From the NCBI GenBank assembly GCA_021831685.1, contig JAKBMG010000042.1, positions 1-33,683 of the forward strand: a DNA stretch of 33,683 nucleotides, in the 5' to 3' direction. Origin of the DNA: Bacteroidota bacterium (GTDB lineage: Bacteria; Bacteroidota; Ignavibacteria; Ignavibacteriales; Ignavibacteriaceae). Shown one piece after another: positions 1 through 33,683 of the stretch; the stretch's first letter is position 1; each line of letters begins with the position of its first letter. The notes below the pieces were generated by a model. It was not told where the DNA came from and ran no database searches. It saw only the letters and a program-made list of their open reading frames with translations. The translations under genes and the position numbers were made by a program.

Positions 1-377
1 CTGTCTTTCAGTGTAACAGTAAAAGATGCCGGAAGAGGGTTAAAATCAAGAAGCCTTCTAAAATCTTCGCCGGTTTCTTTTATAAAATTTTGCGCAGCTT
101 CTTCTTTGTCGATGTATTTAATAGTGTTGATATATTTTCTTTTTGATAAACCAGTTCTCATTTGAGCGATTGAACTACCCGAGAGAGAATCTTTGAGGAA
201 AATATTTATATTAACATTTTTCTTAAGATCATTTTGCAATTGATTAGAAAGCTTGATTGAAAGTAAAGAAGCCGAAATAAGCAAAACAGAAATGCTTGTT
301 GAAATAAGCGATAAGAAAAAAGATGCTTTAGCTCTTCCGATAAGTTTGAATGATTCCTTGATCCAAAAATAAATCAT
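1..377 (-). CDS. ftsX: Cell division protein FtsX, N-terminal part (runs off the left edge)
   Basis: About 125 residues are visible, starting at the ATG at 377 (minus strand). The translation begins MIYFWIKESFKLIGRAKASF, followed by a hydrophobic segment at about residues 22-42 and an extracytoplasmic stretch containing KEEAAQNFIKETGEDF and LLDFNPLPASFTVTLKD. These are typical of the FtsX family, the membrane subunit of the FtsEX ABC-like complex that controls peptidoglycan hydrolases at the division septum. The rest of the protein, with the remaining three membrane helices, lies outside the window. The gene is last in a minus-strand run that starts at ybaB, 38 bp after the preceding lipoprotein gene, so it is probably co-transcribed with it. 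The family call is firm; function is inferred from homology. Confidence 0.85.
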   Translation of the reverse strand, partial: MIYFWIKESFKLIGRAKASFFLSLISTSISVLLISASLLSIKLSNQLQNDLKKNVNINIFLKDSLSGSSIAQMRTGLSKRKYINTIKYIDKEEAAQNFIKETGEDFRRLLDFNPLPASFTVTLKD

Positions 378-415
378 AATTACTCTTAATTTTTTATCGA
401 TACAAATTTACAATA

Positions 416-922
416 TTAAAAGTTTGATTCATCAACCCAATTAGTGATGAGCCATTTATTACTGGAGTTTTTTTTCAAAGACATATTTACCCTTCCGTTT
501 AAAGTTACAACGTCAGTGGGGCTAAAAGTAATTGTCAGATTAAAGCCTCTAATAATATTTGCGCTTGTAGAATCTTGAGTCGAAAGGACAATATTGTTCC
601 AGATTAAATTTAGATTTTGTGAATTTTGAAAAAGCCCGTACGTAGTTTTCATTTCTTCATCTCTTCCCCAGGAAACATCATATCCGTTATCATAGTCATG
701 GTAAGTAAAAACAAAATCCGGGCTTATTAGATCTCCATAAATGCTAGTATCTCTAAACGTATAAGCATACTGAAAATTTTGGAAAACACCGTCGACTGTT
801 GATTGGTCTGAAAGAGTTGAGGAAGGATTATTCGAACTTTCATCCAATGAAGGAGCAAAAGGATTTTTGCAGCCGAGAAATAATAGCGCAGCAAAAAAGA
901 TAAATGTAAAAAAAATTTTAAT
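416..922 (-). CDS. NTF2/SnoaL-like lipoprotein with probable ATT start
   Basis: The obvious start would be the TTG at 847, but the same frame stays open upstream to 922. It there encodes a clear lipoprotein signal peptide: a hydrophobic run ending LLFLGC, with the lipobox Cys followed by KNPFAPS. The only start that includes it is an ATT at 922-920, preceded by AAGGGAGG, because an in-frame TAA lies just upstream at 937-935. This gives 168 residues. The mature part, with YAYTFRDTSIYGDLISPDF, a WGRDEEM segment and C-terminal KWLITNWVDES, has the pattern of an NTF2-like (SnoaL-like) cone fold. It overlaps the end of the frameshifted upstream lipoprotein by 5 bp and resembles it in plan, so the two are probably tandem paralogues. 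No specific ligand or function is evident; it is probably anchored in an envelope membrane facing the periplasm. Confidence 0.65.
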   Translation of the reverse strand: MKIFFTFIFFAALLFLGCKNPFAPSLDESSNNPSSTLSDQSTVDGVFQNFQYAYTFRDTSIYGDLISPDFVFTYHDYDNGYDVSWGRDEEMKTTYGLFQNSQNLNLIWNNIVLSTQDSTSANIIRGFNLTITFSPTDVVTLNGRVNMSLKKNSSNKWLITNWVDESNF

Positions 923-1085
923 ACGTCCTCCCTTTTAGTTCACTCCAACTTGGTAAAGTACTATTTTTAGAATCCTGCCAATAATAAATTGTCCAAAGAG
1001 AACGCGAATCCCTAATCATGCTAAATTTCAGATCGCCTTGATAGTTAGGCGGAAAGTTTGGATCGCCGGTCGGTACATTTAGGAA
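918..1085 (-). pseudogene. Out-of-frame C-terminus of the lipoprotein at 1079-1489
   Basis: In the next minus-strand reading frame the sequence after the stop of the 136-residue lipoprotein stays open for 55 codons. It reads FLNVPTGDPNFPPNYQ, then GDLKFSMIRDSRSLWTIYYW, then QDSKNSTLPSWSELKGRTY and a TAA at 920-918. The W-x-I-x-x-W-x-D pattern near the end is the usual final strand of NTF2-like lipoproteins and matches the WLITNWVDES end of the neighbouring paralogue. One extra base near 1084-1090 would join the two pieces into a protein of about 190 residues whose stop overlaps the next gene's start. This is either a genuine frameshift mutation or a one-base sequence error. Confidence 0.75.
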
Positions 1086-1489
1086 TAGGAAGCTGTATAG
1101 AATAAACTATCGCCTTGCGGACTAGTTGAAGTATTAGAAAGAGTCAGGGAGATTTGCAAATTATCAGGAACTTTCAATATCATGTTATTAAAATATTGCT
1201 CCTCATTTTTTATACCCCAATTTTCCGAAAGTGCCGGGAACTGTGAAAGAGCACTGCTTGAAGCAGAAAACGTAAAAACTTTTTGAGAGTATGCCGGGTC
1301 TGCGAAACATGATAAGTAATTTTCCACATTTTTGTCAGCCAGACTGCTAACAAGATTTTGGATTAAAATATCGGGAGTAACAGCTTGCTGATAATTTGAG
1401 CGTGGTTGATTTGGCGGCGCAGCAGTTCTTGTAGTGAATAAATCACAGCCGCTAAGGAAGATTGCCAATATTAAAATATAAAACTTCAT
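1079..1489 (-). CDS. NTF2-like lipoprotein, truncated by a frameshift
   Basis: As written this is 136 residues, starting at the ATG at 1489 that overlaps the methyltransferase stop (ATGA). Residues 1-15 form a lipoprotein signal peptide ending FLSGC, so the mature protein is probably acylated at Cys15. A Pro/Gln/Asn-rich linker follows (about residues 22-36), then an NTF2-like helical start with NLVSSLADKNVENYLSCFAD. The frame stops abruptly after SLFYTASYS, in the middle of a beta-strand pattern, and the missing last 55 residues are present in the next frame down to 918. The gene therefore looks like a full-length lipoprotein of about 190 residues broken by a one-base deletion. The domain assignment is inferred from the pattern; the frameshift is seen directly. 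Confidence 0.7.
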   Translation of the reverse strand: MKFYILILAIFLSGCDLFTTRTAAPPNQPRSNYQQAVTPDILIQNLVSSLADKNVENYLSCFADPAYSQKVFTFSASSSALSQFPALSENWGIKNEEQYFNNMILKVPDNLQISLTLSNTSTSPQGDSLFYTASYS

Positions 1490-2220
1490 TTCTGAACAAT
1501 AATAATAATTCGTGGTGAAGTTTCTAAGTCAAAATTATTTCCATCAAAATCACCGAAAATTTTCCTTTCAGAAAAGCCTATAGAAGAAAGAGCATTGAGA
1601 AGTTCTTCTTTAGAATAGAGCCTTACTGATTCAGAATATCTTTTTTCGATGCCGTTTCTTTGAATCATAATTTTTTTAACAACCCTTTCACCTTCAATTG
1701 TTCTTTTTTGCACAATCGTTCGCTCGGAATTTTCATCAACTGAGACAGGAATTAAATTTTTTTCTACAAAGCTCTTGTTAAGAAAATCCATTACAAAATA
1801 GCCACCCGAATTAAGACAGTTAAATATGGTATAACAAACTTGAAAATTTTCATTATCTTTTTCAAAATAACCAAAACTTGAAAATAAATTAACGGCTAAA
1901 TCAAAATTCTCAGTAGGTTTATATTTTCTAAAGTCGCAATGCACAAAATTAACATTTAGATTTGCTTTGGCAGCATTATTCTTAGCAAAATCAATGAGAA
2001 ACTCGCTCAAGTCAACCGCAGTTACATCAAACCCTTTTTCTGCTAAAACAAGAGAATGTCTTCCGGCACCGCACCCCATATCAAGAACTTTTGCATTTGA
2101 ATTAATTTTTATACAGGAAAGGATCAGGTCGATTGATTTTCTTGCTTCGGCTTCGTCATGAGGCCGGTAGACAGAAAGGTAATCTTCAGAGTTAAACCAA
2201 TCGACGAACCATTCAGCCAT
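1486..2220 (-). CDS. Class I SAM-dependent methyltransferase
   Basis: This 244-residue protein carries the SAM-binding motif I as VLDMGCGAGRHS (about residues 45-56). An acidic motif II follows in VTAVDLS (about 66-72), then a motif around NFVHCDFRKY and the post-motif strand FDLAVNLFSSFGYF. This is the Methyltransf_25/11 type of Rossmann-fold methyltransferase, cytosolic by sequence with no signal peptide or membrane segment. Its substrate cannot be read from the sequence; the SFGYF segment is common in small-molecule methyltransferases. It overlaps recR by one base upstream (TGATG) and the lipoprotein gene downstream (ATGA), so it is translationally coupled in the ybaB-recR operon. The family is clear, the reaction unknown. 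Confidence 0.85.
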   Translation of the reverse strand: MAEWFVDWFNSEDYLSVYRPHDEAEARKSIDLILSCIKINSNAKVLDMGCGAGRHSLVLAEKGFDVTAVDLSEFLIDFAKNNAAKANLNVNFVHCDFRKYKPTENFDLAVNLFSSFGYFEKDNENFQVCYTIFNCLNSGGYFVMDFLNKSFVEKNLIPVSVDENSERTIVQKRTIEGERVVKKIMIQRNGIEKRYSESVRLYSKEELLNALSSIGFSERKIFGDFDGNNFDLETSPRIIIIVQK

Positions 2221-2816
2221 CAGAGTGAAATTCTGCCTAAAACAGCTCTACCGATTGTTGCCTCATCGGCAAACTCCAGGTCCCCGCCGATGGGCAACCC
2301 TCGTGCGATCCGTGTAATTTTAATTCCTAAAGGTTTAATAAGTTTTGCAAGATAAAGGGTAGTAGTTTCGCCTTCGGTATCTGGATTTAGGGCTAAAAGA
2401 ATTTCTTTAATTTCTTCATCCTCAAATCTTTTAAGTAAATCCTTTATCTTTAAGGAATCCGGTCCAATTCCGGTTAAAGGGGAAAGAACTCCGCCAAGGA
2501 CATGATAAACACCGTTAAATTCGTGAGTTTTTTCAATTGCGATGACATCACTTGCTTCTTCAACTACACAAATTAAAGAATGATCGCGTTTGGAACTTTT
2601 ACAAACTTCGCAAAGTTCCTCAGTAGCAAGGTTAAAGCATCTGGAACAAAAATGAATCTTCGTTTTTAGGTCTTTAATTGCATTTACAAGACTGTCAACA
2701 TCTTCTGTATTGCTTTTCAAAAGATGCAGAGCAAGCCTTTGCGCAGTTTTTTTCCCGATACTTGGAAGCTTGCTCAGCTCTTCAATTGCAATTAATAAAG
2801 GCTCCGCGATTTGCAA
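2220..2816 (-). CDS. recR: Recombination mediator protein RecR
   Basis: At 198 residues this is full length for RecR, which works with RecO (and RecF) to load RecA onto gapped DNA. It has the N-terminal helix-hairpin-helix (LPSIGKKTAQRLA, about residues 17-29), a four-cysteine zinc site (Cys57, Cys60, Cys69, Cys72) and a Toprim domain beginning CVVEEASDVIAIEKT (about 83-97). The Walker-B-like end of the Toprim region includes ALNPDTEGETTTLYL. The start is a TTG at 2816 with AGGA about 8 bp upstream; no in-frame ATG sits near. It lies one base after the ybaB stop, the classic ybaB-recR pairing found in many bacteria. No dnaX is visible upstream. Confidence 0.97.
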   Translation of the reverse strand: MQIAEPLLIAIEELSKLPSIGKKTAQRLALHLLKSNTEDVDSLVNAIKDLKTKIHFCSRCFNLATEELCEVCKSSKRDHSLICVVEEASDVIAIEKTHEFNGVYHVLGGVLSPLTGIGPDSLKIKDLLKRFEDEEIKEILLALNPDTEGETTTLYLAKLIKPLGIKITRIARGLPIGGDLEFADEATIGRAVLGRISL

Positions 2817-2817
2817 T

Positions 2818-3144
2818 TTATAATCCTGGAATATTTAAACCGGGAGGCAGCATACCTTTAGTGACTTTAGCCATTTCCTCTTCAGCCAACTTATTAGCCG
2901 ATTGAAGTGCTTTGTTAACAGCCGCTACAACCAAATCTTCTAAAATTTCTTTCTCAGCTGGGATTATGACTTGTGGGTCAATTTCAACAGATAATAATTC
3001 TTTATTACCATTTGCGGTAGCTTTAATCATTCCACCGCCGGCTTCTTCGCTTACCGTTAAATTTCCAAGTTGGCTTTGAACCTTTTGCATTTCTTCCTGC
3101 ATTTTCTGAACTTGCTTCAACATCCCCTGCATGCCACCTTTCAT
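2818..3144 (-). CDS. ybaB: Nucleoid-associated protein, YbaB/EbfC family
   Basis: This 108-residue protein matches the YbaB/EbfC family in length and pattern. It has a Met/Gln/Lys-rich N-terminal helix (MLKQVQKMQEEMQKVQSQL), then a conserved strand segment with GGGMIKATANGNKELLSVEI and the family's I-x-P-x-E region (IDPQVIIPAEKEILEDLV). The family forms dimers that bind DNA non-specifically and is co-encoded with recR. It is the first gene of a minus-strand operon that continues through recR and the methyltransferase to ftsX. The region upstream (3145-3303) is the divergent promoter region shared with the PurC-like operon. Confidence 0.95.
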   Translation of the reverse strand: MKGGMQGMLKQVQKMQEEMQKVQSQLGNLTVSEEAGGGMIKATANGNKELLSVEIDPQVIIPAEKEILEDLVVAAVNKALQSANKLAEEEMAKVTKGMLPPGLNIPGL

Positions 3145-3221
3145 TGTAAACTCCTATCTGGATTCTTTCCGAAAGTAAAATAAAATATTTTTTTAATTTT
3201 TCACAAATATAACATATATGA

Positions 3222-3249
3222 TTGACTTTTTATATCTATTTTTTATAAT
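3222..3249 (+). promoter_or_regulatory. Candidate sigma-70-type promoter for the PurC-like operon
   Basis: In the 159-bp divergent intergenic region there is TTGACT (3222-3227), a 16-bp spacer and TATAAT (3244-3249), reading towards the gene at 3304. The match to the general bacterial -35/-10 consensus is good, but Bacteroidota often use a different -33/-7 consensus and the region is very A+T-rich, so chance matches are easy. Confidence 0.4.
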
Positions 3250-3303
3250 TTCTCATTCATAATTTTTATTCAAGTTTAAAGTTTAACTTTTAACAGGAGA
3301 CTT

Positions 3304-3981
3304 ATGCAAGAAGAAATTGGAAAAAGGGAGATTCTTTTTGATGGTAATAACTATCAAATCCTTGAATACTCGGACTTTTTGCTAGTCAACGGCAATAAAA
3401 AGTTGAGGGTAAAAAAAATTGGTGAAAAATTTGCCTGGTTAAATTTATTTTTCCTTGATTTCTTGAAAGAGTACCACATCCCAGCAGCAATAGTAAAAAG
3501 CCATGAAAAAAACAGCCTTAAAGTTGTTAAACATGACAGATACCCATTTCATATTAAAATCTTAAATGTTATTGATAAAAGGACTTCCAAGATTTTTGCC
3601 AAAAAAGAAACTGAAATGCTTAACCTGCCGGTTTTTGAAATTCATTTTGGAGAAGGAAAAGACTCAGTTATTTCGGAGGGATATTTAATTAGCTTTGATT
3701 TATGTACGAACGAAGAATTAAAACATATTTATAGAATTTGCTCAAAAGTAAACGCTGTGCTAAAATCATTTTTCGAGCGTCGCGGATTTTTATTAGCTGA
3801 AGTGAATTGCTATTTTGGAAAATCTGAAGACAAAATTTTTCTTGTTGATGATTTTACATCACGAAGCATTAAATTCTTTTCAATGAATAAAGAGGATAGG
3901 TTAATTGATCCATTTAAGCTATCAACATCCGCAGAGATTAGGCATTACACAGACAAATTATTAAATATGACGAGTATTTAA
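3304..3981 (+). CDS. Degenerate SAICAR synthetase (PurC)-like protein
   Basis: This 225-residue protein aligns by eye along the whole length of PurC, the enzyme that joins aspartate to CAIR in purine synthesis. Matching blocks include the N-terminal G-K loop (here GKRE instead of GKAK), HIPAAIV against the usual GIPTH/Q region, the long helix with KVNAVLKSFFERRGFLLAEV, and VDDFTSRSIKFF against the DE-x-S-P-D-x-x-R block. Several residues normally conserved in PurC are changed: the VRN motif reads ILN, DFKLEFG reads AEVNCYFG, and the Pro-Asp and Arg of the last block are lost. It may therefore be an inactive or repurposed paralogue. ATG at 3304 follows CAGGAG at 3294-3299. It heads an operon, three bases before psd and upstream of purS and purQ. 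Annotators may simply call it purC or hypothetical. Confidence 0.65.
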   Translation: MQEEIGKREILFDGNNYQILEYSDFLLVNGNKKLRVKKIGEKFAWLNLFFLDFLKEYHIPAAIVKSHEKNSLKVVKHDRYPFHIKILNVIDKRTSKIFAKKETEMLNLPVFEIHFGEGKDSVISEGYLISFDLCTNEELKHIYRICSKVNAVLKSFFERRGFLLAEVNCYFGKSEDKIFLVDDFTSRSIKFFSMNKEDRLIDPFKLSTSAEIRHYTDKLLNMTSI

Positions 3982-3984
3982 AAG

Positions 3985-4641
3985 ATGTTTACTAAATATG
4001 GATATTCGACACTCGGCGCCATAGTAGGATTTTCTTTTTTACTTATTTCAATAAGTTTTCTTATTCATAATTCTTTTATAAAATTTTTTATTGTATTTTT
4101 ATCAATATTGCTTTTAGGTTTTTCTTTATACTTTTTTCGCGACCCGGATAGAAAAACACCGAAAAGGGATAACGTAATCATTTCCCCTGCAGACGGGAAA
4201 ATACTTTTGGTAAAGAATGTTTTTGACCACAAATTTATAAATGGTGAAGCAAAACAAATTTCTATTTTTATGTCTCCATTAAATGTTCATGTAAATAGAA
4301 TCCCGGTTGACGGGGAGGTTGTTTACATAAAATATTATTCCGGAAAATACTTAGCAGCTTTTGAAGACAAAGCTTCTGATGAAAATGAAAGAGCCGAGTT
4401 TGGTATTTCGACAAAACACGGTAGGATCTTATTTACCCAGGTTGCGGGATTTATTGCACGAAGAATCGTTTATAGTATTAAGACCGGCGAAAGTGTAAAA
4501 ATGGGAGAAAGATTTGGTATGATTAAATTTGGCAGCCGGGTTGATATCATAGCCCCCGCCTTTTGGGAAGCTAAGGTAATTCCCGGAGATAAAGTGAAAG
4601 CCGGAGAAACAATTTTATTTGAGCATACTTCAAATCAATGA
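3985..4641 (+). CDS. psd: Phosphatidylserine decarboxylase proenzyme
   Basis: The 218-residue product is the short form of Psd, which converts phosphatidylserine to phosphatidylethanolamine at the inner membrane. Two hydrophobic segments at about residues 9-29 and 31-51 anchor it. Conserved blocks follow: ISPADGKI (about 66-73), MSPLNVHVNR (96-105), and the self-cleavage site FGSR, where Gly183-Ser184 would be cut to form the pyruvoyl group on the new alpha chain. The C-terminal alpha chain continues VDIIAP. It lies three bases after the PurC-like gene and overlaps pssA by 4 bp (ATGA), so the two phospholipid enzymes acting in sequence are translationally coupled. Family assignment is firm. 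Confidence 0.96.
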   Translation: MFTKYGYSTLGAIVGFSFLLISISFLIHNSFIKFFIVFLSILLLGFSLYFFRDPDRKTPKRDNVIISPADGKILLVKNVFDHKFINGEAKQISIFMSPLNVHVNRIPVDGEVVYIKYYSGKYLAAFEDKASDENERAEFGISTKHGRILFTQVAGFIARRIVYSIKTGESVKMGERFGMIKFGSRVDIIAPAFWEAKVIPGDKVKAGETILFEHTSNQ

Positions 4642-5360
4642 AATCCCCAAGAAATACCCACTCCATTATTCCAAATCTTTTTACCGCAATGAATTTGTTT
4701 TGCGGTTATTACTCGATAATTAATACAAGCGAACAATCCTATATTTATGCATCATGGCTTATAATTATTGCAGCAGTTTTTGATGCTCTTGACGGTGTGG
4801 TAGCCCGCCTTACAAACTCAAGCAGCAAACTTGGTGTAGAGCTTGATTCTTTGGCCGATCTTCTAAGCTTTGGTGCGGCACCCGCTTTTTTAATTTTTAA
4901 GATTTTCCTATTTAATTATAATACGCTGGGAATTATAATTAGCTCTCTTTTAGTTCTTGCCGGGGGCTTCAGATTAGCAAGGTTTAATGTGCAGCTTGTC
5001 GGTTTCGATAAATCATTTTTCAAAGGATTACCTATTCCCTCCTCGGGAATAGCACTGGCTTCGTTCATTTTGATTTATTATGAACCACAGTTCGGTGGAT
5101 TTGCTGAACCTTATTCAAAGTTTATAATACCTATAGTCATACTACTTTCATTTTTAATGGTAAGCACAATTAAGTACGATACCCTTCCAAAGTTTACCTT
5201 TCAAGAAATCAGGAAAAAGCCTTACCACTTTGGATTCATCCTTATTTCCGTTATCCTTCTTGCCGTCACATCCGGAAAAGCTCTTTTCTTTATATTTGTT
5301 TTCATGATTCTATTTGGTATTTTTCGGCATATTTTTTACTTGTTTTCTAAGAAAAACTGA
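4638..5360 (+). CDS. pssA: CDP-diacylglycerol--serine O-phosphatidyltransferase
   Basis: This 240-residue, strongly hydrophobic protein carries the complete CDP-alcohol phosphatidyltransferase signature: Asp52-Gly53, Ala56-Arg57, Gly66, Asp70 and Asp74, in the spacing DG-x2-AR-x8-G-x3-D-x3-D. It makes phosphatidylserine from CDP-diacylglycerol and serine, the substrate for the Psd encoded just upstream. About six membrane helices are visible, and the N-terminal IPNLFTAMNLFCGYYSI segment is typical of the PssA subgroup rather than PgsA. It overlaps psd by 4 bp and is followed after 36 bp by purS. Together psd and pssA give the full route from CDP-diacylglycerol to phosphatidylethanolamine. Confidence 0.96.
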   Translation: MKSPRNTHSIIPNLFTAMNLFCGYYSIINTSEQSYIYASWLIIIAAVFDALDGVVARLTNSSSKLGVELDSLADLLSFGAAPAFLIFKIFLFNYNTLGIIISSLLVLAGGFRLARFNVQLVGFDKSFFKGLPIPSSGIALASFILIYYEPQFGGFAEPYSKFIIPIVILLSFLMVSTIKYDTLPKFTFQEIRKKPYHFGFILISVILLAVTSGKALFFIFVFMILFGIFRHIFYLFSKKN

Positions 5361-5396
5361 GCATATTTTTTAATTATTTTACGAATAGGAATTAAT

Positions 5397-5648
5397 TTGT
5401 TCAAAGCAAAAGTATTAGTTAAAAGAAGACCGTCCATTTTGGATCCGCAAGGAATGGCAGTTGAAAAAGGCGCCAAACATCTTGGATTCAATAATATTAA
5501 AGAAACAAGAATCGGCAAGTATGTGGAATTTATTGTTGACACAGAGATTAGATCTTCAGCAGAGAAAGAAGTAACCGAATATTGTGACAAACTCCTCATC
5601 AATCCAAATTTAGAAGATTATGAATATACTTTGGAAGAGATTTTATGA
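5397..5648 (+). CDS. purS: Phosphoribosylformylglycinamidine synthase subunit PurS
   Basis: At 83 residues this is the usual length for PurS, the small subunit that holds PurL and PurQ together in the three-part FGAM synthase (fourth step of purine synthesis). The sequence [20 protein letters not shown], then LGF and VEFIVDT, is characteristic. The start is the TTG at 5397, placed 7-8 bp after AGGA, and no usable ATG lies nearby. It overlaps purQ by 4 bp (ATGA), which fits the fixed stoichiometry of the complex. The third subunit, purL, is not in the window. Confidence 0.95.
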
Positions 5649-6343
5649 AGCCGAAGTTCGGAGTAGTCGTTTTTCCAGGCTCTAATTGTGATCATGATGC
5701 ATATTATGCATTGAAAAAAATTCTCGGTCTTGATGTAACTTTTTTATGGCACAAAGATACTAATCTACAAGATTGTGATGTGATAGTATTACCTGGCGGA
5801 TTTTCTTACGGTGACTACCTGCGCACCGGTGCAATTGCCCGTTTCTCCCCTATTATGAATTCCGTAATTAATTTCTCCCAAAAAGGCGGTCACATAATAG
5901 GTATTTGCAATGGGTTTCAGATATTGCTTGAAGCACAATTGTTACCGGGCGTTTTGCTGAAAAATAAATCGCTTCAATTTGTATGCAAAGATGTTTATCT
6001 TTCAGTAGAAAATAATGAGACCTTTTTCACCAAAGGATTAGTTAAAAGTAAGCCTTTGAAAATTCCAATTGCTCACGGTGAAGGAAATTACTTTGCGGAT
6101 AGCGATACTTTGAAATCTTTAGTTAAGAATAATCAAATAGTATTTAAGTACACTTCAAGCGATGGAAAGTCCGATGATGAATCAAATCCAAACGGCTCTA
6201 TGATGAATATAGCCGGCATTGTGAACAAAGGAGGAAATATTTTAGGAATGATGCCGCATCCGGAAAGAGCCTGCAATCCTGTCTTAGGTAAGAACGACGG
6301 CAGTTTGGTATTAGGTGCAATTGTAAAAAATTTTATGAATTAA
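5645..6343 (+). CDS. purQ: Phosphoribosylformylglycinamidine synthase subunit PurQ (glutaminase)
   Basis: PurQ is the class I glutamine amidotransferase that supplies ammonia to PurL. The 232-residue product has the expected catalytic triad: Cys88 in GICNGFQ, and His205 and Glu207 in MPHPERA. It also has the family's N-terminal FPGSNCDHD and the oxyanion-strand segment [18 protein letters not shown]. Length is normal for a free-standing PurQ that partners a separate small PurL. It is coupled to purS by a 4-bp overlap and is followed 15 bp later by the first tatA gene. Confidence 0.97.
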
Positions 6344-6358
6344 CGATTAGGTGATAAA

Positions 6359-6553
6359 ATGTTTGATAATATTGGAACGGGCGAATTATTAATTATTTCT
6401 GTAGTTGTTTTACTTTTATTCGGTTCAAAAAAATTGCCTGAATTTGCTCAAGGTTTGGGGAAAGGAATTCGAGAATTTAAAAAATCTCTTAAAGACGTTG
6501 AAGATGAAATAAAGATTACGCCTGATAAAGAAGATAAGTCAGGTAAAAAATAG
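6359..6553 (+). CDS. tatA: Sec-independent protein translocase TatA (copy 1)
   Basis: This 64-residue protein has one N-terminal membrane helix (about residues 9-21), the FGSKKLPE hinge and an amphipathic helix [20 protein letters not shown], then a short charged tail. This is the standard TatA/TatE layout; TatA oligomers form the passage through which folded proteins leave the cytoplasm. The start ATG is preceded by TTAGGTGATAAA. A second, closely similar copy follows 58 bp downstream, and no tatC is in the window. TatA rather than TatB is preferred because of the FGSKK hinge and short tail. Confidence 0.93.
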   Translation: MFDNIGTGELLIISVVVLLLFGSKKLPEFAQGLGKGIREFKKSLKDVEDEIKITPDKEDKSGKK

Positions 6554-6611
6554 CAATTACGCTTTTATAATTATACAATTGGAAAAAGAATTTAAAAATA
6601 TAGGTGATTAA

Positions 6612-6815
6612 ATGTTTGAAGATTTAAGTTTCGGTAAGCTGTTAATTATTCTGTTAGTAGTGATGGTACTTTTCGGCTCAAAAAAAATCCCGGATCTTGC
6701 ACAAGGCCTGGGCAAAGGAATTCGGGAATTCAAGAAAGCATTAAAAGATGTTGATGAAGAGATAAAAACTCCTGCCTCTACTCCGGATAAAAAGCCCGAC
6801 GATAAGGAAGCTTAG
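6612..6815 (+). CDS. tatA: Sec-independent protein translocase TatA (copy 2)
   Basis: This 67-residue protein has the same layout as the copy just upstream: a membrane helix, the FGSKKIPD hinge, then [20 protein letters not shown] and a Pro/Lys/Asp-rich tail. The two share almost the whole hinge and amphipathic helix, and even the leader before the ATG is repeated (TAGGTGAT followed by AAATG), so the pair looks like a tandem duplication that included the ribosome binding site. Differences concentrate in the first helix and the tail, which leaves room for distinct roles such as a TatA/TatE-like split. That division of labour is inference. Confidence 0.93.
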
Positions 6816-6898
6816 TTGGTTCCCGGTGTTTTCAAATAATAGCTGTTGTTTTTTGAAGAAAGTTACTATCAATATCTATAACCAAATCGGTATTTTAT

Positions 6899-8323
6899 TT
6901 GCTGCCTTATAAAAATTATTCAGAAAAATTTCTACTAATCAAAGAAGGCAAACTTTCTTTGGTAGAAAATGTCAAATTTTTTCTATCAGAAATCGAGAAG
7001 AAAAAAAATCTCAATGCTTTTAATTCCGTTTTTTCGGACGATGCCCTGATCGATGCAAAAAGGATAGAAGAAAAGATAAAAACAGGAGAACACGGAAAGT
7101 TAGCCGGTTTAGTTATAGCAGTAAAAGACGTCCTATCAATCAAAGATAAACCTACGACCTGTTCCTCAAAAATCTTAAAAGATTTTAATGCAATATACAC
7201 AGCCACGGCAGTTCAACGATTAATTGATGAAGATGCGATCATCATCGGAAAAACGAATTGCGATGAATTTGCGATGGGATCTTCAAACGAAAACTCCGCA
7301 TTTGGAAATGTTTTAAATCCAACGGATATAACCCGGGTACCCGGAGGTTCAAGCGGAGGATCTGCTGCTGCGGTTGCTGCTCAACTTTGCGATGTTTCAT
7401 TGGGCACGGACACAGGCGGTTCTATAAGGCAGCCTGCATCTTTTTGTGGAGTGTACGGGCTAAAACCAACATACGGACGAATATCAAGATTTGGCTTAAC
7501 GGCCTTTGCCTCTTCATTTGACACAATCGGACCTTTCGCTACAAACGTAGAAGATTTAGCTTTGGTACTTGAAATTCTATCCGGGAAAGACGAACTTGAT
7601 TCTACCTCAACGGATAAGGTTGTCCCAAAATTTTCTAAAAATTTAACCTTAGATAATAAAATAAGAATCGGTATTGCCAAGGAGTACTTCGGAAAAGGAA
7701 TATCGCCAGAGGTAAAAGATTCAATCGATTCTATCATCGAAAAGCTAAAAGAAAACAATATTGAAATCGTAGAAATAAGTTTACCGCATACTGAATACAC
7801 AATTGCAACATATTATATTTTAACGACTGCCGAAGCATCGTCAAACCTCGCCCGTTACGACGGTGCGAGATACGGCTACCGTGCAGCGCAAAATTCCAAT
7901 TTGCCGGATATGTACAAACAATCTCGTTCCGAAGGCTTTGGAAAGGAAGTTAAGCGAAGGATAATGCTCGGTACATACGTTCTTTCTGCTGGTTATTATG
8001 ATGCCTATTACCGAAAAGCTCAAAAAGTAAGACGACTTATTAAGAACGATTTTGACAATGCATTTAAAAACGTGGAGGTAATTTTAACTCCCACTTCGCC
8101 TTTTACAGCTTTTAAGATAGGCGAAAAGACAAGCGATCCAATTGAAATGTATTTAAGCGATATTTTTACAACCTCAGCAAATCTTGCGGGTATTCCGGGA
8201 ATCAATATTCCCACCGGAAAAAATTCAGAAGGACTTCCCATCGGGATGCAGCTCCTTGCTAATCAATTCAATGAGATGGACTTGTTAAAAATGAGCTACT
8301 TCATTGAAAATAAAATTCTTTGA
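6899..8323 (+). CDS. gatA: Aspartyl/glutamyl-tRNA(Asn/Gln) amidotransferase subunit A
   Basis: The 474-residue product is a full-length GatA, the amidase subunit of GatCAB, which corrects Glu-tRNA(Gln) and/or Asp-tRNA(Asn). The amidase catalytic triad is intact: Lys76 in AVKDV, cis-Ser151 in PGGSSGGS, and nucleophile Ser175 in GTDTGGSIRQP; the 75- and 24-residue spacings equal those of known GatA proteins. The start is TTG at 6899, giving the normal N-terminal length. gatB and gatC are not in the window, so this is a detached gatA. It follows the tatA pair by 83 bp and is on the same strand as the purine genes. Confidence 0.95.
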   Translation: MLPYKNYSEKFLLIKEGKLSLVENVKFFLSEIEKKKNLNAFNSVFSDDALIDAKRIEEKIKTGEHGKLAGLVIAVKDVLSIKDKPTTCSSKILKDFNAIYTATAVQRLIDEDAIIIGKTNCDEFAMGSSNENSAFGNVLNPTDITRVPGGSSGGSAAAVAAQLCDVSLGTDTGGSIRQPASFCGVYGLKPTYGRISRFGLTAFASSFDTIGPFATNVEDLALVLEILSGKDELDSTSTDKVVPKFSKNLTLDNKIRIGIAKEYFGKGISPEVKDSIDSIIEKLKENNIEIVEISLPHTEYTIATYYILTTAEASSNLARYDGARYGYRAAQNSNLPDMYKQSRSEGFGKEVKRRIMLGTYVLSAGYYDAYYRKAQKVRRLIKNDFDNAFKNVEVILTPTSPFTAFKIGEKTSDPIEMYLSDIFTTSANLAGIPGINIPTGKNSEGLPIGMQLLANQFNEMDLLKMSYFIENKIL

Positions 8324-8377
8324 AGTAATAATATTTTTTCTACAATTCAATATTTTCCTTAAATCAATTTTTGCTTG

Positions 8378-9022
8378 ATGATTAAAAACTACCACCACAT
8401 AATATGGGATTGGAACGGAACATTACTTAATGACGTTTCTATTTGCTCGGAAATAATCAACGACATACTTGCAAAGAGAAATCTAAAGCCAATTTCCATG
8501 ACTGATTATAAAAATATATTCACTTTTCCGGTAAAAGAATATTATGAAAAAGCAGGATTGGATTTTTCGGCATACTCATTTGAAGAACTCGGACTAGAAT
8601 GGATTAACAAATATGAAAGTCTAAAATTTGAGACAAAATTATTTCCCGATGCTGAAATAGTTTTAGATTATATAAGAAATATGGGAATTAGCCAATCTAT
8701 TTTATCGGCATATTCACATCACACTCTTTTGGAAATCGTTAGACATTTCAGAGTAGAAAAATATTTCTTATACCTCTTCGGTTTGGACAATATTTATGCA
8801 GCAAGCAAAATCGACTTAGGAAAAAAATTGATGAAGAAATTGCAGGTTGATTTTAAGAACATACTTTTAATTGGCGACACTATTCACGATTTTGACGTTG
8901 CAAAAGAAATTGGAGCAGACTGCATGTTGATTTCAAACGGACATCAATCAAAAGACCGGCTTCTAACCTGCGGTGTTCCTGTATTGGATTCTCTGAAAGA
9001 TTTAGTGAAGAAATGGGATTGA
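8378..9022 (+). CDS. HAD-family hydrolase (phosphoglycolate phosphatase-like)
   Basis: This is a HAD phosphatase of 214 residues, starting at the ATG at 8378; an in-frame TTG directly before it at 8375 is less likely. Motif I is IIWDWNGTLLND: the nucleophile Asp (residue 11 from this start) is present, but the usual second Asp of D-x-D is Asn. Motif II is probably ILSAYS, motif III the Lys in ASKIDLGKK, and motif IV GDTIHDFDVA with its metal-binding Asp residues. A helical cap lies between motifs I and II (about residues 25-85). The WDWNGT form occurs in a recognisable group of phosphoglycolate phosphatase-like proteins. The substrate is unknown. Confidence 0.8.
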   Translation: MIKNYHHIIWDWNGTLLNDVSICSEIINDILAKRNLKPISMTDYKNIFTFPVKEYYEKAGLDFSAYSFEELGLEWINKYESLKFETKLFPDAEIVLDYIRNMGISQSILSAYSHHTLLEIVRHFRVEKYFLYLFGLDNIYAASKIDLGKKLMKKLQVDFKNILLIGDTIHDFDVAKEIGADCMLISNGHQSKDRLLTCGVPVLDSLKDLVKKWD

Positions 9023-9181
9023 CAGATTTTTCCCAGCATAAAATTGTTCTAAATGGATCTTTAGGCGTAACGTAAGTCAAATAAGTAATAATATTTAATA
9101 TCTTAGCAATATTTTAGCTGTTTCTACTTGCATAAATTCTACTAACTAATTAAATTAACATTAAAATTTTAGGAGATATAA

Positions 9182-9523
9182 ATGAAAATTAAGACCCAGG
9201 AACAATACGGTGCCGTAGTCATTGAACTAAAGGGAAATGTTATGGGCGGTGACGACACGAAAGAATTTAACGAGCTTTTACATAAGCTTATCGATGAAGG
9301 CAAGAAAAATGTAATCATCGATTTAGCTGAAGTAAAGTTTATGAACAGTTCCGGTTTAGGTATGTTAATCAGCGGGCTTACAACTATGAAAAAAGAAAAT
9401 GGTCATCTTAAATTAGCCCGGACAACAGATAAAATCGAAAGTTTATTAGTGATTACAAAGTTAATCACAATTTTTGAATCTTTCGAAACAGTTGAAGAAG
9501 CAGTAAAAAGCTTTTCAAAATAA
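9182..9523 (+). CDS. STAS-domain anti-sigma factor antagonist-like protein
   Basis: The 113-residue protein is a single STAS domain. It has the characteristic segment VIIDLAEVKFMNSSGLGMLI, with Ser56/Ser57 at the position phosphorylated in SpoIIAA/RsbV-type antagonists. Such proteins bind an anti-sigma kinase or other partner in a phosphorylation-dependent way. No anti-sigma kinase, PP2C phosphatase or sigma factor is encoded beside it. The ATG has a good AGGAGATATA upstream. It appears to be a short transcription unit: 159 bp follow the HAD gene, and a strong terminator stands immediately downstream. Confidence 0.88.
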   Translation: MKIKTQEQYGAVVIELKGNVMGGDDTKEFNELLHKLIDEGKKNVIIDLAEVKFMNSSGLGMLISGLTTMKKENGHLKLARTTDKIESLLVITKLITIFESFETVEEAVKSFSK

Positions 9524-9551
9524 ACCTCAGTATTTTATTTCATTTTAATAT

Positions 9552-9588
9552 AAAACTCCGGGTTTTTGGATTCGGAGTTTTATTTTGT
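9552..9588 (+). terminator. Rho-independent terminator after the STAS gene
   Basis: A perfect 9-bp stem, AAAACTCCG (9552-9560) and CGGAGTTTT (9573-9581), with a 12-base loop, is followed by TATTTTG. It stands 28 bp after the STAS stop and 28 bp before purA, so it separates the two transcription units, although purA's own promoter must then lie in or after it. Confidence 0.8.
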
Positions 9589-9599
9589 TCAAACATTAA

Positions 9600-10880
<1,281 letters not shown>

Positions 10881-10925
10881 TTTTTCTTCCTTTCGCCGTT
10901 AGCTTTTAAGATAAAGGCTCTGAAA

Positions 10926-10949
10926 AATATTTCCACATGCTGAAATATT
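10926..10949. other. Stem-loop in the purA-histidine kinase spacer
   Basis: The perfect 8-bp inverted repeat AATATTTC / GAAATATT has an 8-base loop. It lies 45 bp after purA. It lacks G-C content and a proper T run, so it is a weak terminator at best. Nothing else convincing was seen in 10881-11067. Confidence 0.3.
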
Positions 10950-11070
10950 GCCTGGATTTTTAGTCATTGATAAAACGAACTTTAATAGAAAAGATTTCTT
11001 TTTATTTATCAGCGCTCAAAAATCGAGTGACTAATTTTATCTCCTATCAAAAATCAATTAGGAAAAAGTG

Positions 11071-12288
11071 ATGAAAATGTCCGGAGGTCCAGCTTCGTTA
11101 AGAATGAAGATTGCTCTTTTAATTTTGGCTATTTTTATTGCCGGAGGAACTTTATTTTATACTCAGGCACTTGTAGAAAAGCTCCAGGAAAAGGAAAGAC
11201 AATATGCAATGCTTTATGCAAAAGGGATTGAATATGTCGCCAATACATCTTCACCTGAATCAGACATTACATTCCTTTTTGAAAATATTTTAAAACCCAT
11301 AGACTTTCCTCTAATAAATTCCGATCCGCATGATAGGGTAACTATTACCGACAAAAATGACATCAAAGATATCCGCAACATCAAATATGATACAACACTT
11401 ACTAACAAACAGCTTGAGAAATATTTTGAAAATAAAATCAAAGAAATGGATAAAAGTCATAAACCAATCCTTATTAAATACAAAGATGATGTTGTGCTGC
11501 AAAAAATTCATTACGGTGATTCCGATCTTGTAAACCAGTTAAAATTTTATCCTTTGCTTCAAATAATTATAGCCGGGCTTTTTATAATTATAGGATACAT
11601 TGGTTTCAGCAACATCAAACGAAGCGAGCAGAGTAATATCTGGGTTGGTATGGCTAAGGAAACCGCCCATCAATTCGGAACTCCTATTTCAAGCTTAATG
11701 GGATGGCTAGAAATGCTTAAAATGAATTATAAGGATGAGGATAAGGTAATTGATATTGCCGACGAAATTGAAAATGATGTTCAACGTCTTAATAAAATTA
11801 CCTACCGGTTTTCAAAGATAGGAGCTAAACCAGAGCTAAAGGAGAAAACAGTATACGAAGAAATAAAAAGAGTTGTCGATTATTTTCAACGGAGGCTGCC
11901 TCAAACAGGTAAAAGCGTTGAGTTGAATCTTAATGGTGACCAACAGGTTTCCGCCGAAATAAATTCTGAATTATTCGAATGGGTAATTGAAAACCTCATT
12001 AAAAATGCTCTCGATGCAATCGATAATAAGCATGGAAAAATTGAGATTATGGTAAACACAAACCAAAACAAAGTTGAAATTGATGTTACCGACAACGGTA
12101 AGGGCATAGAAATGAAAAGGAGGAGAGATATATTCCGCCCCGGTTACAGCACCAAAAGAAGGGGTTGGGGCTTAGGTTTAAGCTTATCAAAAAGAATTAT
12201 TGAATCTTACCATAGAGGGAAAATCTTTGTCAAAACATCTGCACCCGGCGAAGGGACTACATTCAAAATAATTCTTAAAAGATGCTAA
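11071..12288 (+). CDS. Membrane sensor histidine kinase (orphan)
   Basis: The start is taken as ATG 11071, with AGGA 7 bp upstream; a GTG directly before it at 11068 is the alternative. The protein has two membrane helices (about residues 12-31 and 160-181), which enclose an extracytoplasmic sensor region of about 125 residues with no domain I recognise. It then has a HisKA-like H-box, AKETAHQFGTPISSLMGW, with the phospho-accepting His at 200. The ATPase part shows the N-box (ENLIKNALDAID), G1 (DNGKGI) and G2 (GWGLGLSL). The H-Q-x-G-T-P form differs from the classical H-E-x-R-T-P H-box and is typical of a Bacteroidota kinase group. No response regulator gene is adjacent, so its partner is unknown. 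Confidence 0.87.
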   Translation: MKMSGGPASLRMKIALLILAIFIAGGTLFYTQALVEKLQEKERQYAMLYAKGIEYVANTSSPESDITFLFENILKPIDFPLINSDPHDRVTITDKNDIKDIRNIKYDTTLTNKQLEKYFENKIKEMDKSHKPILIKYKDDVVLQKIHYGDSDLVNQLKFYPLLQIIIAGLFIIIGYIGFSNIKRSEQSNIWVGMAKETAHQFGTPISSLMGWLEMLKMNYKDEDKVIDIADEIENDVQRLNKITYRFSKIGAKPELKEKTVYEEIKRVVDYFQRRLPQTGKSVELNLNGDQQVSAEINSELFEWVIENLIKNALDAIDNKHGKIEIMVNTNQNKVEIDVTDNGKGIEMKRRRDIFRPGYSTKRRGWGLGLSLSKRIIESYHRGKIFVKTSAPGEGTTFKIILKRC

Positions 12289-12424
12289 AGAAATAGATAG
12301 AATCGGATCATAATGGTCTTAATACTTGTTTATTTAGAGATCCAACTTTTATTCTAAATAGAGGTAGAGATTATTAATTACTCATGTTGCACAGACAATT
12401 TCAAATATAAAGGAAGTGAAGTGC

Positions 12425-12459
12425 AAAACCTTCGAGGTTTGGGAAAACCTCAGAGGTTT
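12425..12459. repeat. Palindromic intergenic repeat, copy A
   Basis: This 35-bp element is made of two 15-bp palindromic arms, AAACCTTCGAGGTTT (12426-12440) and AAACCTCAGAGGTTT (12445-12459), separated by GGGA. A second, perfect copy is at 22096-22130. Both sit between convergent genes. The arms here pair with two mismatches. Confidence 0.8.
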
Positions 12460-12542
12460 CTCAGTATGTAATAATAACCTTTTGCGTAAGGTGACTTTAT
12501 TATTTAATAATAAGATTTTGTGTAAATGACCAATAGTAATTT

Positions 12543-14339
12543 CTATTCATTAAATACAATCATTTTGCAATAGGAGACATTTCCATCTGAATACAACTCT
12601 AAGAAATAAACACCGGACGGAAGATTATTTATTGGCATCAAATAGATATTTTTTCCGGATAAGAAATATTTATTTACTTTAGGTTGTACTTCCCTTCCAA
12701 ATACATCAAATATTTTTATTATTATAAAAGAATTTTTAGAAAGCCTAAAAGAAATTTTAGTTGTGCTATCAAATGGATTTGTAAAATCATGTTCAAAATT
12801 AAGAAGGGCCGGATTCAGGTTCCCCATTGAAATAAATGGAAAAACTTTGACATGAATAATATTGCTCATAGCACTTTCATTCGATAATCGATCAAGTGCA
12901 GTAACGGTAAAGTATTGATCTTGGTCCGTTAGTAATTTTACATTTGTTGTATTTATTCCTGCAACCTTTAAAATATGAGTTGCATCAAGATCCTTCCGTT
13001 GGAAATTACCTCTAAAAAATTTATACACGACAAAACGGAAAGCAGTATCTCCATCAATCGCGCGAGACGGTGAATCCCAATTCAATTCAATTTTATTTTC
13101 AGAAGATATATTTTTATATCTCAAATTAACAGGTGGATTGGGGGGAATAGAATCTTTCCAGGACATAACAGGAAGAAGAGCCTGGTATCTATAAATATTA
13201 TTATGCAGACTATCCGCAAAACCTTGCGGGTTATTTAGAACTCCATCAAAACTTCTAAATAGAATATTTCCTTCGACCTTAGGATTACTTCTGCCGGCTC
13301 TAATTTGGTTAAGCAATTCTGTTACGCCGAGCTTATTTATTTTATAAGCAGCAAGACTTGGATATAAATGCCTTCCGTTTAATTGCGAAGCCCACCAATT
13401 CAAAAGCTTTCCGTAATCCTGTTTACCTCCGAATTGCCAGTAAAGCTGAGGGGCTATGTAATCTATTAAGTGATTCTTTAGCCAATAAACACCATCAGAA
13501 TAAATTTTGCTATACGAAGAGAACCCATTTATACCTTCGGGTACTTCGTTTTTCCAAATTCCAAAAGGACTAACGCCAAATTTCAAATAAGGTTTTGCAG
13601 CTTTAATGCTGTCGTGAACCATCTTTATTAAAAGGTTAACATTATTTCTTCGCCAGTCATCTTTGTCAGTAAATCCATAATTATACTTTTTGAATGCTTT
13701 ATCATCATTAAATTTCAAATTTCCTTTTGGATAAGGATAGAAATAATCGTCTAAGTTAACACCGTCTATATCATATCGTCTAACGACATCCATAATTACA
13801 GAAACGACATAATTTCTAACTTGAGGCAAACCGGGGTTTAGAATTTTAGAGTCTCCATATTTAACAACCCAATCAGGATGCAAAGCAGTGACATGGTTTT
13901 GAGATTGTGCATAAGCATTAACAGTACGGACAGCGCGATAAGGATTGAACCAGGCATCTAATTCCATTCCACGTCTGTGCGCTTCCTTAACAGCAAATTC
14001 AAGTGGATCATAAAACGGATAAGGTGATTTTCCTTGAGAGCCGGTTAGCCAATAAGACCATGGTTCATAAGGAGAATTATACATAGCATCGCACTCTGAA
14101 CGAACCTGGAATATTACTGCATTTACACCAATGGCTTTTAAGCTATCAAGTAATGAAATTAGTTCTGATTGCTGTTCTGAAGATGTCAGGTTATTTGACG
14201 AAGGCCAATCTAAATCACCGACAGTAGTAATCCATGCACCTCGGAATTCCCGCTTCGGCGAAATGGATTGACAGAATAAATTAATATGAAAAAGGAAGAT
14301 AAAAAGGAAAAGATATTTCATAAACAGTAAAACCGACAT
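12543..14339 (-). CDS. Secreted GHL10/DUF187-type glycosyl hydrolase with type IX secretion sorting domain
   Basis: A signal peptide (LFLFIFLFHINLFCQS) is followed at about residue 30 by a glycoside hydrolase-like domain of the GHL10/DUF187 family. It starts KREFRGAWITTVGDLDWPSS and has VIFQVRSECDAMY (about 75-87), LDAWFNPYRA and DIDGVNLDDYFYP (191-203), the acidic block expected at the active site of the TIM barrel. A fibronectin-III-like segment spans about 392-500. The last 80 residues are a type IX secretion C-terminal sorting domain (FGREV, then SGKNIYLMPINNLPSGVYFLE). The enzyme is therefore probably exported through the outer membrane and held at the surface, acting on polysaccharide or peptidoglycan-like material. 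The start is the ATG at 14339; ATG 14321 is an equally good alternative, and neither has a clear Shine-Dalgarno site. Confidence 0.88.
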   Translation of the reverse strand: MSVLLFMKYLFLFIFLFHINLFCQSISPKREFRGAWITTVGDLDWPSSNNLTSSEQQSELISLLDSLKAIGVNAVIFQVRSECDAMYNSPYEPWSYWLTGSQGKSPYPFYDPLEFAVKEAHRRGMELDAWFNPYRAVRTVNAYAQSQNHVTALHPDWVVKYGDSKILNPGLPQVRNYVVSVIMDVVRRYDIDGVNLDDYFYPYPKGNLKFNDDKAFKKYNYGFTDKDDWRRNNVNLLIKMVHDSIKAAKPYLKFGVSPFGIWKNEVPEGINGFSSYSKIYSDGVYWLKNHLIDYIAPQLYWQFGGKQDYGKLLNWWASQLNGRHLYPSLAAYKINKLGVTELLNQIRAGRSNPKVEGNILFRSFDGVLNNPQGFADSLHNNIYRYQALLPVMSWKDSIPPNPPVNLRYKNISSENKIELNWDSPSRAIDGDTAFRFVVYKFFRGNFQRKDLDATHILKVAGINTTNVKLLTDQDQYFTVTALDRLSNESAMSNIIHVKVFPFISMGNLNPALLNFEHDFTNPFDSTTKISFRLSKNSFIIIKIFDVFGREVQPKVNKYFLSGKNIYLMPINNLPSGVYFLELYSDGNVSYCKMIVFNE

Positions 14340-14386
14340 GTTTAATTTAGTTTTTTTAATAAAACAAACTTGAAAAAGAAGAAAGA

Positions 14387-15370
14387 TTAGATTAGCAGTT
14401 TGCCATTTTCCATTAACAGTTTATTGTCAAGAAAAACAGTCGGATTCTTTACAACACCATCAAGGTGAATCGGGACATCGACACTCCCTCCCATAGATAA
14501 ATTATTTCCAAGCGCAATATGAATTGTACCCAATACCTTTTCATCTTCCAGAAGAACACCGCTAAGTTTGGCTTTATCGTTTGTTCCGATACCAAACTCG
14601 GCAATATTTCTCGCTTTAATACCAAATTGATTTAGAAGGACATTTAATTTTTTTGCAACAACATTGCCCGAAATCCTTGTTGCATATCCACCTTCAACAA
14701 TAATTTTAAGTCCTGCCTCACTTGCGGTCTTTTTTGAATTCTTAATTAAACCAAATCCAGCCATAGAGCCGTCAACAACGAAGACACCATTTGCAGAACC
14801 TTCAACCGGGGCTAAAAATGTTTCACCTGTAGGAAGATTACCGCTTTCTCCTTTTTTATGAAACAAACCCTTGCTGGCAATTGCCTTTCTACCGTCAATG
14901 CTGAAGGATAAGTCGGTTCCTAACTTTGAAGTAATCCTAACATACTTTCCTTTATCCAAAATCTTTTTAAGTTTAATTGATAACGCAGTAATTTTTTCAT
15001 AATCGGCATTCATACCGCGTATCATAACGTCATTTGTAATCCCGGGAAAAGTAGCAACCCTAACTCCATTTGCAGAAGCTTCCCTTCTCGCTTTAGTATG
15101 AGTAAGAGATTTTGTAGTCGGGCAAAGCGCGACATCAAATATTTTCATAAGGTTCGCAATTTCCTCCGGTGGTTCTTCGCCGTTTACTTTTCCGGATTTC
15201 ATTTCGACGAATAAAGCTTGATTTCCCAGCTTAAGAGCATTGCGATATAAAGAATATCCGATATCTCGTTTATTCTCATCAGTAATTATTAAAATCTTTT
15301 CATTCTTCTTCACTCCCATGCAATTTTTAATTGCAGTAACGGAAGCTTTATCGAGCTTAGATGACTTCAT
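14387..15370 (-). CDS. Aminopeptidase, M29-like family
   Basis: This 327-residue cytosolic protein resembles thermophilic aminopeptidases of peptidase family M29. An N-terminal half (KKNEKILIITDENKRDIGYS) with the usual nucleotide-like alpha/beta fold precedes the metal-binding half. That half contains NLPTGETFLAPVEGSANG, NIAEFGIGTN, and TIHIALGNN with HLDGVV near the end, carrying the Glu, His and Asp residues that bind the two metal ions in the family. The predicted role is release of N-terminal amino acids from peptides. It is somewhat shorter than the 400-residue family type members. It lies 47 bp upstream of the glycosidase start on the same strand, which allows co-transcription. The exact specificity is unknown. 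Confidence 0.75.
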   Translation of the reverse strand: MKSSKLDKASVTAIKNCMGVKKNEKILIITDENKRDIGYSLYRNALKLGNQALFVEMKSGKVNGEEPPEEIANLMKIFDVALCPTTKSLTHTKARREASANGVRVATFPGITNDVMIRGMNADYEKITALSIKLKKILDKGKYVRITSKLGTDLSFSIDGRKAIASKGLFHKKGESGNLPTGETFLAPVEGSANGVFVVDGSMAGFGLIKNSKKTASEAGLKIIVEGGYATRISGNVVAKKLNVLLNQFGIKARNIAEFGIGTNDKAKLSGVLLEDEKVLGTIHIALGNNLSMGGSVDVPIHLDGVVKNPTVFLDNKLLMENGKLLI

Positions 15371-15396
15371 ACATTTTAAATTATTTATTGAAATGA

Positions 15397-16155
15397 TTAA
15401 AGCGGAAATCCAACGTTCAATTGAACTACTGCATTGAATCCACCGTTAGAAATAAAGTTTTTCATACTCACATTAGAGTTTTCACTAGCCGTAAGTTCAG
15501 TACCATCAGCTGACTTCATTTTACTTACGGAAAAAAAAGTATAACCGGCTGTTCCTTCGAGGCTAACATATTGATCAATAACATCTAATATAAAGCCAGT
15601 TCCGATAGAATAACCAAGCGATGGATTTTCACTGTTATATTTGTTTATAACAGAGGATGGTCCAGGAGAATTGGTTGTGTTTGTAAATGAAGCTATGGTA
15701 TAAAGAAGTGCAGCATCGATTACTTTCCAGCTTAAAGCACCGGTGATAGTTGTTCCAAGGTCAATTCCAAGCCCCCAGTTTATAAGCTGCAATTGATTAA
15801 TTACAGTAGCATCTCCGGCTGCGCAGTTAATTGCTGATTGATTTTTCTCTGTTAAATTTTGGTAAAAGCCTTTTGTAGTTAGAATAAATCCTTTAACGTT
15901 TGCTCTAAAAAAATTTATTCCAAAGCGATAACCTTGAGCTTTTCCAAACTTGCCTATCGGTGAGGAAAGCGAGTCGGAATGATTTGTATTAAAAGATTGG
16001 ATATAATCGTTCAAACCTTGCGGATTATATTGTTGATAGCTAAAGCCTCCGTATCCACCGACTAGTCCCAGGCAGCCGAAACCGAACGTCTGTGCAGTTG
16101 CATTAGCGGAAATCATCAGGAAACAAAAAAATAAGACAAACTTTACGATAAGCAT
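15397..16155 (-). CDS. Outer-membrane beta-barrel-like protein of unknown function
   Basis: I do not recognise the family. The 252-residue product begins with a signal peptide (VLFFCFLMISANATA, cut before QTFGFG). The mature part has alternating polar/aromatic strands, with glycine-rich stretches such as FGFGCLGLVGGYGGFSYQQY, and ends in FNAVVQLNVGFPL. A final aromatic-rich strand with Phe is typical of outer-membrane barrels inserted by BamA. Many Tyr/Ile/Asn strands and a GTGFILDVIDQYVSLEGTAG segment support a barrel of about 8-12 strands. It sits upstream of the M29-type aminopeptidase gene on the same strand, 26 bp apart, and downstream of a terminator. A substrate or partner cannot be named. 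Confidence 0.6.
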   Translation of the reverse strand: MLIVKFVLFFCFLMISANATAQTFGFGCLGLVGGYGGFSYQQYNPQGLNDYIQSFNTNHSDSLSSPIGKFGKAQGYRFGINFFRANVKGFILTTKGFYQNLTEKNQSAINCAAGDATVINQLQLINWGLGIDLGTTITGALSWKVIDAALLYTIASFTNTTNSPGPSSVINKYNSENPSLGYSIGTGFILDVIDQYVSLEGTAGYTFFSVSKMKSADGTELTASENSNVSMKNFISNGGFNAVVQLNVGFPL

Positions 16156-16248
16156 AAATCCTCAATGCGATGTGCGATTAAATTAACAATATTATAATTA
16201 AAAAGGAATTGCTTTAACAGGGTATTTGTCAAAATAGTATTAAAATAA

Positions 16249-16284
16249 AAAAGCCATCCGTTTAGGAAAGGATGGCTTTTTATT
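16249..16284 (-). terminator. Bidirectional-type intrinsic terminator
   Basis: The 11-bp stem AAAAGCCATCC (16249-16259) and GGATGGCTTTT (16270-16280), with a 10-base loop, is flanked by A and T runs on both sides. It lies just after the stop of the OPT-family transporter gene (minus strand) and so ends that transcript before the outer-membrane protein gene. Confidence 0.85.
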
Positions 16285-16300
16285 CATTATGATTTAGAAA

Positions 16301-18325
16301 TTATTTTAATACTTCTTCTTTGCTCATGGCATTTTTATAAAGTAAGACGGCAAGCAGAGTAAAGAAAATGAGAGCTATTAAATCGCCCCAATTTCCGAAA
16401 GCATCTGCAACAGAAGCAACTCCGCTTCCTCCAAAAATTCCAAGGATATTTTGATGAAGTTTATCAATAAAGGAAATAGGATTACCTGCACTATCTTTAC
16501 CGACAGTCCATCCAACCAGGACTGCGATTAAAATTCCGGTAATTGCTCCACCGGCAATCAATCCCGAACTAAACAAAGCGCCGGGTCCGATTTCGGATTC
16601 TGCTTCAGCAGATTTTTTCCTTTTATCAACGATCCATTTCACAAGACCTCCGACAAAAATAGGAGTCGTAGTTGAAAGAGGTAGATAAGCTCCTACAGCA
16701 AACGCAAGTGACGACACACCGCATAATTCCATCACCAAAGAAATACCCATACCGATTATTACTAATGCCCAAGGAAGATTTTGGCTTAATAATCCCTTTA
16801 TGACTGTAGCCATTAAAGTTGCTTGAGGAGCAGGTAAAGGGTCAGGATGATTAGGAGTGATTGGGCCGATGCCAACAGTTTTTTCAAGAAGCAACAATGT
16901 AAAACCGATTGCAACAACAGAAGCTAGGACTCCTATAATCAATCCAATTTGTTGCTTGACTGGAGTTGCGCCGACAATGTATCCGGTCTTTAAATCTTGC
17001 GAAGTTGCTCCCGCATTTGCAGACGCAATACAAACTATTGAACCGACTACCAAAGCAAGCGGTTCATAAAAAGAGCCCGTCCATCCGATGCCTACAAAAA
17101 TTAAAGAAGTAGCCATAAGAGTAGCAATAGTCATTCCGGAAATCGGGTTTGATGAAGAACCAATAATACCTACAATCCTTGAAGAGACAGTAACAAAGAA
17201 AAATCCAAAAACCACAACCATAATGGACGAAAGAAAATTAGTTGGTATATTTGGAATTAGTGCCATGAAAAGAATAAGGACAACACTTCCGCCGAGTACA
17301 AAAATCAAAGGCATATCTTTAGCGGTTCTTAATTTTACTTCTTCTTCTACATTATTTGCTTTGTTACTTCTAGATTCTTTAAAGTCCTTAAAAGAATCCT
17401 TGAAAGCATTGATGATAGTCGGAAGGGATTTAATCAATGTAACAATTCCACCGAAAGTAACAGCTCCCGCACCGATATATCTGATATAATTACTCCAAAT
17501 ATCTGAAGCGGACATTTGTGAAATCAGAACTTTGCCCGGGGCAAAAACCGTAGTCAAACTATCACCTAAGAGAGTAATCAAGGGGATTAAAACAATCCAT
17601 GATAACACACCGCCGGCAACCATTATCCCGGAGATTTTTGGACCGATAATATACCCAACACCCAAAAGCTCGGGAGTAATTTCACCGTTGATTGTTCCGT
17701 TAGGCAAAGCGGACTTTCTTCCGAATACATAAGCGGGAACGTCTTTCCAAAGACCAAAAATTGACATTAATAATTTATATAGGAAAGCGATACCTAAACC
17801 GTAATAAACTTTCTTAGCAAGGTTACCGCCTTTTTCGCCGGCTACTAAAACATCGGCACAAGCAGTGCCTTCGGGATAAGGAAGAACTCCATGTTCTTTA
17901 ACAATAAGTGAACGCCTCAGAGGAATCATAAAAAGAATTCCTAAGATTCCACCGGATAGTGCGAGAACAAATATTTGGAAATATTGGAAATAAGCTCTGC
18001 CGCCGGGAAGGAAAAGAAGCGCCGGTAAAGTGAATACAACACCAGCAGCAATCGACTCGCCCGCAGAACCAATTGTCTGAACGATATTGTTTTCAAGGAT
18101 AGTAGACTTACCAATTTTTTTGAAGATTGAAATTGCAAGAACAGCGATTGGAATAGAGGCGCTGACAGTTAAACCAACTTTAAGACCAAGATAAACGGAA
18201 GCAGCGCCGAAAATAATTCCGAAGATTGCACCGAGAATAATTGCTTTTAAAGTAAATTCAGGAATAACCTCATTTGCAGGGATATAAGGTTTAAATTCTG
18301 TAGAGGTCGATTTTTTTTCTGCCAT
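16301..18325 (-). CDS. OPT-family oligopeptide transporter
   Basis: The 674-residue integral membrane protein shows about 14-16 hydrophobic helices. It carries the conserved features of the OPT (oligopeptide transporter) family: AVYLGLK-like VYLGLKVGLTVSASIPIAV near the N-terminus, GEGTAC-type LPYPEGTACADVLVAGE, NPISGMTIATL, and ANAGATSQDLKTGYIVGATP. OPT proteins are proton-coupled importers of small peptides or of metal-chelate ligands; bacterial members have the length and motif set seen here. The start ATG at 18325 has AAGGAGTTG upstream. The gene ends before a strong terminator and stands alone. Substrate is unknown; peptide uptake fits the presence of an aminopeptidase gene nearby, which is only suggestive. 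Confidence 0.92.
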   Translation of the reverse strand: MAEKKSTSTEFKPYIPANEVIPEFTLKAIILGAIFGIIFGAASVYLGLKVGLTVSASIPIAVLAISIFKKIGKSTILENNIVQTIGSAGESIAAGVVFTLPALLFLPGGRAYFQYFQIFVLALSGGILGILFMIPLRRSLIVKEHGVLPYPEGTACADVLVAGEKGGNLAKKVYYGLGIAFLYKLLMSIFGLWKDVPAYVFGRKSALPNGTINGEITPELLGVGYIIGPKISGIMVAGGVLSWIVLIPLITLLGDSLTTVFAPGKVLISQMSASDIWSNYIRYIGAGAVTFGGIVTLIKSLPTIINAFKDSFKDFKESRSNKANNVEEEVKLRTAKDMPLIFVLGGSVVLILFMALIPNIPTNFLSSIMVVVFGFFFVTVSSRIVGIIGSSSNPISGMTIATLMATSLIFVGIGWTGSFYEPLALVVGSIVCIASANAGATSQDLKTGYIVGATPVKQQIGLIIGVLASVVAIGFTLLLLEKTVGIGPITPNHPDPLPAPQATLMATVIKGLLSQNLPWALVIIGMGISLVMELCGVSSLAFAVGAYLPLSTTTPIFVGGLVKWIVDKRKKSAEAESEIGPGALFSSGLIAGGAITGILIAVLVGWTVGKDSAGNPISFIDKLHQNILGIFGGSGVASVADAFGNWGDLIALIFFTLLAVLLYKNAMSKEEVLK

Positions 18326-18419
18326 GTATTACAACTCCTTATTAATAATTTGGAGAAAAATGATTGTGAATATTTGCATAATTGCTTAGAAAAGCAAACG
18401 GAATAGTTATAAATTCATC

Positions 18420-19205
18420 TTAAAATTTCATTTTCCTCATTCCGATATGGCAAATTGCAAAATCATATTTCACTGGATCGGCGGGATCAAACCTGCACAG
18501 ATTGCGCGTAATTTCTTCAGCCATTAACCAGCTAACATTTTTTCTTTTTGTAAGTCGAAGCGATTTACAGACCCTTGCAACGTGTGTATCTACCGGAATA
18601 ATTAATTTATTTGGCTTAATTATATCTGACCAAATTCCTAAATCAAGTTCGTCTCGCCTTACCATCCAACGAAGAAAAAGATTTATACGCTTGCAAGCGC
18701 TGCCATGATCAGGAAGAGGAAACATAAACTTCAAACCGGGTGTTAAATTCTGATTCGGCGTTAATTTTTGTGCAAGCTTGATAAAGTGTTCGGAAAATTT
18801 GTTAATCGTATATTTTAGATCAAATTCTTTCGAGTCGATATAAGAATTAAATAAACTTTTCAAGGAGCCGAACTCCGAATAAACGTTTCGGAGCAGGAGG
18901 AAGAAAGATTGGATATCGGTTGAAGTATAAAATCGATGTTTGAAGTTTTGGAAAGCCTCTTCTGATTTTTTCGGGTCAAGATTCATTACAAAATCAAACG
19001 GGTGATGCTTGGAGATAATCAATATTTTGTTCAATGAGTTTATTATTTGAGAGACATTTCCGTAGGCAAAAACAGAGGCAATAAACCCAATTAACTCGAT
19101 ATCCTTTTCGTCTTTAAATAGGTGAAGGAATTGTAAAGGGTCAGGTGATATTTGCGATTTGTCAAAAGCTAAATAATGTTTATCAAGTTTTTCTTTTAGG
19201 TTCAT
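18420..19205 (-). CDS. TIGR02757/DUF2400-family protein (HhH-GPD-like C-terminus)
   Basis: The 261-residue product, taken from the ATG at 19205 (an in-frame TTG at 19217 lacks support), matches the TIGR02757/DUF2400 family. It opens with LKEKLDKHYLAFDKSQISPD and FLHLFKDEKDIELIGFIAS. The C-terminal half has IIPVDTHVARVCKSLRLTKR, then FDPADPVKYDFAICHIGM. The VDTHV segment resembles the catalytic Asp region of endonuclease III-like helix-hairpin-helix DNA glycosylases, but no iron-sulphur cysteine cluster follows. The family's reaction has not been established to my knowledge; a role in DNA repair is an inference from that likeness. It lies 20 bp downstream of pdxJ on the same strand and is likely co-transcribed with it. 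Confidence 0.75.
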   Translation of the reverse strand: MNLKEKLDKHYLAFDKSQISPDPLQFLHLFKDEKDIELIGFIASVFAYGNVSQIINSLNKILIISKHHPFDFVMNLDPKKSEEAFQNFKHRFYTSTDIQSFFLLLRNVYSEFGSLKSLFNSYIDSKEFDLKYTINKFSEHFIKLAQKLTPNQNLTPGLKFMFPLPDHGSACKRINLFLRWMVRRDELDLGIWSDIIKPNKLIIPVDTHVARVCKSLRLTKRKNVSWLMAEEITRNLCRFDPADPVKYDFAICHIGMRKMKF

Positions 19206-19225
19206 TAAGCAAAACAATAAATGTG

Positions 19226-19936
19226 CTATTTAACGAGCCTGATCATCTCACGGATAGCTTCGTTCAAGCCTACAAAGACTGCCCTGGCAATTACGGCATG
19301 CCCGATACTTACTTCGTCAATACCGGAAATTTCGCGAAAGATTTTTATATTCTGATAATCAAGTCCATGCCCTGCATTAACGCCGAGACCAAGTTTCTTA
19401 GCATGTTTTACAGCGATTCTAATTCTTTCAAGCTCATCAAATTGTTCCTCTTCGGAGATTGCGTTTGCAAAAACGCCGGTATGAATTTCTATAAAATCTG
19501 AATTTATTTCCGCAGAGGCATCAATTTGTTCTATTGACGGTTCAATAAAAAGAGAGACTTCGATTTCAGCTTTGTGCAAATCATTTATAGCATCTTTTAA
19601 TCTACTGATATTATCAATAACGTTTATACCGCCTTCAGTTGTCAATTCCTGGCGGCGTTCCGGAACTATGGTAGCTAGTTCGGGACCAACATCACAAGCA
19701 ATTTTTATAATTTCATCCGTTGCAGCCATTTCAAGATCAAGCTTTGTCGTTAATAATTCCCGGAGGAGTCTTACATCGCGTTCATTTATATGTCTTCTAT
19801 CTTCTCTAAGATGGACGACAATTCCGTCAACTCCGGCTTGCTCAGCCAATAAGGCAAAAGTTATTGGATCGGGTTGGTTCTCGCCTCTTGAGTTTCTTAA
19901 AGTAGCTATATGATCGACATTTAGAGAAAATCTCAT
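19226..19936 (-). CDS. pdxJ: Pyridoxine 5'-phosphate synthase
   Basis: PdxJ condenses 1-deoxyxylulose 5-phosphate with 3-amino-1-hydroxyacetone 1-phosphate to make pyridoxine 5'-phosphate (vitamin B6). The frame is open 123 bp further upstream, but the ATG at 19936 is the real start: it has GAGG at the right distance and begins MRFSLNVDHIATLRN, the standard N-terminus. The resulting 236 residues match the family. Conserved blocks include GVDGIVVHLREDRRHI, VPERRQELTTEGGINV, EIHTG and LGVNAGHGLDYQNI. It uses the deoxyxylulose-dependent B6 route. The TIGR02757 gene follows it after a 20-bp gap. Confidence 0.96.
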   Translation of the reverse strand: MRFSLNVDHIATLRNSRGENQPDPITFALLAEQAGVDGIVVHLREDRRHINERDVRLLRELLTTKLDLEMAATDEIIKIACDVGPELATIVPERRQELTTEGGINVIDNISRLKDAINDLHKAEIEVSLFIEPSIEQIDASAEINSDFIEIHTGVFANAISEEEQFDELERIRIAVKHAKKLGLGVNAGHGLDYQNIKIFREISGIDEVSIGHAVIARAVFVGLNEAIREMIRLVK

Positions 19937-20211
19937 TTTGAATCCTCGTAAAAATTTGATCTGATATTTATGATGCAGAGAATATGCAATCTTTGATTGA
20001 AAAATAACCAAAATATTTCCTAAGTAAAAACAGGGGCCATGGTAGTAGGCAGTAAGCAATATGCAGTCATGGCAAATTATTAAATAAAATTATTTAGGAT
20101 GTATAAAAAAATTTTTATTGTAAATGGGATCTATGACGGTTTTATCATCAATAGTGAATTTGTATTTAGGTATATACTTATTACCGGTCAAATTGATATA
20201 AATGAATAAGA

Positions 20212-20230
20212 GTCTGCCAATTTGGCCGAC
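20212..20230. promoter_or_regulatory. Operator-like imperfect dyad, copy 1
   Basis: GTCTGCCAATTTGGCCGAC is a 19-bp imperfect inverted repeat (GTC-x-GCCA / TGGC-x-GAC). A second version lies 115 bp downstream and agrees at 15 of 19 positions. The symmetry and recurrence suggest a binding site for a dimeric regulator; the regulator is unknown. Confidence 0.35.
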
Positions 20231-20326
20231 TTTTTCAGGTAAGAATTTGATAAGAATTAGAGGCTTGTTTCAGGCTTGTCATATGCCTGGTGGAGCGGAG
20301 GAGGAATTAGGGAAAAAAGATTTTAG

Positions 20327-20345
20327 GTGTGACAAAATGGCCGAC
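20327..20345. promoter_or_regulatory. Operator-like imperfect dyad, copy 2
   Basis: GTGTGACAAAATGGCCGAC matches copy 1 at 15 of 19 positions, including all of the right half (TGGCCGAC). The left half is more degenerate. No gene starts close downstream; the esterase ATG is about 480 bp away. Confidence 0.3.
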
Positions 20346-20640
20346 TGCTGAGTGGCTAAGGAAAGCTGTTTGAGTCACACTTTATTAGTCCTAATTATGC
20401 AGATAATTTCAAATATTATGGAGATCTCTAAAAACAGGAATTGTGGAGTAGTGGAGTAATTGTATTTTAGAACATTAAAACAGTCTATTATTACAATTGA
20501 TTTGATAGATTGGTAATTAGAGGTGCTAATAATAATAGTAGTTGATTGTCAAAATATTCGTTGAAATAACAGGACATACGGCGGATTTGACTGAGATATT
20601 TCATGGGTAATTGGATTACTGGGCTATTCAGGGGATTTCT

Positions 20641-20681
20641 CCTTCGATGACCTGCCTACCGGACAGGCAGGCTCAGTCGAA
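20641..20681. repeat. Composite palindromic element
   Basis: A core palindrome with arms CCTGCCT and AGGCAGG (20651-20671, inner ACCGGAC) lies inside an outer TTCGA...TCGAA pair (20643-20681). Its sequence, with CTCAGTCGAAATGACG following, looks like the dispersed palindromic repeats found in many Bacteroidota-group genomes; only this one copy is in the window. Confidence 0.55.
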
Positions 20682-20709
20682 ATGACGACAATATTAGGAT
20701 GGATTTCTT

Positions 20710-20722
20710 CCGCCTTCGGCGG
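20710..20722. repeat. Short GC-rich palindrome
   Basis: CCGCCTTCGGCGG is a perfect hairpin with 5-bp arms and a TTC loop. It is much more G+C-rich than its surroundings and is about 30 bp from the composite element, so it is probably part of the same class of intergenic repeat. Confidence 0.5.
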
Positions 20723-20827
20723 ATACGCAGGAGAAGGGTTTGGCATAAAATATAAAAATATTATTTCCAATATTATAATTTTAAATTATATTTTAGAAGA
20801 GTGTTATTCTGAAATTATAAAATCAAT

Positions 20828-21964
20828 ATGAAGATACATTTTTTTCTACTAACGATATTAATTACGACATCTTTTCTATTTCCTAATTCAAAGAAAATTA
20901 AATTTGTCGTTATCACTTCAGATAAAGGAATGCCGGGAGGTGTTTATATTACCGGCAATTTGGCGGAGCTCGGTAATTGGGATGCTTCTTTATTCCCTTT
21001 GACGAAGATAAATGATAGCACATGGAGCAGAGTTTTTGAATTTCAAGACAGTGCTTCTATACAATATAAATTTACAAGGGGCAGCTGGCAAAGCGAAGCA
21101 TTAACCACAGAAGGGAAAATCCCCCCGAATTATAATTTTACTATTATTAACGATACGGTAGTTTCTGTACATATATATAAATGGAAAAATGGAAACTCTG
21201 ATCAAAAGATTAGTGGACAAATTACGGGAACTGTGGAGTATTTTAGAAACATGAAAGGAAAAGGCATTAAACCTCGAGATATTATTGTATGGCTGCCGCC
21301 ATCATACAAAAGTGCTAAAACGAAAAGATTCCCGGTTTTGTATATGCAAGACGGGCAAAATCTTTTTGATCCGAAAACTTCTTCTTATGGAATTGATTGG
21401 CAATTGGATGAAGCAGCGGACAGTTTGATAAAATCAAAAGACATTAAAGAGATAATAATTGTGGGTATTTACAATACTTCTGATAGAATGGTCGAATATC
21501 TTGATACAAAACTTGGTCATGCTTATATGAATTTTATTGTCAATAAACTTAAACCATTTATTGACAAGAAATTTAGGACGCTTCCGGGTAGACTAAACAC
21601 TGCTACCGGCGGGTCTTCCGCAGGAGGATTAATATCATTTATGCTTTTATGGGAGTACCCGAATGTGTTCTCGCAGGCGGCATGTCTTTCACCAGCATTT
21701 CACATTGATAAAATTAATTTCGTTAAAAATGTTAAAGATTATACAGGCAATAAAAAGCCAATTAGAATATACATTGACGTTGGGACAAAAGATTTAGACT
21801 CTCTGTTAAAACCCGGCACAGATGAAATGGTTTCTGCTCTTAAAAAAAAGGGTTACAAAATTGGGAAAGATATTGGATACTTTATAGCAAAAGGAGCTAC
21901 ACATAATGAAGATGCCTGGTCAAAACGAAACTGGAGATATTTGGAATTTATGTTTGGGAAATAA
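20828..21964 (+). CDS. Exported esterase with N-terminal starch-binding-like domain
   Basis: The 378-residue product has a signal peptide (residues 1-19, FFLLTILITTSFLFP). A CBM20-like domain follows (about 22-118): GGVYITGNLAELGNWDAS, then LTKINDSTWSRVFEF, is the usual carbohydrate-binding pattern. An esterase D-like alpha/beta hydrolase domain follows (about 135-378): IIVWLPPSYKS, FPVLYMQDGQNLFDP and the nucleophile elbow GSSAG with Ser264. Asp322 (DVGTKD) and His359 (GATHNEDAW) complete a plausible catalytic triad. It probably removes acyl groups from polysaccharide or hydrolyses a siderophore-like or sugar ester outside the cytoplasm. The gene stands alone and converges on lptB. The domain architecture is well supported, the substrate is not. 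Confidence 0.85.
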   Translation: MKIHFFLLTILITTSFLFPNSKKIKFVVITSDKGMPGGVYITGNLAELGNWDASLFPLTKINDSTWSRVFEFQDSASIQYKFTRGSWQSEALTTEGKIPPNYNFTIINDTVVSVHIYKWKNGNSDQKISGQITGTVEYFRNMKGKGIKPRDIIVWLPPSYKSAKTKRFPVLYMQDGQNLFDPKTSSYGIDWQLDEAADSLIKSKDIKEIIIVGIYNTSDRMVEYLDTKLGHAYMNFIVNKLKPFIDKKFRTLPGRLNTATGGSSAGGLISFMLLWEYPNVFSQAACLSPAFHIDKINFVKNVKDYTGNKKPIRIYIDVGTKDLDSLLKPGTDEMVSALKKKGYKIGKDIGYFIAKGATHNEDAWSKRNWRYLEFMFGK

Positions 21965-22095
21965 AATAAATTTAATATTTTAATTTTTTTTAATGCTTAT
22001 AATGGACGAGTCATTACCATTCAAGATGCCCTTGACCATTGAGATTTTATTGAGATCCTGAGTTTATTTTTGTTATGTGATCCTATTGAGAAATC

Positions 22096-22130
22096 AAAAC
22101 CTTCGAGGTTTAGGAAAACCTCGAAGGTTT
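22096..22130. repeat. Palindromic intergenic repeat, copy B (perfect)
   Basis: Arms AAACCTTCGAGGTTT (22097-22111) and AAACCTCGAAGGTTT (22116-22130) pair perfectly over 15 bp around an AGGA loop, and each arm is itself a palindrome around its centre. It lies between the convergent esterase and lptB genes, so it could also act as a two-way terminator. Copy A is at 12425-12459. The rest of 21965-22179 showed no gene. Confidence 0.85.
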
Positions 22131-22179
22131 CCGATTTATGGGTAGCAATATGGTTTAGAATAATTTTATAGATAAGATA

Positions 22180-22914
22180 CTAGTATCTATCAAGCTTAAA
22201 ATTTTCGCCGAGATAAAGTTTCCTTACCTCAGCATCTTCTGCTAATTCATGAGCTTTACCTTGTTTAAATATTAAACCGTTTATTAGAATATAAGCATTA
22301 TCTACTATACTTAAAGTTTCATGCACATTATGATCGGTAATTAAAACACCGATTCCCCTATTCTTTAAATTTGCAACAATACTCATAATATCTTCCACGG
22401 CAATTGGATCAACACCGGCAAACGGTTCATCAAGCAAGATAAAACTTGGGTCAGTAGCAAGCGAACGTGCAATTTCGGTCCTTCGTCTTTCACCGCCGCT
22501 CAACTGGAAGCCCATACTTTTTCTAATATGAGTAATACTAAGGTCTTCCAAAAGTTTTTCACATTTTTCTTTTTTCTCTTTGACGGGAATAGGGACCACC
22601 TCCAGAATTGCCATGAGATTATCCTCGACAGAAAGCCTTCTGAATATAGAAGCTTCCTGTGGCAAATACCCAATTCCCATTCGCGCTCTTTTGTACATAG
22701 GCACTTTGGTAATGTCGGAATCATCCAAATAAACTTTTCCACCGTCCGGTCTAATCATTCCGACAATCATGTAAAAAGTAGTTGTTTTGCCTGCTCCGTT
22801 AGGTCCAAGAAGCCCTACAATCTCACCTTTTGAGACTTCAACTGAAGCACCGTTTACCACGGTTCTCTTCTTATAAATTTTTATTAGATTTTCGCTTTTT
22901 AACTTTGTTGCCAT
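22180..22914 (-). CDS. lptB: LPS export ABC transporter ATP-binding protein LptB
   Basis: LptB powers extraction of lipopolysaccharide from the inner membrane. The 244-residue product has Walker A (GPNGAGKTT, residues 37-45), the ABC signature LSGGE (138-142) in LSGGERRRTEIARSL, Walker B (FILLDE, 158-163) followed by PFAGVDP, and the switch His in ITDHNV. The wording of the signature and of FAGVDPIAV is characteristic of LptB rather than of branched-chain amino acid ATPases. It is the last gene of the kdsA-to-lptB cluster, 43 bp after the lptA-like gene. The membrane subunits LptF and LptG are not in the window. Confidence 0.95.
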   Translation of the reverse strand: MATKLKSENLIKIYKKRTVVNGASVEVSKGEIVGLLGPNGAGKTTTFYMIVGMIRPDGGKVYLDDSDITKVPMYKRARMGIGYLPQEASIFRRLSVEDNLMAILEVVPIPVKEKKEKCEKLLEDLSITHIRKSMGFQLSGGERRRTEIARSLATDPSFILLDEPFAGVDPIAVEDIMSIVANLKNRGIGVLITDHNVHETLSIVDNAYILINGLIFKQGKAHELAEDAEVRKLYLGENFKLDRY

Positions 22915-22957
22915 AAAATTGAAAACAGTAATGGGTGATAAACTTAAAATAATTTTT

Positions 22958-24388
22958 CTATTGTCTCTTATAATTAAGCATTGATTTTTCCAATCCGCTC
23001 AATAATTTTTCTTTTGTTGGTCGGTTGTTATAAAAAACATAATCCGGAAGAGTAAAAGACAATTCATTTCCTTTAACTTTTATTTCGGGATAATACTCAC
23101 TGTTTGGTGTACCATATAAATTAACCTGGCTAACTTTCTTATCTTCAAAATAAATTTTTGCCGTTTGCGAAGATGATTTAATTAACCCGTTAGGAGAATT
23201 ATCATCATAAAGATAATAAATACTATATACTTTCCCATGAACATCCGTCTCTTTAATCCCCGATTCATTAAAATGAATTTTTAGAGTATCACCAGATATT
23301 TGGTCAAACCGTAGCGGGTAATTTTTATTTTGAGAAAGAATGAATGCATTTTTGTTCACATTCAAAAGATCAATCTTATTATCATGCATAAAGATAATAA
23401 CCGAATCGCCTGTAAGCTGGGAATTTTCGAACCAAATAATCGGTTGACCTGCTTTTGGATTTACTTTGTAGGTAACAATTTTTCCAACATTCCTATAATA
23501 TTCGGAATAATCATTCTTTGATGCAAAACTTCCTTTAACAATTTCAACGGAATCTTCAGCCTTAAAAATATTCAGCGTATCCCGATAAGCTTCTAAACGC
23601 TTGGATTTAATTACAAGTGTATCCACCTTTAAAGTTTTGACAGAATCTTTTCTATCATTTAAAGATGTATCCGGTTGATAGCTATAGGAAGAATCGACTT
23701 GGATAAGGAGAGGATTTTTATCAATCAAAGAATAAAATTTTTGGGGATAATCTTCCAGATGCTCACCGTATATTTTAGTGTTGTTAGATTTATTTTTTAT
23801 AAGGACATTATTTGTAGCAAAAGTAATTCTCGATTCCCTGAAATGGGTAAGACTGTCGGCTTCAATTATATTATTTGATTGAACAATTTTTACATTACCA
23901 ACGGCAATTGCTTTCCCTTCATTTTTGAAATAAGTTAATTCATTTGAAGTTAAAGTTGATGAGGTATCAATGAGAGTGACCCTACTTTTGAAAACAGCTT
24001 TATTCAAATCAAAGAAATAGTCTCCCGAGTCAGCAGTTAAAATTACTTTTTTATCATTTAATTTAACCCCCGAATTAGATTCAGCTTTTCGATCATTTCC
24101 AAAATAATAACCGTGATCAGTAGTAATAGTTAAAGTATCCTGCTTAGCAACCACATTGCCGATTAATTCAGCTTTATTTTGAGAAACAAAACGGACAGCT
24201 TTATCGCAAGTTATAATAACATTGCCTTGCGTAATCACTACATTTCCGTATACTGTGTCGATGCTTTCCCCATTGATATTATGGAAAACATCTTTTCCAC
24301 CTGTAACAGTGATTGATTGTTGTTGAGCATAGCTGATGCCGCTAAGGAGAAAAATTATTAGAAATAATCTACGTTTATTGATCATCAT
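22958..24388 (-). CDS. lptA: LptA/OstA-family LPS transport protein (long form)
   Basis: The 476-residue product starts with a signal peptide (LFLIIFLLSGISYAQ). OstA-type beta-jellyroll units follow: YGNVVITQGNVIITCDKAVR, ELIGNVVAKQDTLTI and later AIAVGNVKIVQSNNIIEADS. It is far longer than the about 185-residue E. coli LptA; Bacteroidota-group proteins of this kind often carry extra repeats, so it may form a longer part of the periplasmic bridge. It lies between lptC (5 bp upstream) and lptB, which fits LptC-LptA-LptB order and supports the assignment. The region beyond about residue 230 is less clearly OstA-like, with strands such as QPIIWFENSQLTGDSVII, and could be a second OstA module. 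Confidence 0.85.
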   Translation of the reverse strand: MMINKRRLFLIIFLLSGISYAQQQSITVTGGKDVFHNINGESIDTVYGNVVITQGNVIITCDKAVRFVSQNKAELIGNVVAKQDTLTITTDHGYYFGNDRKAESNSGVKLNDKKVILTADSGDYFFDLNKAVFKSRVTLIDTSSTLTSNELTYFKNEGKAIAVGNVKIVQSNNIIEADSLTHFRESRITFATNNVLIKNKSNNTKIYGEHLEDYPQKFYSLIDKNPLLIQVDSSYSYQPDTSLNDRKDSVKTLKVDTLVIKSKRLEAYRDTLNIFKAEDSVEIVKGSFASKNDYSEYYRNVGKIVTYKVNPKAGQPIIWFENSQLTGDSVIIFMHDNKIDLLNVNKNAFILSQNKNYPLRFDQISGDTLKIHFNESGIKETDVHGKVYSIYYLYDDNSPNGLIKSSSQTAKIYFEDKKVSQVNLYGTPNSEYYPEIKVKGNELSFTLPDYVFYNNRPTKEKLLSGLEKSMLNYKRQ

Positions 24389-24393
24389 TTCGA

Positions 24394-24978
24394 TTATTTC
24401 CGTTTAGATTTTGTTGATTTGGGTATTGGTTCATTTTTATTTTTCACACTGTCGACGCGAGTTACATAAGTAATGTTATAGATAGTATAATTTCGTAAAT
24501 TTTGATCCGACTCAAATCCGTATCCCTGGATTTTTTCTTTTGGTGAAATAATTGTTACGAACTTATCTGAGACAATTTTTCTATCTTTATTACGCCACAT
24601 TAATTCTTGAGTTTTGAGAGTTATACCACTGTCGCTGACTGCAACAACACTATCATTTGCGTATAAATCATTTGTTATATTGTTAACTTTTCCTTTAAGC
24701 GCTGTCAAGGTAGTTGTTTTAATCCCGTTTTCGTTAAAAAAATCTACTTTAATCGAACTGTCAAGCAAAGTTTCAGGAGGTTTATCAAACATCCTCATAT
24801 GACCATAATATAAAATTGCTTTGGTTTTCCCGGAGTCACTGAATATTACATTTGAATTCCACCCTTCCTGGACTGGGAGCCTGGTAACTTGCAGCGACGC
24901 ATCAATTGTGGGTTTTACTTTTTGATTGCTACAACCGGCAAAAATGGAAATAAAAACTAAAAGAAAAGAAATCTTCAT
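24394..24978 (-). CDS. lptC: LPS export protein LptC (lipoprotein form)
   Basis: The 194-residue protein has a short lipoprotein signal ending FAGC (Cys16), unlike E. coli LptC, which keeps an uncut membrane anchor. The mature part fits the YrbK/LptC family: EGWNSNVIFSDSGKTKAILY, then KVDFFNENGIKTTTLTALKG, followed by TLKTQELMWRNKDRKIVSDK and IQGYGFESDQNLRNYTI; these are the standard family blocks. LptC takes LPS from LptBFG and passes it to LptA. It overlaps kdsD by 4 bp (ATGA), so KDO synthesis and LPS export genes are translationally linked. A Lys/Arg-rich tail (STKSKRK) ends the protein. Confidence 0.92.
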   Translation of the reverse strand: MKISFLLVFISIFAGCSNQKVKPTIDASLQVTRLPVQEGWNSNVIFSDSGKTKAILYYGHMRMFDKPPETLLDSSIKVDFFNENGIKTTTLTALKGKVNNITNDLYANDSVVAVSDSGITLKTQELMWRNKDRKIVSDKFVTIISPKEKIQGYGFESDQNLRNYTIYNITYVTRVDSVKNKNEPIPKSTKSKRK

Positions 24979-25952
24979 CTTTGTCGCAGACCGAGGTTAA
25001 TTAGATCATGAAGATGAACAATCCCAATCGGTTTATTTTCATCTCCAGTGATAACTAATGTAGTAATTTTAAAATTTTCCATTTGCTGAAGTGCGAAGGA
25101 GGCAAGATAATTTGCGCTCATTACTTTTGGATTATGGGACATAATATCTTTTGCAGTCAGGCTCTTTATTTCCAAAGTTTTTTCCAGAAGCCTGCGTAAA
25201 TCGCCATCGGTAATAATTCCGGTAAGGTCACCGTTATTATTGACAACGCAAGTTGTTCCTAGTCGCTTAGATGTAATTTCCAGTATAACATCTTTAATCG
25301 AAGTACTTTCATTTACAATAGGAATTCTTTCGCCGGTAATCATAATTTCTTTAATCTCAAGAGAAAGTCTTTTCCCAAGGCTTCCTCCCGGATGGAGATA
25401 TGCAAAATCCTCGGCAGTAAATCCCTTTTTCTGAAGTAAAGTAATTGAAAGGGCGTCACCCATTGCTAGTGTTGCTGTGGTTGAAGCTGTAGGAGCCAAA
25501 TCATAGGGGCAAGCTTCTTCTTTTACGGAAATGTTTAGAAAAATATCGCATTGAGTTCCAAGTTTAGATGTTTTTTCTTCCGTCATAGCAATCAAAGTAA
25601 CATTTAGTCTTTTGAGCATCGACAGTAAATTCAATATTTCTTCCGTAGATCCGCTTTTTGAAATTAAGACAACAACATCTTCTTTTCTAACCATTCCAAG
25701 GTCACCGTGAAGAGCATCGGTAGGATGGAGATAAATAGCGGGTGTACCGGTTGAGTTTAATGTTGCAACAATTTTTCTTGCAATCAAGCCGGACTTCCCC
25801 ATTCCGGTAAATACGACTCTGCCCTTTGAATGGTAGATAACTTCAATCGCTTTCACAAAATCGCCGTTAATGCTTTCTGAAAGATTTGCTACGGCATCGG
25901 CTTCAATTCTAATTACTTCTTTGCCTTTAAGTATAATTTCTTCGGTAGTCAA
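24975..25952 (-). CDS. kdsD: D-arabinose 5-phosphate isomerase (KpsF/GutQ family)
   Basis: This enzyme interconverts ribulose 5-phosphate and arabinose 5-phosphate, the first step towards KDO. The 325-residue product has an N-terminal SIS domain (about residues 35-180, with FTGMGKSGLIARKIVATLNS and LISKSGSTEEI), followed by the family marker EDFAYLHPGGSLGKRL. Two CBS domains follow (about 205-325, with GTTCVVNNNGDLTGIITDGD and the last HLHDLINLGL). The start is a TTG at 25952 with GAGG upstream. It is coupled to lptC downstream and follows the 256-residue unknown gene by 3 bp; kdsA lies beyond that, so both early KDO enzymes are encoded together. Confidence 0.95.
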   Translation of the reverse strand: MTTEEIILKGKEVIRIEADAVANLSESINGDFVKAIEVIYHSKGRVVFTGMGKSGLIARKIVATLNSTGTPAIYLHPTDALHGDLGMVRKEDVVVLISKSGSTEEILNLLSMLKRLNVTLIAMTEEKTSKLGTQCDIFLNISVKEEACPYDLAPTASTTATLAMGDALSITLLQKKGFTAEDFAYLHPGGSLGKRLSLEIKEIMITGERIPIVNESTSIKDVILEITSKRLGTTCVVNNNGDLTGIITDGDLRRLLEKTLEIKSLTAKDIMSHNPKVMSANYLASFALQQMENFKITTLVITGDENKPIGIVHLHDLINLGLRQR

Positions 25953-25955
25953 TGG

Positions 25956-26726
25956 TTAACCTCTCTTAAAAAAACTGAATAAACTATTTTTCTTCTTTTG
26001 ATTTTGTTGAGTTTGGAATTGCGAATAATCAAAATTGATTCTTCTAAAATATTTATTGTATAGCAGAAACGCCGCCTTTAAATCCACATCTTCAAAGGAT
26101 TCAAGCTTCGAAAAAAATAAATTTGGCTGCAAAGCAATTTTAGGATCGCGTATTTTCTTAACGATCATCAAGTGGTTGTAGAAATTGCTTAGCGGTATTA
26201 AATAATTAATTTTGTCTTCAAGATTATGTACCCAAATTTTTTTATGAACCGGAGCAAAAGCAATTATAAACTTACCAGGTAAAAATACAACTTCCCTAAC
26301 AAAACTATTATCTCCGGGCGCTTTATCGCCTGGATTCCACTCAGAATAATTTAAGCTTTTTAAATTATTACTATTCCCTGTCACATTTTTTATAACAGAA
26401 ATATCTATTTCAATTTCATCTTCCATTTCTTCCTGAATAGAGATGTCATAAAATTGATCATCAGAACAAACTACACCGGCTGCTAATATTGGCAATGAAG
26501 GAGTTGAATAATCATGTATGGAGTTTTCCTTTCCCAAAATTAAATTGCTTTCGCCTAATCTTCCCATTGCGATAACGTAGAGGCTATCTATTTTATCTTT
26601 GTATATTTTATAGCCGGGTTTATTTTCAGGTAGGATAGAATAAAGGAGGTACTTTTCCTTCTCAGTCAATTTTCTTGGAAATTGGTGAAAGCCATTTCCA
26701 TTTTGAAGATAATAATTTGTTTCCAA
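25956..26726 (-). CDS. Unknown protein in the KDO/Lpt cluster
   Basis: I do not recognise this 256-residue protein. It has no signal peptide or membrane helix and appears cytosolic. Features visible are a polar N-terminus with KLTEKEKYLLYSILPENKPG, a central YVIAMGRLGE strand, a very acidic patch EEMEDEIEIDISV (about 98-110), a W/N-rich WNPGDKAPGD segment, a FLPGKFIIAFAP strand, and a basic tail KKKNSLFSFFKRG. The start is TTG at 26726 with no clear ribosome site. It lies between kdsA (30 bp upstream) and kdsD (3 bp downstream), so it is almost certainly made with the KDO enzymes. A role in KDO/LPS supply or its control is a guess from position alone. Confidence 0.7.
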   Translation of the reverse strand: METNYYLQNGNGFHQFPRKLTEKEKYLLYSILPENKPGYKIYKDKIDSLYVIAMGRLGESNLILGKENSIHDYSTPSLPILAAGVVCSDDQFYDISIQEEMEDEIEIDISVIKNVTGNSNNLKSLNYSEWNPGDKAPGDNSFVREVVFLPGKFIIAFAPVHKKIWVHNLEDKINYLIPLSNFYNHLMIVKKIRDPKIALQPNLFFSKLESFEDVDLKAAFLLYNKYFRRINFDYSQFQTQQNQKKKNSLFSFFKRG

Positions 26727-26756
26727 GAGTAAAGTTGATGCTTACTTAAAAAAATA

Positions 26757-27569
26757 TTAATAACGCTTTACTAATTTATCAATCGCTTTTATTTCAGTTA
26801 ACAATTCTTTCAACTCACTTAAAGGCAGCTGACTTGAAGCATCGCTCAATGCTTCTTTTGGATTAGGATGAACTTCAAGGAATAACGCATCAATTCCGAC
26901 TGCAGTTGCTGCTCTTGCCAAAGGCTTTATAAATTTCGGTTCGCCGCCGCTAGTAATTCCTTTACTTGGTAGTTGTACTGAATGTGTTGCATCCATCACT
27001 ATGGGATAACCAAATTCTTTCATTATCACGAAGGAACGCATATCAACTACAAGGTTATGATAACCAAAGGTTGTACCCCTTTCTGTAAGCATTATTTTAT
27101 TGTTACCGGTTGATGCAATTTTTTCGGCAACGTTCTTCATATCGTCCGGAGCAAGGAATTGGCCTTTTTTAACGTTAATAATTTTTCCGGATTTACCCGC
27201 AGCGAGAAGTAATTCTGTTTGGCGAGATAAAAATGCAGGGATTTGTAAAATATCAACTACATCTACAGTAGCAGCAATTTCTTCAGCAGTGTGAACGTCT
27301 GTTAAAACAGGAAGTGATAAATCGCTTTTTACTTTACGAAGAATTTCCAGCGCTTCTTTTTCGCCAATTCCGGTAAAAGAATTTATATTTGTTCGGTTTG
27401 CTTTTTTATAGCTTGATTTGAAAATGAAAGGAATACCCAAATCTGTCGTAATTTTTTTTATAGCTTCTGCTGTCGAAAGAATTATATCTTCATTTTCAAC
27501 AACGCAAGGACCGGCAATTAAAACAAATGGATAGCCGCCGCCGATCTTTATATTTTCTAATTGTATCAT
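26757..27569 (-). CDS. kdsA: 3-deoxy-8-phosphooctulonate synthase
   Basis: KdsA condenses phosphoenolpyruvate with arabinose 5-phosphate to form KDO 8-phosphate for lipopolysaccharide. The 270-residue product has the family blocks FVLIAGPCVVEN (residues 15-26), FKSSYKKANRTN, LPVLTDVHTAEE and the C-terminal FLEVHPNPKEALSDASSQL. The first of these keeps the Cys of the metal-type KdsA (GPCVVE), but the C-terminal segment's metal residues would need structural checking. It is the first gene of the minus-strand KDO/LPS-export run. ATG at 27569 is well placed. Confidence 0.96.
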   Translation of the reverse strand: MIQLENIKIGGGYPFVLIAGPCVVENEDIILSTAEAIKKITTDLGIPFIFKSSYKKANRTNINSFTGIGEKEALEILRKVKSDLSLPVLTDVHTAEEIAATVDVVDILQIPAFLSRQTELLLAAGKSGKIINVKKGQFLAPDDMKNVAEKIASTGNNKIMLTERGTTFGYHNLVVDMRSFVIMKEFGYPIVMDATHSVQLPSKGITSGGEPKFIKPLARAATAVGIDALFLEVHPNPKEALSDASSQLPLSELKELLTEIKAIDKLVKRY

Positions 27570-27662
27570 AATTTCAATTTATCCGATTTTCTTATCTTAA
27601 ATATAAATAAATTTGATACATTATATTATATTGGTGTCTTATAATATTTAGCATCAGGACAA

Positions 27663-27800
27663 ATGTCCACGGTTGAAAAGCAGATTTTAACCACAGTGTC
27701 AGATCCTGGAGGTTTTGCAAAAGTTATCCCTATGTTTTACCGTCGCGGATTTGAATTTCAAATAGGTGACAAGGATTACCTCAAGATAAAACCGAAATAG
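27663..27800 (+). CDS. Possible short ACT-like domain ORF
   Basis: A 45-codon frame from ATG 27663 to TAG 27800 reads TVEKQILTTVSDPGGFAKVI then PMFYRRGFEFQIGDKDYLKI. The pattern of DPGGFAKVIPMFYRRGFE resembles the N-terminal half of an ACT domain, as in small regulatory subunits of acetolactate synthase. AGGA precedes the ATG by about 4 bp. It could be a mini-gene or a decayed fragment; nothing else in the 27570-27889 spacer suggests coding. Confidence 0.35.
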   Translation: MSTVEKQILTTVSDPGGFAKVIPMFYRRGFEFQIGDKDYLKIKPK

Positions 27801-27889
27801 TGAGATTTGCATTTAAAATTATTGACTAACTTTTGCTAGGCAGTACTGAATTTAATCAAATTCTTAGAAAATCAATTTTAGAAATCTTT

Positions 27890-30406
27890 ATGAAAATACA
27901 TAGCACTTCGGTCAGCATTATATTTATTTTACTGATAAATTTTTCAGCATCCAATTTTGTTCAAGCTCAGCCAAAACCGGTGATGAATTCTGGCGAATTG
28001 CAGCTAGCGCTTAAAAAATTAAATGTGCTTGGCAGCGTATTGTATATTGCAGCTCACCCTGACGATGAAAACAATGCTTTACTGGCTTATTTTGCAAAAG
28101 GAAAACTTCTCCGAACAGGTTACCTTTCTTTGACTCGCGGCGACGGGGGACAAAATCTAATCGGGACAGAACAAGGTGATTTGCTTGGAGTTCTTCGTAC
28201 GCAGGAGCTTTTACAGGCGCGTAAGATTGACGGTGCCAAACAATATTTTTCTCGCGCTGTTGATTTCGGATTCTCTAAATCAGCGAAAGAAACTTTAGAC
28301 TTTTGGGGAAAGGAAAAAATTCTATCAGATGTTGTCTGGGTTATTAGAAAATTCAAACCGGATATAATCATTACAAGATTTCAAGGAACTAAGGCTGATG
28401 GACACGGCAATCATACCGCATCCGAAATACTTGCAGCAGAGGCATTCAAATTATCAGGTGATTCTACAAAATTTCCTGAACAATTAAAATACATAAAGCC
28501 CTGGCAGGCTAAAAAAATTCTTTGGAATGCCTGGCTTCCGTTACTTGAAAAACGTAAAACCGATCTTTCAAAATTATTAAAGGTTGACGTAGGCGGTTAT
28601 AATCCTTTGCTTGGGAAATCTTATACTGAAATTGCGGCTGAAAGCAGAAGTATGCATAAAACGCAAGGTTTTGGATCTAGCAGTAGTTTTGGAGAAGCAA
28701 TAAATTATTTTGTCCCGATAGCCGGTTCCCCTGCTGTTAATAACATCTTTGAAGGAATTGATATGAGCTGGAATCGTATCAAAGGGGGTGAAAAAATCGG
28801 GAAATTGATTTCTGAGGCAAACGAAGAATTTCGCCCGGGAAATCCCTCCGCAATTATACCTGTTCTTCTAAAGGCTTACACCGAAATGAAGACGATTGAT
28901 AATGATTATTGGGTAAAAGAAAAGGAAAAGGAATTAGTTGAAGTTATTCGTTCATGCGCTGGAATTTTTGTAGAAGCAGATGCCTCAGATTATACTGTTT
29001 CTCCCGGTGATAAAATCAATGTTGCTTCATCGATCATAAACCGTTCAAATTTCCCTTTTATATTAGAGAGAGTGGAGGTAACTGATCAAGAAAAAAGTAT
29101 GGATGAGAATTCCGAATTGAAAAATGAAAAATTAGTTCCGGTAGACTTAACGTGCAAACTTCCGGTGGATGCTGAATATTCACAACCATATTGGTTGAGA
29201 AAAGAACATACCATTGGGGATTATGAAGTGGATGATCAGAGGTTAATCGGAAAAGCGGAGAATGATCCCCCTCTCTTAGCAGAATTTTTTGTAAAAGCCG
29301 GCAATGAAGAATTAATTTTCAAAACTCCAGTTCAGTACAAATGGACTGACCCAGTTAAGGGAGAAGAGTTTAGGCCTCTTGTAATTGCTCCGAAAGTATT
29401 AATAAATTTAAAGGATAAAGTTTATCTTTTCCCAACTTCAAATGAAAGGAAGGTTTCATTTATACTTAAAAGCAGTGAAGATAATTTAACAGGCATATTC
29501 AAAATAAATGTACCGAAGGGGTGGAATGTTGAGCCAGATCAAAAATCTTTCACTTTTAAGAAAAAGTATGACGAGCAAATTTTTAACTTTCAAGTAACTC
29601 CACCAGATCACTTTTCAGAAGGCTATTTAACTGCCGAAGCAATTACCGGGAATAAATCATATTCATTGGGTGAATCAATAATAAATTATTCTCACATTCA
29701 GCGTCAGACTGTATTCTATCCATCGAAAGCAAAGATTATACGGTTAGATTTGAAAAAGGTAATTAATAATATTGGTTACATCATGGGCCCTGGTGACGAA
29801 GTTCCACAAATACTTAAGGAACTTGGTTATGACGTAACCATGCTAACCGAAAATGATTTAGAGACAAAAAATCTCAGCGGTTTTGATGCAATTGTAACAG
29901 GAATACGATTGTATAATACCGATAAGCAAATATCCTTTGAACAACCTAAGCTTTTAAGATATGTAGAGAACGGCGGAACTTTAGTGGTTCAATACAATAA
30001 ATTTTTTGATTTAGTAACTGATAAAATCGGACCTTATCCTTTTCACATTTCGAATGACAGGGTAACGGATGAAAATTCTAAAGTCACTTTTTTAGATAAG
30101 GGTAGTCCAATTCTTAATTTCCCTAATAAAATTACCGAAAATAATTTTAAGGGCTGGATTCAGGAACGCGGGTTATATTTTGCAGATAACTGGGATAAAA
30201 ATTATACCACAGTAATCACTTGTCATGATCCTGAAGAGACACCTAAGGACGGCGGAATTCTATTTACTCATTACGGCAAGGGAGTTTTTATCTATACGGG
30301 TTACGATTGGTTTAGAGAACTTCCAGGCGGCGTGTCAGGTTCTTATCCTATATTTGTTAATATGATTTCTGCCGGAAAATTTTATCATAGACAGCAACCT
30401 AAATGA
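27890..30406 (+). CDS. Exported PIG-L (LmbE-like) deacetylase with long C-terminal region
   Basis: The frame is open from TTG 27833, but the ATG at 27890 starts a clean signal peptide (VSIIFILLINFSASNFVQAQ), giving 838 residues. The PIG-L/LmbE deacetylase domain fills the first 300 or so: AAHPDDE (residues 54-60), LTRGDGGQN (81-89) and GHGNHTASE (171-179), the zinc ligands being His56, Asp59 and His175. The rest includes beta-rich segments and a late FDAIVTGIRLYNTD domain similar to ThuA/class I GATase-like folds (about 690-838). This class probably removes acetyl groups from exported glycans or glycolipids. It overlaps the next gene by 4 bp. It is not a bacillithiol BshB, which is small and cytosolic. 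Confidence 0.82.
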   Translation: MKIHSTSVSIIFILLINFSASNFVQAQPKPVMNSGELQLALKKLNVLGSVLYIAAHPDDENNALLAYFAKGKLLRTGYLSLTRGDGGQNLIGTEQGDLLGVLRTQELLQARKIDGAKQYFSRAVDFGFSKSAKETLDFWGKEKILSDVVWVIRKFKPDIIITRFQGTKADGHGNHTASEILAAEAFKLSGDSTKFPEQLKYIKPWQAKKILWNAWLPLLEKRKTDLSKLLKVDVGGYNPLLGKSYTEIAAESRSMHKTQGFGSSSSFGEAINYFVPIAGSPAVNNIFEGIDMSWNRIKGGEKIGKLISEANEEFRPGNPSAIIPVLLKAYTEMKTIDNDYWVKEKEKELVEVIRSCAGIFVEADASDYTVSPGDKINVASSIINRSNFPFILERVEVTDQEKSMDENSELKNEKLVPVDLTCKLPVDAEYSQPYWLRKEHTIGDYEVDDQRLIGKAENDPPLLAEFFVKAGNEELIFKTPVQYKWTDPVKGEEFRPLVIAPKVLINLKDKVYLFPTSNERKVSFILKSSEDNLTGIFKINVPKGWNVEPDQKSFTFKKKYDEQIFNFQVTPPDHFSEGYLTAEAITGNKSYSLGESIINYSHIQRQTVFYPSKAKIIRLDLKKVINNIGYIMGPGDEVPQILKELGYDVTMLTENDLETKNLSGFDAIVTGIRLYNTDKQISFEQPKLLRYVENGGTLVVQYNKFFDLVTDKIGPYPFHISNDRVTDENSKVTFLDKGSPILNFPNKITENNFKGWIQERGLYFADNWDKNYTTVITCHDPEETPKDGGILFTHYGKGVFIYTGYDWFRELPGGVSGSYPIFVNMISAGKFYHRQQPK

Positions 30407-30825
30407 CAGCTATTAAATTTTTAAAAGGACTTTACTTATTTTTAGTTAAAAGAAAAGATGAATCTATAATGACTGACATAAAAGAATTGAAATCAATTGA
30501 AGAATGGGAGCAACTTAAGAAAGAATCTTTGTCAAAAAGCGAATTGGTAATTCTTAAGTATAGTCCATACTGTTCGATTAGTGCATTTGCAGAAGATAAT
30601 TTTGATCGTTGGGTTTCATCATTGGATGGTAGTCCTGAATTAAAAATTAGAAAAGTGAATGTGATTTCCGAGCGACAGGTTAGCCAGCAAATAGCAAAAG
30701 ATTTAAAAATAGTCCATGAATCACCTCAGCTAATATGGTTAGATCGAGAAATGAACGTAATGTGGAATGCTACTCATTACGAAATAACTAAGACTGCTAT
30801 AGAAGATAAGATTAAAACAAGATAA
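30403..30825 (+). CDS. Monothiol bacilliredoxin-like protein (YtxJ/DUF2847 family)
   Basis: The YtxJ-type thioredoxin-fold region covers about residues 26-140: LKSIEEWEQLKKESL, VILKYSPYCSISAFAEDNFD, and IAKDLKIVHESPQLIWLD. A single active-site Cys in the SPYCSIS motif, with HESPQ in place of the cis-Pro region, matches BrxC-type bacilliredoxins, which reduce bacillithiol-mixed disulphides. The start at 30403 overlaps the PIG-L stop (ATGA), but ATG 30469, beginning MTDIKELKSIEEW, is also possible; the N-terminal 22 residues are extra relative to the family. The redox role is inferred from the family. Bacillithiol use by this organism is not shown in the window. Confidence 0.8.
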   Translation: MTAIKFLKGLYLFLVKRKDESIMTDIKELKSIEEWEQLKKESLSKSELVILKYSPYCSISAFAEDNFDRWVSSLDGSPELKIRKVNVISERQVSQQIAKDLKIVHESPQLIWLDREMNVMWNATHYEITKTAIEDKIKTR

Positions 30826-30844
30826 ACAATTCAAGATATTTTAC

Positions 30845-30896
30845 CGGGAAAATATTACTTGCTATAAGATTAATTTTGCACAAGTATATTTTCCCG
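30845..30896. terminator. Long stem-loop between convergent genes
   Basis: A 17-base left arm CGGGAAAATATTACTTG (30845-30861) pairs with CAAGTATATTTTCCCG (30881-30896) with one bulged base and a 19-base loop. It stands between the YtxJ gene (plus) and the OB-fold-like gene (minus). The long stem and position suggest a bidirectional terminator, but no clean T run follows either side. Confidence 0.55.
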
Positions 30897-30914
30897 ATAG
30901 AGCTGAAGCACATA

Positions 30915-31358
30915 TTATCCAGGACGCAAATAATCCCAAATAGGATGCCCCTTGTCATTTCTCATTTTTAGAATAATTCCATTGCAAATAATTCTTGCAG
31001 CTATCATAATAGGTTTATTATTTAAGGTCACTCTCGAACCTTCAATTTCAATCTTGTCATTAGCTTTAAGGCAAATATTCAGACACTTGGTAAACCAGGT
31101 TGGACATAAAACAGCAGTGACGGTATCCTTTTTTGTTTTAACAATAAGTTGAATACCATAAGACATTCCTTTAGTTGGTTTAACACTATCTAAACTTACA
31201 ATTTCACCAAAAACAGTATCTATTGTTTTGGTATTAAATAGGCTGTTAAATTTACTACCGTCTTCCCAGCCGTCATTTTCTTTTTGAGAAATACCTGTCG
31301 TTGAACAAATTATCACTAACAGACATACCACTACTGCTGAAGAATAATTTACCTTCAT
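30915..31358 (-). CDS. Small exported OB-fold-like protein of unknown function
   Basis: I do not recognise a named family. The 147-residue product has a signal peptide (VVVCLLVIICSTTGIS). The mature domain has an OB-fold-like order: FGEIVSLDSVKPTKGMSYG, then IQLIVKTKKDTVTAVLCPTW, NDKIEIEGSRVTLNNKPIMI and GIILKMRNDKGHPIWDYLR. This G-x-V / G-x-x-V-T-L / K-P / W pattern is seen in small periplasmic OB-fold proteins sometimes found near redox or metal systems. The start ATG at 31358 has GGAAGGGG upstream. A hairpin (31373-31397) separates it from the universal stress gene. The binding partner is unknown. Confidence 0.6.
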   Translation of the reverse strand: MKVNYSSAVVVCLLVIICSTTGISQKENDGWEDGSKFNSLFNTKTIDTVFGEIVSLDSVKPTKGMSYGIQLIVKTKKDTVTAVLCPTWFTKCLNICLKANDKIEIEGSRVTLNNKPIMIAARIICNGIILKMRNDKGHPIWDYLRPG

Positions 31359-31372
31359 AAATAACCCCTTCC

Positions 31373-31397
31373 TCAGGCTATTTATTACTCAGCCTGA
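31373..31397. other. Stem-loop in the usp downstream spacer
   Basis: TCAGGCT (31373-31379) and AGCCTGA (31391-31397) form a perfect 7-bp stem with an 11-base loop, between the universal stress gene and the OB-fold-like gene (both minus). There is no T run in the minus direction, so it may be a processing or weak terminator hairpin. Confidence 0.4.
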
Positions 31398-31402
31398 TTT
31401 AA

Positions 31403-31903
31403 TTATCCAACCCAGTTTTCCGCGAAAGTATTTCGATTAGCTCTTACATCTTGAAGAAGAGATGCATTTGCCTTTACGCAGATCGTAGGAATTTCGGAAA
31501 ACCTAAGAACTTTGTTACAAACATTTCCTGTAACAAGATTAGAAAGTCCTGTCCAGCCGTGAGAAGCAATTACGATAAGGTCGACATGATTTTTACGGGA
31601 ATAGTTTAGAATCTGTTCGTATGGTTTACCCGGAGCCAAAATTTCGATGATATCAACACCCTTAGAGGAAACTTTATTAATAAAACGTCTTAATTCCTCT
31701 TCCGCATCAAGGTAGCGTGCTTCCTCAAAGCGTTTCTTGTTGAAATCATCCAAACTTTGGTCTTGATTGTAAACTGACTCGATAATGTGCAGTACATGAA
31801 GAACGGAATGATTCTGTTTCGCAAGCATATGACCGAATTCAAGAGCTTGCACAGAATTCACAGAGAAGTCCGTAGGCACCAGAATATTTTTATATTCAAC
31901 CAT
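31403..31903 (-). CDS. Universal stress protein (UspA family)
   Basis: The 166-residue protein is a single Usp domain. It begins with KNILVPTDFSVNSVQALEFG, has the helix/strand pattern of the family, and near the end carries ASHGWTGLSNLVTGNVCNKV followed by IPTICVKA. The G-x-x-G-x(8-9)-G-S/N motif binds ATP in many family members; here it reads GWTGLSNLVTGN. These proteins respond to starvation, oxygen limitation or other stress, usually in the cytosol. SD GGAGG precedes the ATG at 31903. A candidate dyad (31970-31986) lies 66 bp upstream. The gene precedes the OB-fold-like gene on the same strand; the receiver-domain gene lies upstream. Confidence 0.92.
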   Translation of the reverse strand: MVEYKNILVPTDFSVNSVQALEFGHMLAKQNHSVLHVLHIIESVYNQDQSLDDFNKKRFEEARYLDAEEELRRFINKVSSKGVDIIEILAPGKPYEQILNYSRKNHVDLIVIASHGWTGLSNLVTGNVCNKVLRFSEIPTICVKANASLLQDVRANRNTFAENWVG

Positions 31904-31969
31904 CGAAACCTCCTTATTTGATTATTAAAATATCTAAATCAAAAACTTAGATGTGCAATGTTGGAATAA

Positions 31970-31986
31970 TTGACACATAATGTCAA
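31970..31986 (-). promoter_or_regulatory. Candidate dyad operator upstream of the universal stress gene
   Basis: TTGACACATAATGTCAA is a perfect 6-bp inverted repeat (TTGACA/TGTCAA) with a 5-base spacer, 66 bp before the usp ATG. The half-sites resemble those of FNR/CRP-family regulators, but the overall spacing differs from the standard FNR site, so this is only a candidate. Confidence 0.3.
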
Positions 31987-32012
31987 ATATTTGTATATAT
32001 ATTGCTATTATT

Positions 32013-32366
32013 TTAGACGAACAATGTCGATAATTGTTTCGTTACTTCATTTAAATCAAAAGGTTTATAAATAATTGAATTTGTATATTTTCTTATTGTC
32101 TTATCAAAATCTTTAACTTGATTTTCATAAACATAAGTCAGAACAATCGGGACATTAGTTTTAGCTTTACGAAGTTCATAACATAAAGCTTCTATTTTTT
32201 TTGATGGTTGTGTATCAATGATAATCATATCAAAATCCAAATAGGAGGATACCTCTTGCAGAACATGAAGATCTGTAGTAGTAGTTACATTGTAGCTATT
32301 CTGCAAATACATCAAGAAACTTAAACACATACTTGCATCTGAACTATAGATAATGATATTTTTCAT
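32013..32366 (-). CDS. Stand-alone response-regulator receiver domain
   Basis: At 117 residues this is a bare receiver (REC) domain. The acidic residue is Asp10, the phospho-accepting Asp is 51 in MIIIDTQP, Thr77 fills the switch position in VPIVLTY, and the conserved Lys is 101 in YKPFD. Only one acidic residue is clear at the N-terminal metal site (SSD); most receivers have two. It carries no output domain, so it may act as a single-domain regulator or phosphotransfer partner. It lies upstream of usp, which begins 110 bp further on, and downstream of the sigma-54 activator, from which it is separated by a 265-bp spacer (32367-32631) where I saw no gene or clear promoter. Confidence 0.85.
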   Translation of the reverse strand: MKNIIIYSSDASMCLSFLMYLQNSYNVTTTTDLHVLQEVSSYLDFDMIIIDTQPSKKIEALCYELRKAKTNVPIVLTYVYENQVKDFDKTIRKYTNSIIYKPFDLNEVTKQLSTLFV

Positions 32367-32631
32367 ATTAGATGATTTTCCGGCAAATTATAAGGGTGCA
32401 AAAATAGCATGTCGATTTGTGTGCCAGAATTGAATGGGTTAATTGTGGAAGAGCATGCCCAAAATATATCGAAATTAGATATTTTGTAGCAATTATGACT
32501 ACAGAATAGGAATTATTCTTAAAATTACTTCTCGTTATTGAAAAATAATAATCAAATATTTCATGGAATGAGAACCCTGGCAATAAGGATACAGACAAAA
32601 TATTGCATATTCGAGTAAATAGACTAAATCA

Positions 32632-33669
32632 TTAAGCTTTAATATCGAGTTCTTTCAGTTTTCTATAAAGTGTAGAAAGTCCGACTTGAAGGACCTCGGC
32701 AGTTTTTTCTTTATCAAAGTGATTATTTTCCAAAGCTTTGAATATATAATCTTTCTCAATTTTCTTGACATATTCTTCAAGCGAGCCAACTTTAGAAAAA
32801 TCGATTATAGGCCCCTTAGAATTAAAATTTTGAGGTAGATCGTTGAGAAGTATGAATTCAGTCTTGCAAAAAATAGCTGCTCTTTCCAGTGTATTTTCAA
32901 GTTCACGAATTTCCCCTTTCCATTCATAATTCATTAAAGAGCGCATAGCATCGCTGTCTATTCCTTTAATATTCTTATTTAGCTCTCTCCTATATTTATT
33001 TAAGAAATGATCCGCAAGCAACGGGATGTCTTCTTCCCTTTCTTTTAATGAAGGGAGTCTAATTTCGACAATATTTAGCCTGTAATAAAGGTCCTCTCTG
33101 AAACGGCCATTGGCAACATCTTCTTTAAGATCGCGATTTGTGGAAGCAATGAACCTAACATTGACATTAATCGACGCCGTAGATCCGACGGGAGTGTATT
33201 CTTTTTCTTGCAGCACACGAAGCAATTTTACTTGAAGCTGTAGAGGTAATTCGCTTATTTCATCTAAAAACAAAGTGCCGCCGTCAGCAGCTTTTATTAA
33301 GCCTTCTTTATCAGAGATAGCTCCAGTAAAAGCACCACGTTTATGCCCGAACAATTCGCTTTCAATTAGATTTTCTGTAATAGTTCCGCAATTAACAGAA
33401 ATAAGAGGTTTATTTTTCCGTTTACTGTTATAATGCAAAGCACGGGCGACTAACTCCTTACCAGTGCCGCTTTTACCCGTAACTAATACAGTCGTATCGG
33501 TATCAGCAACAGTTTGGATCATATCAAAAATTTTTCTAATTGCCGGGCTTTTACCAACGATATTTTCGAAATCAAAATTTCTCTGAATTTCTTTCCTTAA
33601 GAGTCGATTTTCAAGGATAAGATTTCTAACCTCAAATAATTTTCTAATTTTAATTAAAAGTTCATCAAA
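32632..33669 (-). CDS. Sigma-54-dependent transcription activator (NtrC family), frameshifted near the window edge
   Basis: From the first in-frame ATG at 33522 there are 296 residues; the frame is open to 33669. The AAA+ domain has Walker A (TGKSGTGKE, about residues 15-23 from that ATG), the sigma-54-contacting GAFTGA (63-68) and Walker B (GGTLFLDE, 81-88). A Fis-type helix-turn-helix near the end reads DKEKTAEVLQVGLSTLYRKL. Upstream of 33522 the frame encodes the linker expected after a receiver domain (FDELLIKIRKLFEVR, then LILENRLLRKEI), but an in-frame TAA sits at 33672-33670. The plus-one frame before it reads LKPVN, the standard end of a receiver domain, so a one-base loss in the T run at 33667-33669 appears to split the gene. 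The part before 33669 is out of the window. The target genes are unknown. Confidence 0.85.
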   Translation of the reverse strand, partial: FDELLIKIRKLFEVRNLILENRLLRKEIQRNFDFENIVGKSPAIRKIFDMIQTVADTDTTVLVTGKSGTGKELVARALHYNSKRKNKPLISVNCGTITENLIESELFGHKRGAFTGAISDKEGLIKAADGGTLFLDEISELPLQLQVKLLRVLQEKEYTPVGSTASINVNVRFIASTNRDLKEDVANGRFREDLYYRLNIVEIRLPSLKEREEDIPLLADHFLNKYRRELNKNIKGIDSDAMRSLMNYEWKGEIRELENTLERAAIFCKTEFILLNDLPQNFNSKGPIIDFSKVGSLEEYVKKIEKDYIFKALENNHFDKEKTAEVLQVGLSTLYRKLKELDIKA

Positions 33670-33683
33670 TTAACCGGTTTAAG

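Follow-up and report, generated by a model that had tools for sequence, protein, structure and literature searches.

A probably displaced short-form PurC homologue in the slot upstream of psd in an Ignavibacteriaceae genome and its relatives, a predicted pseudoenzyme with a new helix signature

The window (the whole stretch of DNA analysed, 33,683 nucleotides) encodes a protein that resembles SAICAR synthetase (PurC) and has lost signature residues of that enzyme. The question raised by this locus is whether the protein is a diverged enzyme, a pseudoenzyme or a protein with a new activity, the three readings proposed when the sequence was first inspected. The open reading frame, here called purCL, was located at 3304-3981 (+) behind an AGGAG box at 3295-3299. 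It encodes 225 aa and was annotated as a displaced short-form PurC homologue and predicted pseudoenzyme on the evidence of PF01259, an AlphaFold2 model, VIA-align and omega values.

The whole-length likeness to SAICAR synthetase that the sequence-only reading had described was borne out. The Pfam family PF01259 (SAICAR_synt) spanned residues 6-196 with 62.2 bits (cut-off 20) and an E value of 8e-17, a match far above chance. The AlphaFold2 model, built with 30 orthologues in the alignment, had a pLDDT of 88.2 and a pTM of 0.86. VIA-align of the model with 3nua and E. coli 2gqr showed a Z score of 26.4 with 223 residues aligned at an rmsd of 2.7, and its best 31 rows were SAICAR synthetases or PAICS, as were all 38 Foldseek matches at E ≤ 0.001. 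The structure prediction, suggested earlier as a check, thus resembled PurC. By predicted fold and ancestry, purCL is a member of the PF01259 superfamily, for which it passed both the Pfam gathering score and the comparison of predicted folds. As a PurC, it failed by score (37.8 bits against the cut-off of 189.9 for the equivalog TIGR00081) and also by ligand residues. No Rfam family reached its gathering score anywhere in the window, and matches to VapD, TrkA and Lys-tRNA ligase were discarded as near noise.

For the ligand residues, the excerpt of PMC3261824 lists K11, K13, R94, S100, D175, E179, R199 and R215 of E. coli PurC, and that of PMC9376930 lists E97 and D137 as Mg ligands of the human enzyme with K17, K19, K131, K191, D207, D212, K228 and R232 as further ligand residues. 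After transfer to E. coli numbering by our own mapping, 15 positions were scored: K11, K13, E90, R94, S100, K123, D129, D175, K177, E179, D191, D196, R199, K211 and R215. The protein groups were defined by family and gene content, independently of the helix described below, and the 43 proteins of families f1 and f3 were divided by eye into 34 window-type and 9 fast-evolving orthologues. Canonical proteins (n = 22) kept 14-15 of the 15 residues, intermediates (n = 24) kept 1-9 with a median of 5, window-type proteins (n = 34) kept 0-4 with a median of 3 and fast-evolving orthologues (n = 9) kept 0-2.

The three altered blocks named in the sequence-only reading were found as described and were altered throughout the orthologous family. 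At I86-L87-N88 (3559-3567, +), the site of V-R94-N in PurC, the motif V-V-R-N has become K-I-L-N; the Asn is kept and the CAIR-contacting Arg, present in 22/22 canonical and 0/34 window-type proteins, is replaced by L87. At E166-G172 (3799-3819, +), the site of D175-F-K177-L-E179-F-G, purCL reads E-V-N-C-Y-F-G, and D175, K177 and E179 were kept in 0, 2 and 0 of the 34 window-type proteins. At D182-K190 (3847-3873, +), the site of D191-E-x-S-P-D196-x-x-R199, DEISPDTCR has become DDFTSRSIK with P195, D196 and R199 replaced by S, R and K; D191 was kept in 25/34, D196 and R199 in none. The Pro of this block was retained in 30 of the 34 and was Ser in four (the window, L004, L005 and L090), L004 and L005 being the two closest relatives of the window protein.

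Overall, none of the 34 window-type proteins kept E90 (the counterpart of human E97, a Mg ligand), R94, S100, K123, D175, E179, D196 or R199. K11 was present in 22/22 canonical, 0/24 intermediate and 2/34 window-type proteins, in an N-terminal alignment that is less sure than the rest. K13 (20/34), D129 (23/34) and D191 (25/34) were still present in many orthologues, so that purCL may still bind nucleotides weakly; D191 was absent from all nine fast orthologues, all of which kept the helix. Several replacements were themselves conserved in window-type proteins: G99 to K92 and S100 to R93 (31/34 each), and D175 to E166 and R199 to K190 (33/34 each). A set of 14 canonical proteins shares 66 invariant columns; 43 of these were kept by at most three of the 34 and 11 by at least 31.

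A canonical purC elsewhere in the genome, another check that had been suggested, was present. A PF01259 search of the 4.5-Mb assembly returned two genes, purCL (61 bits) and a long-form PurC of 298 aa on contig C30 (256 bits). The latter scored 413 bits with NF010568 (cut-off 251) and 251.5 bits with TIGR00081 (cut-off 189.9), and is presumably the working SAICAR synthetase of this genome. On C30 (locus L001) the long-form gene is followed by a short DUF971-like ORF and then by genes which we take to be pgsA and pgpA; if this naming holds, the presumed working purC also adjoins phospholipid genes. The long-form loci examined had no psd in their 1.5-kb flanks. Separately, the purH match of the same genome (G000:C114:14533-16058) was split into two parts that lie in different frames with about 5 bases between them, which may reflect a frameshift or an assembly error.

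Among 59 genomes surveyed, own genome included, a canonical purC (E below 1e-40) was found in 56 and was absent from G006, G016 and G034. purCL was found in 39 of the 59, with 34/37 in f1 (the family of the window's own genome), 5/5 in f3 and 0/17 in f2. Matches to named records place the group in the Ignavibacteria; one of them is a copy with 58% identity in Ignavibacteria bacterium GWC2_36_12. Genomes G016 and G033 (76% and 87% complete) had neither purCL nor a psd match, so the missing gene is probably an assembly gap in both, and G018 (98% complete, psd present) has lost purCL. The role of purCL is dispensable, since f2 (17/17), G018 and many long-form-only families manage without the gene.

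The presence of a canonical purC elsewhere, the PurC fold and the family-wide altered residues make a pseudoenzyme or a new activity likelier than a working SAICAR synthetase, and of the readings first proposed only this part stood. A diverged isoenzyme that still works under special conditions would agree with the intact predicted fold and with the D191, D129 and K13 kept in most orthologues. However, it would have to work with eight ligand residues kept in 0/34 proteins beside a canonical enzyme in 56/59 relatives, and purCL was kept in two genomes without detected purL and purD. An isoenzyme is therefore extremely unlikely.

The neighbourhood of purCL was as first described, with Pfam matches to all four downstream genes on the same strand. 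psd (phosphatidylserine decarboxylase, 3985-4641, +, PF02666 with 159.7 bits) starts 3 nt after the purCL stop and is followed by pssA (CDP-alcohol phosphatidyltransferase, 4638-5360, +, PF01066 with 75.2 bits), purS (5397-5648, +, PF02700) and purQ (5645-6343, +, PF13507, assigned by the purS neighbour). The product of pssA is presumably CDP-diacylglycerol-serine synthase, the substrate being taken from the psd neighbour. On the other side are the divergent ybaB (2818-3144, −, PF02575, conserved in the syntenic block) and recR (2220-2816, −, PF13662 and RecR models). A sigma-70-like site, TTGACT-16-TATAAT, lies before purCL at 3222-3249 (+) with 11/12 matches; this is weak evidence, as the promoter scan was not above shuffles (13 sites in the region against a shuffle mean of 14.7), and neither was the terminator scan of the region. 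Elsewhere in the window, purA (adenylosuccinate synthetase, 9609-10880, PF00709 with 625 bits) follows purQ at a distance of about 3 kb. In an 857-aa protein at 27833-30406, residues 70-204 match a PIG-L type de-N-acetylase domain, and the long remainder had no Pfam match at E 1e-4.

This arrangement was conserved. purCL was directly upstream of psd and then pssA in all 41 fetched f1/f3 regions, with recR and/or ybaB divergent on the other side wherever the contig reached. The distance from the purCL stop to the first psd start was −11 to +9 nt in 40/41 regions and 98 nt in L093. purS and purQ usually followed pssA and were missing from regions L076 (G034), L093 (G023) and L118 (G199). In the 17/17 f2 regions and G018, recR-ybaB-psd-pssA was intact with about 110-265 nt between the ybaB and psd matches, and no PurC-like match was found in this interval.

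The same slot was occupied by ordinary enzymes in related families, where the single PF01259 gene was a fully canonical short PurC, often immediately upstream of psd-pssA. Such genes were found in f16 (L109, L110, L240), f13 (L111, L229, L238), f15 (L231, L236, L237, L245, L257) and f20 (L113, L123). Exceptions in f13 were G248, with purC 3.6 kb from psd (L112), and G396, with no PurC in the fetched region L234; no psd was found in the six regions fetched around purC in f23, f25, f26 and f38. The psd/pur neighbourhood and the tight spacing are therefore inherited and by themselves no sign of new function, and the psd coupling says little about the partner of purCL. The neighbourhood had first been read as an unusual link that might indicate a different acid or nucleotide substrate. 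The canonical single-copy PurCs in the same slot remove this argument, and no positive evidence for such a substrate was found, most of the Mg and ATP ligands also being gone.

Intermediate states were found in the class. A long form together with a partly degenerate psd-slot copy was present in f8, f14, f19, f57, f58, f59 and one f54 genome. In the f5 genome G522, the degenerate psd-slot copy was accompanied by no more than a short piece resembling the beginning of another PurC, and this was the sole intermediate without a full second PurC. All 24 intermediates were on the psd strand with psd next, and 23 of them ended 6-21 nt before the aligned psd start (256 nt in L264, which has a late psd match). 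In many families of the class the long form was present and psd was preceded by nothing that resembles PurC, and no PurC-like gene was found before psd-pssA in many class genomes, e.g., in f4, f5, f6, f7, f10, f11 and f54. Left out of the intermediates were L196 (f55, G378), L197 (f4, G478) and the f15 proteins L184-L190. L196 and L197 are second PurC-like proteins of about 278 aa with no psd beside them, a long-form PurC also present and unusual motifs such as TWRNNATGSFWRRYP. L184-L190 (G222, G427, G462, G468, G490, G493 and G515) are low-scoring proteins of 320-351 aa and the only PF01259 match of their genomes; they look like another PurC subtype, and purL was present in all five of the f15 genomes tested (G222, G468, G490, G493 and G515).

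A maximum-likelihood tree of 76 selected proteins placed the long forms on one side of a 100/100 branch and the intermediates together with purCL on one side of a 100/99 branch. purCL formed one group (100/97) with the f57 copy adjoining at 100/99. The branch leading to the long forms is very long (2.9), as are several purCL rows; the root and the finer placements are accordingly uncertain, and long-branch effects may be present. In the simplest history, the long form would have arrived in an ancestor of much of the class, after which the old copy would have been converted in some families and lost in others.

A gain was found beside the losses. Residues 140-160 (3721-3783, +), located by sequence comparison and covered by a model helix at 136-158, carry the newly fixed residues K140, R144, K148, S155, E158, R159 and R160. 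R or K at 144, K148, R159 and R160 were present in all 67 displaced proteins (24 intermediates, 34 window-type and 9 fast), position 140 was K or R in 62/67 and position 158 was E in 56/67. In canonical proteins, R159 and R160 occurred together in 0/22 and E158 in 0/22, and single residues of the signature were found in some (K148 in 13/22, R160 in 16/22, R or K at 144 in 5/22). The signature was invariant in the fastest orthologues too (9/9). Helical periodicity would place residues 140, 144, 148, 151, 155 and 158-159 on one face. The least degenerate intermediates, with 8-9 of the 15 ligands kept, already carried the complete signature, so the helix change was probably early and probably preceded the full loss of the active site. 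The signature may be a single event on one branch, in which case only its maintenance shows constraint.

Conserved new residues could also mean a PurC-derived enzyme with a new substrate, e.g., an ATP-dependent ligase or kinase in phospholipid head-group chemistry. Inositol-phosphate kinases and lipid kinases are related in fold to the SAICAR-synthase-like proteins. The nearly invariant K92, R93, E166 and K190 in the old pocket would suit such an enzyme, and Foldseek gave weak matches to inositol pyrophosphate kinases (E ~1e-3, TM 0.31); no inositol-phosphate kinase was among the best 50 VIA-align rows, which excludes nothing. However, the ATP/Mg ligands E90, K123, E179 and K11 were kept in 0, 0, 0 and 2 of 34 proteins, no new set of catalytic carboxylates was evident, and the fast orthologues that keep the helix have all lost D191. 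A new catalytic activity is thus considered unlikely.

The purCL protein was found to be under purifying selection. In five pairs with dS 0.7-1.75, omega was 0.039-0.077 for purCL and 0.048-0.123 for psd; four of the nine pairs were set aside, one because its members were too similar (dS 0.05, omega 0.126) and three because dS was saturated or infinite. These values indicate that purCL is not a pseudogene. With a homologous predicted fold, catalytic residues gone across orthologues and purifying selection, purCL fits the description of a PurC-derived pseudoenzyme as far as its sequences tell. The near-constant spacing to psd in 40/41 regions would also be expected if purCL were only a translational leader, kept for coupled translation of psd with a protein that has no role. 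Such a leader is very improbable, as protein-level selection was about as strong as on psd and the helix signature did not vary even in the fastest orthologues.

Two f1 genomes, G034 (96% complete) and G199 (99%), are informative on the relation of purCL to purine synthesis. Neither had a purL match, which the other 13 of 15 genomes tested had, nor a purD above cut-off (8 of the other 9 have PurD, and G014 a partial match), nor a canonical purC. For purH, G199 gave no match, and the match in G034 was full-length but scored below the curated cut-off. Both genomes retained purCL-psd-pssA, with no purS or purQ in that operon, and purCL is therefore maintained there without an evident de novo purine pathway or a long-form PurC partner. 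The role of purCL seems to lie outside purine synthesis. The PurC origin and the purS and purQ that come next in most regions would agree with a regulator or subunit of the purine pathway, e.g., one that pairs with the long-form PurC or with PurS/PurQ, but retention in these two genomes, which lack canonical purC, purL, purD and the operon purS/purQ, renders this improbable.

Co-evolution of purCL with its phospholipid neighbours was not supported. In the 18 regions without purCL (f2 and G018), 15/89 conserved PssA positions were changed, compared with 1/87 in psd, 3/99 in recR, 1/116 in purQ and 0/241 in gatA. The PssA loop 'NVQLVGF' looked fully or almost fully preserved in those slow regions of f1, f3 and the outgroups that were inspected, and degenerate in f2, in G018 and in several of the fast genomes with purCL. 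In a control of 76 further pssA regions, the strict pattern QL[VI]G[FY] was present in 16/20 regions with a PurC-like gene and 25/56 without, nine of these 56 being short and possibly cut on the upstream side. The PssA result was not taken as evidence of co-evolution, as the loop was independent of purCL in the control and the excess was confounded with phylogeny. As a separate observation, the loop 'RLARFNVQLVGFDK' at about residues 113-125 of PssA (4638-5360) was conserved in many class members (L201-L276 examined) and changed in f2, G018 and the f6, f7, f9 and f11 genomes looked at. Evolutionary rate covariation (partial Spearman) was 0.60 for purCL-pssA and 0.54 for purCL-psd in 32 genomes, 0.39 and 0.25 with an eight-gene set in 30 genomes, and 0.24 and 0.45 in 25 genomes without fast lineages. 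It was not robust to the choice of gene set or lineages and was set aside as well.

Taken as a whole, purCL is probably a displaced PurC that has turned into a non-catalytic binding protein. An ancestral short-form purC, vertically inherited in a purC-psd-pssA-purS-purQ operon, would have been the starting point. The second, long-form PurC (the 298-aa type on C30) would then have taken over SAICAR synthesis, and the old copy would have kept its fold while most of the residues that bind Mg2+, ATP, CAIR and aspartate disappeared. It would also have fixed the helix signature, mostly on one face. We infer that purCL is now inactive as an enzyme and most probably binds an anionic ligand or a partner via the helix, with the re-made, Lys/Arg-lined former CAIR site (K92, R93, K190, K205) sharing in the binding. 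The data support the 140-160 helix as the working surface, probably joined by the re-made basic pocket.

It is plausible, at clearly less than an even chance, that purCL has Psd, PssA or the phosphatidylserine/ethanolamine step as its partner. Retention of purCL with psd-pssA where purS/purQ are gone favours this branch, but the linkage is also inherited. A fuller proposal is still a little more tentative: purCL may be devoted to phosphatidylserine/phosphatidylethanolamine synthesis as a non-catalytic partner or regulator that acts via the new basic helix face and is translated in step with psd, its stages preserved in eight families and its helix fixed before full loss of the active site.

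Displacement of an enzyme is normally visible only as an end state. Here a graded series survives in the old operon, from intact through half-dismantled, window-type and fast-decaying to cleanly lost copies. It offers a natural experiment on the passage from enzyme to non-enzyme with a concrete structural prediction, a signature complete at up to 9/15 ligands. The locus is also a warning for annotation. With a match to the PurC Pfam family and with pur genes as neighbours, purCL genes could be labelled purC by mistake, which in G034 and G199 would hide an apparent purine auxotrophy. In the open-licence literature, no such PurC lineage was described among the matches listed, judged by titles and the starts of abstracts, and no paper joining SAICAR with pseudoenzyme was found.

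Among known systems, the closest is short-form PurC (TIGR00081, PF01259; E. coli, Clostridium and Pyrococcus structures), with which purCL shares the whole-length predicted fold, the ancestral gene position and residues that include N95, H136 and F180-G181. It differs in that most ATP, Mg, CAIR and aspartate ligands are replaced and the helix signature is new. The long-form PurC of the same genome (NF010568/PRK13961 type) belongs to the same superfamily, but differs in its NF010568 score of 413 bits, its separate 100/100 branch and the lack of psd in the examined 1.5-kb flanks. Additional purC-like genes of archaea (Thermococci, Methanosarcina and others) are comparable in that, as with purCL, a second PurC-like gene of doubted activity stands beside another. 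In the excerpt of PMC3261824, these archaeal cases are a truncated copy, a split gene, a recent duplication and a suspected transfer; unlike the cases described there, purCL forms a conserved lineage, kept in synteny, in which ligand residues were lost by degrees.
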